A DNA stretch of 64,000 nucleotides from Pseudaquabacterium terrae. GTDB lineage: Bacteria > Pseudomonadota > Gammaproteobacteria > Burkholderiales > Burkholderiaceae_C. The translations under genes and the position numbers were made by a program. The notes under the pieces were generated by a model. The model did no database searches and was not told where the DNA came from. It saw only the letters and a list, made by a program, of their open reading frames with translations. Positions 1 through 64,000 of this stretch are shown here, one piece after another. Location of the stretch: contig NZ_JABRWJ010000001.1 in assembly GCF_013266755.1 (NCBI RefSeq), positions 868,001-932,000 on the forward strand. The letters run 5' to 3'. How positions within the stretch are numbered: position 1 is the first letter of the stretch; every line of letters starts with the position of its first letter.

Positions 1-427
1 TCGGCAGGTAGAACACCCAGCCGGCGACCCAGTCGGTCGAGGTCTGGCGCAGCGCGGTCGACAGGTTGTAGTCCTCGCTCTGGTGGTGCACGACATGCGC
101 GGCCCACAGCAGCGCGACGGTATGCCCGAGCCGGTGCTTCCAGTAATAGAGGAAGTCGTAGAGCAGCAGCCCGACGAGCCAGACCCAGATCGAGTCCACC
201 GGCAGCTTCGTGATGGCCAGCCGCTCGAACGCCAGCGTGTACAGCCCGATCATCAAGAGCTTGGTGAACAGGCCGACAACCTGGCTGAGCATGCCCAGTC
301 CGATGCTGGCCATGGCGTCGTGCAGGCGGTAGGTATTGCGCCGGCGCGCCATGCCGACCGCCCATTCCAGGGCAATCAGCGCCAGGAACACCGGCGTGGC
401 CAGGACGATGATCTGGGCGTCTTTCAT
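1..427 (-). CDS. Sterol desaturase / fatty acid hydroxylase family protein (partial, 3' end outside window)
   Basis: Integral-membrane di-iron oxygenase of the fatty acid hydroxylase superfamily; the substrate cannot be told from this piece. The N-terminal 142 residues are visible. They show hydrophobic segments near residues 5-22, 45-65 and 78-95, then the first histidine clusters of the family, HRLGH (98-102) and HVVHH (111-115), followed by QSEDYNLSTALRQ, a stretch typical of the bacterial sterol-desaturase-like group. The remaining histidine cluster lies beyond the left edge. The ATG start gives a natural N-terminus ahead of the first membrane segment. The gene is divergent from the pilin operon, with about 260 bases between them. 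The family call is firm; the substrate is unknown. Confidence 0.85.
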   Translation of the reverse strand, partial: MKDAQIIVLATPVFLALIALEWAVGMARRRNTYRLHDAMASIGLGMLSQVVGLFTKLLMIGLYTLAFERLAITKLPVDSIWVWLVGLLLYDFLYYWKHRLGHTVALLWAAHVVHHQSEDYNLSTALRQTSTDWVAGWVFYLP

Positions 428-685
428 CGTTCTATTGTCTCCTTTGCCCACCCGCCGGCACAGGGACACTGGCGCCCAGCGGCCCCGTGCCAGCGACGCG
501 CCATGCCGTTCGGCGCACGCCAGCAGCCGTCCGTCGGCGAGGAAACATCTGTTTGCCAGCGGGCCCTCAAGCCCGTGAGTTTTGCAGCCGATGCCAGAGG
601 TCAGAAAGCGGAACATGGGTCTCGACGGACGCATGTCCGCCCCAATGCCGCCTTGGGTCGATGGCGGTCATCGGTGAAACGCAAG

Positions 686-1114
686 ATGCCCACTCAACGC
701 CTTCGTGGCTTCACGCTGATCGAGATCATGATCACGATCGCGATCCTCGCGATCATCACGTCGATCGCCATGCCGTCGTACACGGCCTACGTGATGCGCT
801 CGCGCGTTCCCGCCGCGCTCGACGTGCTGAGCGGCTACACGACCAAGATGGAGCTGGCCTACCAGGACAGCGGCCGCTACGGCACCGCGGCCACCGGCTG
901 CACCGCGGTCATCGCGTCGGTGCCCGAGTTCAACGCGACCTGCGTGCTGGCCGACGCCACCGGCCAAGCCTACACGGCCACGATGACGGGCCACGGCAAG
1001 ATGGCCGGCTACACCTACTCGATCAATCAGATCGGCGCGCGCGTCACCAGCGCACACCCGAAGGGCTCCAACGCGACCTGCTGGACGATGAAGGGTGGGG
1101 CATGCGACATCTGA
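686..1114 (+). CDS. pilE: Type IV pilin PilE-like, first gene of a minor-pilin operon
   Basis: Type IV pilin or pilin-like subunit, 142 residues, assembled into the envelope-spanning pilus. A short positively charged leader ends in the prepilin peptidase site RG/FTLIE; Glu at mature position 5 is present, followed by the hydrophobic N-terminal helix. Two cysteines near the C-terminus (CWTMKGGAC) can form the D-region disulfide loop. The ATG is preferred; a GTG twelve bases upstream (VKRK) is also possible. The next gene overlaps by 13 bases, so this is the head of a tightly packed operon. It could be a minor pilin of PilE type rather than the major subunit, because it sits with minor pilins and PilY1. 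Confidence 0.88.
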   Translation: MPTQRLRGFTLIEIMITIAILAIITSIAMPSYTAYVMRSRVPAALDVLSGYTTKMELAYQDSGRYGTAATGCTAVIASVPEFNATCVLADATGQAYTATMTGHGKMAGYTYSINQIGARVTSAHPKGSNATCWTMKGGACDI

Positions 1115-1590
1115 ATCTTCCCGGCCGGGCAGCCGTGGCGCGCGGCCTGACGCTGATCGAGGTGATGGTCGCGCTGGTGATCGGCGCCTTGCTGCTCAGC
1201 GTGGCCGGACCGCACTTCGGTGACTTCATCGTCAACTCGCGGATGCGCGAAGGTGCGCACTCGCTGCTGGCGCATGCGCTGTACGCGCAGAGCGAGGCGC
1301 TCAAGCGCAATACGCCGGTGCGGCTGACGATCACTCCCGGTGGTGCCCAGGTCACGGTGGTCGCCGGCGGCGCGGTGCTGCGCACCCACACCCTGACGCA
1401 CTCGCTGGTCGCCGACAACGGCACGATCGACTTCGCCGGCAATGGCATGCCGCAACCCTTGGGCACCGAATTGGCCGTCGACCTGAGCCACACCAACACC
1501 ACCTGCACCCAGGACATGCGCTGCCCCGGCCTGCGCATCGACGGCGGCGGAGGCATGCGCCTGTGCGGCAACAAGCTGAGCTGCCCATGA
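1102..1590 (+). CDS. fimT: FimT/GspH-type minor pseudopilin
   Basis: Minor pseudopilin of the GspH/FimT family, 162 residues. The prepilin site ARG/LTLIE with Glu5 is clear, followed by a roughly 20-residue hydrophobic helix. Minor pilins of this family prime pilus assembly, and FimT relatives have been linked to DNA binding during uptake in other bacteria; that function is not shown here. The C-terminal part has cysteine pairs (CTQDMRC and LCGNKLSC). The start overlaps the end of the pilE-like gene by 13 bases, and the stop overlaps the next start in an ATGA. Confidence 0.85.
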   Translation: MRHLNLPGRAAVARGLTLIEVMVALVIGALLLSVAGPHFGDFIVNSRMREGAHSLLAHALYAQSEALKRNTPVRLTITPGGAQVTVVAGGAVLRTHTLTHSLVADNGTIDFAGNGMPQPLGTELAVDLSHTNTTCTQDMRCPGLRIDGGGGMRLCGNKLSCP

Positions 1591-2009
1591 AGCGCGCGCT
1601 CCGATCACAACGCGGCTTCGGCCTGTTCGACGGTCTCGTCGCGCTGTCGCTGCTCGGCTTCGGCATGCTGGCGCTGGTGCGCATGGAAACGCGGATGGCC
1701 GGCAATGCCAACGAGGCAACGCAGCGCCAGACGGCCTCGCTGCTCACCGACGAGCTGCTGATCGCGATGCTCGTCGACAACGGCAACGCCAATTGCTACA
1801 CGCTGCCGGCTGCCGGCGGCTGCGGCAATGCCACCGCCCGGGCGAGCACCGATGCCTGGGCCGCGCGCGCGCTGGCCACGTTGCCGCACGCGACGAGCGC
1901 CACCAGCACGATCAACGCAGCCACCAGCCGCATCACGGTGCGGCTGACCTGGTACTACAAGGAAAGCGCGGAGACGCGCATGCACGAGGTGAGCAGTGAC
2001 ATCCGCTGA
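1587..2009 (+). CDS. pilV: Type IV pilus minor pilin PilV-like
   Basis: Minor pilin of the PilV family, 140 residues, placed by the order fimT-pilV-pilW-pilX-pilY1. The leader ends in SQRG and the mature N-terminus reads FGLFDGLVAL. The residue at mature position 5 is Asp, where nearly all type IV pilins have Glu. A hydrophobic helix follows, and the middle carries a CYTLPAAGGC cysteine pair. Translation is coupled to the preceding gene by ATGA, and the pilW start lies inside its 3' end. The sequence is short and divergent, so identification leans on operon position. Confidence 0.8.
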   Translation: MKRALRSQRGFGLFDGLVALSLLGFGMLALVRMETRMAGNANEATQRQTASLLTDELLIAMLVDNGNANCYTLPAAGGCGNATARASTDAWAARALATLPHATSATSTINAATSRITVRLTWYYKESAETRMHEVSSDIR

Positions 2010-3120
2010 AGCTTCATTCCGGCAGCGGCGCGCCGCGCGCGGGCTGTCGATCATCGAGGTGATGGTCGGCCTGATCGTCGGTCTGCTCGTCAGCCTCACC
2101 GCGACCCGCAGCGCCCAGTTCTTCACCGCGACGCAGCGGCAGGGCGTCGCCGTCGGCGGCGGCAGCGCCAATGCCGCCTCAGCCCTCGCGGCGATCAAGG
2201 ACGATGTCGCGATCGGCGGCATGGGCTTCTTCGTCGACGGCCGCTACCGCTGCGCGACCCTCAACATGAGCGTCGGCAACACCCTCGTGTCCAACGGCAC
2301 GGCCTTCGCGCCGATGCAGGCCACGCGCGTCGGCAACAACGACGTGCTCGACGTCATCTACGCGAGCAACGTCGCCGCCGGCGCCTGGTCCGAGCTGAAC
2401 ACGGAGTCCGACGGCTCGACCGCGACGCTGAACTCGATGCTGCCGCTGACCGTGGCCCAGGACCCGGTGGTGCTGCTGGCCCGCAAGGTGGTCGACGTCA
2501 CCGCTGCCAATCCGTGCCTGGTGCGCACGGCAACCGCGAACGTGATGCCGACGGCAACCGCGCCGCGACAGCTCGTGACCTTCGGCAACGCCGGCACGCA
2601 CAACCAGGGCGTGTTCGCCAGCACGCCGGCGTTCAGGGAGCAGTCGCCCGTGGTCCTGCTGGGCAACCTGCAGTGGAATCGCTATGCGCTCAACGGCACC
2701 GACCTGCAGCTGACGCGACGGCTGACGGGCCAGACGGCGACTCTATTGCGCAATGTGATCGGCTTTCGCGTGCAGTACGGCGTGTCCAACGTCGGCTCGC
2801 CCTCGCTGGACGACTGGGTCCACGTCACCGAAGGCAGCTGGAACACCATCGACAACGCCAACATCGATCGCGTGCGTGCCGTGCGCATCGGGGTCGTGAT
2901 GCGCAGCCCGCAGCGCGAGAAGCCCGAGGGCAGCAATGGCGAGTGCCTGACCTCGACCGCCAAGCCGCGGCTGTTCGACGGCGCCGATTCGGTCGAGATC
3001 GAGCCCGACGTCGCCGACTGGCAGTGCTACCGGTACCGCAGCGCCATTGTCATCGCCCCGCTGCGCAACCTGATCTCGGGCACGGCCACCATCAACTGGC
3101 CGGTCACGGTACTGCAATGA
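1996..3120 (+). CDS. pilW: Type IV pilus minor pilin PilW-like
   Basis: Minor pilin of the PilW family, 374 residues. The leader ends in ARG/LSIIE with Glu5, followed by a hydrophobic segment (VMVGLIVGLLVSLTA). The long, Ala/Thr/Val-rich globular C-terminal region is usual for PilW, which works with PilX, PilV and PilY1 as the pilus-tip priming complex. The start is GTG, 14 bases inside the preceding gene, and the stop overlaps the pilX start (ATGA). The five minor-pilin frames are therefore very probably one transcript with coupled translation. Confidence 0.86.
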   Translation: MTSAEASFRQRRAARGLSIIEVMVGLIVGLLVSLTATRSAQFFTATQRQGVAVGGGSANAASALAAIKDDVAIGGMGFFVDGRYRCATLNMSVGNTLVSNGTAFAPMQATRVGNNDVLDVIYASNVAAGAWSELNTESDGSTATLNSMLPLTVAQDPVVLLARKVVDVTAANPCLVRTATANVMPTATAPRQLVTFGNAGTHNQGVFASTPAFREQSPVVLLGNLQWNRYALNGTDLQLTRRLTGQTATLLRNVIGFRVQYGVSNVGSPSLDDWVHVTEGSWNTIDNANIDRVRAVRIGVVMRSPQREKPEGSNGECLTSTAKPRLFDGADSVEIEPDVADWQCYRYRSAIVIAPLRNLISGTATINWPVTVLQ

Positions 3121-3686
3121 AGCATTCGACCTTCTCTTCCCAGCGCGGCGTCACGATGCTGATGGTGCTGCTGCTGATGTCCGCAATGCTGCTGGGCGCA
3201 CTCGCCTTTGCGCGCATCACCGAGGCCGGCGCGCTGGTCAGCGGCAACGTGGCGACCAAGGAAGCCTCGCTGCATGCCGCCGAGGTCGGACGCGCGGCCG
3301 CCTATGCCCAGTTGGTGGCGCTGGTCGACAAGACCGCGGATACCGGCGGCTGGTACTGGGCCACGATGCAGCCGACAACCGCGACCAACGTACCGTCGAC
3401 GATCAACTTCGACGGCGGCACGCCGGTGGTGGCCGGCGGTGTCGGCCGCTTCACCGTCACCTACGCCGTCGATCGCCTGTGCAACGTCAACGTGGTGAAC
3501 GACTCGGCGCGCGAGTGCCTGGTGATGGTTCAGCCGCCGGATGCGACGAGCGGCGACCCGCAGGACAAGACCTACAACCCGAAGGACTACAAGGCCAAGG
3601 GGCCGCACCAGTACCGCATCACGGTGCGCGTGACCGACGCACGCGGCACGCAGACCTGGACCCAGTCGCTCACCACCGTCAACTGA
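3117..3686 (+). CDS. pilX: Type IV pilus minor pilin PilX-like
   Basis: Minor pilin of the PilX family, 189 residues, with a short charged leader (MKHSTFSSQRG) and a long hydrophobic helix (VTMLMVLLLMSAMLLGALAF). There is no Glu at mature position 5, which is common in PilX and GspK-type pseudopilins that cap the fibre tip. A helix with EASLHAAEVGRAAAYAQL follows, as in the PilX_N region. The C-terminal domain is predicted beta-rich. It overlaps pilW by four bases and is 46 bases upstream of pilY1. Confidence 0.84.
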   Translation: MKHSTFSSQRGVTMLMVLLLMSAMLLGALAFARITEAGALVSGNVATKEASLHAAEVGRAAAYAQLVALVDKTADTGGWYWATMQPTTATNVPSTINFDGGTPVVAGGVGRFTVTYAVDRLCNVNVVNDSARECLVMVQPPDATSGDPQDKTYNPKDYKAKGPHQYRITVRVTDARGTQTWTQSLTTVN

Positions 3687-3732
3687 CGGCATCTTCGCCC
3701 GGCGCTGAACCTCCTGAACGGGAGACCTCTCG

Positions 3733-6700
3733 ATGACATCCGCCCTCAAATTCGCCACCGCCGTCCTGGCGCTCGGCGGCCTGCTGTTCCAGGCCACCTC
3801 GCATGCCACGAACCTCGCCGAGCAGCCGCTGAAGGCCTCGGTGCTGGCGAAGCCGAACGTGATCTTCGCGATGGACGACTCCGGCTCGATGGATGCCGAA
3901 GTCCTGCTGAAGACTTACCAGGGCTGGTACTGGAGCAAGAACAGCTCGCCGGGCCCTTTCAACGGCACGGCGCTGCACAACACCAGCAGCAAGGCCTTCG
4001 CCTACCTGTTCCCGAACGGCGTCTCGCCGACGACCACACCCACCACCGACAACGGCATCAAGATCTACTCGCAGGCCAACGGCAGCAATGCCGGCCACGC
4101 GATCCCGCCGACCGCGCAGTTCGCGTGGGCACGGTCTAGCGAGTACAACCCGATCTACTACGACACGACCAAGACCTACAAGCCCTGGTCGCCGGCTTAC
4201 ATCAGCAGCGGGCTGACCTTCAGCAACGCCACGCCGACCGCCGCGAAGTCGCATCCCGTGCTCGGTTCGACGACGATGAACCTGACGGCCGACATCAGCT
4301 CGACTGACGACGAGTGGCGCTTCGCCTTCACCTACAACATGAAGATCCCAGCGGGTGCAACGAGGCTCTCCACCTCCACCCCCTACGCCGTCGCCAACGC
4401 CTGCGGAAGCGCCGACAGCACCTACACCGGCAGCAGCACTTGCTACGGCTCGATCAGCTACTACCCGGCGACGTTCTGGCGCAAGGAGGACTGCGGCACG
4501 GTGGACGACATCAGCTGCACCACCGCCTACGACGGCCAGAAACTCAAGCGCTACGAGATCAAGTCCGGCAACAGCTTCCCGTCCGGCCGCAGCTATACCG
4601 ACGAGATGCAGAACTTCGCCAACTGGTTCCAGTACTACCGCAAGCGCAAGATGCTGATGGCCGGTGCGGCGGGCGCCGTGCTCGAGGACATCACAGGGCT
4701 GCGCATGGGGGTCGTCGCGTTCAACAACCAGGCGACACCGACGATGTACGACGCCGACAACAGCAGCGCGGCGAGCAACGCACGCAAGGTCGCCGGCATC
4801 TTCTATGGCGCGAAGGTCGCCGGCAGCACACCCACGCGCGGCACCTACAAGTACATCTACGACAAGTTCGACACCGACACCAACATCATCCAGTACGCCT
4901 GCCAGCGCAACGCGGCCTTCATCGTCACCGACGGCTTCGCGAACGATGGCGCACCGTCGATGACGGGCCTCCCGGCGGCGACGGCCACGGACTACGGCTC
5001 CACCGGTGCGCCGAAACCGTACCACACGACGCCATCCGGCTGGCTCGCGCACCAGGGGCTGGCCTACTTCATCCGACCGCTGCGTGCCAGCGGGGGCGGC
5101 GCGCTCCCCGCCGGCAAGGTGCCGCTGGGCAACCAGACCGTCACCAACCCCGACTCGAACCCCAACCTGCACCTCAACACCTACGCGATCACGCTCGGCA
5201 TGACGGGCGAGATCTGGCCGGCCAACAGCACCCCCTTCACGACGCCGCCGAGCTGGCCCACGCCGGTCATCGACAGCGCGAAGATGATCGACGACCTCTG
5301 GCACGCGACGATCAACGGCCGCGGCCAGATGTACCTGGCGACCGACGTGCAGTCGGCGACGATCGGCATCCAGACGGCGCTGTCCGAGATCCAGAGCCAA
5401 ACCGGCGCGCAGACCGCGGTGGCCGTCAGCACCTTCAACCTGCTGGCCGGCGATGGCCAGGCCTACGAGGCCAGCTACAACCCTGCCGGCTGGACCGGCG
5501 ACCTGACGGCCAGCGCCGTCAGCATGACCACCGGCAACATCGCCACGGCACCGACCTGGTCCGCCGCGTCGGTGCTGAACGCGCGCAACTGGGCGACTCG
5601 GATCGTCTTCACCGCCGACGGCACTGTGAACGGCGGCCGGGCGTTCACCGAAGCCAACATCGGCGCGACGGTGAATCCCGACAGCGTCGCCTTCACCAAC
5701 GCCGGCGTCGTCGACTACCTGCGCGGCAAGCGCACCGGCGAAGGCTCGACCTACCGCACGCGGCTGAGCCTGATGGGCGCGGTGATCAACGCCGAGCAGG
5801 TGATCGACAGCGGCGTGGCCTATGTCGCCTCCGGCGAAGGCATGCTGCATGCGTTCAACACCACCACCGGCGCCGAGGAATGGGCCTTCGTTCCTTATGG
5901 CGCGCTGTCGTCGATCGGCCTGACCGTGGAGCGCGCGTACGCGTTCAAGACCAAGCTCGACGGCACGCCGAACGTCGACAAGTACACCGATGCCGGCGGC
6001 AGGCTGCTGGTCGGCGGCATGGGCGCCGCGGGGCGCAGCTACTACGCGCTCGACGTCACGAATCCGAAGGGGCTGACCGAGGCGCAGGCCGCGGCACAGG
6101 TCAAGTGGACTTTCCCGTCGCCGACGCAGACGGCGTACCAGCCCTACGTCGGCTACACCGTCGGTCGGCCGCTGATCGTCAAGACCGCCGACGACGGTTA
6201 CGTCGCGCTGGTCACCTCGGGCTACGACAACGGCTCGACGATCGGCGACGGCAAGGGCCGGATGTGGATGCTCAATGCCAGCACGGGCGCGGTGATCCGC
6301 GAGTTCGTCACCCCGGTCGGGACGACGGCTGCCGAGGCCGGCCTGAGGCAGATCGCGGCCTACCGCGAGGACACCGGCACCGCGCGTTATGTCTACGGCG
6401 GCGACCTGCTCGGCAACCTGTGGAAGTTCGACCTCAAGCTGGGCACGACCACACTGGTGGCGACCTTCAAGGACGGCGCAGGCAATACCCAGCCGGTCAC
6501 CACCACGCCGGTGCTGACCGAGATCAACGGCAAGCCGGTGATCGTCGTCGGCACCGGGCGCCTGCTCGATATCACCGACTTCGGCAGCAGCAACGTACAG
6601 ACCATCTATGCCGTCAGGGACACCAACGCCTCGTTGTCCAATGCCCGCAACAGCATGGCCGGACTCACGCACAACCTCGGCACCAAGGTGATCAGCGGCA

Positions 6701-7044
6701 CCATCGACTGGGCGACCCAGCGCGGCTGGTACCTCGACATCCCGGCGGGCGAGCAGGTCAACGTCGATCCGAAGTACGCGCTCGGCTACGTCTTCGTCAA
6801 CGCCAACGCGGCGGGCGGTTCGAACTGCGCGCAGAGCGCATCCAGCTACCGCATCCATGTGCGCGCGGTTTCGGGCAAGTCCGAGGTGCTGTCGACGACC
6901 AACAACGTGACGGCGTCGGAGATCGTGCAGCTCAAGGAAGGCGAGTTGATCATCTGGACGCGCAAACCCGAGCTCGATGACCGGAGGCCGCCCATCGTGA
7001 AGGTCTTCGGCCAGCGCAAGAACGCCTGGCGCGACATCCGCTGA
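3733..7044 (+). CDS. pilY1: PilY1, type IV pilus tip-associated adhesin
   Basis: Large exported adhesin and pilus-biogenesis factor, 1103 residues, acting at the pilus tip. A signal peptide covers about residues 1-25. A von Willebrand A-like region begins with the metal-binding motif DDSGS (48-52) and includes a second core strand FIVTDGFAND near 396. The C-terminal half (about 640-1000) is the PilY1 beta-propeller, with ASGEGMLHAF, TSGYDNG followed by an Asp-rich loop (IGDGKGRMW), and YGGDLLGNLWKFDL repeats; this loop matches the calcium-binding site that controls retraction in the Pseudomonas protein. The ATG follows a GGGAGA ribosome site. Asn/Thr/Ser content is high, as expected for a secreted protein. 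Length and domain order are normal for the family. Confidence 0.93.
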   Translation: MTSALKFATAVLALGGLLFQATSHATNLAEQPLKASVLAKPNVIFAMDDSGSMDAEVLLKTYQGWYWSKNSSPGPFNGTALHNTSSKAFAYLFPNGVSPTTTPTTDNGIKIYSQANGSNAGHAIPPTAQFAWARSSEYNPIYYDTTKTYKPWSPAYISSGLTFSNATPTAAKSHPVLGSTTMNLTADISSTDDEWRFAFTYNMKIPAGATRLSTSTPYAVANACGSADSTYTGSSTCYGSISYYPATFWRKEDCGTVDDISCTTAYDGQKLKRYEIKSGNSFPSGRSYTDEMQNFANWFQYYRKRKMLMAGAAGAVLEDITGLRMGVVAFNNQATPTMYDADNSSAASNARKVAGIFYGAKVAGSTPTRGTYKYIYDKFDTDTNIIQYACQRNAAFIVTDGFANDGAPSMTGLPAATATDYGSTGAPKPYHTTPSGWLAHQGLAYFIRPLRASGGGALPAGKVPLGNQTVTNPDSNPNLHLNTYAITLGMTGEIWPANSTPFTTPPSWPTPVIDSAKMIDDLWHATINGRGQMYLATDVQSATIGIQTALSEIQSQTGAQTAVAVSTFNLLAGDGQAYEASYNPAGWTGDLTASAVSMTTGNIATAPTWSAASVLNARNWATRIVFTADGTVNGGRAFTEANIGATVNPDSVAFTNAGVVDYLRGKRTGEGSTYRTRLSLMGAVINAEQVIDSGVAYVASGEGMLHAFNTTTGAEEWAFVPYGALSSIGLTVERAYAFKTKLDGTPNVDKYTDAGGRLLVGGMGAAGRSYYALDVTNPKGLTEAQAAAQVKWTFPSPTQTAYQPYVGYTVGRPLIVKTADDGYVALVTSGYDNGSTIGDGKGRMWMLNASTGAVIREFVTPVGTTAAEAGLRQIAAYREDTGTARYVYGGDLLGNLWKFDLKLGTTTLVATFKDGAGNTQPVTTTPVLTEINGKPVIVVGTGRLLDITDFGSSNVQTIYAVRDTNASLSNARNSMAGLTHNLGTKVISGTIDWATQRGWYLDIPAGEQVNVDPKYALGYVFVNANAAGGSNCAQSASSYRIHVRAVSGKSEVLSTTNNVTASEIVQLKEGELIIWTRKPELDDRRPPIVKVFGQRKNAWRDIR

Positions 7045-7059
7045 CCCGTCCGATCCGCG

Positions 7060-7701
7060 TCAGACCGACGCGTCGTCCCGCACCAGCACCTCGAGGTGCT
7101 GGTGGTCGTTCCAGCCGACCAGCACGAAGCCCTGCGCCGAGTGCAGCAGCCGGTTGATCGCCGCATTGCCGAGCTGCCAGGTGCGCGGCGCCTGCAGCTC
7201 GATGCGCGTGGCGGCGCGGTACAGGCAGTCGAGCACGCCGCCGTGGGTGACCAGCGCGATGGTCTGGCCGGCATGGCGCTCGGCCACGCGCAGCGCGGCG
7301 GCGACGCTGCGCTCGAAGAAGTCGGCCAGCCGTTCGCCGCCGGGCGGGCCGAACTGCGGATCACGCGCGCGCCAGCGCTGCGCCATCTCGGGCCAGCGCT
7401 CGCCGATCTCGTCGTAGGTGTGGCCCTCGAGCACGCCGAAGCCGCGCTCGCGCAGCGTCGCATCGGTCTCGACGGCCAGGCCGAGCGGCCCGGCCAGCGC
7501 ACGCGCGGTGTCCGCGGCGCGGCCCAGGTCGCTCGAGACCACCGTACTCAAGCCTTCATCGCGCAGCGCATCGGCCAGCAGCGCGACCTGGCGCCGGCCA
7601 CGGGCGTTCAGCGGAATGTCGAGCTGGCCCTGCAGCCGCGACTCGGCGTTCCACGCCGTCTCGCCATGGCGGATCGCGACGATGCGTGTCGCGGCGCTCA
7701 C
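7060..7701 (-). CDS. Histidine phosphatase family protein (phosphoglycerate mutase-like)
   Basis: Cytosolic branch-1 histidine phosphatase, 213 residues. The catalytic motif IRHGETAWN is at residues 9-17, the acid residue lies in ERGFGVLEG near 84-92, and the second catalytic histidine is in VTHGG near 150. The motifs fit a GpmB/CobC-like phosphatase; the substrate is not evident, and no cobalamin genes are nearby to argue for CobC. The start is GTG and sits exactly at the right-hand edge of a tandem structured repeat that separates it from the YbhB-like gene upstream. It converges on pilY1 with only 15 bases between stops. Confidence 0.85.
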   Translation of the reverse strand: MSAATRIVAIRHGETAWNAESRLQGQLDIPLNARGRRQVALLADALRDEGLSTVVSSDLGRAADTARALAGPLGLAVETDATLRERGFGVLEGHTYDEIGERWPEMAQRWRARDPQFGPPGGERLADFFERSVAAALRVAERHAGQTIALVTHGGVLDCLYRAATRIELQAPRTWQLGNAAINRLLHSAQGFVLVGWNDHQHLEVLVRDDASV

Positions 7702-7842
7702 TGCAACCCCTTGGCGCTGCGCGCCGTCCCCCGAGGGGAGCGTTCGCCCTTCGGGCGGCCGTGCGGGCTCACTGCAGCCCCTTGGCGCTGCGCGCCGTCC
7801 CCCGAGGGGAGCGTTCGCCCTTCGGGCGGCCGTGCGGGCTCA
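7698..7842 (-). repeat. Tandem pair of 71-bp TGA-bounded triple-hairpin elements
   Basis: Two direct units with period exactly 71 bases (TGA triplets on the minus strand at 7698-7700, 7769-7771 and 7840-7842); I see one mismatch between them. Each unit holds three consecutive stems with three-base loops: GGCGC-TGC-GCGCC, TCCCC-CGA-GGGGA and CGCCC-TTC-GGGCG (read on the plus strand). The left-hand TGA is the stop codon of the YbhB-like gene, and the right-hand one overlaps the GTG start of the phosphatase gene. The same unit recurs near 41.1 kb, with a shortened copy near 61.65 kb and a diverged one near 16.3 kb. Confidence 0.9.
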
Positions 7843-8475
7843 ACGGCCGGCGCCGCGCAGTCGCGGATTCAGCGTGTAGGTGCCGGAATGGGTCGCCGTG
7901 TCGAGCACGTGGCCGGCCAGTGCCTCGCGCAGCTCGGCACCGGTGAAGGCGCCATCGACCGCCAGCCGGTCGACATCGACCGCGTAGAGCGTGAAGACGT
8001 AGTGGTGCACCAACGAATCGTTGAACGGCGGAAACGGCCCGTCATAACCGAAATAGGAGCCGGCCATCTGCGCATCGCCGGCGAACCAGCCGGTGAAGTC
8101 GTTGAGGCCCTGGCGCGCGCCGTGCGCCGCCGCCGGGCCGGGCTTGCCGCGCGCGCTGAAACCGCGGCTGAACTCACCTTCGGCGATCGACGCCACCGAG
8201 GTCGGCAGGTCGACCAGCAGCCAGTGGAAGAAGTCCACCCGCGGCAGGTCGGCCGGCACTTCGCGATCGCTCTTGTTGACGTCGTCGCCCTTGCTCGGTA
8301 CGTCGAAGTCGTGGCACACCAGCACCAGTGACTTCGTGCCCGCGGGCAGCTCGCTCCACGCCAGGTGCGGGTTCAGGTTGTCGGAGAAGGTCGGCCCGCC
8401 GGGGCCTGGCTTGCCGGCCGCGCAGCGTTCGGGAATGGCCTCGCCGTTCGGCCAGCTGTCGCTCCACAGTTTCAT
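7840..8475 (-). CDS. YbhB/YbcL-type PEBP (Raf kinase inhibitor-like) protein
   Basis: Phosphatidylethanolamine-binding-protein fold, 211 residues, likely soluble. Family landmarks are the early strand NPHLAWSELPAGTKSLVLVCHDFDVP (about 35-60), the central FFHWLLVDLP (about 83-92), YDGPFPP (about 142-148) and HHYVFTLYAVD (about 155-165). The biochemical role of bacterial members is not settled, so none is assigned. The stop codon is the TGA that begins the tandem 71-bp repeat. The gene runs in the same direction as DUF1840, about 20 bases downstream of it. Confidence 0.88.
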   Translation of the reverse strand: MKLWSDSWPNGEAIPERCAAGKPGPGGPTFSDNLNPHLAWSELPAGTKSLVLVCHDFDVPSKGDDVNKSDREVPADLPRVDFFHWLLVDLPTSVASIAEGEFSRGFSARGKPGPAAAHGARQGLNDFTGWFAGDAQMAGSYFGYDGPFPPFNDSLVHHYVFTLYAVDVDRLAVDGAFTGAELREALAGHVLDTATHSGTYTLNPRLRGAGR

Positions 8476-8497
8476 CGCTCGTTCCTCGACACGGGGT

Positions 8498-8821
8498 TCA
8501 GACTCCCCAGGTGATCGGCTCTTTCGCCGCGCGCGCTCGCCGCAGCATCTCGACCATCGGCCACAGCCGCTGGCGCGGCGTGACGCCTTCGCGCGGCGGC
8601 AGCGTCTCGCCCTTGGCGGCGGCTTCGGCTTCGGCTTCGATGCGCGCGGCTTCGTCGGCGGCGATCGTGCGCTCGATCGCGGCGATGGCCTCGGCCATCA
8701 CGGGCGGCTCGATGATGCCCTTGGGCGCCGGCTCGCGGCCGATCGCGCGCAGCAGCGCATCGCCGTTCGGCTCCAGCATGATGACGTCGCCGGCGGCTTT
8801 GCTCTTGAACTTGTAGATCAT
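8498..8821 (-). CDS. DUF1840 domain protein
   Basis: Small 107-residue protein of the DUF1840 family, found mainly in beta- and gammaproteobacteria, function unknown. It opens with MIYKFKSKAAGDVIML, the conserved first strands, followed by an Ala/Glu-rich helical stretch (about 45-70) and a C-terminal helix containing RQRLWPMVEMLRRA. The ATG overlaps the stop of the upstream methyltransferase gene by four bases, so the two are translationally coupled. No signal peptide or membrane segment is seen. Confidence 0.85.
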   Translation of the reverse strand: MIYKFKSKAAGDVIMLEPNGDALLRAIGREPAPKGIIEPPVMAEAIAAIERTIAADEAARIEAEAEAAAKGETLPPREGVTPRQRLWPMVEMLRRARAAKEPITWGV

Positions 8822-10071
8822 GGCCGGTAGACGTGACCGCGTTGGAAGGGATAGGCCGATTGTGCGCCGCGCATCGGTCCGTCGGCGACCGCCCCGCTCG
8901 GCCGCGAGGCGAGCACCTGGTGCAGCGAGATCCAGCCTTGCTCGAAAGCCATCGCGCAGCCGGCGAGGTAGAGCCGGTAGGCCCGCACCACCCGCTCGCT
9001 GGTGATCTCGCGCGCATGGGACAGCTGCGCTTCGAGCCCGTCGGACCAGGCCCACAGCGTGCGCGCGTAGTGCGGCCGCAGGTTCTCGACGTCCAGCGCC
9101 TCCAGGCCGGCCTCGGACAGCTCGCGCAGCACGTGCGACAGGTGCAGCAACTCGCCGCCGGGGAAGATGTAGCGCTCGATGAAATTGCCCATGCCGGCGC
9201 CGAGCTGGTGGTTCGTCGTGCCGCCGGCGGTGATGCCGTGGTTCATCAGCAGGCCGCCGGGCCTTAGCAGCCGCTGCAGCTTCTCGAAGTAGGTCGGCAG
9301 CAGCGGGCGGCCGACGTGCTCGAACATGCCCACCGAGGCGATCTTGTCCCAGGGCTCGTCCTCGGGCAGCGAACGGTAGTCGAGCAGCTCGATGTGCACG
9401 CGGCCGGTCAGGCGGCGCTCGGCGATCAGCTTCTCGACATGGGCATGCTGGTTGCGCGACAGCGTGATGCCGGTGGCGCGCACGCCGTAGTGCTGGGCCG
9501 CCCACAGCAGCAGGCCGCCCCAGCCGGCGCCGACGTCGAGGAAGCGCTCGCCCTCGCGCAGCATCAGCTTGCGGCAGATGTGATCGAGCTTGGCCTCCTG
9601 CGCGCGCGCCAGCGTCATCGTCGGCTCGCTGTAGTAGGCGCACGAATAGACGCGGCGCGGGTCGAGCCAAAGCGCGTAGAAATCGTCCGAGACGTCGTAG
9701 TGGAACTCCACCTGGCGGGCATCGGCCTCGGCGGTGTGGCGGGCAAGCGACTTGCCGCGCCGCATCAGCCCGCGCCACCAGCGCCACGGCCCGTGCTCGA
9801 CACCGCGCGTCGGGTCGCCGCCGACCAGCGCGGCAATCGCGCTCATCAGGTCGCGCATGCTGCCGTCGAAGTCGGCGCGGCCCTCGACGTAGTCTTCGGC
9901 GAGCTTGCCGACCTGGCCGGCCGCGACGTGCGCCAGCGAGCGCATGTCGTTGAGCCGGATCGTCACCCGCGCGTCGGCACTGCCGATGCGTTGCCCGCCG
10001 GGCAGCACCAGCGCCGCCGGGGCGCCGAGGTTGTCGAACTTGTCGCGGAGGATGGCTTCGAGTGCGGGCAT
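8818..10071 (-). CDS. cfa: Cyclopropane-fatty-acyl-phospholipid synthase family methyltransferase
   Basis: SAM-dependent methyltransferase of the CFA synthase family, 417 residues. Such enzymes transfer a methylene group to unsaturated acyl chains of membrane phospholipids. Landmarks are FHYDVSDDFYALWLD, YSCAYY, the SAM-binding loop DVGAGWGGL (near 194), GITLS, and the catalytic-domain stretch EHVGRP followed by FIERYIFPGGEL. The chosen ATG begins MPALEAILRDKF; an in-frame extension upstream has no family-like sequence. It is coupled by a four-base overlap to DUF1840. The exact product (cyclopropane synthase or a related acyl methyltransferase) is open. Confidence 0.88.
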   Translation of the reverse strand: MPALEAILRDKFDNLGAPAALVLPGGQRIGSADARVTIRLNDMRSLAHVAAGQVGKLAEDYVEGRADFDGSMRDLMSAIAALVGGDPTRGVEHGPWRWWRGLMRRGKSLARHTAEADARQVEFHYDVSDDFYALWLDPRRVYSCAYYSEPTMTLARAQEAKLDHICRKLMLREGERFLDVGAGWGGLLLWAAQHYGVRATGITLSRNQHAHVEKLIAERRLTGRVHIELLDYRSLPEDEPWDKIASVGMFEHVGRPLLPTYFEKLQRLLRPGGLLMNHGITAGGTTNHQLGAGMGNFIERYIFPGGELLHLSHVLRELSEAGLEALDVENLRPHYARTLWAWSDGLEAQLSHAREITSERVVRAYRLYLAGCAMAFEQGWISLHQVLASRPSGAVADGPMRGAQSAYPFQRGHVYRP

Positions 10072-10174
10072 GTCGAACGGCAGCCGTGACGGTCCGGTCG
10101 ACTCTAGAAAAATTCGCCGGGCCTCGCAAGAAGCGAGCAAATTGCGCGCCCGGCAAGCGGCGCGCCCGGCCGGC

Positions 10175-12256
10175 TCAGCGGGCAACCAGGCTCAAGTGCC
10201 CCTTGGTGGTCCGCGGCCGCCCGCGCACCCGCTCGTCGAAGCTCAGCGCATCGAGCGCCGGCGCGTACAGGAAGCCCTGGAACTGGTCGCAGCCCGCCTC
10301 GACGAGGAAGTTGCGCTGCGGCTCGGTCTCCACGCCCTCGGCGATGACCTTCATGCCGAGCGCGGCCGACATCTGCACGATCGCGCGCACGATGCCGGCA
10401 TCGCTGTCGTCCTGCGGCACGCCCTGGATGAAGCTGCGGTCGATCTTCAGCCGCTCGATCGGAAAGCGCTTCAGGTAGGCGAGGCTCGAGTAGCCGGTGC
10501 CGAAGTCGTCGATCGCCAGCCGCACGCCCAGCTGAGACAGCTGGGACAGGCGCGCCAGCGCCTCGTCGGCATCGTGCACCAGGATCGATTCGGTCAGCTC
10601 CAGCTCGAGCAGCGAGCCGGGCAGGCGGTTCTCGCGCAGCACGTTGCCGACGCGATCGATGAAATCGGCCTGCTGGAACTGCAGCGCCGAGACGTTGATG
10701 GACACCGGCATCAGCAGCCCCTCGGCGCGCCAGCGCGCGGCCTGGCGCACCGCCTGCTGCAGCACCCAGTCGCCGATCGCGACGATGAAGCCGGTGTCCT
10801 CGGCGACGGGGATGAATTCGCCCGGCGACACTTCGCCCAACTCGGGGTCGCGCCAGCGGATCAGCGCCTCGGCGCCGATCACGGCGCCGGTGCGCATGTC
10901 CAGCTGCGGCTGGTACTTCAGCCGGAAGCGGTTCGAGGCCAGCGCCTGGCGCATCGCGTGGTCGAGCCGCATGCGCTGGCGCAGGTCGGCGTCGTGGTGC
11001 GGCTGGTGGAAGCGGAAGCCCGCACGGCCGCCCTGCTTGGCGCGCTGCATCGCCGTCTCGGCGTGGCGCACCAACTCGTCGCCGTCCTCGCCATCGGTCG
11101 GGAACAGCGCGACGCCGACCGAGCAGGTCATCGTGAACTGCAGGCCGTCGACGGCGCAGGGCCGCGAGATCGCCTCCAGCACGCGCTGCGCGGCGGCCTC
11201 GGCGCCGCGGTGGTCGACGCGCTGCACCACCAGCGCGAACTGGTCGCCGCCGATGCGGGCGACCGAGTCACCCTGGCGCAGGCAGGTCTTCAGCCGCTCG
11301 GCGGTGTCCAGCAGCACGTGGTCGCCGATCTCGTGGCCGAGGCTGTCGTTGATCTGCTTGAAGCGGTCGAGGTCGAGGATCAGCAGCGCCAGCGTGCCGT
11401 TGGCGCGGCGCGCCTGGCGCATCGATTCGGCCAGCGTCTCGCCGAGCTGGCGCCGGTTGAACAGACCCGTCAGCACGTCGGTCGTCGACAGCGTGTTGAT
11501 GCGCTGGCTGGCGGTCTCCAGCTCGGTGCGGTCGCGGAAGGCCCAGACGCGGCCGCTCGGCCGCCCCTGGCTCGCCTGCGGTTGCGTCACGCGTTCGAGC
11601 ACGCGGCCGGACAGCAGCTCGATGCGCTCGTGCGCCTGCATCAGCGTGGCTTCCTGGATCGCCGCGAGGCGGCGCTGATACGTTTCGCCGTCGCACACGC
11701 TGCGCCGCATCCAGTCGTAGACCGCGTCGTCGTTGCGCTGCGTCAGCAGTTCCTCGGGCACGCCCCACAGCTGCGCGAAGCGGCGGTTGAAGGCGGTGAT
11801 GCGGCCAGCCAGGTCGGTGACCAGGATGCCGTCGCCGGTGGATTCGAGCGTCGCGCGCAGCTCGGCGAGCAGCGTCTCGCGCTCGTCCTGCTGGCGCTGC
11901 GCCTCGGTGCGGTCCTGCACCGTGACGAGCAGGCAGCGCTCATCGCCGGTCAAGGCCTGGATGCGGCGGCTGACCTTGACCAGCCGCCCGCTGGCATGCA
12001 CGAGCACGGTGTCCGATTGCAGCAGGCCGGCATCGCCCGCACGCACCCCATCCCAGAAGGCCAGGTCTTCGGGCGTCGCGATCAGCTGCGCGGCCGGGAT
12101 GCCGACGAGCCGCTCGCGCGCCAGCCCGAGCAGCTCGACCGCCGCGCGATTGGCTGCCAGCACGTTGCCGCTGGCACCGTCGACCAGCCAGGCGGCATCG
12201 CCCAGGGCGTCGATCAATTGCGCCCAGGCGGCGCAGGCAGGAGAGCCTTCGGTCAC
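10175..12256 (-). CDS. PAS-PAS-GGDEF-EAL cyclic-di-GMP signalling protein
   Basis: Cytosolic dual-domain c-di-GMP protein, 693 residues. Two PAS-like domains (about 8-115 and 130-255) precede GGDEF (about 265-425) and EAL (about 440-690). The active loop reads IGGDQF near 334, with an intact inhibitory-site RQGD five residues before it. The EAL domain retains EALIRW, NVSALQF, ELTESI, DDFGTGYSSL, KIDRSF and EGVETE, so phosphodiesterase activity is likely; cyclase activity with Gln in place of Glu is possible but uncertain. No membrane segments are seen. The GTG start overlaps the stop of the upstream HD-GYP gene in a GTGA, so both proteins are made together. Confidence 0.9.
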   Translation of the reverse strand: MTEGSPACAAWAQLIDALGDAAWLVDGASGNVLAANRAAVELLGLARERLVGIPAAQLIATPEDLAFWDGVRAGDAGLLQSDTVLVHASGRLVKVSRRIQALTGDERCLLVTVQDRTEAQRQQDERETLLAELRATLESTGDGILVTDLAGRITAFNRRFAQLWGVPEELLTQRNDDAVYDWMRRSVCDGETYQRRLAAIQEATLMQAHERIELLSGRVLERVTQPQASQGRPSGRVWAFRDRTELETASQRINTLSTTDVLTGLFNRRQLGETLAESMRQARRANGTLALLILDLDRFKQINDSLGHEIGDHVLLDTAERLKTCLRQGDSVARIGGDQFALVVQRVDHRGAEAAAQRVLEAISRPCAVDGLQFTMTCSVGVALFPTDGEDGDELVRHAETAMQRAKQGGRAGFRFHQPHHDADLRQRMRLDHAMRQALASNRFRLKYQPQLDMRTGAVIGAEALIRWRDPELGEVSPGEFIPVAEDTGFIVAIGDWVLQQAVRQAARWRAEGLLMPVSINVSALQFQQADFIDRVGNVLRENRLPGSLLELELTESILVHDADEALARLSQLSQLGVRLAIDDFGTGYSSLAYLKRFPIERLKIDRSFIQGVPQDDSDAGIVRAIVQMSAALGMKVIAEGVETEPQRNFLVEAGCDQFQGFLYAPALDALSFDERVRGRPRTTKGHLSLVAR

Positions 12257-13575
12257 GCAGCGATTTCCTCGCGCAGCGCGGGCAAGGCGGTGGGGTTGGT
12301 CAGGGCCGGCTCGAAGAAGTAGACGACGCGCTGGCGCGGCGACAGGTAGTTCTGAACCGCAATCGGCAGCTGCGAGGGCTTCAGGCTGCGCCGGATCCCT
12401 AAGTCGGTGGACTCTTCGAGGTTCAGCAGCAGCGCCTCGTCGACCGGCACCGCCGCATCGCAGACCAGCACGCGCGGTTTGAGCGGGCGCGACGAGTTGA
12501 CGCTGATCACCGTCGCGTAGCGGTCGTCGGTCAGCTGGACCATCGAGCCCGGCGGGTAGACGCCCATCATGCGGATGAAGGCGTTGAGCATCGTCGCGTC
12601 GAACTTCGACTTGGCCTGCGCGAAGATCAGCGACAGCGCCTCGTGCGGCGTCAATGCATGCGAGGCCACTGCCGGGTTGCACAGGTTGTCGTAGCGGTTG
12701 ACCAGCGCGACGATGCGCGCGCCGGCGCTCATGCGCTCGGTGTTCAGCTTGCCCGGGAAGCCCGAGCCATCGGCCATCTCATGGTGCTGCGCCAGCACCG
12801 TCATCGCGCCGGGCGTCAGGCCCATGCGCTGGCCGTGCGTGATGCCGTGCGCCACGTGCTCGCGGTACTGCGCGTTCTCGGCGGCGGTGAACAGGCCATC
12901 GGGCAGGCGCAGGCGTTCCGGAATCTCGAGCTTGCCGATGTCGTGCATCAGCGCGCCGACGCCCAGGTCCATCATCTCGGCCTCGCCGAAGCCGAACACC
13001 CGGCCCATCAGCAGCGAGATCACCGCGACGTTCAGTGCATGCGCGGCGTTGCGGTCGCCGGGCGCCTCGGCGAGCACGCGGATGCACAGCTCGCCCTCGA
13101 TCATCATCTTGTCCAGCAGCGCGCGCGTCAGCGCCTCGGTGGTCTCGCGCGAGCCTTGCGGCAGCGCCAGCACCTGCTCGGCGGCGATGCGCCAGGCCTG
13201 GCCGGCCTCGGCGTACTGTGCGGCGCAGAGGCGGTCGGCCTCACGCTGCGCGGCCAGTGCGGCGCGGCGGCGCGCGGCGTCGGCCTCGGCGGCGGCGCTG
13301 GCCGCGGCATCGGCCACCGCTTCGGCCGCCTGCAGCTCCGACGGCGTGCCGGTGCCGAGCGTCGAGGTGGTGAACTGGGTCGTCGGCGCCTCGGGCTGGC
13401 GGCTCTTCTCCGGGCTCCAGCGCAGGCGCTTCAGCCCCAGGCCGCGGATCGTCGCGATCTGCTCCTGCGAGCTCAGCATGAAGCTCGACAGCGCGAACGG
13501 GTGCGCCCACCATCCGAGATCCAGATGGATGAACATGCCTACGCGCAGATTGTCGATATCGATGGTCGACGACAT
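12253..13575 (-). CDS. HD-GYP domain c-di-GMP phosphodiesterase with DUF3391 N-terminus
   Basis: HD-GYP phosphodiesterase, 440 residues. The N-terminal DUF3391 region (about 1-110: LRVGMFIHLDLGWWAHPF) is typical of this Burkholderiales group. An Ala-rich helical linker follows (about 95-150), then the HD-GYP domain with MHDIGKLEIP and HHEMADGSGFPGKL. The signature residue is Phe in GFP instead of Tyr in GYP, a common variation. The domain hydrolyses c-di-GMP in characterised relatives. The ATG gives MSSTIDIDNLRVGMF, the conserved start of DUF3391. It is divergent from the thiolase gene, with 182 bases between, and coupled by GTGA to the GGDEF-EAL gene. Confidence 0.9.
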   Translation of the reverse strand: MSSTIDIDNLRVGMFIHLDLGWWAHPFALSSFMLSSQEQIATIRGLGLKRLRWSPEKSRQPEAPTTQFTTSTLGTGTPSELQAAEAVADAAASAAAEADAARRRAALAAQREADRLCAAQYAEAGQAWRIAAEQVLALPQGSRETTEALTRALLDKMMIEGELCIRVLAEAPGDRNAAHALNVAVISLLMGRVFGFGEAEMMDLGVGALMHDIGKLEIPERLRLPDGLFTAAENAQYREHVAHGITHGQRMGLTPGAMTVLAQHHEMADGSGFPGKLNTERMSAGARIVALVNRYDNLCNPAVASHALTPHEALSLIFAQAKSKFDATMLNAFIRMMGVYPPGSMVQLTDDRYATVISVNSSRPLKPRVLVCDAAVPVDEALLLNLEESTDLGIRRSLKPSQLPIAVQNYLSPRQRVVYFFEPALTNPTALPALREEIAA

Positions 13576-13757
13576 GGTCAAAGGTCCCGGCTGCGGGTTT
13601 TCCCCGCTCAGGAACAACTTCGGCACCAGCGCGGGGAAACTTGAAACAAGGCGCGCCTGCGAGACAGCCCCGCGGCGAAGCGGGCTCCTAGAATCGTTCG
13701 ATTCGTGAACTGCTTCACCGATCACCACCCGCCGCCGCGGGCCCCGGAGTCAACGTC

Positions 13758-14962
<1,205 letters not shown>

Positions 14963-14963
<1 letters not shown>

Positions 14964-15361
14964 TGAGCGCTGCACTCACCTATCTGGTGCTCAGCGTCGC
15001 GCTGTGCTGGCTGATGCTGATCGCCGCGAGCATGGTGCGCTCCGAAGGCTGGACGCCGCGCGGCCTGCTGAAGGCCTTCGGCAACCGCGACGACCTGGGC
15101 GAGGCGAGCGCGCTCGCTGGCCGCATGGACCGCGCGGCGAAGAACATGCTGGAGAACCTGCTGCTGTTCGGCCTGCTGGTGCTGGCCGCGCAGGCCGCCG
15201 GCAAGGGCGCCGATCCGCGCGTCGCCACCGGCGCGATGCTGTTCTTCTGGGCCCGCCTGGCCTACGCGCCGCTGTACTGGGCCGGCGTGAAGTTCCTGCG
15301 CACCGCCGTCTGGGCGATCGGCGTGATCGGCATGCTGATGATCGGCGTGGCGCTGGTTTAG
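14963..15361 (+). CDS. MAPEG family integral membrane protein
   Basis: Small 132-residue membrane protein of the MAPEG family (membrane-associated eicosanoid/glutathione metabolism). Four hydrophobic segments are visible (about 4-23, 62-82, 88-106 and 113-131), with the conserved central region GRMDRAAKNMLENLLLFG between the first two. The bacterial function is unknown; glutathione-dependent activity is only a family guess. The ATG overlaps the thiolase stop by one base, so it is probably co-transcribed with it. It converges on pobR with eight bases between. Confidence 0.85.
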
Positions 15362-15369
15362 GGGCTGGT

Positions 15370-16266
15370 CTAGCGCAGCGCCTGCGCGCGCCACGCGGTC
15401 GGCGTCAGCCCCGCTTCGCGCTGGAAGAAACGCGTGAAGTAGCCGGCATCGTTGAAGCCGAGGCCGAGCGCGATCTGCTTGATGCCGAGCGTCGTATAGG
15501 CCAGGTCGCGCTGCGCTTCGAGCATCAACCGGCTGTGCAGCACGCCGAGCGCCGAGTGGCCGAGCACCTGGTGGCAGGCGCGGTTCAGCTGCGTCGGGGT
15601 GATGCCGAGCTGGCGCGCCAGCGCGCTGAGCGTCGGCTGCTCGCGGAATTGCGCTTCGACCAGCGCGCGAAAGCGCTTGACGTGGCTGAGTGCGCGTTCG
15701 CCAGCCGCCTCGGGCGCCGTTTGATCGCCCATCGGCAAGGCGCGGCCGAGCTCGACCGCCAGCGCCAGCAGCGCGGCGTCGAGCTTGAGATCTCGCCACG
15801 GCGCGGTGCCGAAGAATTCCTCGCGCACCGCGGCGACAGCACCCGCCACCGCCTTCGCGCCCGCTGAGCGCCGCTGCCAGGCCAGCGTCTGCGAGCGCAT
15901 CACGCGCGCGGCCAGCGTGCCGGCGCCGGACAGCAGCTGCGCCAGGTGGCGCTCGAGCACCGTGATCACCGTGCCGTCGATGTCCTCGTCGAAGCGGAAC
16001 CCATGCGGCGCGAGCGCGGCGACCGTCAGTACGCAGGGACCCTCGAGGCGTTCGGTGGCGCCTTCGAGCAGCGCCTCGGCGCGGCCGCCATGGATGTGCA
16101 GAATTTGAAAGAGCGACTCGTGCCGGTGCGCCTTGATCTCCCAGGCGTGGCGCTGGCTGCGCTCGCGGATCGTCTCGCAATGCAGCCAGTCGGTGGCCTG
16201 TGTGCGGCCATGCTCGCCATAGAGCGCGTAGGTCGGCAGGTTGGGCGCGGGGCTCGGGCGGGTCAT
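15370..16266 (-). CDS. pobR: AraC-family regulator, PobR-like activator of 4-hydroxybenzoate hydroxylase
   Basis: Transcriptional regulator of 298 residues. The N-terminal cupin-like sensing region (about 10-120) has LPTYALYGEHG and HRHESLFQILHIHGG, as in AraC-type PobR proteins. The C-terminal AraC helix-turn-helix pair (about 195-295) has LSALARQLGITPTQLNRACHQVLG and YTTLGIKQIALGLGFNDAGYFTRFFQREAGLTP. It is divergent from pobA, the usual arrangement for this activator, which responds to 4-hydroxybenzoate. The intergenic region also holds a diverged copy of the structured repeat, beginning just upstream of this gene's ATG. Confidence 0.88.
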   Translation of the reverse strand: MTRPSPAPNLPTYALYGEHGRTQATDWLHCETIRERSQRHAWEIKAHRHESLFQILHIHGGRAEALLEGATERLEGPCVLTVAALAPHGFRFDEDIDGTVITVLERHLAQLLSGAGTLAARVMRSQTLAWQRRSAGAKAVAGAVAAVREEFFGTAPWRDLKLDAALLALAVELGRALPMGDQTAPEAAGERALSHVKRFRALVEAQFREQPTLSALARQLGITPTQLNRACHQVLGHSALGVLHSRLMLEAQRDLAYTTLGIKQIALGLGFNDAGYFTRFFQREAGLTPTAWRAQALR

Positions 16267-16267
16267 C

Positions 16268-16334
16268 AGCGCCCGCCCGGCCGCCCGAAGGGCGCTGAGC
16301 GCCCCTCGGGGGCAGCGAACGAAGTGAGCTTGGG
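16268..16334 (+). repeat. Diverged copy of the structured repeat in the pobR-pobA intergenic region
   Basis: It reads in the opposite orientation to the other copies. Two of the three hairpins are preserved: CGCCC-GAA-GGGCG (16282-16294) and GCCCC-TCG-GGGGC (16301-16313). In the second stem the closing pair differs from the 7.7-kb copies on both arms, a compensated change. The third arm is replaced by GCGAACGAAGTGAGCTTGGGG. A clear left-hand TGA boundary is missing, so this may be a separate subfamily. It occupies the pobR side of the divergent promoter region. Confidence 0.7.
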
Positions 16335-16385
16335 GCCGACCATGACGTTCGAATTGTGCAAGTCTTCGCGTTTTCCGTCCATTGA

Positions 16386-17612
<1,227 letters not shown>

Positions 17613-17657
17613 TCGGGCATCATCGCCGTTCCCCCAAAAGCGAACGGAAGACACGCC

Positions 17658-18830
17658 ATGCATCGCACGCTCAAGCTCGTTCTATCCGCAACCGCAGCCG
17701 CCATCGCAGCGGCCGCCGCCTTCACCGCCCACGCGCAGCAGCCGCCGCTGAAGGTCGGCCTGATGCTGCCCTACACCGGCACCTTCGCGGCACTCGGCAA
17801 CGCGATCGAAAACGGCTTCAGGCTGCACGTCGCCGAGCAGGGCGGCAAGCTCGGCGGGCGCGAGATCCAGTTCTTCAAGGTCGACGACGAATCCGATCCG
17901 TCCAAGGCCACCGACAACGTCAACAAGCTGATCAAGCGCGATGCGGTCGACGTGATCGTCGGCACGGTGCACTCGGGCGTCGCGCTGGCGATGGCGCGCG
18001 CGGCCAAGGAGAGCAATACGCTCCTGATCGTGCCGAACGCCGGCGCCGATGCGATCACCGGTGCGCAGTGCGCGCCGAACATCTTCCGCAGCTCGTTCTC
18101 GAACTGGCAGCCGGGTTACGCCACCGGCGTGGTCGCCGCCGGCAAGGGCTACAAGCGGGCGATGACGATCACCTGGAACTACGCCGCCGGCAACGAGACC
18201 GTCAAGGGCTTCACCGAGGCCTTCGAGAAGGGCGGCGGCAAGGTCATCAAGGACCTGTCGCTGCCGTTCCCGAACGTCGAGTTCCAGGCCCTCTTGACCG
18301 AGATTGCCGCGCAGAAGCCCGACGTCGTGTTCGCCTTCTTCGCCGGCGGGGGCGCGGTCAAGTTCGTCAAGGATTACGACGCCGCGGGCCTGAAGAAGAC
18401 GATCCCGCTGGTCGGCTCGGGCTTCCTGACCGACGGCACGCTCGAAGCGCAGGGTGCTTCGGCGCAAGGGCTGATCACCGCGCTGCACTACGCCGACAAC
18501 ATCGAGACGCCGCGCAACGAGTCCTTCCGCAAGGCCTATGCGCTGGCCTACAAGGCCAATGCCGACGTCTATGCCGTGCAGGGCTACGACGCGGCGCAGA
18601 TGCTCAACGCCGGCCTGATCGCCGTGAAGGGCGACTTCAGCAAGCGCGACGCGCTGCAGCTGGCGATGCAGAAGACCATCGTCGGCAGCCCGCGCGGCAA
18701 GTTCGCAATCTCGACCTCGCGCAACCCGGTGCAGGACTTCTACATCCGTGAAGCCAAGGGCCACTACAACGTGGTGACCGGCGTGGCGGTCAAGCAGCTC
18801 GCCGATCCCGGCCGCGGCTGCAAGTCCTGA
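17658..18830 (+). CDS. Branched-chain-type ABC transporter substrate-binding protein
   Basis: Periplasmic binding protein of the LivK/type I family, 390 residues, with a signal peptide ending near AHAQQ (about 26). The lobe sequences KVGLMLPYTGTFAALG, GGREIQFFKVDDESDP and DVIVGTVHSGVALAMA are characteristic. Relatives close to aromatic-degradation genes often bind benzoate-like acids. Lying directly after pobA and before livHMGF-type genes, it may take up 4-hydroxybenzoate or related compounds; amino acids remain possible. A strong hairpin follows the stop. Confidence 0.87.
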   Translation: MHRTLKLVLSATAAAIAAAAAFTAHAQQPPLKVGLMLPYTGTFAALGNAIENGFRLHVAEQGGKLGGREIQFFKVDDESDPSKATDNVNKLIKRDAVDVIVGTVHSGVALAMARAAKESNTLLIVPNAGADAITGAQCAPNIFRSSFSNWQPGYATGVVAAGKGYKRAMTITWNYAAGNETVKGFTEAFEKGGGKVIKDLSLPFPNVEFQALLTEIAAQKPDVVFAFFAGGGAVKFVKDYDAAGLKKTIPLVGSGFLTDGTLEAQGASAQGLITALHYADNIETPRNESFRKAYALAYKANADVYAVQGYDAAQMLNAGLIAVKGDFSKRDALQLAMQKTIVGSPRGKFAISTSRNPVQDFYIREAKGHYNVVTGVAVKQLADPGRGCKS

Positions 18831-18837
18831 TGCCGGA

Positions 18838-18862
18838 CCCCCTGGCCCTGCGCGCCAGGGGG
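18838..18862 (+). terminator. Perfect 9-bp stem hairpin after the binding-protein gene
   Basis: CCCCCTGGC, a seven-base loop and GCCAGGGGG form a perfect 9-bp stem starting seven bases after the stop codon. There is no T-run, so it is not a canonical intrinsic terminator. It may protect or attenuate the transcript, which would favour the highly used binding protein over the downstream transporter genes. Confidence 0.5.
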
Positions 18863-18960
18863 CGATGGCTCCTTCGGCCGATGCCGCGCGGCGTCCGTTT
18901 CCCGACACTGCCTTCCATGCGCCGGACTTCCCGTCCGGCCACCAGAAGGACAAAAAGTCG

Positions 18961-19665
18961 ATGGACCCGAACGCCACCCTGCCGCCCGGCACGCGCCGCC
19001 AGCCGCGCTACGACCTCTACACCGCCACGCACCGCGCGCTGCGGCTGTTCATGACCGAGACGCTGGCGCGCGTCGGCCGGCTCGACGTCAACGACCGCCA
19101 CGAGCTGACCACCGCGCTGAACGAGGTCGATGCGCTGCTGCGCCTGGCCCGGCTGCACCTGGCGCACGAGAACCAGTACGTGCACGCGGCGATCGAGGCC
19201 TGCCAGCCCGGCGCGACGCAGGCGATCGGCGAGGAGCACGTCGAGCAGATCGAGACCATGGACGGGTTGCACGCCGAGGCGCAGGCGCTGGCCAACCTGC
19301 CGACGACGCCGGCCGCGCTGCGCCTGTACCAGCACCTGGTGCGCTTCGTCGCCGAGAGCTTCGACCACATGCTGGCCGAGGAAACCGAGCTGAATCCGCT
19401 GCTGTGGTCGCACTACCGCGACGAACAGCTGCTGGAGATCGAGCAGCGCATCGCCGACGCGACGACGCCGACCGACCGCGCGCTGCTGCTGCGCTGGCTG
19501 GTGCCGGCGATCACGCCGATCGAGCGCGCCTGGCGCTTCGCGCAGCTGCAGCGGCAATTGAAGACCGCCGACTTCGACGCTGCGCTGGTGACCGCGCAGT
19601 CGGTGCTCGACGCTCGGGCATGGAACAAGCTGAAGTGGGCGCTGGGCTTGAACGCCGTGGCCTGA
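18961..19665 (+). CDS. Hemerythrin-like HHE domain protein
   Basis: Predicted all-helical protein of 234 residues with the spacing of metal-binding His/Glu residues seen in hemerythrin-like domains: THRALRLFM (about 22-30), HLAHENQYVHAAIE (about 68-81), EEHVEQIETM (about 91-100) and SFDHMLAEETELN (about 134-146). A di-iron or other oxygen/NO-responsive site is likely from the family. The C-terminal 70 residues form another helical region. ATG is chosen because the upstream extension is out of character. It is inserted between the ABC binding protein and the permease genes, same strand, with about 130 bases before it and 80 after. Its role there is unknown. Confidence 0.75.
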   Translation: MDPNATLPPGTRRQPRYDLYTATHRALRLFMTETLARVGRLDVNDRHELTTALNEVDALLRLARLHLAHENQYVHAAIEACQPGATQAIGEEHVEQIETMDGLHAEAQALANLPTTPAALRLYQHLVRFVAESFDHMLAEETELNPLLWSHYRDEQLLEIEQRIADATTPTDRALLLRWLVPAITPIERAWRFAQLQRQLKTADFDAALVTAQSVLDARAWNKLKWALGLNAVA

Positions 19666-19745
19666 GCTCCTCGGGCTGACCCGCGCCCTTCGAGCCGGGT
19701 GCGCGGCCGATAATCCGCGGCCGCTGCAACCAGGCCCGCTCGCCC

Positions 19746-20618
19746 TTGGACCTCGCCACCTTCGCCGTCCAGTGCCTCAACGCCGTCCAGTACGGGCTGC
19801 TGCTGTTCCTCGTCGCCTCGGGGCTGACGCTGATCTTCGGCATCATGGGCGTCATCAACCTGGCGCACGGCAGCTTCTACATGCTGGGCGCCTACCTGGC
19901 GTTCTCGCTGTCGCCCCTCTTCGGCCAGCACTTCGTCACGATGCTGGTCTGCGGCACGCTGCTGGCGGCGCTGTTCGGCTACCTGCTCGAATGGGCCTTC
20001 TTCAGCTACCTCTACCAGCGTGAGCACCTGCAGCAGGTGCTGATGACCTGGGCGCTGATCCTGGTGTTCGAGGAAGCCCGCTCGCTGCTGGTCGGCAACG
20101 ACGTGCACGGCGTCAAGGCGCCGGACTGGCTCTCGGGCAGCATCGCGCTCGGCGAGCTGATGACCTACCCGGTCTACCGGCTCTTCGCGTCGGCGGCCTG
20201 CATCGTCATCGGCGCGGCGCTGTACTTCGTCGTCAACCGCACGCGGCTGGGCATGATGATCCGCGCCGGCGCCAGCAACCGCGACATGGTGCGCGGGCTG
20301 GGCATCAACATCACGCGGCTGTACCGCATCGTCTTCGCCGGCGGCGTCGCGCTGGCCGCGCTGGCCGGCATGATCGCGGCGCCGATGTCCAGCGTCTATC
20401 CCGGCATGGGCTCGCACGTGCTGATCATCTGCTTCGTCGTCGTCGTGATCGGCGGCATCGGCTCGATCACCGGTGCGCTGGTCGCGGCGCTGCTGGTCGG
20501 CTTCGTCGACACCTTCGGCAAGGTCTTCTTCGCCGAGCTGTCGGGCATCGGCGTGTACGTGCTGATGGCGATCGTGCTGGTCTGGCGCCCGGAGGGCCTG
20601 ATGAAGCGGGGCTACTGA
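19746..20618 (+). CDS. livH: Branched-chain-type ABC transporter permease (LivH family)
   Basis: Inner-membrane permease of 290 residues with about eight hydrophobic segments. Family motifs are GLTLIFGIMGVINLAHGSFYMLGAY near the start and the cytoplasmic coupling region MMIRAGASNRDMVRGLGINITRLYRIVFAGG (about 175-205). The start is TTG; no nearby ATG or GTG would preserve the first helix (LDLATFAVQCLNAVQYG). The stop overlaps the next gene's ATG by one base. It forms the membrane channel with the LivM-like protein. The substrate is inferred from neighbours as an aromatic acid or amino acid. Confidence 0.9.
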   Translation: MDLATFAVQCLNAVQYGLLLFLVASGLTLIFGIMGVINLAHGSFYMLGAYLAFSLSPLFGQHFVTMLVCGTLLAALFGYLLEWAFFSYLYQREHLQQVLMTWALILVFEEARSLLVGNDVHGVKAPDWLSGSIALGELMTYPVYRLFASAACIVIGAALYFVVNRTRLGMMIRAGASNRDMVRGLGINITRLYRIVFAGGVALAALAGMIAAPMSSVYPGMGSHVLIICFVVVVIGGIGSITGALVAALLVGFVDTFGKVFFAELSGIGVYVLMAIVLVWRPEGLMKRGY

Positions 20619-21577
20619 TGGCGCGCATCCCGTCCTGGCTGATGCCGACCGCCGCCGCGCTGGTCCTGCTGGCCGCGCAGCCGTTCCTGAGCTCGTACCT
20701 GCAGGACCTGGTGCTGCGCATCGTCACGCTGGCGATCTTTGCGCTGAGCCTGGAGCTGCTGGTCGGCACGACCGGGCTGGTCAGCCTGGGCCATGCGGCC
20801 TTCTACGGCATCGGCGCGTATGCGACGGTGATGCTGTCGCCGCCCGACGGCCCCGGCGCGATCGGGCTGCTGCTGCCGGCGGCCGCCGCTTCTGCGGCGC
20901 TGTACGCGGTCTTCGTCGGCGCCTTGAGCCTGCGCACCAAGGGCGTCTACTTCATCATGGTCACGCTGGCCTTCGCGCAGATGGCCTACTTCGTCTTCCA
21001 CGACACCAAGTTCGGCGGCGGCACCGACGGCATCTACCTGAACGTGCGGCCGGTGCTGGCCTTCGGCGAGCGCGTGCTGCTGGACACCGACCACAAGCCG
21101 ACGCTGTACTGGCTGGCCTGCACGCTGCTGATCGCCACCTACGCGCTGCTGGCGTTGATCCGCCGCGCACGCTTCGGCCATGCGCTGGCCGGCATCCGCG
21201 TCAACGAGCAGCGCATGCGGGCAGCCGGCTTCCCGACCACGCTGTACAAGCTCGCGGCCTTCGTGATCGCCGCTGCGCTGGCGGGTGTCGCCGGTTTCCT
21301 CGCCGCCACCAAGGACGGCGTCGTCAATCCCGAGCTGCTGTCCTGGCACGTCTCCGGCGAGGTGCTGCTGGTGATCATCCTCGGTGGCCTGGGCCACCTG
21401 CGCGGCGCGGTGCTGGGCGCGGTCGCCTTCGTGCTGCTGAAGGAGCTGTTGTCGACGCCGGCGCTGGCCGGGCCGCTGGCCGAGCGCTGGCAGCTGACGC
21501 TCGGCTTCACGGTGATCGCCTTCGTCGCGCTGCTGCCGAAGGGCTTGATCGGCCTGCTGCAGCGGAGGCACACGTGA
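20618..21577 (+). CDS. livM: Branched-chain-type ABC transporter permease (LivM family)
   Basis: Second membrane subunit, 319 residues, with several membrane helices and family motifs TGLVSLGHAAFYGIGAYA (about 51-68), LRTKGVYFIMVTLAFAQM (about 107-124) and the coupling loop AGIRVNEQRMRAAGFP (about 189-204). It is coupled to livH by TGATG and to livG by a four-base GTGA overlap. The pathway role is shared with the other subunits: energised import of the ligand delivered by the periplasmic binding protein. Confidence 0.91.
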   Translation: MARIPSWLMPTAAALVLLAAQPFLSSYLQDLVLRIVTLAIFALSLELLVGTTGLVSLGHAAFYGIGAYATVMLSPPDGPGAIGLLLPAAAASAALYAVFVGALSLRTKGVYFIMVTLAFAQMAYFVFHDTKFGGGTDGIYLNVRPVLAFGERVLLDTDHKPTLYWLACTLLIATYALLALIRRARFGHALAGIRVNEQRMRAAGFPTTLYKLAAFVIAAALAGVAGFLAATKDGVVNPELLSWHVSGEVLLVIILGGLGHLRGAVLGAVAFVLLKELLSTPALAGPLAERWQLTLGFTVIAFVALLPKGLIGLLQRRHT

Positions 21578-22317
21578 GCACGGTGCTGGCCTGTGCCGGC
21601 CTGACGCGCCGCTTCGGCGGCCTCGCCGCGGTCAACGACGTGTCACTCGACTTCCGCCTCGGCGAGGTGCATGCGGTGATCGGCACCAATGGCGCCGGCA
21701 AGTCGACGCTGATCAACCTGCTGACCGGCGAGCTGCCGCCCTCGGCCGGGCGCATCACGCTCGACGATCACGACATCACGGCCTGGCCGCAGCCGAAGCG
21801 CGCGGCCGCCGGCATCGGCCGCAGCTACCAGCGCACCACCATCTTCGGCGAGTTCAGCGTCTTCGAGAACACGCGGCTGTGCGCGCAGGCCGCCTTTGCG
21901 CGCCCGTGGACCCTGTGGCAGCCGGCGATAGCGTGCAAAGACAGCGGCCAGGCGGCGCACGAGGCGCTGGCCGCCGCCGGCCTGAGCGCGCAAGCCGGGC
22001 AGCGCGCCGCCGCGTTGAGCCACGGCGCCAAGCGCCAGCTCGAGATCGCGATGTGCCTGGCAACACGGCCGCGCGTGCTGCTGCTCGACGAGCCGCTGGC
22101 CGGCATGGGCGCCGAGGAGACCGAGCGCATGCTCACGCTGCTGGCTGCCCTGAAGCCCGGCCACGCGATCGCACTGGTCGAGCACGACATGGACGCGGTG
22201 TTCCGCATCGCCGACCGCATCACGGTGATGGTCAACGGCCAGGTGATCGCGAGCGATGCGCCGGCGGCGATCCGCGCGAACCGCGAAGTGCAGGTTGCCT
22301 ACCTCGGGGAACATTGA
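21574..22317 (+). CDS. livG: ABC transporter ATP-binding protein (LivG family)
   Basis: ATPase subunit of 247 residues. Walker A is GTNGAGKST near 36-44, a Q-loop lies in GRSYQRTTIF near 84, the signature is LSHGAKRQLE (an unusual His and Ala-Lys in place of the typical SGG), Walker B is VLLLDEPLAGMG, and the switch histidine is in EHDMDAVF. The C-terminal extension ending VQVAYLGEH is the usual LivG tail. The GTG start overlaps the livM stop, and the livF-like gene begins two bases after this stop. Confidence 0.91.
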   Translation: MSTVLACAGLTRRFGGLAAVNDVSLDFRLGEVHAVIGTNGAGKSTLINLLTGELPPSAGRITLDDHDITAWPQPKRAAAGIGRSYQRTTIFGEFSVFENTRLCAQAAFARPWTLWQPAIACKDSGQAAHEALAAAGLSAQAGQRAAALSHGAKRQLEIAMCLATRPRVLLLDEPLAGMGAEETERMLTLLAALKPGHAIALVEHDMDAVFRIADRITVMVNGQVIASDAPAAIRANREVQVAYLGEH

Positions 22318-22318
22318 C

Positions 22319-23032
22319 GTGGCTGCACCGATGCTGGCGGTCCAGGACCTGCACACCTACCTCGGCGACAGCCACATCCTGCGCGGCGTCACGCTCGAGC
22401 TGCCGGCCGGCGCGGCGCTCGGCCTGCTCGGCCGCAACGGCATGGGCAAGACCACGCTGATCCGCACGCTGCTGGGCTACGTGCGGCCGCGCGGCGGGCG
22501 CGTGGCGTGGTTCGGCGAGGACATCACCGGCCAGCCGCCCGAGCGCATCACGCGGCGCGGCATCGGCTACGTGCCCGAGGGCCGCGGCATCTTCCCGAAC
22601 CTGTCGGTGCGCGAGAACCTCATCATGGCCGCGCGGCCGGCGGCCGACGGCGTGTCACCATGGACGCTGGAGCGGGTGCTGGCGACCTTTCCGCGGCTGG
22701 CCGAGCGCCTGTCGCACGGCGGCCAGCAGCTCTCCGGCGGCGAGCAGCAGATGCTGGCGATCGGCCGCGCGCTGATGACGCATCCGAAGCTCTTGATCCT
22801 CGACGAGGCGACCGAGGGCCTGGCGCCCTTGATCGTCGCCGAGATCTGGCGCGTGATCGCGCTGGTCCGCGCGTCCGGCCTGAGCACGCTGGTGGTCGAC
22901 CGCAACGTCAAGGCGGTGCTGGCGCACACCGACCGCGCGCTGGTGATGGAGAAGGGCCGCATCGTGATGGCCGGTGAGTCGGCGGCGCTGGCCGCCGACC
23001 CCGCAGCGATGGCGCAGTACCTCGGCGTCTGA
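22319..23032 (+). CDS. livF: ABC transporter ATP-binding protein (LivF family)
   Basis: Second ATPase, 237 residues. Walker A is GRNGMGKTT, followed by IGYVPEGRGIFPNLSVREN, the ABC signature LSGGEQQMLAIGRAL, Walker B LLILDEATEGL and a C-terminal MAQYLGV tail. The H-loop histidine found in most ABC ATPases appears as Arg-Asn in VVDRNVKAV (LivF proteins usually have EQN/DQN here). GTG is chosen because a GGGGA ribosome site lies eight bases before it; an ATG four codons in is possible. It ends the transporter operon and converges on the CHRD gene, with four bases between stops. Confidence 0.9.
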   Translation: MAAPMLAVQDLHTYLGDSHILRGVTLELPAGAALGLLGRNGMGKTTLIRTLLGYVRPRGGRVAWFGEDITGQPPERITRRGIGYVPEGRGIFPNLSVRENLIMAARPAADGVSPWTLERVLATFPRLAERLSHGGQQLSGGEQQMLAIGRALMTHPKLLILDEATEGLAPLIVAEIWRVIALVRASGLSTLVVDRNVKAVLAHTDRALVMEKGRIVMAGESAALAADPAAMAQYLGV

Positions 23033-23036
23033 GCGC

Positions 23037-24200
23037 TCAGGGCTGCAGCTGGCCGCGCACCTCGCCGCCGGCGAAGGCCGCCGAGTGTGCATTGAAGTAC
23101 AGGCCGCCGGACAGCAGCGCCTGCGCCTGCGGCGCCGTCAGCACGGTGTTCGCCGGCACCGCCCAGACGCCGCTGCCGGCAGCGGTCTCGGCCAGGCCGA
23201 CGATCACCGGGCCGTTGGCGCCGGCCGCTGCCATGTGGATGTGCGCGATGGTCGCCGTCATGCCGCTCAAAGTGAGCGTGCCTTCGATGCGCCGCGTCGC
23301 CGGGTCGTAGCTGACGATGCCGCGGCCGCTTGCCGCCGAGACATTCGAGGGCACTTCCTGCGCGCCGGACGCGGCGGCGATCGCCACCGTGCGGCCGATC
23401 TGGCCGCGCACCTCGCCGCCGGGGTTGGCCGCGCTGTGCACATTGAAGTACAGCCCGCCGGCGCGCAGCGCATCGACCTGCGCCGGCGTCAGCACGGTGT
23501 TGGCCGGCACCTCGAAGTGGCCGTGGCCGCCGTGATCGACGAGCGCGATCGCCACCGCGCCGTTGCTGCCGACCGCGCCGGCATGGATGTGCGCGGCGGT
23601 GGCCGCGAGGCCATGCACTTCGAGCTCGCCGCTCAGCGCCCGTGTCACCGGGTTCAGCACCAGCCGGCCGCTGCCGTGCGCCGTGGTCGCCACCGGCGCG
23701 GTTTCCTGCGCGCCGCTCAGCCGCGCGCTGTAGACCTCGCGCCCGATCTGGCCGCGGATCTCGCCGCCCGGATGCGCGGCGCTGTGCACGTTCAGGTACA
23801 GGTCGCCGGCGTCGAGGCTTTGCAGCTGCGCCGTCGACAGCACCGTCGCCGCCAGGCTGGCGCCGCTGGCCGACAGCGCGAGCGGCAGCACCACCGCCCC
23901 GGCCTTGCCGGCCGCGCCGACGTGGATGTGCGCCAGTGTCGGCGTCGCACCGTCGACGCTGACCGTGGCGCTCAACGTGCGCGTCGCCCGGTCGAGCGAC
24001 AGGCTGGCGCTGCCCTTGGCCCCCGAAGCCACCGTGGCGGGTGCTTCCTGGTCGGCGGTGAGGGTCGCGTTGAGCGTCTCGGCAGGCACGGCCGGGGTGG
24101 CCGGCTCGTCGTAGCCGCCGCCACCGCCGCAGGCGCCGAGCAGCAGCGCAACGGCACCCGCGATCGCGGGTGCCCGCAGGAAAGTCAGTTCGAAATGCAT
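23037..24200 (-). CDS. Lipoprotein with three CHRD domains
   Basis: Predicted outer-envelope lipoprotein, 387 residues, lipobox LLGAC with Cys24, followed by a GGGGG linker. Three tandem CHRD domains (about 40-160, 160-280 and 280-387) are each recognisable by AHIHxGAxG, a long loop, LYxNVHSAxxPGGE and a closing RGQIG. CHRD domains were named from chordin; their function in bacteria is unknown and possibly structural or metal-related. The repeats are clearly homologous but well diverged, so duplication is not recent. The ATG has a GGAG site seven bases upstream. No partner gene is evident; the next upstream gene is 160 bases away. Confidence 0.86.
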   Translation of the reverse strand: MHFELTFLRAPAIAGAVALLLGACGGGGGYDEPATPAVPAETLNATLTADQEAPATVASGAKGSASLSLDRATRTLSATVSVDGATPTLAHIHVGAAGKAGAVVLPLALSASGASLAATVLSTAQLQSLDAGDLYLNVHSAAHPGGEIRGQIGREVYSARLSGAQETAPVATTAHGSGRLVLNPVTRALSGELEVHGLAATAAHIHAGAVGSNGAVAIALVDHGGHGHFEVPANTVLTPAQVDALRAGGLYFNVHSAANPGGEVRGQIGRTVAIAAASGAQEVPSNVSAASGRGIVSYDPATRRIEGTLTLSGMTATIAHIHMAAAGANGPVIVGLAETAAGSGVWAVPANTVLTAPQAQALLSGGLYFNAHSAAFAGGEVRGQLQP

Positions 24201-24363
24201 CGGTCGGCTCCGTAGGTTGTGTGGGTCGCGCTCGTTCGTTTCGAGCAGCGGACCGACCTACGCAGCCCCGGGCGGGCCCGGACGCGACGCCGTCGCTATG
24301 GCAGCGATAGCCAAACGCGATGAATCCGGACAGCGGGCGCGAGCGTACGCGCGCGCAGCGCGC

Positions 24364-25815
24364 TCAGCGCTTCGCCAGCCGCCAGACCATGAAACCCAGC
24401 GCCGCGACACCGGCCAGCAGCACAGCCCACAACAAGCGTGGCCGCCAGCGTTCGCGCACCTGCTGCGCCTCGGCGCGCTGCACGGCTTCCGGCACCTCGA
24501 TGAAGGTGCCCACTTCCGCGCGGCCGAAGCGGGCGCGCTCCTGCTCGAGCTGCGGCACCAGCGTGCCGATCGGCAGTGCCTCGGGTGTCGGCGATGGCGG
24601 CGGCCGCTTGCCGGTCGCCGCCGGGGGGGTCTCGACGGTGCCGGCCAGCAAGCGATACGGCGGCGTGCCCTGCGACGGGAACACCAGCGATGCCAGCTGC
24701 ACCTGCACCAGCACCGTGGTGCGCGCGGCGTCGAGCGCCGGCGCGCGCTCGTCGGGCACCAGGCGCAGGTAACGCGCCTGCGTGTGCAGCTTCAGCGGCG
24801 GCGATACGCTGCTCGCGCCATCGGTGCTGCCCGGGCGCTCGATGCGGTAGACGACGCCGCCCGCCAGCGCTTGCCACGGCTCGTCGGCGCGCTGGCGCTG
24901 CTGCACGCGCAGCGGAATCACCTGCGTGCCGGGCGGCAGCGCCAGGTCGACCTGCTGCACCGGCAGCACGCCGCCCAGGTCGACGTGCAGCGCACGCCGG
25001 CTCGCCGGGTCGGAGGCCCGCGCCGGCGGCTCCGGGCTCGGCGCCAGGCGCAGCAGCGTCGGCGGGTCGAGCGCCACGCTGCTGCGTTGCTCGATCAGCG
25101 CGTCGGCGCCGGTGATCGCCGGCGCGACCGGTGGATCGGCCCAGCGCAGCCGGACATAGCGTGCCGCTTCAGCGGGCAACGGCACCAGCGGCTGCGTCAG
25201 CGAGGCGCCGGGCGACGACGCGGCGGGCGACGCCGTCAGCGCCATCAGCTGGCCGCCGCCAGCCGGGCGCCATTGCCGCAGGTCGTCGCTGGCATCGAGC
25301 GCGTACGCGACGTTGAACTCGGCCGGGCCCGACCAGCGCAGGCGCAGGTTGCGTGGCAGCGCGGCGTCCGGCGTGCGCTCGCCGAGGTCGAACAACCAGC
25401 CCGCCGGCGCGCCGCCGGTCGGCCGCGGCAGCTCGCCGCCGCGCGAGCGCACCTGCAGCCGGCCGTCCTCGATGCGCAGGTCCAGCGTCGGCGGCAGCGC
25501 TTCGCCGGCTGCGACCTTGGGCAACAGGTACAGCGCCACCGGGCGCTGCTCCTCGGTGGCGGTCGACTGCTCGGCGCGCGGCGCCAGCAGCGCAAACGGC
25601 ACGCGTGCGCCCTCGGCATCGATCACCCGCAGATCGACCAGGCTGCCGCCGCGGCTGTGCGCGTACACCGCCGGCGGCAGCGGCAGCTGCACGAACGCGC
25701 CGGGCCGGCTGACCGTGACCGGCGCGCTGTAGCGCAGCCCGGGCTCCTCGGCCCGCGCGGCCACCGCCAACGCACCGATCAGCATCCACGCCCCGAGTCG
25801 CCCGTCAAGCCGCAT
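24364..25815 (-). CDS. DUF3999 family membrane-anchored protein
   Basis: DUF3999 protein of 483 residues, paired with DUF2339 as in many proteobacteria. A signal peptide (about 1-22, ending AARAEE) leads into a long predicted beta-rich periplasmic region with repeated carbohydrate-binding-like blocks (YVRLRWADPP, YLRLVPDE). A C-terminal transmembrane helix (about 460-478, LLWAVLLAGVAALGFMVW) is followed by RLAKR, so most of the protein lies outside the cytoplasm. The ATG lies 11 bases inside the end of the DUF2339 gene, giving coupled translation. Function unknown. Confidence 0.85.
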   Translation of the reverse strand: MRLDGRLGAWMLIGALAVAARAEEPGLRYSAPVTVSRPGAFVQLPLPPAVYAHSRGGSLVDLRVIDAEGARVPFALLAPRAEQSTATEEQRPVALYLLPKVAAGEALPPTLDLRIEDGRLQVRSRGGELPRPTGGAPAGWLFDLGERTPDAALPRNLRLRWSGPAEFNVAYALDASDDLRQWRPAGGGQLMALTASPAASSPGASLTQPLVPLPAEAARYVRLRWADPPVAPAITGADALIEQRSSVALDPPTLLRLAPSPEPPARASDPASRRALHVDLGGVLPVQQVDLALPPGTQVIPLRVQQRQRADEPWQALAGGVVYRIERPGSTDGASSVSPPLKLHTQARYLRLVPDERAPALDAARTTVLVQVQLASLVFPSQGTPPYRLLAGTVETPPAATGKRPPPSPTPEALPIGTLVPQLEQERARFGRAEVGTFIEVPEAVQRAEAQQVRERWRPRLLWAVLLAGVAALGFMVWRLAKR

Positions 25816-28546
25816 GAGTTCCCTCCGTTGCCGGCGCCGGATCCTTGCGTCCGGACGGCAGGGGCGCAACATAACCGATCACCAGCATCAGCAGGCCGAC
25901 GCCGATGAACGACACGATGCGCGTCACCGTGCCGCTGCCCGACAGATCGACCAGCATCAGCTTCAATACCACCGCACCCAGCAGCACCGCACCGGCCAGC
26001 CACGGCGCGCGCTGCGCCCGCCGTGCGCTCCACCACATCAGCGCCAGCGCGAGGCTGCTCCACAGCAGCGTCAGGCCCGTCTGCACCGGCAGCGATTCGC
26101 TCCACGCGTCGAAGCGGTACGGCACGCCGATGCCGTGGTGGAAGGCGCGCACCAGCATCGCATTGAGCCACAGGAAGCCGACCGCACCGAGCAGCGCCGG
26201 CATCGCCGCCGGCTGCGTGCGCCGCAGCGCCTCGGCGCCCTCGCTGCGCGCCCACAGCGCCACGGCGGCCAGCGCGAGCGCGATGCCGATGTCGAGCGGA
26301 TTGAGCAGCGGCACGTGCGGCAGCGGCCGCGCCGAGCCGGTCGAGCCGATGTTGGCGAGCACCACCCACAGCAGCAACCCGAGGCTCAGCACGCCGGCCG
26401 CGACGCTGCGGTAGGCGGCCGGCTCCTCGCGCAGCGGCCACCAGTGCCCCGGCCGCGGCAGCAGCAGCAACAGCAGTGCCGGGCCGACCAACCAGCCCAG
26501 CCACGGCCAGGCGCTGCCGCCGTCGCCCCAGTCGGAGGTCAGCGCGCGGCCGAGCAGCGCGGCCAGCGCCGCGACCAGCAGCGCGCCGAGCGCATGCGCG
26601 AGCTTGCGCCCGCCGGCCGGCCACAGCGGCGCGGCCAGCTTCAGCGACAGCGCATGCACCAGCAGCGCCGCCGGCCAGCCGAGCCAGCCGCCATCGTTCA
26701 GCGGGTTGTCCTGCGTCACGGCGCTGACGGCCGCGGCCAGCAGCAGCAGCGGCGTGAAGCCGAGCACCGGCCCTGCGATGCCGGGCCAGCGCCAGCGCGC
26801 GCCGATCGCCGTGTACACCGCGCCGATGCCGGCCAGCGTCAGCAGCCAGGCGGCGAGCGACCAGCGCCAGGGCACGAATCCTTCGATCTCCAGCAGCGCT
26901 GCCGACAGCAGCCACAGCGTCGCCCAGCCGATCAGCAGCGGCTCGGCAAAGCGCTCGCGCACTGCCGCATGCTCGGTGTGCTTGCGCACGAAGTACGCGG
27001 CCACGAGTGAGCCGGTGGCGGCCATCAGCGCATTGAACAGCACTGCATTCCACGGGCTCGCCGGCGTGCCGTGGTGCTCGTGGCCGATCAGCATCGACAC
27101 GCCTGCCAGCAGCAGCAGCGCATAACCGAAGGCACGCGGCAGGCCGCGGCGCTGGCGCAGGCCGAGCCAGACCAGGCCGGCGCCTTCGAGCGACCAGGCG
27201 CCGGCGGTGCTGCGCGCATCGAGCGCGAACGGGATCACCAGCGTCAGGAAGACGGTACCGATCGCCAGGCTCGCCTCGAAGGTCAACCCGAGCCCGGGCC
27301 GCTTGCGCATCCACGCGGCCAGCGCGACGTAGAACCCCGCCAGCACCAGCGCCGACAGTGCGACGCCATAGGGGCTGTCCTGCACCAGCCCGTACTGCAG
27401 CGCAAAGGCCACCGTCGGCAGGCCGAACAGCAGGCTGCCGTTGATCCAGCGCGCGGGCTTGTCCGTGCTCTCGACCGCGCGCCGCGCCGGCAGCAGCAGC
27501 ACCAGCACGAAGAGCAGGAAGTAGGCGATCAGGAAGGCCTGGCTGCTGGCGTAGTCCTCGGGCGTGTAGCGCATCAGGCCCCAGGCGCTGCCGACGGCGA
27601 AGGTGAAGACGAAGCCGATCAGGTTCAGCACGCGCCAGGTGCGGAACCACGCGACCGCGGCGATGCCGAGGTCGAGCACCAGGTAGTAGCTGAAGAGCGC
27701 CACCTGGTTGCCGCCGCCGGTCGACACCAGCAGCGGGGTCGCGAAGCCGCCCAGCGCGCCGATCACCGCCAGCGCGCGCGCATCCTGCAGCACCGCCAGC
27801 GCCGCGGCGAGCGCCGCGATCACCACCATCAGCGCGAACACCGGCCCGACCGCCAGCACGCCGTAGAACTTGAAGGCGACGAACAGCGTCAGGTAAAGCA
27901 CCGCGATCGCGCCGCCCTGCAGCGCCTGCGCGTAACCCGGACGGCTCGTGCGCAGCCGCCAGCCGACCACCAGCAGCGCGATCGCCGCGGCGCCGATGCC
28001 GGCCAGGCGGAACTCGATCGGCAGCTCGACGTGCTCGCTCGCGTACTTGGCGAGGAAGGCGAGACCGAGGAAGAGGATCGCGACGCCGGCCTTGACGATG
28101 GTGTTGCCGCCGAAGAACCAGGCACGCAGCGGGGCGAAGAGATCGGGGCGCGGCGGCTGGGGCGGCGGTGGCGGCTCGCTGGCCACGGCTGCCGTGGTCA
28201 CGACGGGCATCGGCTCGGCCGACAGCGCCGGGGCGGCTTCCACCGCCAGCGTCGGCGCGGCCGCCTCCGACAGCGCCGCCGGGGTCTCGAACGCCGGCAG
28301 TGCGCTCTCGTGCGGTGCCGGCTCGGCCGGGGTCGGCGCGTCGTCAGGCCCGAAGTTCGAAGGCGTCGCGGGTGCGGCGGCCGCCGCGGGCGCCGCGATC
28401 GACCGCTGCAAGGCGTCGAGCTGCCGCTGCTGCCGCCACGAGCGCAGGCCGAGCCAGCCGATCAGCGCGCCGAGCACGGCGCCGCCATCGTTGCCCATCG
28501 CGCCGCCGAGCAGCGCGCCCACGACGATCGCCACGATCACCAGCAT
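25805..28546 (-). CDS. DUF2339 polytopic membrane protein
   Basis: Very large inner-membrane protein, 913 residues, with an N-terminal hydrophobic segment, a Pro/Ala-rich low-complexity region (about 50-135), and then more than twenty hydrophobic helices to the C-terminus. Landmarks are FFGGNTIVKAGVAILFLGLAFLAKYASEH (about 150-178) and ELPIEFRLAGIGAAA, the defining start of DUF2339. The C-terminus ends in a short charged tail. It is followed directly by DUF3999, so the two may form one envelope complex. The role is unknown. ATG is chosen at MLVIVAIVVGALLGG; upstream codons are not family-like. Confidence 0.88.
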   Translation of the reverse strand: MLVIVAIVVGALLGGAMGNDGGAVLGALIGWLGLRSWRQQRQLDALQRSIAAPAAAAAPATPSNFGPDDAPTPAEPAPHESALPAFETPAALSEAAAPTLAVEAAPALSAEPMPVVTTAAVASEPPPPPQPPRPDLFAPLRAWFFGGNTIVKAGVAILFLGLAFLAKYASEHVELPIEFRLAGIGAAAIALLVVGWRLRTSRPGYAQALQGGAIAVLYLTLFVAFKFYGVLAVGPVFALMVVIAALAAALAVLQDARALAVIGALGGFATPLLVSTGGGNQVALFSYYLVLDLGIAAVAWFRTWRVLNLIGFVFTFAVGSAWGLMRYTPEDYASSQAFLIAYFLLFVLVLLLPARRAVESTDKPARWINGSLLFGLPTVAFALQYGLVQDSPYGVALSALVLAGFYVALAAWMRKRPGLGLTFEASLAIGTVFLTLVIPFALDARSTAGAWSLEGAGLVWLGLRQRRGLPRAFGYALLLLAGVSMLIGHEHHGTPASPWNAVLFNALMAATGSLVAAYFVRKHTEHAAVRERFAEPLLIGWATLWLLSAALLEIEGFVPWRWSLAAWLLTLAGIGAVYTAIGARWRWPGIAGPVLGFTPLLLLAAAVSAVTQDNPLNDGGWLGWPAALLVHALSLKLAAPLWPAGGRKLAHALGALLVAALAALLGRALTSDWGDGGSAWPWLGWLVGPALLLLLLPRPGHWWPLREEPAAYRSVAAGVLSLGLLLWVVLANIGSTGSARPLPHVPLLNPLDIGIALALAAVALWARSEGAEALRRTQPAAMPALLGAVGFLWLNAMLVRAFHHGIGVPYRFDAWSESLPVQTGLTLLWSSLALALMWWSARRAQRAPWLAGAVLLGAVVLKLMLVDLSGSGTVTRIVSFIGVGLLMLVIGYVAPLPSGRKDPAPATEGTHAA

Positions 28547-28697
28547 GTCGTCGCCCTTTCCTTCGCTTCGCGCCACAGGCGGCGCTCGATGCGCGGGCAC
28601 TCTAGCAGCGCCCCCCGCAGGCGAACGGTTTCATGCGTTTCGGTAGCGTCGCGTTCGCTGCGCGGGCGCGTTCAGCGCGCCCAACCCGCGGTGCAGG

Positions 28698-29294
28698 TCA
28701 CGCCGGCGGCGGCGTCAGCAGCATCGTCAGGTAGACATCGACCAGCGCCGGCGCATTCAGCCCGGCACCACCGCCCTGGCCGCGCGTGGCCTGCAGCACG
28801 ACCATGCCGACGTAGCTGGCGTAGCCGAGCTTGGCGCGGTCGGCCGCCACCGGTGGCGCGAGGCCGGCCTGCGCGAGCACCTGTGCGAGGTAGCGCACGC
28901 GCGCCGCCGTCACCCGCTCGACCGCCGGCGCCACCAGCGGATCGGCGGCGGCGCACCACAGCGCGTACTGCAGCCGCACCGCGCGCGTCGGCGTCGGCCC
29001 CTCGTCGGTCACCGTGCGCGTCACCAGGCGGATCAGCTGCACCGCGTGCTGCGCGCTGTCGGGCATCGCGTCGACGAGACGGATCACCGCCTCGGTGCCC
29101 TCGGCCTCCCAGCGCTCGAGCACCGCCGTCAGCAGCGCGTCACGGCTGGCGAAGTGCCAGTAGAACGCGCCCTTGGTGACGCCGAGCGCACGCGCCAGCG
29201 GCTCGACCGCCAGCGCACCGACGCCGTGCTCGGCGATCCAGTCGGCGGCGGCGTCGATCCAGTCGTCGCGGCTGAGCGTCGGCTTGCGTCCCAT
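28698..29294 (-). CDS. TetR family transcriptional regulator
   Basis: Regulator of 198 residues with the TetR N-terminal DNA-binding domain (about 5-55): SRDDWIDAAADWIAEHGVGALAVEPLARALGVTKGAFYWHFASRDALL. The C-terminal ligand domain is helical and unassigned. It is divergent from DUF3995 with 87 bases between. That gap contains a palindrome and promoter-like elements, so it probably represses the DUF3995-molybdopterin gene pair and itself. The N-terminal MGRKPTL start is usual for the family. Confidence 0.9.
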   Translation of the reverse strand: MGRKPTLSRDDWIDAAADWIAEHGVGALAVEPLARALGVTKGAFYWHFASRDALLTAVLERWEAEGTEAVIRLVDAMPDSAQHAVQLIRLVTRTVTDEGPTPTRAVRLQYALWCAAADPLVAPAVERVTAARVRYLAQVLAQAGLAPPVAADRAKLGYASYVGMVVLQATRGQGGGAGLNAPALVDVYLTMLLTPPPA

Positions 29295-29322
29295 GAGGCC
29301 GGCGATTCTAGGGGCCGGGGAC

Positions 29323-29364
29323 TTGACGGGGCGCAGTGCAGGCCAATAACATTCGCATGCGTAT
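29323..29364 (+). promoter_or_regulatory. Candidate promoter and TetR operator upstream of DUF3995
   Basis: TTGACG (29323-29328), 16 bases, then AATAAC (29345-29350) resembles a sigma-70 promoter. Directly after it lies a palindrome, ATTCGCATGCGTAT (29351-29364), whose central eight bases are perfectly symmetric. That position, around the start of transcription and between two divergent genes, fits an autoregulatory TetR operator. The sequence match is direct; the function is inferred. Confidence 0.5.
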
Positions 29365-29381
29365 ATTTCGACGGACGCCTC

Positions 29382-29801
29382 ATGACTGCAGCGCTGTGTG
29401 CCGCCATCCTCGCCTTTGCGGCGGGCTTTCACTTCTACTGGAGCTTCGGCGGCCGCATCGGCTTCGATGCCGCACTGCCGCAGCACGAGAACGGCGCGCG
29501 GGTGTTCACGCCCGGGCCCGTCGGAGCCCACCTCGTCGGCGCGCTGCTGATGGTGATCGTGCTGCTGATCGCCGCGCAGGCGGGTTGGCTCACGCGCTGG
29601 CCGCTGCCGCCGGCACTGACCCGCGCCGCCATCGCGCTGCTGGCGCTCGTGTTCCTCGTGCGCGCGTTCGCGCCCTCCCGCTACGCCGGCTGGTTCAAAC
29701 GCGTGCGCTCGACACGCTTCGCCCGCTTCGACACCTGGTTCTACTGCCCGCTGTGCCTGGTGCTCGGCCTCGGCCTCGCGCAGCTCGCGTGGAACGCCTG
29801 A
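29382..29801 (+). CDS. DUF3995 membrane protein
   Basis: Small polytopic protein, 139 residues, with four hydrophobic segments (about 2-20, 48-66, 77-95 and 116-136). The family feature is FHFYWSFGGRIGFDAALP (about 16-33) followed by GARVFTPGP. Function unknown. It is probably the first gene of a two-gene unit with the molybdopterin oxidoreductase 37 bases downstream, under the divergent TetR regulator. No signal peptide distinct from the first helix is seen. Confidence 0.82.
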   Translation: MTAALCAAILAFAAGFHFYWSFGGRIGFDAALPQHENGARVFTPGPVGAHLVGALLMVIVLLIAAQAGWLTRWPLPPALTRAAIALLALVFLVRAFAPSRYAGWFKRVRSTRFARFDTWFYCPLCLVLGLGLAQLAWNA

Positions 29802-29838
29802 GCACGATCATCGGCCGCGCCCTTCATGAGTTAGCGAT

Positions 29839-30519
29839 ATGCACACCACCCTGCCCCCCGGCCAGCGCGCGCTGGATCACTTTCCGCGCTTCGGCGCAAC
29901 CGGGATGGCCCGGCGTTTCCCGCGCGAGGCGCGGCGCATCGAGATCGTGGTCGACGGCGCGCTGCGCGAGCCGCTGGCGCTCGACGATGCCGCCTGGTCG
30001 CGCCTGCCGCGCCAGCAGCAGCGCAGCGACTTCCATTGCGTGACGACCTGGAGCCGGCAGGGCCTGCACTGGTCCGGCGTGCGCTTTCGCGACCTGCATG
30101 CGCTGCTCGCGGCACGCGGCCTCGACGCTTCAGCCACGCTCGTCGTGCTGCGCGCGCAGGACGGCTACCACGCCGCGCTGCCGCTCGAGGACCTGTTGGC
30201 CGACGACGTGCTGCTGGCCGACCGGCTCGACGGCGCGCCGTTGCCCGTCGAACACGGCGCGCCGCTGCGCCTGGTGGCGCCGGCGCACTACGGCTACAAG
30301 AGCGTCAAGCACGTCAAGCGCATCGAGTTCCGGCGCGACGACGGTTCGTACCGCCCCTTCGGCCCGCGCTTCATGTCGCATGCACGCGCCCGCGTCGCGC
30401 TCGAGGAACGCGGCACCGGCTGGCCCGGCTGGCTGCTGCGCTGGGTCTACCGGCCGCTGATCCGGCCGACCGTCGCGCACTTCTCGCAGGCGATGGCCGA
30501 GTACACGGGACCGCGCTAG
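29839..30519 (+). CDS. Molybdopterin-dependent oxidoreductase (sulfite oxidase fold)
   Basis: Protein of 226 residues with the oxidoreductase molybdopterin-binding fold of the sulfite oxidase/MsrP superfamily. It has RIEIVVDGALREPLALD, then FHCVTTWSRQGLHWSGV (about 64-80), where the Cys is the expected molybdenum ligand, HYGYKSVKHVKRIEF (about 151-165) and a C-terminal tail. There is no Tat signal, so it is probably cytosolic, unlike MsrP. The substrate is unknown. It follows DUF3995 and precedes an M20 peptidase gene by about 50 bases. Confidence 0.82.
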   Translation: MHTTLPPGQRALDHFPRFGATGMARRFPREARRIEIVVDGALREPLALDDAAWSRLPRQQQRSDFHCVTTWSRQGLHWSGVRFRDLHALLAARGLDASATLVVLRAQDGYHAALPLEDLLADDVLLADRLDGAPLPVEHGAPLRLVAPAHYGYKSVKHVKRIEFRRDDGSYRPFGPRFMSHARARVALEERGTGWPGWLLRWVYRPLIRPTVAHFSQAMAEYTGPR

Positions 30520-30567
30520 AAGACACGCTGGCATCATCGGTCTCCCTCCTCCGCCCGGAGTCGTCCG

Positions 30568-31980
30568 ATGAATCCGAATCCCGCCGCCGCGCGCGCCGCC
30601 GAGGCCTTCGACAGCGGCCGCTTCGCCGCCGACCTGGCACGCCGCGTCGCCTTTCGCACCGAGAGCCAGAACCCGCAGCGCGCCGACGAGCTGCGCCGCT
30701 ACCTGAGCGACGAGATCGCGCCCACGCTCGGCACGCTCGGCTTCGAATCGCAGCTGCATCACAACCCGGTCGCCGGCGCGCCGCCTCTCCTCATCGCCGA
30801 ACGCTTCGAGGACGCCGCGCTGCCGACGGTGCTGGTCTACGGCCACGGCGACGTCGTGCGCGGCCACGAGGGCCAGTGGGCCGAGGGCCGCGACCCGTGG
30901 GCACTGACGCCGGACACGCAGGCCACGCCGGAGCGCTGGTACGGCCGCGGCGGCGCCGACAACAAGGGCCAGCACAGCATCAACCTCGCCGCGCTGGCCG
31001 CGGTGATCGGCGCGCGCGGCGGGCGCCTCGGCTTCAACGCCAAGTTCCTGGTCGAGATGGGCGAGGAGACCGGCTCGCCCGGGCTCGATGCCTTCTGCCG
31101 CGAACAGCGCACGCGGCTGGCCGCCGATGCGCTGATCGCCAGCGACGGCCCGCGCCTGACCGCCGCGCGGCCCACCGTCTTCCTCGGCACCCGCGGCGTC
31201 GGCAACTTCGACCTGACGCTCAAGCTGCGCAGCGGCGGCCACCACTCGGGCAACTGGGGCGGGCTGCTGCGCAACCCGGGCACGGTGCTGGCCGCGGCGA
31301 TCACGAGCCTCGTCGACGGCCAGGGTCGCATCCGCGTGCCCGGCCTGCGGCCGCCGGCGATCCCGGCCGCGGTGCGCGCGGCGTTGGCCGACATCGAGGT
31401 CGGCGGCAGCCCGGGCGATCCGGCGATCGATCCGCTGTGGGGCGAGCCGGGGCTGACGCCGGCCGAGCGCGTCTTCGGCTGGAACACGCTGGAAGTGCTG
31501 GCGTTGGGCTGCGGCAATCCGGCCGCGCCGGTCAACGCGATCCCGCCCGAGGCGCGCGCGACGCTGCAGCTGCGTTTCGTCGTCGGCACCGACGCCCCGC
31601 GGATGCGTGAGCACGTGCTCGCGCACCTGGCGGCACAGGGCTTCGGCGACATCGAGGTCAGCGAGCCGGTGCTGATGGCCGCGACGCGGCTCGACCCCGA
31701 CAGCGCCTGGGTGCGCCTGGCGCTCGACGCGATCGAGCGCGCCACCGGCGCGAAGCCGGCGCTGCTGCCGAACCTGGGCGGCTCGCTGCCGAACGACGTC
31801 TTCGCCGACATCCTCGGCCTGCCGACCGTCTGGGTGCCGCATTCCTACCCGGCGTGCTCGCAGCACGCGCCGAACGAGCACCTGCTCGCGCCGCTGGTGC
31901 GCGAGGGCCTGCAGATGATGGCGACGATCTTCTGGGAAGTCGGCGAGCAGGCGCAATCCCTGCCGCGGCGCAGCCGCTAG
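30568..31980 (+). CDS. M20 family metallopeptidase
   Basis: Zinc-dependent amidohydrolase/peptidase of 470 residues. Metal-binding motifs in order are YGHGDVV (about 91-97), GRGGADNKGQ (about 128-137), MGEETGSPG (about 162-170), and the closing histidine in SQHAPNEH (about 430-437). The dimerisation lobe contains LRSGGHHSGNWGG. The family includes dipeptidases, carboxypeptidases and deacylases; the substrate cannot be chosen from sequence alone. No signal peptide, so cytosolic. A purine-rich CGGAGTCGTCCG precedes the ATG. Confidence 0.9.
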   Translation: MNPNPAAARAAEAFDSGRFAADLARRVAFRTESQNPQRADELRRYLSDEIAPTLGTLGFESQLHHNPVAGAPPLLIAERFEDAALPTVLVYGHGDVVRGHEGQWAEGRDPWALTPDTQATPERWYGRGGADNKGQHSINLAALAAVIGARGGRLGFNAKFLVEMGEETGSPGLDAFCREQRTRLAADALIASDGPRLTAARPTVFLGTRGVGNFDLTLKLRSGGHHSGNWGGLLRNPGTVLAAAITSLVDGQGRIRVPGLRPPAIPAAVRAALADIEVGGSPGDPAIDPLWGEPGLTPAERVFGWNTLEVLALGCGNPAAPVNAIPPEARATLQLRFVVGTDAPRMREHVLAHLAAQGFGDIEVSEPVLMAATRLDPDSAWVRLALDAIERATGAKPALLPNLGGSLPNDVFADILGLPTVWVPHSYPACSQHAPNEHLLAPLVREGLQMMATIFWEVGEQAQSLPRRSR

Positions 31981-32121
31981 TCGCAGACTCGGCCGGGCCC
32001 GCGTGGCGCCGGGGGCCGCTGGATTTTCTTCGGCGGCCTCGGCAGCGATCCGCATTCAATCCATCGCCCACGCGGATACGCTTCGCACATTCCACGCCGG
32101 AATGCTTTGCAGCCCTTCATC

Positions 32122-35115
32122 ATGCCGATCGCCGCCTCCCGCCTGCCCGCCCCCTGCCGCCCCGAGCTCGAGGTGATCAACCGCCTGCTGCAAGGCCTCG
32201 AAGGCCGCCTGCAATGGCCCGCGGTGATCGAGAGGGCGCGGCCCTGGGTCGATGCGGTGCGCTCGAAGCCGGCGCCGTTCTGGGCCATGGAATCGCTGCT
32301 GCGCGAATACCCGATCTCCAGCGCCGAGGGCCTGGCGCTGATGCGGCTGGCCGAAGCGCTGCTGCGCGTGCCGGACGCCGAGACGGCCATCGCGCTGACC
32401 GCCGACCAGCTCGGCCGCGCCGATTTCTCCGGCGGTGCCGCTGAGGGGTCGCAACACAAGATGCTGGCCTCGCTGTCGGCCAGTGCGATCGGACTGGCCA
32501 AGAAGATGCTGCCCGAGAGCGACAGCAAGCCCGGCGTCCTCGAACGCCTCGGCTCGCAGACCGTGGTGGCCGCGACGGTGCGTGCGATCCAGCTGCTCGG
32601 CCGCCAGTTCGTGCTCGGCCGCAACATCGACGAGGCCTTGAGCGAAGCGCGCTCGCAGCGCAAGGAACAGCCGCGGCTGCGCTTCTCGTTCGACATGCTC
32701 GGCGAAGGCGCGCGCACCGAGCACGATGCGCAGCGCTACCTCGCCAGCTACCGCAATGCGATCAATGTGATCGCCGCGTCGTCGGCGAAGGCCGGCGGCG
32801 ACGGCCCGCCCGAGCGCGACGGCATCTCGATCAAGCTCTCCGCGCTGCATCCGCGTTATGAGGACGCGCAGCTCGAGCGCGTGATCAGCGAGCTGGTGCC
32901 GCGCGTGCAAGGCCTGATGGACCTGGCCGCGCAGGCCGACATCAACCTGACCATCGATGCCGAGGAGAGCGACCGGCTCGAGCTGTCGCTCGAGGTCTTC
33001 GACCGCCTGGCCGCGCACGTGCAGGCCTCCGCGCCGCGCTGGGCCGGCTTCGGCCTGGCGATCCAGGCCTACCAGACACGCTCGCTCGAGATGATCGACG
33101 CCATCGCCGCGATCGCCCGCGCGCGCGGCCTGAAGTTCATGGTCCGGCTCGTCAAGGGTGCGTACTGGGACGGCGAGATCAAGCGCGCGCAGGAGCTCGG
33201 CCTCGCCGGCTACCCGGTGTTCACGCACAAACACCACACCGACATCGCCTACCTCGCCTGCGCCGCGCGACTGATCGAGCACCACGCGCTGATCCTGCCG
33301 CAGTTCGCGACGCACAACGCCGGCACGATCGCGGCGATCGTCGGCATGGCGCGCGAGCGCGGCGCGAAGTACGAGATGCAGCGGCTGCACGGCATGGGCG
33401 AAGGCATCTACCGCGAATTGCTGGCCACCGAGAGCACGCTGCCGCTGCGCATCTACGCGCCGGTCGGTGAACACCGCGATCTGCTGGCCTATCTGGTGCG
33501 CCGGCTGCTGGAGAACGGCGCCAACTCGTCCTTCGTGCATCAGCTGGCCGATGCGCAGGTGCACGTCGAGGAGTTGCTGCATTCACCGCTGGCCGCGGCC
33601 GATGCGCCGGGCCAGCCGCTGCCGGCGCTGCTGTATGGCGAGGGCCGCGCGAATTCGAGCGGCGCCGACCTGGCCGTGCCCGAGCAGCGGCTGCCGCTGC
33701 AGCAGGCGGTGAGTGTGGCGCGCGTGCCGGTCATTCCGATGGCCACGACCGAGGACGTGCAGCGTGCGATGGTGACGTTGGGCACGGGATTCGAGGCGTG
33801 GAGCACCAAGCCCGTCGCCGAGCGCGCCGCGATCATCCGCCGCGCCGGCGACCTGCTCGATGCGCGGCTGGCCGACTGCTGCGGGCTGCTGGTCAGGGAG
33901 GCCGGCAAGACGCTGGGCGACTGCATCGCCGAGGTCCGCGAGGCCGTTGACTTCTGCCGCTATTACGCGCAGCAGGCCGAAGAGCGACTGGAGGCGATCC
34001 GCCTGCCCGGTCCGACCGGCGAGAGCAACGAGCTGCGCCTGCATGGCCGCGGCATCTTCGTCTGCATCTCGCCGTGGAATTTCCCGCTGGCGATCTTCGC
34101 CGGCCAGGTCGTCGCGGCGCTGGTGGCCGGCAATGCGGTGGCGGCGAAGCCGGCGGAACAGACGCCGGCCGTCGCCGCCGCCTTCATCGAGCTGCTGCAC
34201 GAGGCCGGCCTGCCGCGTGATGCCGTTGCGCTGCTGCACGGCAGCGGCGAAACGGTGGGCGCGGCGCTGGTGGCCCATGCAGCGACCGCCGGCGTGTGCT
34301 TCACCGGCTCGACGCAGGTCGCCAAGATCATTCAGCGCACGCTCGCCGCGAGCGACGGCGCCATCGTGCCGCTGATCGCCGAGACGGGCGGCCTGAACGC
34401 TATGGTCGTCGATTCGAGCGCGCTGCCCGAGCAGGTGATCGATGCCGTCGTGCAGAGCGCCTTCCGCTCGGCCGGCCAGCGCTGCTCGGCGCTGCGCCTG
34501 CTGTGCGTGCACGAGAGCATCGCCGACGGCGTGATCGAGATGCTGCGCGGTGCGATGCAGGTGCTGAAGGTCGGCGATGCCGCCGACATCGCCACCGACG
34601 TCGGCCCGGTGATCGATGCCGAGGCGCATGCCGGCCTGAGCCGGCATGTGCAGCGCCTGGAGCGCGAAGCGACGCTGCTCGGCCGCAGCCCGATGGACGC
34701 GCGCTTCGCCGGCACGCACATCGCGCCGGTGGCCTTCGAGCTGAAGGCGATCGAGGAGCTGCGCGAGGAAGTCTTCGGCCCGGTGCTGCACGTCGTGCGC
34801 TGGGGCGGCGACGTGGCCGCGCTGGTCGCGCGCATCAACGCGCTGCGCTTCGGCCTGACGCTGGGCATCCAGACGCGCATCGACAGCCGCGCGCTGCGCA
34901 TCGCGGCGACGGCTAAGATCGGCAACGTCTACGTCAACCGCAACATGATCGGCGCGGTCGTCGGCGTGCAGCCCTTCGGCGGCGAAGGCCTGTCAGGCAC
35001 CGGCCCGAAGGCCGGCGGGCCGCACTACCTCTATCGCTTCTGCGGCGAGCAGACGCTGACGATCAACACCGCGGCCGCCGGCGGCAACGCGGCGCTGCTG
35101 GCCGGGCTGCACTGA
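32122..35115 (+). CDS. putA: Bifunctional proline dehydrogenase / L-glutamate gamma-semialdehyde dehydrogenase PutA
   Basis: Two-step proline catabolic enzyme, 997 residues, converting proline to glutamate with FAD and NAD. The alpha-helical domain (about 25-110) and the proline dehydrogenase barrel (about 180-460; LGEGARTEHDAQRY, ISIKLSALHPRYE, VKGAYWDGEIKRAQ) precede the aldehyde dehydrogenase (about 510-960), with Glu in IAETGGLNAM near 754 and the catalytic Cys in AGQRCSALR near 788. The N-terminal ribbon-helix-helix DNA-binding domain of long PutA proteins is absent, as in short type A enzymes. ATG gives MPIAASRLP; a TTG five codons upstream is less likely. It stands alone, with no putP transporter beside it. 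Confidence 0.94.
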   Translation: MPIAASRLPAPCRPELEVINRLLQGLEGRLQWPAVIERARPWVDAVRSKPAPFWAMESLLREYPISSAEGLALMRLAEALLRVPDAETAIALTADQLGRADFSGGAAEGSQHKMLASLSASAIGLAKKMLPESDSKPGVLERLGSQTVVAATVRAIQLLGRQFVLGRNIDEALSEARSQRKEQPRLRFSFDMLGEGARTEHDAQRYLASYRNAINVIAASSAKAGGDGPPERDGISIKLSALHPRYEDAQLERVISELVPRVQGLMDLAAQADINLTIDAEESDRLELSLEVFDRLAAHVQASAPRWAGFGLAIQAYQTRSLEMIDAIAAIARARGLKFMVRLVKGAYWDGEIKRAQELGLAGYPVFTHKHHTDIAYLACAARLIEHHALILPQFATHNAGTIAAIVGMARERGAKYEMQRLHGMGEGIYRELLATESTLPLRIYAPVGEHRDLLAYLVRRLLENGANSSFVHQLADAQVHVEELLHSPLAAADAPGQPLPALLYGEGRANSSGADLAVPEQRLPLQQAVSVARVPVIPMATTEDVQRAMVTLGTGFEAWSTKPVAERAAIIRRAGDLLDARLADCCGLLVREAGKTLGDCIAEVREAVDFCRYYAQQAEERLEAIRLPGPTGESNELRLHGRGIFVCISPWNFPLAIFAGQVVAALVAGNAVAAKPAEQTPAVAAAFIELLHEAGLPRDAVALLHGSGETVGAALVAHAATAGVCFTGSTQVAKIIQRTLAASDGAIVPLIAETGGLNAMVVDSSALPEQVIDAVVQSAFRSAGQRCSALRLLCVHESIADGVIEMLRGAMQVLKVGDAADIATDVGPVIDAEAHAGLSRHVQRLEREATLLGRSPMDARFAGTHIAPVAFELKAIEELREEVFGPVLHVVRWGGDVAALVARINALRFGLTLGIQTRIDSRALRIAATAKIGNVYVNRNMIGAVVGVQPFGGEGLSGTGPKAGGPHYLYRFCGEQTLTINTAAAGGNAALLAGLH

Positions 35116-35147
35116 GCGCGCGCTGCCGGAAAACTTGGGCCATGCGG

Positions 35148-35579
35148 TCAGCCCGGCACCAAGCCGGCGCGCTGCTCGCAGCGCTGCGCGACGCACACGT
35201 GCCGCGGCGGCGCTTCGAAGTGCGCCGTGCAGGCGATCGGCGTCAGCGGCGTCTTCTCCATCGCCGCGCGCGCCGTCGAGCGCTGCTCGGCCGCGGTGGC
35301 CTCGGCCGCCGCGCTGCCGGGCGACAGCTTCGAATAGGTGTGCTGGTCGTGCTGCGTGCAGGTGGGCTCGGGCATGCCGAAGACCAGGCCGGTGCACTGG
35401 CTGTCGTCGGCGCAAGGCCCCGCGTTGACCTGCGACACGGCGCGCGTGCGCAGCGCCTTCGCCTCGGCGACCAGTTCTTCCCGGGTGACTTCCGAGTCGC
35501 CGCCGCCGCAGCCGGCGGCCAGCACGGCGGCGATCAGCGTTGCCAGCGTCAGGCCACCACCATTCCAAGTGCTTTGCAT
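35148..35579 (-). CDS. Small Cys-containing lipoprotein, unrecognised family
   Basis: Predicted lipoprotein of 143 residues: hydrophobic N-terminus and lipobox AAGC with Cys24, then GGGDS. The mature part has six further cysteines spaced as pairs (GPCADDSQC, TCTQHD, IACTAH, VCVAQRC), suggesting disulfides in the periplasm or outer envelope. An EAKALRTRAVSQV helix follows the anchor. I do not recognise a domain. It converges on putA with 32 bases between and is downstream of the EamA transporter gene on the same strand. Confidence 0.7.
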   Translation of the reverse strand: MQSTWNGGGLTLATLIAAVLAAGCGGGDSEVTREELVAEAKALRTRAVSQVNAGPCADDSQCTGLVFGMPEPTCTQHDQHTYSKLSPGSAAAEATAAEQRSTARAAMEKTPLTPIACTAHFEAPPRHVCVAQRCEQRAGLVPG

Positions 35580-35630
35580 GTTATCCCCTGATCTGAATCC
35601 GATCTGACAGCGATCGGGGCGCAGTCTGCC

Positions 35631-36554
35631 TCAGGCGCGTTGGGGTGCATGGTGACGTGCATCACATCCCGCCGCCGGTGCCGGCCGGGCCGCACGCAGC
35701 GCCAGCGCCGTACCCCCTAGGATCAATGCGCCGCCGAGCAGCCAGTCGGGCTGGATGCGCTCGCCGAGGAACAGCGCACCCCAGGCCAGTGCGAACAGCG
35801 GGATCAGCAGCGTGACGGTCGCCGCGCGCGCCTGGCCGGCGCGGTGGATCAGGCCGAAGAACAGCGGGTAGGCGAATGCGGTGCAGGCCAGCGCCAGCGC
35901 GGCGGCACTGGCCCAGGCGCCGGCGCTCGGCGCCTGGGCCGGCCAGGTCCACGCCGCCGGCAGCGCCAGCGTCACCGCCGCGGCGAGCTGCCCGCCGGTG
36001 GCCGCCGCCAGCGGCGGCACCGCCTGCAGCCGACGCTGCGCCAGGCAACCGGCGAAGGCATAGGCCAGCGGCGCGAGCAGGCAGGCGCCGATCGCCAACG
36101 CCAGCTGCGTGCCTTCGCTGCCGTCGCGCGCGCCGGCGTGCTGCCAGGCCAGCGCGATCACGCCGAGCAGACCGATCACGAGCCCCGCCAGCCGGCGCGT
36201 GCCGGGCCGCTCGTCGAGCCAGGCCCAGGCCAGCAATGCGCTCATCAGCGGCGTCGCGGCGGCGAAGATCGATGCCAGGCCGGCCTCGAGGCTTTGTGCC
36301 GCATAGCCGAAGCAGGCGTACGGCAGCGCCGAATTCGCCAGGCCGATCAATGCGATCGGCTTCCAGTGCCGGCGCAAGGCATCGAGCTGACCACTGGCCG
36401 CCAGCCAGGCCAGCATCGGCAGCGCGGCCAGCGCCGCGCGCAACGCCGCCAGCGGCAGCGCGCCGAATTCGCCGGCGCCCAGGCGCATGAAGAGGTACGA
36501 GGCGCCCCACATTGCGCCGAGCAGCAGCAGGCGGGCGGTGTCGGCAGGGGTCAT
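35631..36554 (-). CDS. EamA/DMT superfamily transporter
   Basis: Inner-membrane exporter of 307 residues with ten hydrophobic helices in two EamA repeats. The family pattern is visible at the start (LLLGAMWGASYLFMRLGAGE) and in the repeat boundary (LLAWAWLDERPGTRRLAGLVIGLLGV and LGERIQPDWLLGGALILGG). Such proteins export amino acids or metabolites. It is divergent from a MocR-type regulator, 70 bases apart, a common regulator-transporter pair, so expression probably depends on that regulator. The substrate is unknown. Confidence 0.9.
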   Translation of the reverse strand: MTPADTARLLLLGAMWGASYLFMRLGAGEFGALPLAALRAALAALPMLAWLAASGQLDALRRHWKPIALIGLANSALPYACFGYAAQSLEAGLASIFAAATPLMSALLAWAWLDERPGTRRLAGLVIGLLGVIALAWQHAGARDGSEGTQLALAIGACLLAPLAYAFAGCLAQRRLQAVPPLAAATGGQLAAAVTLALPAAWTWPAQAPSAGAWASAAALALACTAFAYPLFFGLIHRAGQARAATVTLLIPLFALAWGALFLGERIQPDWLLGGALILGGTALALRAARPAPAAGCDARHHAPQRA

Positions 36555-36624
36555 GGCAGGCTCCGGGCGGGGTGATGGGAACCATCATCGCTGCCAGAAT
36601 GGCCTGCCACGAGGTCCATATTTC

Positions 36625-38061
36625 TTGAAAACAACCGGTCCACTTCTGGAGCTGGCACTCGATCTGCCGGCACCCGGTTCGCGGCGGCGCCAGCAGGCGC
36701 TGCTGCAGCAGTTGCGCGCGGCCATCCTCTCCGGCCGGCTGCAGCCTGGCCTGCGTTTGCCGGCCAGCCGGGCGCTGGCGGCGCAGGCCGGCCTGGCGCG
36801 GCAGACGGTGGTCGTGGCCTACGACAGCCTGCTCGCCGAGGGCTACCTCGTCGCGCGGCCCGGGGCCGGCACCTTCGTCGCGGACGGCGCGGGCCAGGGC
36901 CCGGGCCCGCGCCGCGCCTTGCCGGCCGAACGCATGCCGGTGAAGCCGGCACCGCCGCGGCGCGCCGCCGGCGAGGCGACACCGCCGCCGCTGGACTTCC
37001 GCCTCGGCGTGCCCGACATCCGCGCCTTCCCGCATACGCCGTGGCGGCGGCTCGCCGCGCGCACGCTGCGCGAGCTCGAGCGCGCGCCGGTGGAGCGCGG
37101 CCCCGCTGCCGGCGAGCCGGCGCTGCGCGAGGCGATCGCGCAGCACGTGTCCTTCGCCCGCGCGGTCGCGGCGCGTGGCGAGCAGGTGATCGTCAGCGCC
37201 GGCGCGCAGCAGGCCTTCCACCTGCTCGCGCGCACGCTGGTCGCCGCCGGGCGGCGGGTGGTCGCCGTGGAGGACCCCGGCTACCCGCCGGTGCGCGAGG
37301 CCTTCGCCGCGGCCGGCGCGCGCGTGCTGGCGGTGCCGGTCGACGGCGACGGACTGGTCGTCGAACGGCTATCGGGCGACGTACGCGTCATCTGCGTGAC
37401 GCCGTCGCACCAGTTCCCGTACGGCGTGCCGATGTCGGCCGCGCGGCGGCGGGCGCTGCTGGCCTTTGCGCGGCGCCACCGCGCGCTGGTCATCGAGGAC
37501 GACTACGACGGCGAATTCCGCTTCGACGGCCGCGCGCTCGATGCACTGAAGACGCTGGACCGCGACGGCGACACGGTGTTCTACGTCGGCACCTTCTCGA
37601 AGAGCCTGGCGCCGGCCCTGCGCCTGGGCTACGTGATCGCGCCGCCGGCCTGGGTCGAGCCGCTGGCCGCGGCGCGCGAAGCGGCCGACAGCCACGGCCC
37701 GGTGCTCGAGCAGCGCATCCTCGCGGCCTTCATCGCCGAGGGCCATCTCGCGCGCCACGTGCGGCGCATGCAGCGAGAGTACGCGGCGCGCCGGCGCGCG
37801 CTGCTCACCGGGCTGGCGCCGCTGGCCGCGCAGCTGCGGCCGCTGCCGGCGCTGGCCGGGCTGCACCTGGCCGCGGCCGCGGCGCCGGGGCTGGACCTGG
37901 CGGCGCTCACCGGCCGCGCATTGGCCGAAGGCATCGGCCTGCACCCGCTCGGCGCGTATGCGCTGCGGCCGGACGCCGCACCGGCGCTCGGCTTCGGTTA
38001 CGGCGCGATCGACGCCGCGGGCATCACCGAAGCTCTGCGCCGGCTCGCGCGGCTGCTCTGA
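36625..38061 (+). CDS. MocR-type regulator: GntR winged helix fused to PLP aminotransferase fold
   Basis: MocR/PdxR-type regulator of 478 residues. The GntR winged helix-turn-helix (about 20-85) has LPASRALAAQAGLARQTVVVAYDSL and LVARPGAGTFV. The fold type I aminotransferase-like domain (about 110-478) has DYDGEFRF and the PLP lysine in GTFSKSLAP near 326. The TTG start is preferred: GAGGT lies nine bases upstream and no closer ATG exists. GGTCCA occurs twice (36613 and 36637), 24 bases apart, around the start; MocR proteins often bind direct repeats. It probably controls the divergent EamA gene. Confidence 0.88.
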   Translation: MKTTGPLLELALDLPAPGSRRRQQALLQQLRAAILSGRLQPGLRLPASRALAAQAGLARQTVVVAYDSLLAEGYLVARPGAGTFVADGAGQGPGPRRALPAERMPVKPAPPRRAAGEATPPPLDFRLGVPDIRAFPHTPWRRLAARTLRELERAPVERGPAAGEPALREAIAQHVSFARAVAARGEQVIVSAGAQQAFHLLARTLVAAGRRVVAVEDPGYPPVREAFAAAGARVLAVPVDGDGLVVERLSGDVRVICVTPSHQFPYGVPMSAARRRALLAFARRHRALVIEDDYDGEFRFDGRALDALKTLDRDGDTVFYVGTFSKSLAPALRLGYVIAPPAWVEPLAAAREAADSHGPVLEQRILAAFIAEGHLARHVRRMQREYAARRRALLTGLAPLAAQLRPLPALAGLHLAAAAAPGLDLAALTGRALAEGIGLHPLGAYALRPDAAPALGFGYGAIDAAGITEALRRLARLL

Positions 38062-38069
38062 TGCGCAAC

Positions 38070-38630
38070 TCAGGCGGCCTTCCAGAAGATGTAGTCGGCC
38101 TGGTAACGCACGATTTCGCGCTGGCCGACCGCATCGGCGCCGCAGGCGCGCGCCGGCGCCACGCCGCCCTGCGTCGCGACGCGCTGGATGTAGGCGACGT
38201 CCTTCATCGCGCCGGCGCCGGTCGCCGGATTGGCCTTGACCAGTTGCAGCGGGATGCTGCCGGGCAGCGCCGGCGCCACGGCCAGCTGCGCGCCGGTGAT
38301 CGCCGAGCCGTCGCTCGAAGCCCAGGTCGCCGGCGGGCCGAAGTAGCTGCCGACCGCCTTGCCGCCACGGTCGTTCAACACCGCGCGCGGGCCGACGAAG
38401 ACCCATTCGAAGGCGCCCGGCTGGCTGGCCTTGGCGCGGCACTCGTAGGTGATCTCGCCGACACCGACCGTCTCCATCGCCACGCGGTGTCCCGCCGGCA
38501 CCTTGACCGGATCGGGCAGCGCGCCCTGGTCGAAGGTGCGCATCGGCGCGGGGGCCATCATCGTGCAGCCGGCGCAAATGGCGGTGGCGGTGGCGGCGGC
38601 GGTCGTGAGAAGGGCGAGTCGAGCGGACAT
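38070..38630 (-). CDS. DUF3455 family lipoprotein
   Basis: Predicted exported lipoprotein, 186 residues, lipobox ICAGC with Cys22. The DUF3455 pattern is seen in LPDPVKVPAGHRVAMETVGVGEITYECRA, FEWVFVGPRAVL, GSYFGPPATWASSDGS and the final YQADYIFWKA. Two cysteines (YECRA and RACGAD) are conserved-type. Function unknown; homologues occur in bacteria and fungi. It converges on the MocR gene with eight bases between stops. Confidence 0.85.
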   Translation of the reverse strand: MSARLALLTTAAATATAICAGCTMMAPAPMRTFDQGALPDPVKVPAGHRVAMETVGVGEITYECRAKASQPGAFEWVFVGPRAVLNDRGGKAVGSYFGPPATWASSDGSAITGAQLAVAPALPGSIPLQLVKANPATGAGAMKDVAYIQRVATQGGVAPARACGADAVGQREIVRYQADYIFWKAA

Positions 38631-38804
38631 GGCGGTGATCCTCGGAACAGCGGGCGACATGGAACGAGCTCGTCGGCCCGCTCCTCCTGACCTGCTGGTA
38701 CTGCCGCTGCGGCCGATCGGATGCATCGCGGTCGATGCCCCTGCGGCGCGAACGGGATTGGCAGCCTAAACTCGGCTCAACCCGCCGCCGCTCTGGACAC
38801 GACC

Positions 38805-39392
38805 ATGGGACATGCTGCCGTCAAGCTGCCGATGACCGCCGAGGAATTCCTCGCTTGGGATGAATCGCAACCGATCCGTCACGAGTTCCTGCGCGGCGAG
38901 GTCTACGCGATGGCCGGCGGCGAGGATCGCCATGCGACCTTGGCGCTCAATTTCGCGATGGCGCTGCGCGGCCATCTGCAGGGCTCGCCGTGCCGCACGT
39001 ACATCAATGACGTCAAGCTGCGCGTCGCGCCCGCGGACGCCTACTTCTACCCGGACGTGATGGTCACCTGTTCCGCGGTCGATGCCGCACATCGCCTGAT
39101 CAAGTCCGAGCCCCTGTTGGTCATCGAAGTCCTTTCACCGGGCACTGCCGGCTACGATCGCGGCGACAAGTTCGCCGCCTATCGAATGCTCGCTTCACTG
39201 CGCGAGTACGTGCTCGCCGATCCGCGCTCGCGACGCTGCGATGTCCACCGGCGCGGCGATGATGGGCTCTGGATCCTGCATCCGTTCGACGCGGCCGAGG
39301 GTGTTCATCTCGCGAGTGTCGAGCTGTCGATCGATGCCGAAACCTTGTGGGCAGAAGTCGAGCCCGGAGCGGCGCCCGGCGCCATGATCTGA
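38805..39392 (+). CDS. Uma2 family (DUF820) PD-(D/E)XK nuclease-like protein
   Basis: Protein of 195 residues of the Uma2 family, with a predicted restriction-endonuclease-like fold. Landmarks are MTAEEFLAWDESQPIRHEFLRGEVYAMAGGEDRH near the N-terminus, YPDVMVTC (about 84-91) supplying the Asp, and LLVIEVLSPGTAGYDRGDKFAAY (about 106-128) supplying Glu and Lys. The family is abundant in cyanobacteria and scattered elsewhere, often without partner genes, so horizontal gain is plausible. Cellular role unknown. It stands alone between two oppositely transcribed genes. Confidence 0.87.
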   Translation: MGHAAVKLPMTAEEFLAWDESQPIRHEFLRGEVYAMAGGEDRHATLALNFAMALRGHLQGSPCRTYINDVKLRVAPADAYFYPDVMVTCSAVDAAHRLIKSEPLLVIEVLSPGTAGYDRGDKFAAYRMLASLREYVLADPRSRRCDVHRRGDDGLWILHPFDAAEGVHLASVELSIDAETLWAEVEPGAAPGAMI

Positions 39393-39406
39393 CTGCAGCG
39401 CAAGGC

Positions 39407-41068
39407 TCAGCTCAACCGCCACACCCCGCCGACCTCGACCGTCGCTGCCCCGTCCCCCTGCAGCTTCAGCAGATGCGCCCGCAGCGAGCGCAGCGCGACG
39501 CCGTGCAGGTGCTTCGGCGTATCGGCATACACCGCATCGCGCAGCGCTTCCTCGCCCGCCGGGCCGATCGCGCGCAGCGCGTCGAGCACCTTGGCCTCGC
39601 GCTGCAGGCGGTGCGCGATCAGCTTGCGCACGGCCGCATGCGGCTCGTCGATCAGGAAGCCGTGGCCGGGCGCCAGCCACTCGAGGTCCTCGTCGAGCAG
39701 CCGGCGCAGCGAAGCGAGGTAGACGGCCATGTCGCCGTCGGGCGGATTGATGACCACCGTCGAGCCCTGCATGATGTGGTCGCCGGTGAAGAGCAGCTTC
39801 TCCTGCTCCAGCAGGTAGCACAGGTGGTTGCTGGCATGGCCGGGCGTGTGGATCACCCGCAGCGTCGTGTCGGGGCCGAGTTGCAGCCGGTCGCCATCGG
39901 ACAGCACATGCTCGGGCTGGAAGCTCGGGTCCTGCCACTCGGGATACGCGGCCACGCGGCCGAAGCGCGGCGCGCCGAAATGCGCCTGCAGCGCGGCGAT
40001 CGCCGGTGAATGGTCCTTGTGGGTGTGCGTGGCCAGCAGCCGCGTGACGCGCCCCGGCGCGGCGGCGATCAGCGCGCGCACGTGCTCGGCATCATCAGGA
40101 CCGCCGTCGAGCAAGGCCCAGTCGTCGGCGCCCGGCGTGCCTAGAAAGTAGCTGTTGGTGCCCGGGCCGGTCATCATGCTGCCGTTCGGTGCCGTAACGC
40201 GCAAGATACGCGGCGACAGCCACACCGGCACACCGGGCGCGAGCTCGGTGCTGACGTCGCCGCGGCCTTCGGCATCGAGCCGGCCGATCTCGGCGAAGGC
40301 CCAGGCGCCGGGCATCACCGGGCGCTTGCCCTCGGGCGTCAGCCCGAGGCGCGGCCGGATCAGCGGCTTGTGCGTCTCGGCGCGCGCGGCATCGATCGCC
40401 GCGGCGGCGCTCGAAAAGCGCGCCAGCGCCTGCAGCGTCACCCGCGTCACGTTGACCAGCTTCAGCCCGCGCGCCGCATCGAGCGCCTCGGCCGGCGTCA
40501 GCCACAGCAGCTCGACGGTCTCGTGCGCGTCGTGGCGCGCGGTCTGCGCCGGCGGCGCCGTGGTGATGAAGAAGCGCGTGTCGAAGACCTTCGGCATGCC
40601 CTGGGGCGTCATCCAGTGGCTGTGGTAGGTCAGCGGCGCGAGGTGAATGCGCACGCCCAGCCGCTGGCACAGCTCGGCCATGCCGCAGCGGTTGCCGTGC
40701 AGGTCCTGGCGCAGCGCCATCAGCGCATCGGCGTCCTGCGCATCGAGCGCGATCGGCTGCCCGTCGGCGCCGCTCGCGAACAACAGCCCGGCTTCCTCGA
40801 AACACTCGCGCACCGCGGCGATCCAGTAGTTCAGGCCGTTGGCCGGCAGGCCGAGCCGGCGGCTGGCCTCGGCATCGTCGAGACCGTCGCACAGGCCGTA
40901 GGCATCGGCGTCGCCGCTGTCGAGCAGGCCGCCGGGGAACACCGCGGCGCCGCTGTTCTGGTCGCCGGGCTTGTCTGCGCGGCGCAGCATCAGCACTTCC
41001 ATGCCCCGCGGCGCATCGCGCAGCACGATCAGTGAGGCCGCGGCGCGGGGCGTGACCGGCGCGTTCAT
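39407..41068 (-). CDS. Nudix hydrolase fused to metallo-beta-lactamase-fold hydrolase
   Basis: Two-domain hydrolase, 553 residues. The N-terminal Nudix domain (about 8-240) has AAVFPGGLLDSGD and, after an insertion, AAVRECFEEAGLLF (about 88-101), the split Nudix box of the NUDT19/RDD-like group that cleaves CoA derivatives. The C-terminal MBL domain (about 290-520) has the HTHKDHSP metal motif, HTPGHASNH, TGDHIMQG and LAPGHG, like LACTB2-type enzymes. A CoA-linked function suits the neighbouring CaiB/BaiF gene. The ATG immediately follows a 71-bp structured element whose other end is the CaiB stop, so the two genes form one unit. Confidence 0.88.
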   Translation of the reverse strand: MNAPVTPRAAASLIVLRDAPRGMEVLMLRRADKPGDQNSGAAVFPGGLLDSGDADAYGLCDGLDDAEASRRLGLPANGLNYWIAAVRECFEEAGLLFASGADGQPIALDAQDADALMALRQDLHGNRCGMAELCQRLGVRIHLAPLTYHSHWMTPQGMPKVFDTRFFITTAPPAQTARHDAHETVELLWLTPAEALDAARGLKLVNVTRVTLQALARFSSAAAAIDAARAETHKPLIRPRLGLTPEGKRPVMPGAWAFAEIGRLDAEGRGDVSTELAPGVPVWLSPRILRVTAPNGSMMTGPGTNSYFLGTPGADDWALLDGGPDDAEHVRALIAAAPGRVTRLLATHTHKDHSPAIAALQAHFGAPRFGRVAAYPEWQDPSFQPEHVLSDGDRLQLGPDTTLRVIHTPGHASNHLCYLLEQEKLLFTGDHIMQGSTVVINPPDGDMAVYLASLRRLLDEDLEWLAPGHGFLIDEPHAAVRKLIAHRLQREAKVLDALRAIGPAGEEALRDAVYADTPKHLHGVALRSLRAHLLKLQGDGAATVEVGGVWRLS

Positions 41069-41138
41069 GTGGCCCCCTTGGCGCTGCGCGCCTTCCCCCC
41101 GAGGGGGAATTCGCCCTTCGGGCGGCCGTGCGGGCTCA
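41065..41138 (-). repeat. 71-bp TGA-bounded triple-hairpin element at a gene junction
   Basis: TGA triplets on the minus strand lie exactly 71 bases apart (41065-41067 and 41136-41138), the same period as the tandem copies near 7.7 kb. Stems read GGCGC-TGC-GCGCC (41080-41092), TTCCCCC-CGA-GGGGGAA (41093-41109) and CGCCC-TTC-GGGCG (41112-41124). The middle stem is two pairs longer than in the 7.7-kb copies, with both arms changed together. The right-hand TGA is the CaiB stop codon, and the left-hand TGA belongs to the ATGA start of the Nudix-MBL gene. Confidence 0.9.
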
Positions 41139-42275
41139 TCGGGCGGCTCCCGCGGCCAGCTGCTCGATCTCGTCAACGGCGAAACCGGCTTCGGCCAGCA
41201 CGGCCCGCGTGTGCGCGCCGGGCTCCGGCGCGGCGGCCGGCACGCCGGCGACGCTGCGCGAGAAGCGCGGCGCCGGCGCCGGCTGGCGCACGCCGCCGAT
41301 GTCGATGAAGGCGCCGCGTTCGCGCGCATGGGGATGCTCGGACGCCTCGGCCAGGGTCAGCACCGGCGCGAAGCAGGCGTCGCTGCCTTCGAGCAGCGCG
41401 CACCACGCATCACGCGTGCGGCCGCCGATGATCTCGGCGATCGCCATGCGCATTTCAGGCCAGACGCGGCGGTCGTACTGGCGCTGCACGAAGCGCCGGT
41501 CGAGGCCGATGCGCTCGGCCAGCTCGGCGAAGAATTTCGGCTCCAGCGCGCCGATCGAGACGAAGCGGCCGTCGGCGGTGGCATAGCTGTCGTAGAACGG
41601 CGCGCCGCCGTCGAGCAGGTTCACCGCGCGCTGCGCGGGATCCCATTGGCCGCCGGCGGCGAGGCCGTGGAACAGGCTCAGCAGCGACGAGACACCGTCG
41701 ACCATCGCCGCGTCCACCACCTGGCCCTGGCCCGAGCGCTGACGCTCGAACAGCGCGGCCATCAGGCCGAACGCCAGGTACAGCGCACCACCGCCGTAGT
41801 CGCCGACGAGATTCAAGGGCGGCAGCGGCTTCGTCGCCGGGCCGATCGCCGCCAGCGCTCCGGTGAGCGCGATGTAGTTCAGGTCATGGCCTGCGGCCTG
41901 GGCCAGCGGCCCGTGCTGGCCGAAGCCGGTCATGCGGCCGTAGACCAGGCCCGGGTTGCGCTCGAGGCAGGGCTCGGGCCCCAGGCCGAGCCGTTCGGCG
42001 ACGCCCGGCCGCCAGCCTTCGATCAGCACGTCGGCGCGATCGATCAGGCGCAGCGCCGCGTCACGCCCGGCCGGCTGCTTGACGTCCAGCGCCACCGAGC
42101 GGCGGCCGCGGCCGGCGACGTCGAAGCGCGGCGGCACCGGCAGCCCGAGCCCGCTCGGCTCGGTGCGGTCGATGCGGATCACGTCGGCGCCCTGGTCGGC
42201 GAGCAGCATCGCGGCAAACGGCCCGGGGCCGATGCTGGCGAGCTCGATCACGCGCAATCCGGCGAGGGGTCCCAT
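41136..42275 (-). CDS. CaiB/BaiF family CoA-transferase or alpha-methylacyl-CoA racemase-like enzyme
   Basis: Family III CoA-transferase fold, 379 residues. The N-terminus [37 protein letters not shown] is closest in pattern to alpha-methylacyl-CoA racemases. [23 protein letters not shown]-type ([12 protein letters not shown]), [12 protein letters not shown] with its Asp, and [10 protein letters not shown] follow; the His of GQHGP and the Asp of GHDLNY match the racemase acid/base pair. Racemisation of 2-methylacyl-CoA in branched lipid breakdown is therefore the best guess. The gene ends exactly at the structured repeat. It is divergent from a small exported-protein gene with 86 bases between. 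Confidence 0.85.
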
Positions 42276-42361
42276 GGCTGTCTCTGTCTCCTGAAGGCTG
42301 CGCAGGCAGTGTGCCGCATGGCGGCGCCTAACATCGCCCCAGCAGCCTTGCGGAGATTGCC

Positions 42362-42649
42362 ATGAAGCAGCGTCCACGCCCGCGGTGGGCCCTCACCGCC
42401 CTGATCCTCGCCGCCGCCGGCGGCGCGCAAGCCGGCGTCACCGAGAAAGTGCAGTCCGCCGGCAACGCAGCCTCGGCCGCCGCGACCAAGGGCGAGAACG
42501 TCGTCAAGAAGGGCGCCAGCAAGGCCGGTGCGGCGATCGAGGCCGGCGCCAAGAAGACGGGCGACGCGGTCAGCCGCACCGCGAAGAAGCTCGGCCTGCC
42601 GACCGCCGGCGCGAGCTCGCCGGGGTTGGGGGACGAGGTGGTGAAGTAG
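42362..42649 (+). CDS. Small exported Ala/Lys-rich protein, function unknown
   Basis: Protein of 95 residues with a signal peptide (about 1-24, ending AGGAQA) and a mature part of low complexity rich in Ala, Lys and Gly. It contains repeated short blocks with lysine pairs ([27 protein letters not shown]) that should form an amphipathic helix. This resembles short stress or apolipoprotein-like repeat proteins, but no family can be assigned. GCGGAG lies six bases before the ATG. It is followed by the toxin-antitoxin operator eight bases after its stop. Confidence 0.65.
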
Positions 42650-42657
42650 CGGCCGGG

Positions 42658-42677
42658 TGTAGCACAGTGGTGCTACA
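42658..42677 (+). promoter_or_regulatory. Inverted-repeat operator of the toxin-antitoxin pair
   Basis: TGTAGCAC-AGTG-GTGCTACA is a perfect 8-bp inverted repeat with a four-base spacer, 29 bases before the antitoxin ATG. Ribbon-helix-helix antitoxins bind such sites to repress their own operon; TGTAGCA-like half sites are common for this class. The symmetry is directly visible, the regulatory role inferred. Confidence 0.75.
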
Positions 42678-42706
42678 TTCTTGGCATCCAACCGGGGACG
42701 AACGGC

Positions 42707-42991
42707 ATGAGCACCACGACCATCCGCCTGCCTGACGAGCTGAAGGTTCGCGTCGCCCAAGCGGCCGAACGCGCGGGCACGACACCCCACGCCTTCATCC
42801 TCGAAGCCATTGCCGAGAAGACCCACGACGAAGAGGAGCGCGCCGCATTCGCGGCCACCGCGCGGGAGCGCTTCGAGCGAATCGTCGAAGGCGGGCCGAC
42901 CGTGTCATGGAGCGATGCGCGACGCTACCTGGAGGCGCGTGCCGCCGGCCAAGCGGCCAAGCGACCGGCAGCTCGGAAGCGGGCGCGCTGA
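42707..42991 (+). CDS. Ribbon-helix-helix (CopG/ParD-like) antitoxin
   Basis: Antitoxin-like DNA-binding protein, 94 residues. The ribbon-helix-helix is at about 1-45: MSTTTIRLPDELKVRVAQAAERAGTTPHAFILEAIAEK. The C-terminal half (about 50-94) is charged and would wrap the toxin. It has an operator palindrome upstream and a toxin gene one base downstream of its stop, the classical order antitoxin then toxin. The pair would be autoregulated by antitoxin and toxin together. Confidence 0.88.
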   Translation: MSTTTIRLPDELKVRVAQAAERAGTTPHAFILEAIAEKTHDEEERAAFAATARERFERIVEGGPTVSWSDARRYLEARAAGQAAKRPAARKRAR

Positions 42992-42992
42992 C

Positions 42993-43289
42993 GTGGCGCG
43001 TGTCGAGCTCGCTCCGGAGGTTCTGGACGACTTCGACCGCATCGTTGGCCACCTCGTCGCCCAAGGCATCGATGACGCCGCCGCGCGCATACAGGAGGCC
43101 ATCGCTGCCCTCGACGTGCTGGAGCACAGCCCGATGCTCGGGCGCCCGGTGGGCGACGATCTGCGGGAGCTGGTGATCGGCCGCCGTGCCCGCGGCTTCG
43201 TGGCGCTGTACCGCTACGTGCCTGAAGCAGAGTTCGTCTTCGTGCTCGCCGTGCGAAGCCAGAAGGAAGCCGGCTACGCGCGGTTCTGA
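42993..43289 (+). CDS. RelE/ParE family toxin
   Basis: Toxin-like protein, 98 residues. The ParE/RelE fold is indicated by MARVELAPEVLDDFDRIVGHL, EAIAALDVLEHSPMLGRPVGDDLRELVIG, then RGFVALYRY and the terminal FVFVLAVRSQKEAGY. ParE-type members poison DNA gyrase and RelE-type members cut mRNA; the Arg-Glu-Leu-Val-Ile and ALYRY context favours ParE, but this is not decisive. The start is GTG, one base after the antitoxin stop, so translation is coupled. Confidence 0.88.
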   Translation: MARVELAPEVLDDFDRIVGHLVAQGIDDAAARIQEAIAALDVLEHSPMLGRPVGDDLRELVIGRRARGFVALYRYVPEAEFVFVLAVRSQKEAGYARF

Positions 43290-43306
43290 GCGCCCCCCCG
43301 ATCACC

Positions 43307-45262
43307 TCAGGAAGCGTTTGCGTCGGCCGCCACGGGATGTGCCAGCGACTCCAGCGGCACCGGCCGGGCCAGCAGGAAGCCCTGCAGCTCGTCGCAGCCG
43401 TGCTCCTGCAACAAGCGCATCTGCGCCTCGGTCTCGACGCCTTCGGCATTGACGCGCAGGCCGAGCGAGCGCGCCAGCGAGACGATCGACTTGACGATCA
43501 GCCGCACCTTGGCGTCGTCGGCCAGGTGCAGCGTGAACGCGCGATCGATCTTGACCTTGTGGAACGGGAAGCGCCACAGGTAGGACAGGCTCGAGTAACC
43601 GGTGCCGAAATCGTCCATCGCGATCTTCACGCCGAGCGCATCGAGCGCGCGCAGCGTGCCGGTGACCTCGTCGGTGTGACCGAGCAGCAGCGACTCGGTG
43701 ATCTCGACCTCCAGCCGCGTGGCCGCGAGGCCGCTGGCGGCGAGCGCCTGCTGCACCACCTCGACCAGGTCACCCTCGCTGAACTGCGCCGCCGACAGGT
43801 TGACCGCCACCGTCAGCGGCGCCGGCCAGCCGGCTGCGGCGGCGCACGCGGTGTCGAGCACCCAGCGGCCGAGCGGCGCGATCAGGCCCGAATCCTCGGC
43901 CAGCGGGATGAAGTCGACCGGGGCGATCGGCCCGCGCGTCGGATGGCGCCAGCGCAGCAGCGCTTCGTAGCCGTTGAGCGTGCGGCCGTCGGCCGCGTAG
44001 AGCGCCTGGTAGTGCAGCGCGAGCTGCGGCGTGCCGATCGCCGCACGCAGGTCGCGGATCAACTGGCGCCGGTCGTCCAGCCGCCGATCGAGCGTCGCGT
44101 CGTAGAAGTGGAAGGCGCCGCGGCCGGCCTGCTTGGCGCGCTGCAGCGCGAGATCGGCCTTGTGCAGCACCTCGTCGGGCGTCGCGGCGTCGACGCCGAA
44201 CACGGCCGCGCCGATGCTGCAGCCGCTGGCCACGCTGTGGCGCTCGAGCTGGAACGGCTCGGCCAGCGCGGCGATCACGCGCTCGGCCAGCAGCGTCACC
44301 GTGTCCGGTGCGGTGGCGCCGGACAGCAGCAGCGCAAACTCGTCGCTCGCCAGCCGCGCGACGCGGTCGCCCTGGCGCACCAGCGCGCGCAGCCGGTCGC
44401 CGACCTGGCGCAGCATGTCATCGCCGGCGGCATGACCTTGCGTGTCGTTGACTTCCTTGAAGTGGTCGAGGTCGACGCACAGCACCGCGAAGCCGGGCCC
44501 GCCGCCGGCGTGGCGCCAGGCCGCCTCGTCGAGCGCCTCGTTGAAGCTGCTGCGGTTCAACAGGCCGCTGAGCACGTCGTGCTGCGCCAGGTAACGCGCG
44601 CGCTCCTCGGCGGCGCGCTCGGCCTTCAGGCGCCGGAACCACCAGGCGCAGAACAGCGTCGTCAGCGCGCCCAGCAGCGCGAAGACACCGGCCGCGACCA
44701 TGCCGAAAGCCGCCTGGATGCGGCGTGCACGGTCGGCCTGGTCGACGTAGACCTCGACGACGCCGATCAGCCGGCCATCGCGAAACATCGGCACGTAGGC
44801 CTCGCTGTACACCGCCGGCCGGCTGGCATCCAAGCCCCGCTTCAGCTCGATCACCGGCTTGCCGTCGAGCACCAGGTCGCGCACCTTGGCGTTGCCGTGG
44901 CCGATCGTGTTGTCGGTGACGACGGGTGCCGGCCGGTCGAGGTCATCGGACACCAGGACGATCCGGCCTTCGCGGTCGAACAGCTTGAAGCGGAAGACCT
45001 CCTGCACCTTGCGGTGGCGCAGCAGGTCGCGGCGCGCCGCCGGCGATATCGGCTCGCCGCGAAAGACGGCTTCGAGGTCCTCGATCGAGGTGCCGGCGAA
45101 CTGCGCCCAGGCCAGCGCGACATGCTCGGCATCGCGCTGCAGCAGCTGTGACGACGCGCCGCGCAGCAGCGTCATCAGCAGCAGCACGGCCGCGGCGACG
45201 GCGGCCAGCAGCAGCAACGCGCGCGGCCACACCCGCCGCGATGGCGAGGGGACGCTCAGCAA
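43307..45262 (-). CDS. Membrane GGDEF-EAL protein with degenerate GGDEF motif
   Basis: Membrane c-di-GMP phosphodiesterase candidate, 651 residues. Hydrophobic segments at about 14-33 and 192-213 flank a periplasmic sensor region. GGDEF (about 225-385) has the active loop ASDEF near 305 instead of GGDEF, so cyclase activity is unlikely, though the inhibitory-site RQGD five residues earlier is intact. EAL (about 400-645) keeps EALLRW, NLSAAQF, EITESL, DDFGTGYSSL, KIDRAF and EGVETE, so it should hydrolyse c-di-GMP. The TTG start is chosen because AAGGA lies six bases before it and it precedes the first membrane helix. Confidence 0.88.
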   Translation of the reverse strand: MLSVPSPSRRVWPRALLLLAAVAAAVLLLMTLLRGASSQLLQRDAEHVALAWAQFAGTSIEDLEAVFRGEPISPAARRDLLRHRKVQEVFRFKLFDREGRIVLVSDDLDRPAPVVTDNTIGHGNAKVRDLVLDGKPVIELKRGLDASRPAVYSEAYVPMFRDGRLIGVVEVYVDQADRARRIQAAFGMVAAGVFALLGALTTLFCAWWFRRLKAERAAEERARYLAQHDVLSGLLNRSSFNEALDEAAWRHAGGGPGFAVLCVDLDHFKEVNDTQGHAAGDDMLRQVGDRLRALVRQGDRVARLASDEFALLLSGATAPDTVTLLAERVIAALAEPFQLERHSVASGCSIGAAVFGVDAATPDEVLHKADLALQRAKQAGRGAFHFYDATLDRRLDDRRQLIRDLRAAIGTPQLALHYQALYAADGRTLNGYEALLRWRHPTRGPIAPVDFIPLAEDSGLIAPLGRWVLDTACAAAAGWPAPLTVAVNLSAAQFSEGDLVEVVQQALAASGLAATRLEVEITESLLLGHTDEVTGTLRALDALGVKIAMDDFGTGYSSLSYLWRFPFHKVKIDRAFTLHLADDAKVRLIVKSIVSLARSLGLRVNAEGVETEAQMRLLQEHGCDELQGFLLARPVPLESLAHPVAADANAS

Positions 45263-45425
45263 CGCCGATCCTTCCCTGGTTTTGATTCGTTCATGGCGGG
45301 GCTCGAATCGCCCCGGATCGACAAGCCGGGGCCCGCCGGATCATCGGCCGGAAGCGCGCCCGGCCGGAGACGGGATGACCCGCACGCGCGCACGCCGAAC
45401 GCCGCGGCGTGAAATCGGACCGGCT

Positions 45426-46157
45426 TCAGGCGGCGGCCGCCGGTGCGCCGAGCCGGGCGCTCAAGCCCGCGGCGGCGGCCTTGACCTGCGCGGCGAAGCG
45501 CGGCTGCAGCCGCTGCGTCGGCATCGTCAGCGTCAATGCGCCGGCCAGCGCGCCATCGGGGCCGAACACCGGCGCCGAGATGCCGGTCAGGTCGGGCACG
45601 CGGTCGCCGCTCAAGACGCAGACGCCGTCGCGGCGGATCTGCTCGTACAGCGCGCCGCGCGCCGGCGGCGTGCCATGGGCCAGCAGCATGCGGCCGCCGG
45701 CGCCGCGCTTGAGCGGCAGCACGTCGCCCGCGCGGATGTGGTCGCGCAACACCTGCGGCGAATCGACGCGGTACAGGCACAGCCGGTCATCGCCCTGGCG
45801 CACGTGGAAGGCCGCGCTCTCGCGCGTGACGTCGACCAGCGCGCGCAGCGCCGGCAGTACCAGCGCCTCGAGCGAGAACGAGGCGGCGTAGATCGAATGC
45901 AGCCGCGCGACCTCGGCGCCGAGCGCATAGCGGCCGTCGGCATGCTGCTGCAGCAGCCGCGCGTGCAGCAGCGAGGCCACCAGCCGCAGCACCGTGCTCT
46001 TGTACAGCCCCGTGCGCGCCGCCAGCTCGGCCAGCGGCAGCGCGCTGTCGCCGGCGCGGAAGGCCGCCAGCAAGGTCAACGCGCGGTCGACGGCGGCGGC
46101 GCCGCCGGGGGCGGCATCCTGGTCGGCAAGCGAGGGCTGGGCGGCAGGGCGCGGCAT
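45426..46157 (-). CDS. IclR family transcriptional regulator
   Basis: Regulator of 243 residues: IclR winged helix-turn-helix (about 20-80; AAAVDRALTLLAAF and LAARTGLYKSTVLRLVASL) and the effector-binding domain (about 95-235; HVRQGDDRLCLYRVDSPQ, GAGGRMLLAHG, DLTGISAPVF). It is divergent from the HMG-CoA lyase gene, with two operator-like repeats between them, so it probably controls lyase and CoA-transferase in response to their substrate. ATG is chosen with GGAG nine bases upstream; a TTG three codons earlier is possible. Confidence 0.9.
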   Translation of the reverse strand: MPRPAAQPSLADQDAAPGGAAAVDRALTLLAAFRAGDSALPLAELAARTGLYKSTVLRLVASLLHARLLQQHADGRYALGAEVARLHSIYAASFSLEALVLPALRALVDVTRESAAFHVRQGDDRLCLYRVDSPQVLRDHIRAGDVLPLKRGAGGRMLLAHGTPPARGALYEQIRRDGVCVLSGDRVPDLTGISAPVFGPDGALAGALTLTMPTQRLQPRFAAQVKAAAAGLSARLGAPAAAA

Positions 46158-46208
46158 GGTCGGCAACTCCGGTGGTTGACAGCGCGGGGGATCATTCCGA
46201 TAATTTTC

Positions 46209-46241
46209 AGAACGATGTTCTATCTTACAGAACCGTTGTCT
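46209..46241. promoter_or_regulatory. Two IclR-box-like repeats spaced by 20 bp
   Basis: AGAAC-GAT-GTTCT is a perfect inverted repeat at 46209-46221. A second, imperfect copy (AGAAC-CGT-TGTCT) starts at 46229, exactly 20 bases on, so both face the same side of the helix. Both lie between the IclR gene and the lyase gene, in a locally AT-richer stretch. IclR proteins commonly bind tandem palindromes as tetramers. The repeats are visible; binding is inferred. Confidence 0.65.
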
Positions 46242-46263
46242 ACGATGTCAATCGGAGGTCCCG

Positions 46264-47220
46264 ATGTCCGAACCCTCCTCCGGCCCGGCGGCCGAGGTCC
46301 TGATCAGCGAGGTCGGCCCGCGCGACGGCCTGCAGAGCGTCGCCCGCACGATGCCCACCGCCGACAAGTGCGCGTGGATCGACGCGCTGCACGTCGCCGG
46401 CCTGCGCGAGATCGAGGTCGGCTCGTTCGTATCGCCCAAGCTGCTGCCGCAGTTGGCCGACACGGCCGAGGTCGTGCGCCATGCGCGCACGCTGCCCGGA
46501 CTGACGGTGATGGCGCTGGTGCCGAACCGCAAGGGCGCCGAGGCGGCGCTCGAAGCCGGCGTGCACAAGCTGACGCTGCCGCTGTCGGCCAGCATCGCGC
46601 ATTCGCTGGCCAACGTGCGCCGCACGCACGAGCAGATGCTCGATGAGATCCGCGCCATCGCCGCGCTGCGCCGCGAGCGCGCGCCGCAGGTGAAATTCGA
46701 GGTCGGCATGTCGACCGCCTTCGGCTGCACGCTGCAGGGCGCGGTGGCCGAGGACGACGTGATCCGGCTGGCGGTCGCCGCGATCGGTGCCGGCGCCGAC
46801 GAGCTCGGCCTGTCGGACACCACCGGCATGGCCAATCCGGCGCAGGTGCGGCGGCTGTTCCGCCGGCTGCGCGCGACGCTCGGCCACCATGCCGGCGCCG
46901 CGCACCTGCACAACACGCGCGGCCTCGGCCTCGCCAACTGCCTGGCCGCGTTCGACGTCGGCGTGAGCACCTTCGATGCGTCGCAGGGCGGCCTCGGCGG
47001 CTGCCCGTATGCGCCGGGCGCGTCGGGCAACGTCGTCACCGAGGACCTGGTCTTCATGTTCGAGGCGATGGGCGTGCGCACCGGCGTGAACCTCGAGCGC
47101 CTGATTGCCGCGCGCGCGGCGCTGGCGCAGGGCTTGCCCGGCGAGCCGCTGTACGGCATGGTGCCGGAGGCCGGCTTGCCGAAGGGGTTCGAATCATCCG
47201 GAGCAATGAGACATGACTGA
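46264..47220 (+). CDS. mvaB: Hydroxymethylglutaryl-CoA lyase
   Basis: HMG-CoA lyase family enzyme, 318 residues, splitting 3-hydroxy-3-methylglutaryl-CoA to acetyl-CoA and acetoacetate, a step in leucine and related catabolism. The barrel motifs are EVGPRDGLQS (16-25), the substrate-loop EVGSFVSPKLLPQLAD, GLSDTTGMANP and HLHNTRGLGLANCLA. The catalytic cysteine is in GGCPYAPGASGNVVTEDLV. No biotin-dependent carboxylase genes are nearby, so the lyase may serve a short pathway fed by the adjacent CoA-transferase. A related substrate such as citramalyl-CoA cannot be excluded. It is followed by the transferase with an eight-base overlap. Confidence 0.9.
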   Translation: MSEPSSGPAAEVLISEVGPRDGLQSVARTMPTADKCAWIDALHVAGLREIEVGSFVSPKLLPQLADTAEVVRHARTLPGLTVMALVPNRKGAEAALEAGVHKLTLPLSASIAHSLANVRRTHEQMLDEIRAIAALRRERAPQVKFEVGMSTAFGCTLQGAVAEDDVIRLAVAAIGAGADELGLSDTTGMANPAQVRRLFRRLRATLGHHAGAAHLHNTRGLGLANCLAAFDVGVSTFDASQGGLGGCPYAPGASGNVVTEDLVFMFEAMGVRTGVNLERLIAARAALAQGLPGEPLYGMVPEAGLPKGFESSGAMRHD

Positions 47221-48445
47221 AGCTGCCAACACGCTCCCCCTGTCGGGCGTTCGCGTCGTCGAGTTCACCCACATGGTGATGGGCCCGACCTGCGGCATGA
47301 TCCTCGGCGACCTCGGCGCCGAGGTGATCAAGGTCGAGCCGATCGCCGGCGACAACACGCGCCGGCTGCTCGGCTCGGGGGCCGGTTTCTTCCCGATGTT
47401 CAATCGCAACAAGCAAAGCCTGGCGGTCGACGTCAAGGATCCGCGCGGGCTGGAGATCGTGCTGAAGCTGGTGGCGCAAGCCGATGTCTTCAGCGAGAAC
47501 TTCAAGAGCGGCACGCTCGACAAGCTGGGCCTGTCGGCCGCGGCGCTGACGGCGCTGAACCCGCGCCTGGTTGTCGTCTCGCACAAGGGCTTCCTGCCGG
47601 GGCCCTACGAGCACCGCACGGCGCTCGACGAGGTGGTGCAGATGATGGGCGGCCTGGCCTACATGACCGGGCCCGAGGGCCGGCCGCTGCGCGCCGGCGC
47701 GTCGGTCAACGACATCATGGGCGGCATGTTCGGCGCCATCGCCGCGCTGGCCGCGCTGCGCGAGCGCGAGCGCAGCGGCCGCGGCCAGGAAGTGCAAGCC
47801 TCGCTGTTCGAGAACAACGTGTTCCTGGTTGCGCAGCACATGCTGCAGTACGCGGTCACCGGCCAGCCGGCCGCACCGATGCCCAGCCGCATCTCGGCCT
47901 GGGGCATCTACGACGTCTTCGCGGTCAAGGACGGCGGCCAGGTCTTCCTCGCGGTGGTCAGCGATACGCAGTGGACGAGCTTTTGCGAGGCCTTCGACTT
48001 CGCCGACCTGGCCGGCGATGCGCGGCTCAACACCAACAACCAGCGCGTGTTGGCACGCGAGTGGCTGATGCCGCTGCTGCGCGAGCGCCTGGCCGGCCGC
48101 AGTGCCGATCACATCGCCGCGGTCTTCGAAGCGCGTGGCCTGCCCTATGCGCCGATCACCCGGCCGCAGGACCTGTTCGACGATCCGCACCTCGCGGCCA
48201 CCGGCGGCCTGGCGCCGCTGACCTTGCCCGACGGGCGTGCAGCCCGCGCGCCGCTGCTGCCGATCGTCATCGACGGCCAGCGCCCGCCGCTGCGGCTGCA
48301 TCCGCCGCGCCTGGGCGAACACACCGCCGCGCTGCTGCGTGGGCTGGGATACGACGACGCGCAGATCGACGCGCTCGCCGCCGCCGGCGTGATCGCGCTG
48401 GCGCAAGGGCAGCCGCAGCCGGACGACGTGGCGCCCGCGGCCTAG
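47213..48445 (+). CDS. CaiB/BaiF family CoA-transferase
   Basis: Class III CoA-transferase of 410 residues. Family features are LSGVRVVEFTHMVMGPTCGMILGDLGAEVIKVEP, FFPMFNRNKQSLAVDVKDP, LDEVVQMMGGLAYMTG (Asp is the expected acyl-carrying nucleophile) and ASVNDIMGGMFGAIAALAAL. It begins inside the HMG-CoA lyase gene and shares its divergent IclR control. The likely role is to activate a dicarboxylic acid (3-hydroxy-3-methylglutarate or similar) with CoA for the lyase. This pathway assignment is inference from gene order; the fold is certain. Confidence 0.89.
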   Translation: MTEAANTLPLSGVRVVEFTHMVMGPTCGMILGDLGAEVIKVEPIAGDNTRRLLGSGAGFFPMFNRNKQSLAVDVKDPRGLEIVLKLVAQADVFSENFKSGTLDKLGLSAAALTALNPRLVVVSHKGFLPGPYEHRTALDEVVQMMGGLAYMTGPEGRPLRAGASVNDIMGGMFGAIAALAALRERERSGRGQEVQASLFENNVFLVAQHMLQYAVTGQPAAPMPSRISAWGIYDVFAVKDGGQVFLAVVSDTQWTSFCEAFDFADLAGDARLNTNNQRVLAREWLMPLLRERLAGRSADHIAAVFEARGLPYAPITRPQDLFDDPHLAATGGLAPLTLPDGRAARAPLLPIVIDGQRPPLRLHPPRLGEHTAALLRGLGYDDAQIDALAAAGVIALAQGQPQPDDVAPAA

Positions 48446-48537
48446 CTCGAATTCGACGCGGCCCTCGGGCCGCTCGGGCCGCCACCTTCGCTACAGTGCA
48501 CGCCTTGGCGCCGACCACGCGCCCCTTGGAGGAACAA

Positions 48538-50508
48538 GTGCACCCGCTCATGAGACCTTCGATCGGTCGCCGGCTGAGCGCGGCCGTGCTCGTGTCGTGC
48601 GCCGTGTTGGGCGCCTTCTGCGCGCTGCCCGCCGCGGCCGCGCCCGCCGAGCAGCGCGCGCAGGCCACCCCGCCGCGGCCGCCGGCGCGCGGGCCGAAGC
48701 GCTACACGATCGAGCAGTTCATGGCGACGACCTCGATCACCGGCGCGTCGTTCTCCGCCGACGGCCAGCGCCTGCTGTTCAGCAGCAACCAGAGCGGCAT
48801 CTGGAACGCCTACGTGCTGCCGGTGACAGGCGGCACGCCCGAGCCGCTGACGCGCTCGACCACCGACAGCGTGTTCGCGGTCGGCTTCTTCCCCGACGAC
48901 GATCGGGTGCTGTTCACGCGCGACCGCGCCGGCGACGAGCAGAACCACCTGTTCGTGCGCGAGACCGACGGCACCGAACGCGACCTGACGCCGGGCGACC
49001 GGCTGAAGGCGGAGCTCGTCGCCTGGCAGGGCGACGGCAGTGGCTTCTACGTCATCAGCAACGAGCGGGATCCGAAGTTCTTCGACCTCTACCGCTACGA
49101 CACCAAGGACTACGCGCGCACGCTGGTCTACCGCAACGAGCAGGGCCTGAACGTCGAATCGATCAGCCGCGACGGCCGCTGGGTCGCGCTGAGCAAGGCC
49201 CGCACGACGGCCGACAACGACCTGCACCTCTACGACACGCGCTCGAAGACGCTGAAGCACCTGACGCCGCACCAGGGCAACATCCGCCACGAGGCGCAGG
49301 CCTTCGACCCGGCGTCGAAGCGGCTGTACTTCCTCAGCGACGAAGGCAGCGAGTTCGCGCAGCTGCGCGTCGTCGACCTCGACGACGGCAGTGTGCGCGT
49401 GCACCAGAAGGCCGACTGGGACATCGCCTTCACCTACTTCTCGTGGGACGGCCGCCACCGCGTGACCGGCATCAACGAAGACGGCAGCACGAAGATCCGC
49501 ATCACCGATGCGGCGACCGAGCAGCCGCTGGCGCTGCCGCCGCTGCCCGCGGGCCAGCTGCGCCAGGTCACGTTCTCGAAGGACGGCCAGCGCCTGGCGT
49601 TCTACGTCAACGGCGACCGCGCGCCGAACAACCTGTTCGTGCACGACTTCAAGTCCAGGCAGCTCAGGCAGCTGACGCAGAGCCTGGCCAGGGAAATCGT
49701 GGCGGACGACCTGGTCGAGGCGCAGGTGCTGCGCTTCAAGTCCTTCGACGGGCTGGTGATCCCGTCGATCTACTACCGGCCGCACGAGGCCACGCCCGAG
49801 CGCAAGGTGCCGGCGGTGATCTTCGTGCACGGCGGGCCGGGCGGGCAGACCCGGCGCGGCTACAGCGCGATGATGCAGCACCTGGCCAACCAGGGCTACG
49901 CGGTGCTGGGCATCAACCACCGCGGCAGCGCCGGCTACGGCAAGAGCTTCTACGCCGCCGACGACAGGAAGCACGGCCGCGAGCCGCTGTGGGATTGCAT
50001 CGAGGCCAAGGCCTTCCTGGCCAGCCTCGGCCACGTCGACCCCGAGCGCATCGCCATCATGGGCGGCAGCTACGGCGGCTACATGACGCTGGCGGCGATG
50101 GCCTTCCGACCCGAGGCCTTCAAGGTCGGCATCGACATCTTCGGCGTCAGCAACTGGCTGCGTACTTTGGAAAGCATTCCGCCGTACTGGGAGTCGTTCC
50201 GCGAGGCGCTCTACGCCGAGATCGGCGATCCGGTCAAGGACAAGGAGTTCCTGATCGCCACCTCGCCGCTGTTCCATGCCAAGGAGATCCGCAAGCCGCT
50301 GATGGTGATCCAGGGCAGGAACGACCCGCGCGTCATCAAGCCCGAAAGCGACGAGATCGTCGAGGCGGTCAAGAAGAACGGCGTGCCGGTCGAGTACCTG
50401 GTGTTCGACGACGAGGGCCACGGCTTCTCGAAGAAGCGCAACGAGCTCGAGGCCAACCGGCGCATCGTCGAGTTCCTCGACAAGCACCTGAAGGGCGGCG
50501 GGCGCTGA
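48538..50508 (+). CDS. S9 family serine peptidase (exported)
   Basis: Exported prolyl-oligopeptidase-family peptidase, 656 residues. A signal peptide (about 5-32) ends near LPAAAAPAE. A WD40-like beta-propeller (about 60-400; SADGQRLLFSSNQSG, DGRWVALSKARTT) precedes the alpha/beta hydrolase domain (about 410-656). The catalytic serine is in GGSYGGYM near 511, Asp in GRNDPRV near 594 and His in EGHGF near 626. GTG is chosen because GGAGG lies five bases before it; an ATG four codons later (MRPSIGRR) is also possible. Members hydrolyse short peptides, with exact specificity unknown. It stands alone after the CoA-transferase gene. Confidence 0.91.
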   Translation: MHPLMRPSIGRRLSAAVLVSCAVLGAFCALPAAAAPAEQRAQATPPRPPARGPKRYTIEQFMATTSITGASFSADGQRLLFSSNQSGIWNAYVLPVTGGTPEPLTRSTTDSVFAVGFFPDDDRVLFTRDRAGDEQNHLFVRETDGTERDLTPGDRLKAELVAWQGDGSGFYVISNERDPKFFDLYRYDTKDYARTLVYRNEQGLNVESISRDGRWVALSKARTTADNDLHLYDTRSKTLKHLTPHQGNIRHEAQAFDPASKRLYFLSDEGSEFAQLRVVDLDDGSVRVHQKADWDIAFTYFSWDGRHRVTGINEDGSTKIRITDAATEQPLALPPLPAGQLRQVTFSKDGQRLAFYVNGDRAPNNLFVHDFKSRQLRQLTQSLAREIVADDLVEAQVLRFKSFDGLVIPSIYYRPHEATPERKVPAVIFVHGGPGGQTRRGYSAMMQHLANQGYAVLGINHRGSAGYGKSFYAADDRKHGREPLWDCIEAKAFLASLGHVDPERIAIMGGSYGGYMTLAAMAFRPEAFKVGIDIFGVSNWLRTLESIPPYWESFREALYAEIGDPVKDKEFLIATSPLFHAKEIRKPLMVIQGRNDPRVIKPESDEIVEAVKKNGVPVEYLVFDDEGHGFSKKRNELEANRRIVEFLDKHLKGGGR

Positions 50509-50533
50509 CGGTTGGCGTCAGCGCAGCACGGCT

Positions 50534-51118
50534 TCAGCGCTTCGGTGCGGCGGCAGAGGCCGCGGCCGACTGCAGGCTGGCCTTGGCATCGCGCTCGACG
50601 GCCTGACGCATGTCCTCGGCCTGCGTCAGGTGCTGCTGCAGCACCGGCAGCGTCTTCGCGGCAAAGGCGCGCACCTCGGGGTCGACAGCACGGTTGGCCG
50701 CCTTCTGGAACAGCGCGACGGCGTCGCGGTGCGCGCGTACGCCGTAGCTCTTGGCATAACGCTCGTCGAACTTCGCCTCGTCGGCGGTGGCCAGCAGCTT
50801 CAGGCCGGTGCGCGCCGCGACCGAGGGCTTGTCCTGCAGCTTGAGGCTCTTCAGCGCGGCCAGCGCCACGAGCTCCTGCTGGACCTTGCCGTGGTCGTCG
50901 ACCATCTGCTGCGCAAAGGCGCGCACCTGCGTATGGCGCGCCCGCTGCAGCGCGATCTTGCTGGCCTCGACCTCGACCTGGCCGGCCTGCGCCGCCTCCT
51001 TCATGAAGTTGCCGTCGGCACGCGTCAGCGCACTGGCCGCCTGCGCCGCGGTGAAACCGCCGACGAGCAGGGCGAACACGCCGGCGGCGTGCACGAAGGA
51101 GTGAAGCGGGCCGCGCAT
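50534..51118 (-). CDS. DUF4142 family exported protein
   Basis: Exported helical protein, 194 residues, with a signal peptide ending near AAQA (about 27) and the DUF4142 (ferritin-like) pattern: TRADGNFMKEAAQAGQVEVEASKIALQRARHTQVRAFAQQMVDDHGKVQQEL, then a second helical half (FDERYAKSYGVRAHRDAVALFQKA and VRAFAAKTLPVLQQHLTQAEDM). Periplasmic, function unknown; such proteins are often stress-induced. It is the gene downstream of the GH18 glycosidase on the same strand, 86 bases apart, and converges on the peptidase gene. Confidence 0.88.
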   Translation of the reverse strand: MRGPLHSFVHAAGVFALLVGGFTAAQAASALTRADGNFMKEAAQAGQVEVEASKIALQRARHTQVRAFAQQMVDDHGKVQQELVALAALKSLKLQDKPSVAARTGLKLLATADEAKFDERYAKSYGVRAHRDAVALFQKAANRAVDPEVRAFAAKTLPVLQQHLTQAEDMRQAVERDAKASLQSAAASAAAPKR

Positions 51119-51204
51119 GATGGGCTCCTCGAACGGCGGGTCGAGGCGAATGCGGCAAGGGCCGTGCCCGCCGCAGGTCAGCGCGGCTCTCCGGATGCCG
51201 CGCT

Positions 51205-52488
51205 TCAGCGCGGCCGCTTCCCCATGCCGCGATTCATCGCGTCGAGCAGATCGCCGTTGTCCTGCGACAGCTCCCAGGCGAACACGCCGGCCAGGCCCTC
51301 GCGGCGCGCATAGATGCCCTTGGCCAGCACCGCGCGCGGATCGTCGTAGCCGAGGTAGCGCTTCGTCGACGGGCTCCACAGCCCGTAGCCCAGCGTCAGC
51401 GGATCGAGCATCACGCGGAAGCCGCCCTTGCCGCGGCCTTGCGCGTCGAGGTAGAGCGCGGCGATCTCGCGGTACGTCAGGCTGCCGTCGCCGGGCGGGA
51501 AGGGCCCGCTCTTCGGCGCGCCGCTGAACTGGCCGCCGCGCAGCGGCTGCACGCCCTCGAAGCCACGGCCGTACATCGCGACGCCGGCGACCAGCTTGGC
51601 CTTCGGCACGCCGGCCTCGCCCATCGCCTGCACCGCGCCGGCCAGGCTGTCGTTGGCGCCGGGGCGGCTGTCGCGCAGTGCCGCATGGTGGCCGGCGGCG
51701 GCCGACCAGCTGCCGTAGTGGTCGTAGGTCATCATGAAGATCAGGTCCAGCGCCGGCGCCGCGGCGCGAAAGTTGACCTTCTTGACGATTGCATCGGTGG
51801 TGTTGACCGCGCTGGTCACCAGGTAGCGGCGCTGAGTCTGGCTGCCCAGTGCGTCGAGCGCGCGCCGCAGGTCGTGCATCAGCGCGGCGTACCCCTCACC
51901 GTCCTCGGGTGCACCGAGCGCGACGCCGTTGGCCGAGCCGTTGCTCGTCGGATGCTCCCAGTCGATGTCGATGCCGTCGAAGGCCGGATGCGCGCGCAGG
52001 AAGTCGGCCGCCGAAGCGACGAACACCGCACGCCGCGCCGGCTCGTTGACGAAGTGGAAGAACGGGTCCGAGCCGCCCCAGCCGCCGACCGAGGCCAGCA
52101 CCTTCAGCGCCGGCTCGCGCTGCTTGAGCTTCGTGAACGCGGCATCGAAGGTCTTCTCGGTGTCCGAGCTCGCGAGCTGGAAGGCCTGGCGCTGCGCGCA
52201 CGCGGCCTCGTCCTTCGGCAGCTGGCCCGGGCCGCAGATGCGCAGGAAGGCGTACAGCGCATGCGTCACGCTGCCTGGCGGCAGCCGTTCCATCAGCGCC
52301 GGCGGCTCCCAGTTCGGGATGTAGACGCCGACGACGCGGCCCGGATCGGGCACGAAGGCGCGCCAGCCGGCACCGAAGGTCGGATGGGGCGCGGCGCGCG
52401 CGGCCGGCCCGGCCGCGAAGGCGGTACCGGCGAAAGCGCAGGTGGCCAGCAGCGCCAGCGTGGCAGCGGCGCGCAGCGTTCGAAACAT
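51205..52488 (-). CDS. Glycoside hydrolase family 18 (chitinase-like), exported
   Basis: Secreted GH18 hydrolase of 427 residues. A signal peptide (about 1-25, ending TAFAAG) precedes the TIM barrel. The catalytic motif FDGIDIDWEHP carries the proton-donor Glu near 177; other barrel strands are VVGVYIPNWEPP, VLASVGGWGGSDPFF, LIFMMTYDHYG and GVFAWELSQDNGDL. It therefore hydrolyses N-acetylglucosamine polymers such as chitin, or related substrates. No separate chitin-binding domain is visible. The start ATG follows an in-frame but implausible extension. DUF4142 follows 86 bases downstream. Confidence 0.91.
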   Translation of the reverse strand: MFRTLRAAATLALLATCAFAGTAFAAGPAARAAPHPTFGAGWRAFVPDPGRVVGVYIPNWEPPALMERLPPGSVTHALYAFLRICGPGQLPKDEAACAQRQAFQLASSDTEKTFDAAFTKLKQREPALKVLASVGGWGGSDPFFHFVNEPARRAVFVASAADFLRAHPAFDGIDIDWEHPTSNGSANGVALGAPEDGEGYAALMHDLRRALDALGSQTQRRYLVTSAVNTTDAIVKKVNFRAAAPALDLIFMMTYDHYGSWSAAAGHHAALRDSRPGANDSLAGAVQAMGEAGVPKAKLVAGVAMYGRGFEGVQPLRGGQFSGAPKSGPFPPGDGSLTYREIAALYLDAQGRGKGGFRVMLDPLTLGYGLWSPSTKRYLGYDDPRAVLAKGIYARREGLAGVFAWELSQDNGDLLDAMNRGMGKRPR

Positions 52489-52560
52489 CGTCAAGTCTTG
52501 GCTCCCGCGGCACCCTCCCGGCACCGCGGCGGCGATTGTCGGCCCTGCGCGGGGAGGCTT

Positions 52561-52836
52561 TCAGCGCCCCAGGAAGCGGCCGAGCGCCGGCCACCACGCG
52601 GCCAGCCCGCCGAGCGCCGCCAGCGCCAGCGACGCGGCGACGATCAGCACCACCGCACCGCGCGACAGGCCCTGCTGCGCCGAGCGCCGGCGCCGGCGGT
52701 GATCGAGCCGGCTCGGCTCGGCGAAGGTCGATTGCGTGCTGTGCCGCCAATCGGATTCGTGCGAGCTCTTGAACTCCGAGCGCCGATCCCCGGCGGGCTC
52801 GTTTTCCCAGCTGTAGACGCCTTTCCTGCCGTTCAT
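52561..52836 (-). CDS. Small protein with one C-terminal membrane helix, unrecognised
   Basis: Predicted tail-anchored protein of 91 residues. The N-terminal half is polar and Ser/Arg-rich (SSHESDWRHSTQS), followed by an arginine cluster (about 46-51) and one hydrophobic helix (about 61-82, VVLIVAASLALAALGGLAAW). Neither a domain nor a partner is recognised. The reading is supported mainly by amino-acid composition and the membrane segment. GGGG lies only two bases before the ATG, so the start is uncertain. It is divergent from the DUF72 gene with 61 bases between. Confidence 0.55.
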   Translation of the reverse strand: MNGRKGVYSWENEPAGDRRSEFKSSHESDWRHSTQSTFAEPSRLDHRRRRRSAQQGLSRGAVVLIVAASLALAALGGLAAWWPALGRFLGR

Positions 52837-52897
52837 TTCCCCGCTATCGGCAGATCGCCGCGCGGCTTGAGCGACGTGCGCGACTAGGATTGCGCGG

Positions 52898-53869
52898 ATG
52901 GCCAGCCCGCAAGCGGAACTCTTCGCGCCCGAGACGCCGCCGGGTCTCGGCCCGCGCGGCAACATCTTCGTCGGCACCTGCAGCTGGACCGATGTGTCGC
53001 TGATCAAGTCGGGCGGCTTCTACCCGCGCGGCTGCAGCTCGGCCGAAGCGCGGTTGCGCTACTACGCCTCGTGCTTCCCGGTGGTCGAGGTCGACAGCAG
53101 CTACTTCGCGATGCCGGTGCCGGAGAACGCGGCGCTGTGGGTCGAGCGCACGCCGGCCGCCTTCCAGTTCAACATCAAGGCCTTCCGCGTCCTGACCGGC
53201 CACCAGACACCGCCGAGCGCCTTCCCGCCCGACCTGCAGCCGCTGCTGCCCCCGCTGAAGGCACGGCAGAAAAACCACTACTACGACGACCTGAGCGCCG
53301 AGCTGCGCGACGAGCTGTGGCGCCGCTTCGCCGAGGCGATCGCGCCGCTGCGCCACTCGGCCAAGCTGCGCGCGGTGCACTTCCAGTTCGCGCCCTGGGT
53401 CGCCGCGAGCGCCGACTGGATCGCGCACGTCGAGCAGTGCGTGCAGCGTTTGGCCGGCCACCGGCTGGCGGTCGAATTCCGCAACCAGACCTGGTTCGCG
53501 CCCGAGCGCGCCGAGCGCACGCTTGCCTGGCAGCGCGAGCTCGGCGTGGCGCACGTGGTCGTCGACGAGCCGCAGGGCGTCGGCAACTATGCGCAAGGCG
53601 TGTGGGCGGTGACCGACCCGGCGCTGGCCGTCGTGCGCCTGCACGGCCGCAACGAAGCCACCTGGAACGCCAAGGGCCTGACGGCCTCGTCCGAGCGCTT
53701 CAACTACGAATACCGCGACGAGGAATTGCGCGACATCGCCGAACGCTCGGCACGCCTGGCCGAAGAGGTCTTCGCGCTGCAGGTGCTGGTCAACGTCAAC
53801 TACGAAGACCAGGGCGTGCGGGCCGCGCGGCAGCTGCAGGCGCTGCTGCAAACGCTGCCATCGGCCTGA
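52898..53869 (+). CDS. DUF72 family protein (TIM-barrel-like)
   Basis: Protein of 323 residues of the DUF72 family (YecE-like), function unknown. Family marks are the N-terminal IFVGTCSWTD, the repeated YYASCFPVVEVDSSYFAMP, FNIKAFRVLTGHQ, FQFAPW, VEFRNQTWF and VVRLHGRN motifs, in the usual order. Cytosolic, no signal. It is divergent from the small membrane-helix gene. In other bacteria the family is sometimes near DNA-metabolism genes, but no such neighbours are seen here. Confidence 0.87.
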   Translation: MASPQAELFAPETPPGLGPRGNIFVGTCSWTDVSLIKSGGFYPRGCSSAEARLRYYASCFPVVEVDSSYFAMPVPENAALWVERTPAAFQFNIKAFRVLTGHQTPPSAFPPDLQPLLPPLKARQKNHYYDDLSAELRDELWRRFAEAIAPLRHSAKLRAVHFQFAPWVAASADWIAHVEQCVQRLAGHRLAVEFRNQTWFAPERAERTLAWQRELGVAHVVVDEPQGVGNYAQGVWAVTDPALAVVRLHGRNEATWNAKGLTASSERFNYEYRDEELRDIAERSARLAEEVFALQVLVNVNYEDQGVRAARQLQALLQTLPSA

Positions 53870-53968
53870 GCCCGGCCGCTCGGCCGGCGGCACGGCGATT
53901 GCCCATCCGGGCTCAAGCGACTGGAATTCCTGACGCGTCGTTGGGTGCCCGTCGGTAGTGAGGCACTC

Positions 53969-54250
53969 ATGGTCAAGCTGCTCGCAGCATTGCCGCTGCT
54001 CGTGTCCTTCGGGAGCCATGCCGCGATCGTCGGCGTGGCCGAGATGCAGGACGGGGCATCCATCCTGTTCCAGGACGACCGCGGCCCGTGCGTCGGCGCG
54101 GCGCGCCTGGCGTCCTTCGTCAAGCCGGCGGCGGCCGGCACGATCCCCGGCTGCTGGGTCGCGCGCGGCCACCACATCGCGGTGGTGTTCTTCGATGGGG
54201 ATGTCGGCGCGGTTCCGGTCGCGGCGCTGAAGCCGCCGAAGAACGCTTGA
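53969..54250 (+). CDS. Small exported protein, unrecognised
   Basis: Predicted exported protein of 93 residues: a signal peptide (about 1-19, LLAALPLLVSFGSHAA) and a compact mature domain with two cysteines (GPCVGAAR and GCWVARGHH) that could form a disulfide. It resembles no family I can name. GTGAGG lies about seven bases before the ATG. The gene lies 99 bases after DUF72, same strand. It is probably real because of the clear signal sequence and natural amino-acid composition. Confidence 0.6.
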   Translation: MVKLLAALPLLVSFGSHAAIVGVAEMQDGASILFQDDRGPCVGAARLASFVKPAAAGTIPGCWVARGHHIAVVFFDGDVGAVPVAALKPPKNA

Positions 54251-54384
54251 GATTCCACTGCCTTCACGCGCCAAGCGGCCCCACGGCAGGACACCAGAAC
54301 TCCCCACGGCCAGGGACTGCTCCCAAGGCCGCGGACAGCCGAAATCAACGCATCCGCGTTTCTCGGCAGCCCGCTCCTTTCGCC

Positions 54385-54570
54385 ATGCAGCAGCCCTCGC
54401 CTCCCGCCCCGCCCGACCCGTTCGAGCCCGTTTGCCTCGCCCAGCAACCGGACCTCGAAGGCACGGCCCCGGTACCCGCGCTCGAAGTCGACGACTTCGG
54501 CTACTTCATGCGCCGGCCGCAGGCCCCGCTGCCGCTGCCTCCGACGACACCGAAAGGGACTCGGCCATGA
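54385..54570 (+). CDS. Short Pro-rich protein coupled to PAS-receiver gene
   Basis: Short 61-residue product rich in Pro, with an acidic central part (EPVCLAQQPDLEGT and ALEVDDFGYFMRRPQ). Its TGA overlaps the ATG of the PAS-receiver gene in an ATGA, the same coupling used throughout this genome. That is the main evidence that it is translated. No domain is recognised and it may simply be a leader peptide for coupling. Upstream, 134 bases after the previous gene hold nothing else that I can recognise. Confidence 0.5.
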   Translation: MQQPSPPAPPDPFEPVCLAQQPDLEGTAPVPALEVDDFGYFMRRPQAPLPLPPTTPKGTRP

Positions 54571-55475
54571 ACGGCGCCCTGGTCCACGCGCAGCGCGCCC
54601 GGCTGGCAGCGCATTTCAGCGGCCTGAATGCCTCGGCCTTCGTCATCGCGCTGCAGCCCGACGGCACGGTGCTGCGCGCGAACGAGGCGGCGCTCGAACT
54701 GGTCGGCGCGGCACCTGACGAGGTGACCGGTCGGCCGCTGGCGACCACCGCTTGGGGCCGCCACCTGCCGCCCGGCAGCGCAGCGCTGCAAGGCGCGATC
54801 GAACGCGGCCGGCGCGGGGAAGCGGGCACGCTGACCTTGCCGATCAAGACCGCGCAGGCGCAACGCATCAGCGTCGATTTCACGCTGCAACCGGTGCCCG
54901 GCGACGGCGGCGAGCCGGCCTTGCTGATGCTGAGCGGCCGCGACGTGCCGGAGCGCCACCGCGCCCCGCCGGCGCGCGACCATGGCGCGCTGCTCGAAGC
55001 GCAGCCACCGGCGCGCCTGCCGCACGTGCTCGTCGTCGACGACGACGAAGCGCTGGCGCAGTGCCTCGGCCGCAAGCTGCAGCGCCACTTCGGCGAAGCG
55101 CTCACCGTGGAGGTCTGCGCCGATGCGCAGGCCGCGCTGGCGCGCCTGCACACGCGCGCCTTCGACATCGTCGTCAGCGACCTGGACATGCCGGCGCTGG
55201 ACGGCATCACGCTACTCGGCCACGCCCGCGCGCTGCAGCCGAACGCGCTGCGCATCCTGCTGCTCGGCGCGTCGGACATGACCCGCGTGCTCGAAGCCGA
55301 ACACCAAGTCGACGTGTTTCGCCACCTGTCGAAGCCGTGGTCGACGAAGCAGTTCCAGGCGCACTTCCAGGCGGCGCTGCAGCAGCTGGCGCAGTGCCGC
55401 GACGCCGCCGTGCTGCCCGCGCGCGCCGGCCGGCCCGCGCCGCAGCCGCTCATGGACGCTCCGATCGCCGCCTAG
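54567..55475 (+). CDS. PAS-receiver protein (orphan response regulator)
   Basis: Two-component-type protein of 302 residues with the unusual order PAS (about 15-125) then receiver (about 150-285). The PAS part has FVIALQPDGTVLRANEAALELVGAAPDEVTGRPL. The receiver has HVLVVDDDEAL, the phosphoacceptor Asp205 in VSDLDMPALDGITLL, and the Lys in LSKPWSTKQF. This receiver is similar in pattern to receivers of HD-GYP-linked regulators, but no output domain follows. No histidine kinase is adjacent. It is coupled by ATGA to the short upstream gene. Confidence 0.82.
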   Translation: MNGALVHAQRARLAAHFSGLNASAFVIALQPDGTVLRANEAALELVGAAPDEVTGRPLATTAWGRHLPPGSAALQGAIERGRRGEAGTLTLPIKTAQAQRISVDFTLQPVPGDGGEPALLMLSGRDVPERHRAPPARDHGALLEAQPPARLPHVLVVDDDEALAQCLGRKLQRHFGEALTVEVCADAQAALARLHTRAFDIVVSDLDMPALDGITLLGHARALQPNALRILLLGASDMTRVLEAEHQVDVFRHLSKPWSTKQFQAHFQAALQQLAQCRDAAVLPARAGRPAPQPLMDAPIAA

Positions 55476-55499
55476 ATCGGATCGCGCCATACTCGGGCG

Positions 55500-55985
55500 A
55501 TGGACTCGCCCCTGCAGATCAGCCCGCCGCCGCAACTGCGCACGCCCGAGCCGGCGGACTACGACGCCATCGCGCTGTGGCTGCCAGACGCGCAGACGAC
55601 GCTGCGCTGGGCCGGGCCGCTGGTGCGCTGGCCGTTCACCGGCTCGACGCTGCCGGCACAGCTGGCGGCCCCCCGCTCGACCAGCCGCGTGCTCGGCGCG
55701 GGCGACGACCCGCCGATGGGCTTCGGCCAGTACTGGCCGCGCGACGACGGCGCCGTGCACCTGGGCCGGCTGCTGGTCGCGCCCGGCCTGCGCGGCCGCG
55801 GCTTCGGCCGGCTGCTGCTGGACCTGCTGATCGCCGAAGCCCGGACGGTCCACGGCCCGGCACCGATCACGCTGCGCGTCTACCGCGACAACAGCGGCGC
55901 GATGGCCCTCTACACCCAGCGCGGCTTCGTCGCGGTGGCCGAGCTCGGCGACCCGGACGTGGAGTTCATGCGGCTGGCTTCGTAG
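55500..55985 (+). CDS. GNAT family N-acetyltransferase
   Basis: Acetyltransferase-fold protein of 161 residues. The acetyl-CoA-binding segment is LGRLLVAPGLRGRGFGRLLLDLLIAEA (about 88-114; motif Arg-Gly-Arg-Gly-Phe-Gly), followed by ITLRVYRDNSGAMALYTQRGFVAVAE, the typical closing strands. An N-terminal PEPADYDAIALWL is as in RimI-like members. The substrate is unknown. It lies 24 bases after the PAS-receiver gene, same strand, and could be co-transcribed. The region after it contains the decayed ABC gene. Confidence 0.86.
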   Translation: MDSPLQISPPPQLRTPEPADYDAIALWLPDAQTTLRWAGPLVRWPFTGSTLPAQLAAPRSTSRVLGAGDDPPMGFGQYWPRDDGAVHLGRLLVAPGLRGRGFGRLLLDLLIAEARTVHGPAPITLRVYRDNSGAMALYTQRGFVAVAELGDPDVEFMRLAS

Positions 55986-56083
55986 ACACGTGGCGCAGCA
56001 GGGCGCAAGCGCCGGACTCTCCGGGCTTTCGGATCTTTGGTGGCCTGCGCGCTTGTAGCAACAGTCGCAACGGGACAGACAGC

Positions 56084-56682
56084 CTGCGCTCGCGGGGCTA
56101 CGCCGACGTCATGATCGAGAACCGGTACGCCATGAACGACGAGTCGATCCTGTCGGAACTCACGGCGGAACTCGGGAATTGGTGCCCCATGCCCGCCGCG
56201 TCGTCACGGTCGAGACCAGTCCCGACCCAGGCTGGCTCATGGACGGCGACCTGTCGATGGCTGCCAAAGGACGACAGTTCGAGTACGCGAACATCGGGAC
56301 AGACATCGACCGGTGGGATGCCGCGTACGCGTCGCTGGCCAGGAAGCCGGCTACCGTGCTCGTGCCCGGGATCAGTCGCTTCATGGTTCAGCACGGGCCG
56401 CTCATGGCTTCACTCGAGCGCCGGCACCGGCTGCCCACCATCTATGCCTATGGCAGCTGCGTCAGCGCGGGTGGCCTGTGTTCCTATGGCGCTTCCCAGC
56501 TTCACATTCACGATCGATTGGCTCATCTTCTTGCCCGGATCTTCGAGGGAGCGCGGCCCGACAGCCTTCCGATCGAGCAACCGAGCAAGTTCGAACTGGT
56601 GCTCAATCTGAAGACAGCGAGCGCCATCGGCGTGACGGTGCCTCAGGCGCTGCGCTTGCGGGCTGACCAGGTGATCCAGTAG
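56084..56682 (+). pseudogene. Remnant of an ABC transporter substrate-binding protein (ABC_sub_bind/TrpX-like)
   Basis: Two pieces of one family are visible in different frames. The first (56084 to about 56170) encodes LRSRGYADVMIENRYAMND and SELTAELG, resembling the N-terminal third of the family. The second, from about 56179 to the stop, encodes VPHARRVVTVETS, RHRLPTIYAYGSCVSAGGLCSYGAS, and EQPSKFELVLNLKTASAIGV, matching the C-terminal half. The middle hundred or so residues and the signal peptide are missing, so a frameshift and an internal deletion have destroyed the gene. The base composition is less GC-rich than neighbours. The 98 bases before it hold nothing recognisable. Confidence 0.75.
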
Positions 56683-56825
56683 CCGGTGCTGAACGCAGCA
56701 AGGTGGGCAGCCGGTCCTCGCGGTCGCAACCGGGGCGCGTCATGCAGCGGCCCGGTGTAAGGCGCTAAGGCGGCGCAGCGACTACGCGGTAGGCGGCTGT
56801 ATCCGGTCGCCCGCAAGGAGTCCCC

Positions 56826-57125
56826 ATGACCGCGTTCAACATCGTTCGCTTCCGCGTCAAGCCCGGCCGCGAGCAGGCCTTCATCGATGCCCACAGGAAC
56901 ATGGATCCGGTGATGCCCGGCTTCCTGCGCGGCGCGCTCGTGCGCACCGGCGAGCGCACCTTCTGCATGGTCGGCGAGTGGGAGTCGTTCGACCGCATCG
57001 TCGCGGCACGGTCGACCATGATCGGCCTCCTCGACGACTTCCGCGAGGACCTGGAAGACCTGGGCAGCGGCCTCGGCGTGACCGACCCCGTCTCGGGCGA
57101 GGCGGTGGTCGAGATGAAACCCTGA
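56826..57125 (+). CDS. Antibiotic-biosynthesis-monooxygenase-like small protein
   Basis: Compact 99-residue protein with the pattern of dimeric alpha+beta-barrel proteins (ABM family): an initial FNIVRFRVKPGREQAFIDAH, then GFLRGALVRTGERTFCMVGEWESFD and a helix ending FREDLEDLG. The family contains small monooxygenases and unknown proteins. No active-site motif can be used to predict a reaction. AAGGAG lies six bases upstream of ATG. A strong terminator follows the gene. Confidence 0.75.
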   Translation: MTAFNIVRFRVKPGREQAFIDAHRNMDPVMPGFLRGALVRTGERTFCMVGEWESFDRIVAARSTMIGLLDDFREDLEDLGSGLGVTDPVSGEAVVEMKP

Positions 57126-57157
57126 CCGGAAGCTCTCAGGCCCTTGCGGGCATGAAA

Positions 57158-57189
57158 AAAGCCCTAGAGCGTTGATTCTCTAGGGCTTT
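57158..57189. terminator. Bidirectional intrinsic terminator
   Basis: AAAGCCCTAGAG, an eight-base loop and CTCTAGGGCTTT form a perfect 12-bp stem, with an A run on the left and a T-rich tract on the right. It ends the ABM-like gene and, in reverse, could end the transcript of tRNA-Phe from the other strand. Confidence 0.9.
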
Positions 57190-57232
57190 CTTGCTGTCTC
57201 CGGACGTCTTCGGACCGTCGCGGACATGTATT

Positions 57233-57308
57233 TGGTGGCCTGGGGCGGAATCGAACCACCGACACGCGGATTTTCAATCCGCTGCTCTACCAACTGAGCT
57301 ACCAGGCC
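57233..57308 (-). tRNA. tRNA-Phe (GAA)
   Basis: Complete 76-base tRNA including the encoded CCA end. The acceptor stem GGCCTGG pairs with CCAGGCC. The anticodon stem GCGGA/TCCGC encloses the loop TTGAAAA, anticodon GAA. The D-arm (AGCTCAGTTGGTAGAGC) and T-arm (GGTTCGATTCC) sequences are canonical. It is on the same strand as the response-regulator gene 30 bases upstream. Confidence 0.97.
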
Positions 57309-57338
57309 AAGCCGAGCCGGCGATTATAGCCACACGTT

Positions 57339-58040
57339 CTACAGCACCCCGCCGCGCTTGTTGCGGCTCAGGTCGACGCCGAGCTGCTTGAGCTTGCGGT
57401 ACAGGTGCGTGCGTTCCAGGCCGGTCTTCTCGGCGACGCGCGTCATCGAGCCGTTCTCCTTGGCCAGGTGGAACTCGAAATAACTCTTCTCGAACGCGTC
57501 GCGCGCCTCGCGCAGCGGGCGGTCGAGGTCGAACACCTGCTCGGGCTGCGGGCCCAGCGGCACGCTCGGCGTGCTGGGCAGGCCGGGCGGCACCAGGCCG
57601 TTGAGGTCGCCCGCGCCGAGCGCCGCCTCGGGGCGGTAGGCGCCCGGCGGCAGCAGCGCGGCGTTGGGCCGCGGCGTCGGCTTGACCAGCGCCTGCTCGA
57701 CCGCGCGCAGCAGCTTCTGCAGCGTGATCGGCTTTTCGAGGAACGCGGTGGCGCCGTACTTGGTGGCCTCGACGGCGGTGTCGATGGTGCCGTGGCCGCT
57801 CATCATGATCACCGGCATGCTCAGCATGCCGGCGGCGCCCCACTCCTTCAGCAGGCTGATGCCGTCGACATCGGGCATCCAGATGTCCAGCAGCACGAGG
57901 TCCGGGCGCAGGCGCTCGCGCACCGCACGGGCTTCGGCGGCGTTCTCGGCCAGCTCGACCGTGTGCCCTTCGTCGGACAGGATTTCCGAGAGCAGGCCAC
58001 GAATGCCCAGCTCATCGTCCACTACAAGAATCGTTGCCAT
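57339..58040 (-). CDS. Response regulator with Fis-type helix-turn-helix, NtrX-like without AAA+ domain
   Basis: Response regulator of 233 residues: receiver (about 1-120; acid cluster DDE at 8-10, phosphoacceptor Asp52 in LLDIWMPDVDG, Lys in LEKPITLQKL), a Pro-rich linker (about 120-165), and a C-terminal Fis-type helix-turn-helix (about 185-230; FEFHLAKENGSMTRVAEKTGLERTHLYRKLKQLGV). The central AAA+ sigma-54 activation domain of true NtrX is absent, so sigma-54 activation is not expected. It lies 33 bases downstream of the NtrY-like kinase, its evident partner. Confidence 0.9.
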   Translation of the reverse strand: MATILVVDDELGIRGLLSEILSDEGHTVELAENAAEARAVRERLRPDLVLLDIWMPDVDGISLLKEWGAAGMLSMPVIMMSGHGTIDTAVEATKYGATAFLEKPITLQKLLRAVEQALVKPTPRPNAALLPPGAYRPEAALGAGDLNGLVPPGLPSTPSVPLGPQPEQVFDLDRPLREARDAFEKSYFEFHLAKENGSMTRVAEKTGLERTHLYRKLKQLGVDLSRNKRGGVL

Positions 58041-58073
58041 GCGAGTGCGAAGCGCCCTGGATGCGGTGCCGGT

Positions 58074-60434
58074 TCAAGGCCAGCGGCCGGCGCCCGGTGT
58101 GTTTTCAGAGGCCAGGCCAGGGGGCGGCGTGACCGATGGGGGTGCGGAAGGCGCGGGGGCAAAGCGGGAAAATGATAGCGAAACTTGCGCACCGCTGACC
58201 GGACCCTCGTCCGCGGTGCCCGCGGCCGCGCCCGCGGGCACACCGGACAAGGTGGCTTCCGCTGCTGCATCCCCTGCAGCATGCAGGTTCGCGATGCGCA
58301 CCCGCGCGCCATGTTCGTCGGCGATCTTCTTGACCACCGCGAGCCCGAGCCCGGTGCCGCGACTCTTGGTCGTGACATAGGGTTCGAAGGCGCGCTTCAA
58401 CACCTTGTCGGCGAAGCCGGCGCCGTTGTCGGAGACCTTCAGCCGCACCGCGCGCGGCACGCCCTGCTCGGTGCGCGCCACTTCGGTGGCGACCGTGACA
58501 TGCCCGTCGGCCCGCTCGGCGACCGCATCGAGCGCGTTCTGCACCAGGTTGTGGATGACCTGCCGCAGCTGCGTCGGATCGCCCATGATCGGCGGCAGCG
58601 GCGTGCCCAGCCGGGTGTCGAGCCGGCCCTGCTCGTGCGTCGACGCATACAGGGCCATCACCTCGCCGACCAGCGCATTCAGGTCCAGCGGCTGCAGCTC
58701 GGCCGCCGGCAGGCGCGCGTAGTCGCGGAATTCGTTGACCAGCTGCTTCATCGATTGCACCTGCGCGACGATGGTCGCCACCGAGCGCTGCAGCATCGAC
58801 TGGTCGGCGCCTTCGAGCTTGGCCTCGAGCTTGTGCTGGATGCGCTCGGCCGACAGCTGGATCGGCGTCAGCGGGTTCTTGATCTCGTGCGCCAGCCGCC
58901 GCGCGACCTCGGCCCAGGCCACCGAGCGCTGGCCCGAGACGACCTCGGTGATGTCGTCGAAGACCAGCAGCCGGGCAGCGGCGGGCAGCGTGGCGCCGCG
59001 CAGCAGCAGGTTGACGGTCTCCTGCTCGCCGACCTTCAGCTCGAAGGCGTCCTGCCAGTGGTCGCGCTCGCCGGCCTCGGGGCTCTGCTGGTGCAGGTCG
59101 CTGCGCTGGCGCACGGCCTGCGCGAATTCGGCCAGGCCCGGCACCTCGTCGAGCGCGCGGCCGCGGTAGGCTGACAGCGGCTGGCGCAGGATGCGCGTCG
59201 CGCCCGGGTTCACGGTGTCGATCAGGCCGCGCTTGTCGAACACGATCACGCCGGCGGTCAGGCTGTCGAGGATGGTCTGCAGGCGCGTGCGCGCGCCCTC
59301 GAGCTGCGCGACGCCGCGCTGCACCTGCACGCGCGCCTCGGCGAGCTGCTCGGTCATCTGCGCGAAGCTGCGCGTCAGGCCGCCGAGCTCGTCGCGCGAG
59401 GCGAACACCGGCTTGGCGGTCAGGTCGCCGTCGGCCACCTGGCGCACGCCGTCGGCCAGCAGCAGCAGGGGCCGCGCGATCTGGTTGCCGAGCATCACCG
59501 CCAGCAGCAGCGCGCCGAACACCGACAGCACCAGCGACAGCGTCAGCGTGCCGATGTACATGCGGCTCAGGCCGTCGCGGGCGATGCCGCGCTGCTGGTA
59601 CTCGCGGTAAGCGGCCTGCACCGCCAGGGCGTGGGCGACCAGCTGCTGCGGCACCGGCTGCACCACCATCAGGATGCGGTCCTCGCCGCCGGCGAGGCTG
59701 ATGTCGTTGCTCGGCACCAGCGCGATCGCGCGCACCCGCGCCTCGGGTGGCCGGCCGCCGGGCTGCGGCTCGTCGTCCAGGCCTTCGACGTGGCTCGCGC
59801 TGCGCGCCGCGCGGGCCTGGCGCAGCAGCGTGGTCGACGGGCGCTCCGGCACGATGGCCGAGGCGCTGCCGCCGGCGCTGGCGATCACCTGGCCGCCGGC
59901 GCCGAACAGCACCGCATCGCGTGCGCCCAGCTGCTCACGCACGCGCTCGAGCGCCAGCGGCCCGACCGGGCTGCGGCTGTCCGACAGCCGCTCGGCGGCG
60001 GTGCGCGTCTTCACGGCCAGCTCCGTGGCCATCGCATCGAGCGTGCCGCGGCCGAGCGCCAGGCCGGCATCGAGCGCTCCGGCCACCTGCACGTCGAACC
60101 AGCTGTCGATGCTGCGGGCGACGAACTGGTAGCTCACGGTGTAGATCAGCAGCCCCGGCAGCACGCCGACGAGCGCGAAGATGCCGGCCAGCTTGGCCAG
60201 CAGCCGGCTGCCGAACTTGCGCTGGCGCAGCCGCACGACCAAGCGCACGGCCGCCAGCCCGATCGCCAGCAGCAGCAGCCCGCCGACACCGACGTTGACC
60301 CAGAACAGCCAGACGAAATGGCGCTCGATCGCCCGGCCCGCGGTGCCCAGCGACAGCAGGTAGATCAGCAGCAGCGACAGGCCGAGCACCGCGATCAGCG
60401 ACACCAGCAGCGCCCAGCGCGCGGACTTGGTCAT
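58074..60434 (-). CDS. NtrY-like sensor histidine kinase
   Basis: Membrane histidine kinase of 786 residues. Hydrophobic segments lie at about 8-30, 45-66, 84-104 and 296-320, with a sensor region between the last two. HAMP (about 320-375; NQIARPLLLLADGVRQVADGDL), PAS (about 395-500), HisKA with the phosphorylated His516 in RRLAHEIKNPLTPIQLSAERI and HATPase (about 620-730; HNLVQNALDA, VSDNGAGF, GTGLGLAVVKKI) follow. The C-terminal 55 residues are a Pro/Ala-rich tail. ATG gives MTKSARWALL. It is followed by the response regulator and preceded by DUF4390 and RsmB genes, a common betaproteobacterial order. Confidence 0.92.
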   Translation of the reverse strand: MTKSARWALLVSLIAVLGLSLLLIYLLSLGTAGRAIERHFVWLFWVNVGVGGLLLLAIGLAAVRLVVRLRQRKFGSRLLAKLAGIFALVGVLPGLLIYTVSYQFVARSIDSWFDVQVAGALDAGLALGRGTLDAMATELAVKTRTAAERLSDSRSPVGPLALERVREQLGARDAVLFGAGGQVIASAGGSASAIVPERPSTTLLRQARAARSASHVEGLDDEPQPGGRPPEARVRAIALVPSNDISLAGGEDRILMVVQPVPQQLVAHALAVQAAYREYQQRGIARDGLSRMYIGTLTLSLVLSVFGALLLAVMLGNQIARPLLLLADGVRQVADGDLTAKPVFASRDELGGLTRSFAQMTEQLAEARVQVQRGVAQLEGARTRLQTILDSLTAGVIVFDKRGLIDTVNPGATRILRQPLSAYRGRALDEVPGLAEFAQAVRQRSDLHQQSPEAGERDHWQDAFELKVGEQETVNLLLRGATLPAAARLLVFDDITEVVSGQRSVAWAEVARRLAHEIKNPLTPIQLSAERIQHKLEAKLEGADQSMLQRSVATIVAQVQSMKQLVNEFRDYARLPAAELQPLDLNALVGEVMALYASTHEQGRLDTRLGTPLPPIMGDPTQLRQVIHNLVQNALDAVAERADGHVTVATEVARTEQGVPRAVRLKVSDNGAGFADKVLKRAFEPYVTTKSRGTGLGLAVVKKIADEHGARVRIANLHAAGDAAAEATLSGVPAGAAAGTADEGPVSGAQVSLSFSRFAPAPSAPPSVTPPPGLASENTPGAGRWP

Positions 60435-60453
60435 GGGTGCCTGCGCGACGTCA

Positions 60454-61032
60454 TCACTCGACTCGGATCCAGCGCTCGATGCCGAGCTTCCAGTCGTCGC
60501 CGAGGTCGAGCTGCATCGGCCGCGGCAGCTGGCTGTTGTCGAGCTGGAAGCTGAACTCGACGTAGTAACGCTCGCCGGAGTCGAGTTTTTCGGCCTCGAG
60601 GAGCCGCCAGCCGGCGACCCGCGACATCGGCGCGAGCGCCTCGGACAGCGTCGGAAAGCTTTGCGCCAGGCCGCCGAGGCTGACGCGCCAGCTCGCCGTC
60701 AACGGCTGGTACGACAGCCGCCAGGTGCGCGCAACGCGGGCGAGCCGCTCGTCGCGCCAGTACCAGCGGCTGCGCAACACGGTGGCATGAGCGGTGAAGT
60801 ACATGGGCACGCCGCGCTGCAGCGCATCCTCGATGGCACGCGAGAGGGTCAGCCGGGCCGAGTATTCCAGCGCCAAGGCACCGTCGGCACGGTTGACCTG
60901 CAGGCTGGTGAGCTCGACACCCTGGGCACGGGCAAGCGGCGCGCCGGCCCCCATCACGATGGTCAGCACGGCCCACAACACCAGCCTGGTCAGGATGCGC
61001 GGCAGCAGTGCTTGGACTTGTGTGCGGCGCAT
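60454..61032 (-). CDS. DUF4390 family exported protein
   Basis: Exported protein of 192 residues with a signal peptide ending near LARAQG (about 37). The DUF4390 pattern is present: VELTSLQVNRADGALALEYSARLTLSRAIEDALQRGVPMYFTAHATVLR, RWYWRDERLARVARTWRLSYQPLT, and a closing QLDLGDDWKLGIERWIRVE. Function unknown. It sits between rsmB (14 bases away) and the NtrY-like kinase gene (19 bases away) on one strand, so all four genes probably form one transcript and may be functionally tied to the kinase. Confidence 0.9.
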   Translation of the reverse strand: MRRTQVQALLPRILTRLVLWAVLTIVMGAGAPLARAQGVELTSLQVNRADGALALEYSARLTLSRAIEDALQRGVPMYFTAHATVLRSRWYWRDERLARVARTWRLSYQPLTASWRVSLGGLAQSFPTLSEALAPMSRVAGWRLLEAEKLDSGERYYVEFSFQLDNSQLPRPMQLDLGDDWKLGIERWIRVE

Positions 61033-61046
61033 CGAAGGCGCAAGTT

Positions 61047-62429
61047 CTATGGTTTGTGGATCAGCGCGTAGAAGAAGCCGTCACCGCTTGTTTCAGAGGC
61101 GAATCCGGGCCGTGGGGCATTGTCCGGCAGCCCCGGCAGATGACCGGGTGAGGCGGGGTCGAGCCAGGGTTTGTCGGCCGCGTGGCGTTGCAAAAAAGCG
61201 TCGATCTGCTGCTGGCCCTCGAGCCGGAACACCGAACACGTGGCGTACAGCAGCCGGCCACCCGGTGCCAGCAGCGGCCACAGCGCATCGAGCAGCTCGG
61301 CCTGGATGCGCGACAGCGCGACGACGTCATCGGGCCGGCGCAGCCAGCGTACGTCGGGATGGCGGCGCACGATGCCCGACGCGGTGCACGGCGCATCGAG
61401 CAGGATCGCGTCGAAGGGCCGGCCGTCCCACCAGCGCGCCGGCTCGCGCGCATCGGCCACCTGCAAGTGCGCCTTCAGCTGCAGCCGGTTCAGCGTCTCC
61501 TGCACGCGGGTCAGCCGCAGCGGGTCGCTGTCGAGCGCCAGCAGGTCGACGTCGGCCAGCTCGAGCAGCTGCGCGGTCTTGCCGCCGGGCGCGGCGCAGG
61601 CGTCGAGCACGCGGGCGCGAGCAGTCACTGGGACACCTTCGGGCTGCGCCCTCAGGTATTCGCCCTTGGGGCGGCCCGGCGGGCTCAGCCGATCGGCGCC
61701 GGCACCCAGCAGCAGCGGGCCGGCGCGCTGCGCCGACAGGTCCTGCACCGAGACCTCGCCCTCGGCGAAGCCGGGCAGCTCGGTCACCGGCAGCGGCTTG
61801 TCGAGCAGCACCGCCTGCTCGCCGATCGCCTGCGCGCCGCGGCCCTGGGCGGCCAGGCGCTGCACATAGGCCGCGGCCGTGCCGCGCCGCGCGTTGACGC
61901 GCAGCACCATCGGCGGATGTTTGTTCGCCGCGCCCAGCAGCGCCTGCCAGTGCTGCGGCCAGTCCTGCTTGATGCGCTCGATCCACCACAGCGGATGGTT
62001 GAACGCGGCGATCGGCTGCGGCTGCACCGCGGCCACCAGCGCGTCGCGCTCGCGCACGAAACGGCGCAGCACCGCATTGACGAAGTTCGCCGCCGCCGGC
62101 GTGCGCTGGCGCGCCGCGCCGACCGCCTGGTCGACCAGCGTGTGCTCGGCATACGGCGGCTCGCTGCCCGGCCACAGCAGCGCGATCGCCGAGCACAGCA
62201 GCGCATCGACGTTGGCCGGCGGGGCCTTCGGCGCCATCAGCGCGCGCACCGCCTGCGCACCACCCCACCAGCGCAGCACGTGGAAGGACAGCGCCTGCGT
62301 GCCGGGCTTCAACTCGACCGGGCAGCGCGCCAGCACCTCGGTCAACGAGCGGCCGCTGCGCACCGCGGCCACCGCGTCGGCGGTCTGGTCGAGCAAGCGC
62401 GCGAGCGGGGGCGAGGGGGCGGTGGCCAT
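61047..62429 (-). CDS. rsmB: 16S rRNA (cytosine-5) methyltransferase RsmB with an in-frame repeat insertion
   Basis: RNA m5C methyltransferase, 460 residues: an N-terminal NusB-like helical domain (about 1-150; ANFVNAVLRRFVRERDAL) and the methyltransferase core (about 230-460). SAM loop motif is DACAAPGGKT; DAPCTASGIVRRHPD supplies one Cys and YATCSVF the catalytic Cys. Before the SAM motif a Pro/Gly-rich block (RLSPPGRPKGEYLRAQPEG, about 248-266) is not typical of the family. It is encoded by a shortened copy of the structured repeat, 60 bases between TGA triplets, so the frame is kept. ATG is chosen at MATAPSPPLARLLDQ. It is divergent from folE with 57 bases between. Confidence 0.92.
   Translation of the reverse strand: MATAPSPPLARLLDQTADAVAAVRSGRSLTEVLARCPVELKPGTQALSFHVLRWWGGAQAVRALMAPKAPPANVDALLCSAIALLWPGSEPPYAEHTLVDQAVGAARQRTPAAANFVNAVLRRFVRERDALVAAVQPQPIAAFNHPLWWIERIKQDWPQHWQALLGAANKHPPMVLRVNARRGTAAAYVQRLAAQGRGAQAIGEQAVLLDKPLPVTELPGFAEGEVSVQDLSAQRAGPLLLGAGADRLSPPGRPKGEYLRAQPEGVPVTARARVLDACAAPGGKTAQLLELADVDLLALDSDPLRLTRVQETLNRLQLKAHLQVADAREPARWWDGRPFDAILLDAPCTASGIVRRHPDVRWLRRPDDVVALSRIQAELLDALWPLLAPGGRLLYATCSVFRLEGQQQIDAFLQRHAADKPWLDPASPGHLPGLPDNAPRPGFASETSGDGFFYALIHKP
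61626..61688 (-). repeat. 60-bp copy of the structured repeat inside rsmB
   Basis: Minus-strand TGA triplets at 61626-61628 and 61686-61688 bound a 60-base unit reading TGAGCCCG at one end and CAGTGA at the other, as in the 71-bp copies. One hairpin is intact, CGCCC-TTG-GGGCG (61662-61674), while the other two are eroded. It contributes 20 codons to RsmB, and removing it at TGA would leave the reading frame unchanged. Confidence 0.8.
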
Positions 62430-62486
62430 CGCGAGCAGTCTAGCGGCGCACAATGGACCCCTTCGAACGTTCGCACCCCATTGCCC

Positions 62487-63212
62487 ATGTCGACCTCCGA
62501 CACCCTGCCGATCTTTCGCAACGAGGAGGAGCTGGCGCGGCTGCCGGCCTCCGAGCGCATCCGCTACCGGCTGATCGGCGCCGACTGCCGCTACCACGCC
62601 AACGACAACATCGCCGAGCACATTCGCCCGGGCGAGCTCGACGAGCTCAAGCGCGAGGTCGAGCTCAAGATGCAGGGCGTGCTGCAGGCGCTGGTGATCG
62701 ACACCGACAGCGACCACAACACCAACGAGACGGCCAAGCGCGTCGCCAAGATGTTCATCGACGAGGTGTTTCGCGGCCGCTACGTGCCCAGCCCCTCGGT
62801 CACCGAGTTCCCGAACTTCTCGCGCCTGAACGAGCTGATGATCGTCGGGCCGATCACCGTGCGCAGCGCCTGCTCGCACCACCTGTGCCCGATCCTCGGC
62901 AAGGTGTGGATCGGCCTGCTGCCCAACGAACACTCGAACCTGATCGGGCTGTCGAAGTACGTGCGCCTGGCCGACTGGGTGATGACACGGCCGCAGATCC
63001 AGGAAGAGGCGGTGGTGATGCTGGCCGACGCGCTGCAGGAGCGCGTCAAGCCCGACGGGCTGGCGATCGTGATGGAGGCCGACCACTTCTGCATGCACTG
63101 GCGCGGCGTCAAGGACGACGACTCGTCGATGACCAACAGCGTGATGCGCGGCTCGTTCCTGAAGGACCCCAACCTGCGCCGCGAATTCCTGGCCCTGCTG
63201 TCGAAGAAATGA
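62487..63212 (+). CDS. folE: GTP cyclohydrolase I
   Basis: GTP cyclohydrolase IA, 241 residues, making dihydroneopterin triphosphate for folate or pterin synthesis. Family marks are TDSDHNTNETAKRVAKM, the zinc-binding CSHHLCPILGKVWIG with Cys and His, NLIGLSKYVRL, TRPQIQEE and the second zinc Cys in HFCMHWRGVKDDDSSM. The GAP-like C-terminus of about 20 residues is usual. It is divergent from rsmB. A BLUF photoreceptor gene follows 37 bases downstream on the same strand, so the two may be co-expressed. Confidence 0.96.
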   Translation: MSTSDTLPIFRNEEELARLPASERIRYRLIGADCRYHANDNIAEHIRPGELDELKREVELKMQGVLQALVIDTDSDHNTNETAKRVAKMFIDEVFRGRYVPSPSVTEFPNFSRLNELMIVGPITVRSACSHHLCPILGKVWIGLLPNEHSNLIGLSKYVRLADWVMTRPQIQEEAVVMLADALQERVKPDGLAIVMEADHFCMHWRGVKDDDSSMTNSVMRGSFLKDPNLRREFLALLSKK

Positions 63213-63249
63213 GCCGCCCCGCTCGCCGGGGAGAAAGAGACCGATCGTG

Positions 63250-63669
63250 ATGCTGGTACGACTGATGTACGCGAGCCGCGCGGTGCCGACGCTCGACCAG
63301 GACGAGCTGCACAACATCCTGCGCCAGAGCAAGCACAACAATCCGCAGCACGGCATCACCGGGCTGCTGTGCTACTCCAGCGGCATCTTCATCCAGGCGC
63401 TCGAAGGCGGGCGATCGGCGGTGAGCCGGCTCTACGGCCGCATCGCCGCCGACCCGCGCCACGGCGAGCTGATCCTGCTGAACTACGAGGAGATCGGCGA
63501 GCGCCGCTTCGCCGGCTGGGCGATGGGCCAGGTCAACATGGGCCGGCTCAATCCGGCCTTGCTGCTGAAGTACTCGGCCACCGCGACGCTCGATCCGTAC
63601 AGCGTCTCGGGCAAGGCCTCGATGGCGCTGTTCGACGAGCTCGTGGCGACCGCTTCGGTGATGTGCTGA
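63250..63669 (+). CDS. BLUF domain blue-light photoreceptor protein
   Basis: BLUF-domain flavin photoreceptor, 139 residues. The light-sensing residues are present, counted from this ATG: Tyr7 (RLMYASRA), an Asn at 30 or 31 (KHNNPQHGITGLL) and Gln49 (IFIQALEGG), plus a Trp in FAGWAMG. The rest is a short C-terminal helix extension (about 105-139), so output must go through a partner protein. A GTG directly before this ATG could start one codon earlier. It lies directly after folE; FolE supplies pterins, whereas BLUF uses flavin. Confidence 0.92.
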   Translation: MLVRLMYASRAVPTLDQDELHNILRQSKHNNPQHGITGLLCYSSGIFIQALEGGRSAVSRLYGRIAADPRHGELILLNYEEIGERRFAGWAMGQVNMGRLNPALLLKYSATATLDPYSVSGKASMALFDELVATASVMC

Positions 63670-63676
63670 CGTCGGC

Positions 63677-64000
63677 CTAAGACAACATGTCGGCCCAGAT
63701 CGTGCGGGCCCAGTTCCAGCCGTATTCCCCTTCGAGCTCGGTCGGCCCGGTCGACACGCCGCCCGAGCCGGCCACCGTCTTGAAGGTCTTCTCCGCCGCC
63801 ACGTACTCGTGCACGCTGGCGACGTGGATCACGCGCTTGGCGTCGACGAAGCTGTAGCAGGTGTTGGTCAGCATCGGCGCCGGGTTGATCTCCCAGCCGG
63901 CGAGTTGCGCAACGATCGCCGCGGCGGCGACCTTGGCATGGTTGTTCGCCATGTGGCCGCTCTTGGGCATCGCCGGCGCGATCTGGATCGAATCGCCGAG
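63677..64000 (-). CDS. fccB: Flavocytochrome c sulfide dehydrogenase-like flavoprotein, C-terminal part (5' end outside window)
   Basis: C-terminal 107 residues of an FAD/NAD(P)-dependent oxidoreductase of the FccB type. The flavin-domain end LGDSIQIAPAMPKSGHMANNHAKVAAAAIV and the FCSD C-terminal region (NTCYSFVDAKRVIHVASVHEY, EGEYGWNWARTIWADM) are diagnostic. In characterised systems it pairs with a c-type cytochrome (FccA) to oxidise sulfide in the periplasm. The gene starts beyond the right edge, so signal peptide and partner are not visible. It converges on the BLUF gene with seven bases between stops. Confidence 0.86.
   Translation of the reverse strand, partial: LGDSIQIAPAMPKSGHMANNHAKVAAAAIVAQLAGWEINPAPMLTNTCYSFVDAKRVIHVASVHEYVAAEKTFKTVAGSGGVSTGPTELEGEYGWNWARTIWADMLS

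Follow-up and report, generated by a model that had tools for sequence, protein, structure and literature searches.

The rsmB gene of Pseudaquabacterium terrae lies within a 64,000-nucleotide stretch of DNA that was analysed as a whole (hereafter, the window), and its open reading frame contains a short palindromic sequence that recurs elsewhere in the chromosome. This raises the questions of what the sequence is, where such sequences usually reside, and how a conserved RNA methyltransferase could have taken one up. The gene and the features of its insert, in window coordinates, are as follows.

61047 to 62429, minus strand: rsmB, encoding the 16S rRNA m5C967 methyltransferase, 460 amino acids; NF008149 and Pfam Methyltr_RsmB-F; frame open through the insert.
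61625 to 61687, minus strand: 60-bp repeat unit plus a second TGA, in frame in rsmB, adding 20 codons.
61662 to 61684, minus strand: hairpin 1 (unit positions 4-26), directly after the left TGA; compensatory changes in the repeat family.
61635 to 61657, minus strand: hairpin 2 (unit positions 31-53); compensatory changes in the repeat family.
61636 to 61640, minus strand: GAAGG, Shine-Dalgarno-like, 7 nt upstream of the right-end GTG; read from the sequence, with AAGG at the same spacing in 69 of 78 60-bp units.
61626 to 61628, minus strand: right-end GTG, in the reading frame of the RsmB catalytic part; read from the sequence.

In profile searches, the protein scored 477.9 bits against NF008149 (cut-off 375) and 266.0 bits against the other RsmB model, TIGR00563, slightly below its cut-off of 269.05. 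The insert consists of two TGA triplets separated by 57 nt, which amounts to 63 nt with both TGAs included and to a unit of 60 bp. As a first-pass annotation had proposed, both TGAs share one out-of-frame register and the rsmB frame stays open, gaining the 20 residues LSPPGRPKGEYLRAQPEGVP, followed by valine (GTG), without a frameshift. The repeat reported by that annotation is therefore real, although its coordinates (61626 to 61688) were off by one base. When RsmB was aligned with chain 1sqf, labelled "SUN protein" and presumably E. coli RsmB, the insert fell within an unaligned gap (query residues 235-273) just before motif I, in agreement with its earlier placement in a loop immediately ahead of the SAM-binding motif. 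The catalytic motifs were still present by eye. Since the insert lies in a tolerant loop and these motifs are retained, the insert-bearing RsmB is probably active. The right-end GTG is a possible internal start.

A match to RsmB was found in all 60 genomes searched, the P. terrae genome among them. The orthologous loci of 29 relatives were taken for alignment, and the loop was readable in 27. The repeat element and its peptide were absent from the RsmB loop of all 27 readable relatives, in which 27-37 residues separate VQD from the motif-I cysteine, as compared with 50 in P. terrae RsmB. In the nearest relative (genome G003; 90% RsmB identity) this distance was 30 residues, exactly 20 fewer, in an alignment where the orthologues have diverged and the original TGA target is not directly visible. 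As far as can be seen among these relatives, the rsmB insertion appears to be lineage-specific. The observation that the first-pass annotation had named as refuting its reading, a peptide shared by orthologues, was made in 0 of the 27 readable loops.

A 76-bp stretch from the rsmB copy matched 13 other places in the same genome by BLAST (E 4.5e-8 or better), which bears out the earlier suggestion of a palindromic element matching other chromosomal copies at the DNA level. A pattern of the left half of the element, allowing up to 2 mismatches, gave 24 matches in this genome with the rsmB copy included, as compared with 0 for a reversed-pattern control. A covariance model gave 99 matches at E up to 0.01, although its E-values are rough and many of the weaker matches span the first hairpin only. 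An Rfam scan of the 64-kb window returned a tRNA and nothing else. Further copies of the element lie within the window.

7698 to 7842, minus strand: two tandem 71-bp copies of a sister class, with one TGA in common.
41065 to 41138, minus strand: 71-bp copy at a stop/start junction; the corresponding junction in G003 is a plain, element-free ATGA overlap.

In all, 173 distinct copies were collected by way of the left half of the element: 23 from the P. terrae genome, 102 from genomes of the same bacterial family, and 48 from a contig scan with the 60-bp pattern. The commonest unit length in this set was 60 bp, with 71 bp as the next clear class, and units of 59, 62, 74 and 75 bp also occurred in the repeat family. 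In the P. terrae genome alone, 15 of 23 copies were of the 60-bp type. The rsmB copy had been described as a shortened element; because 60 bp is the commonest unit, in a set of which 48 copies came from the 60-bp pattern, its derivation by shortening of a 71-bp element is rejected. Members of a 62-bp subfamily had the outer stem of hairpin 1 altered on both sides (GCGC...GCGC; L093 1078-1204, L152 1946-2010 and L199 1622-1686). Separately, loci L038-L053 of the P. terrae genome contained longer palindromes that have the core CCGCCGGGCCGCCCCAAGG in common but differ in their flanks, and these may belong to a separate repeat family.

By pattern search, the element was found in 35 of 299 genomes of the family, and in 0 of 226 genomes of the same class outside it, which were searched with the stricter pattern only. 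The covariance model was applied to the P. terrae genome, to 120 family genomes and to 15 genomes of the genus Bordetella. Of the 120 family genomes, 102 had a match with an E-value no higher than 0.001, and in 59 the best E was 1e-10 or lower; matches were also found in 8 of the 15 Bordetella-genus genomes. Relatives in the Bordetella genus measured 71, 74 or 75 bp at 7 of 9 loci, the other two giving no such value; among loci L328-L348 of this genus, several relatives of these lengths were seen at ATGA junctions.

Two hairpins were defined within the unit. Hairpin 1 pairs positions 4-7 with 23-26 and 11-13 with 18-20, and hairpin 2 pairs positions 31-33 with 51-53 and 37-40 with 44-47. In an alignment of 28 rows, chosen by hand for diversity and not randomly, 34 cells were altered on both sides and still paired, as compared with 0-9 when the partners were slid. 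Pairing was also examined in 89 distinct units whose selection did not involve hairpin 2's inner stem (108 copies, 106 distinct, 89 kept). This set omits one batch of loci, the 71-bp type, and any copy not in register at positions 32-33. In these, pair 38-46 was T-A in 48 units, G-C in 32, C-G in 6 and other in 3, and pair 11-20 was G-C in 68, C-G in 20 and other in 1. The paired changes alter the encoded peptide (S/R, H/P), and therefore pairing is kept above residues. The predicted folds were not exceptionally stable (z -1.12 for the rsmB copy, and -1.17 and -1.80), and the minimum-energy folds were partly unlike the covarying pairs.

The position of the copies relative to genes, a feature absent from the first-pass annotation, was biased. 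Of the 173 copies, 142 had A before the left TGA, 25 had G, 5 had C and 1 had T, giving ATGA or GTGA in 167. ATGA was present at 71 of 89 element sites, as compared with 99 of the 580 gene ends in those loci that terminate in TGA and lack an element (Fisher p 1e-31). At position -2, C was present at 76 of 89 element sites, as compared with 48 of 94 element-free RTGA overlaps (Fisher p 7e-7). The consensus site before the element is thus C-[A/G]-TGA, and TGA stands at both element ends. With gene frames called from base composition and not by a gene finder, the left flank could be scored in 170 of the 173 copies; the upstream coding frame ended at the left TGA in 95, the other two forward frames accounted for 11 each, and 53 had no forward call.

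At the right end, AAGG, 7 nt and RTG(A) followed one another in 69 of 78 60-bp units. After omission of 22 copies with another copy after them and 23 of unclear frame, 128 of the 173 copies remained in which the right-hand start could be scored. In 94 of these the right RTG(A) shared the frame of the downstream gene, in 13 another start was present, and 21 had none. Comparison of these sites shows that the usual place of the element, as judged from the called frames, is a start codon, commonly the ATGA or GTGA overlap of a gene stop and the next start. Overlapping ATGA gene pairs are a known setting for termination-reinitiation (PMC6728339). The junction occupied by the copy at 41065-41138 provides an empty site, the plain ATGA overlap of G003; more distant relatives align poorly there. 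In two cases, apparently the same junction carried different element classes in different genera (L184 in G246 and L005 in P. terrae; L244 in G182 and L118), which would fit either a hotspot or an old insertion followed by class exchange.

The anatomy of the right end raises the question of whether the element has been selected as a translation module, with stop, hairpins, Shine-Dalgarno sequence and start acting jointly to tune or preserve coupled expression, and is not merely tolerated. In rsmB, such a module would permit internal initiation at the GTG, and the catalytic domain would be made on its own as well as within full-length RsmB. In its favour, besides the AAGG spacing, the unit lengths of the copies with an in-frame right start were 0, 2 and 1 modulo 3 in 54, 35 and 5 cases, such that the frame opened by the left ATG either merges with that of the downstream gene, as it does in the 60-bp class, or ends at the right TGA. 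When the 71- and 74-bp copies were set aside, lengths of 2 modulo 3 still exceeded those of 1 modulo 3 by 18 to 5 (p 0.01), and the 71-, 74- and 75-bp units of the Bordetella genus obey the same length rule. However, related copies are not independent events, one-base deletions may outnumber insertions, and the right-hand start has been lost in several copies. The length bias is suggestive only, and we regard selection for a translational role as a minority possibility. The same doubt applies to its fuller form, in which a mobile repeat suited to stop/start overlaps, bringing with it a stop, a ribosome-binding site and a start, would act as a portable translation junction: lengths of 60, 71, 62 and 75 would keep the left ATG in the downstream frame or ending at the downstream start, coupling would survive insertion, and the internal GTG in rsmB would give a free RsmB methyltransferase domain. 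This, too, we put forward only tentatively.

Copies were also found in frame within other genes. The screen covered only copies flanked on each side by about 240 bases. It missed one copy, in a penicillin-binding protein gene, which was found by hand, and the resulting count of seven genes is therefore a lower bound. Three of these genes, encoding RsmB, a beta-galactosidase and the penicillin-binding protein, are in the P. terrae genome, and the insertions involve several frames and both orientations. In the GH2 beta-galactosidase (L034; G000:C5:63745-63867), two tandem units read in the third frame add 40 residues and correspond to a gap against 4ypj. In the penicillin-binding protein (L014 650-3016; G000:C53:277190-277252), an antisense copy lies in frame between the transglycosylase and transpeptidase domains. 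A catalase of G003 (L215) carries an antisense in-frame copy that corresponds to a gap against 1sy7. Genome G316 has two such genes, at loci L099 and L237: a histidine kinase, whose HisKA match covers 86 residues over 66 positions, and an SNF2-type protein, recognised from base composition and open frame only. An MFS transporter of G253 (L149) has an in-frame copy that is absent in nine aligned relatives, in which the linker is variable. At this MFS site (L149 and L150), one genome has a single unit and another has at least 3 in tandem, its contig ending within the array. Over the 600 bp upstream the two agree at 99% identity, and we interpret the difference in unit number as a coding copy-number polymorphism. 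The element may also be translated at its usual site: in some copies the right-hand start has been lost and the reading frame of the downstream gene extends without interruption from the left ATG across the element, as in an ABC transporter (L026), a PAS histidine kinase with two units (L116) and a ring-hydroxylating beta subunit (L226).

These insertions bear on whether the rsmB insert might be a regular loop of the protein, or a peptide motif that has been conserved, with no inserted element involved. The peptide MSPPGRPKGEYRSAQHEGTP and its variants do recur at many gene starts, as a motif would. However, the peptide is absent from RsmB orthologues, the same DNA gives other peptides when read in other frames and antisense within genes, and the pairing changes alter residues. 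A simple peptide motif is ruled out by the other-frame and antisense insertions, and the broader reading as a protein loop is so improbable that we give it almost no weight. Because different frames yield different peptides, the unit of insertion is DNA and not peptide.

Three observations support mobility of the element: the empty site in G003, the change in tandem number at the MFS site, and one nested copy at L098. In the last of these (1440-1570; G025), one copy was seen by eye to lie inverted inside another, splitting it. The short CRTGA site preference, the two subterminal hairpins and the tandem units with a TGA in common would suit a nonautonomous relative of IS200/IS605-type or REP/RAYT elements, one that a Y1 transposase places on the 3' side of a short, fixed target. 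However, the Y1 family PF01797 was absent in 7 of 13 carriers tested, the P. terrae genome included; the hairpins of the element were found near 0 of 18 Y1 loci; and the consensus contains neither a GTAG nor a CGTC tag. PF01797 was above cut-off in 3 of 4 non-carriers. We consider such kinship unlikely, at perhaps one chance in a few. As a present-day mobiliser, RAYT/Y1 was rejected on presence alone, given the carriers that lack PF01797 and the Y1 loci that lack the hairpins, and no mobilising enzyme was found.

Collectively, the explanation that we favour, and hold to be probable as a whole, is that the element is a dispersed, non-autonomous, two-hairpin DNA repeat, spread across the sampled bacterial family and located at CRTGA starts, and that the rsmB copy is a tolerated in-frame survivor. 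Comparison of the sites shows that, at the usual place of the element after C-[A/G]-TGA, the left TGA still terminates the upstream gene, and the right end offers AAGG, a 7-nt spacing and then R+TG, from which the downstream gene can start. Because the upstream stop is kept and a downstream Shine-Dalgarno sequence and start are supplied, insertion at a stop/start overlap may be nearly neutral. Units that are 3n long and free of stops could also survive within genes, and the rsmB copy, 60 bp long and adding 20 residues in a tolerant loop, would be such a survivor. As a first guess, movement might occur by single-strand insertion by a hairpin-recognising enzyme acting in trans, perhaps since lost.

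The closest described system is the Betaproteobacterial repeat element (BRE) of Bordetella and other Betaproteobacteria, with a full length of 75-91 bp in Bordetella, tandem arrays of varying copy number, overlap of open reading frame ends by a few bases, and certain copies that lie wholly inside coding sequences (PMC3110155, Hot et al. 2011). The present repeat resembles it in its Betaproteobacterial hosts, tandem arrays, position at open reading frame ends and occasional intragenic copies. Since relatives of 71, 74 and 75 bp were picked up by the covariance model in the Bordetella genus (8 of 15 genomes), where they are likely the published BRE itself, the two are likely to be kin, and BRE is probably the longer class of one superfamily, a comparison made by description and not by letters. 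That the present repeat is BRE and nothing more has, in our judgement, an even chance. It may be set apart from BRE, again by description, by its unit of 60 bp in rsmB (also 59, 62, 71, 74 and 75 elsewhere) against 75-91 bp, and by the junction anatomy, target, Shine-Dalgarno sequence and start, and in-frame peptides, which do not appear in the BRE description within the excerpted text of PMC3110155. The earlier remark that such an element was not known to have been reported is accordingly only partly upheld: a repeat of this kind is probably in print as BRE, some copies of which lie within coding sequences, whereas literature searches returned no account of the arrangement of stop, Shine-Dalgarno sequence and start, of the preference for CRTGA, or of in-frame insertions read in multiple frames, nor any paper with the peptide letters of the element.

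Tagged REP elements provide a second comparison. GTAG REP ends often give flanking open reading frames a TAG stop, and some REPs lie within open reading frames (PMC3733652). The present repeat shares with GTAG/CGTC-tagged REP/RAYT elements the short imperfect palindromes and the supply of stop codons to flanking frames. It differs in its TGA at both ends and right-hand Shine-Dalgarno sequence and start, as well as in its lack of either tag and of a consistent association with Y1 genes, as described above. An IS200/IS605-derived nonautonomous element would have a short fixed target, terminal hairpins and an autonomous relative with matching ends; a CRTGA preference and hairpins were seen here, and the 18 Y1 loci included no autonomous relative.

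The home of the element at stop/start overlaps, together with its 3n length, offers a reason for its survival. Its copies provide natural experiments on translational coupling and on the uptake of mobile DNA by proteins, and they matter for annotation, in which they appear as 20-residue extensions at gene starts and as doubtful start sites. A precedent for such uptake is the Rickettsia palindromic element (RPE), a group of small palindromic repeats of 105-146 bp that occur between genes as well as within genes for conserved proteins, where the frame is kept (PMC2229807). The likeness lies in the in-frame insertion into conserved protein genes, here those for RsmB, catalase, beta-galactosidase, histidine kinase and an MFS transporter. 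The RPE differs in length from the 60-bp unit and in its Rickettsia hosts from the present Burkholderiales carriers, and the TGA ends, the usual place at stop/start overlaps and the built-in Shine-Dalgarno sequence and start are features of the present repeat. RPE is the functional parallel, and the present repeat provides a case outside Rickettsia of a small palindromic repeat whose in-frame entry into conserved proteins has recurred, in several reading frames and in both orientations.
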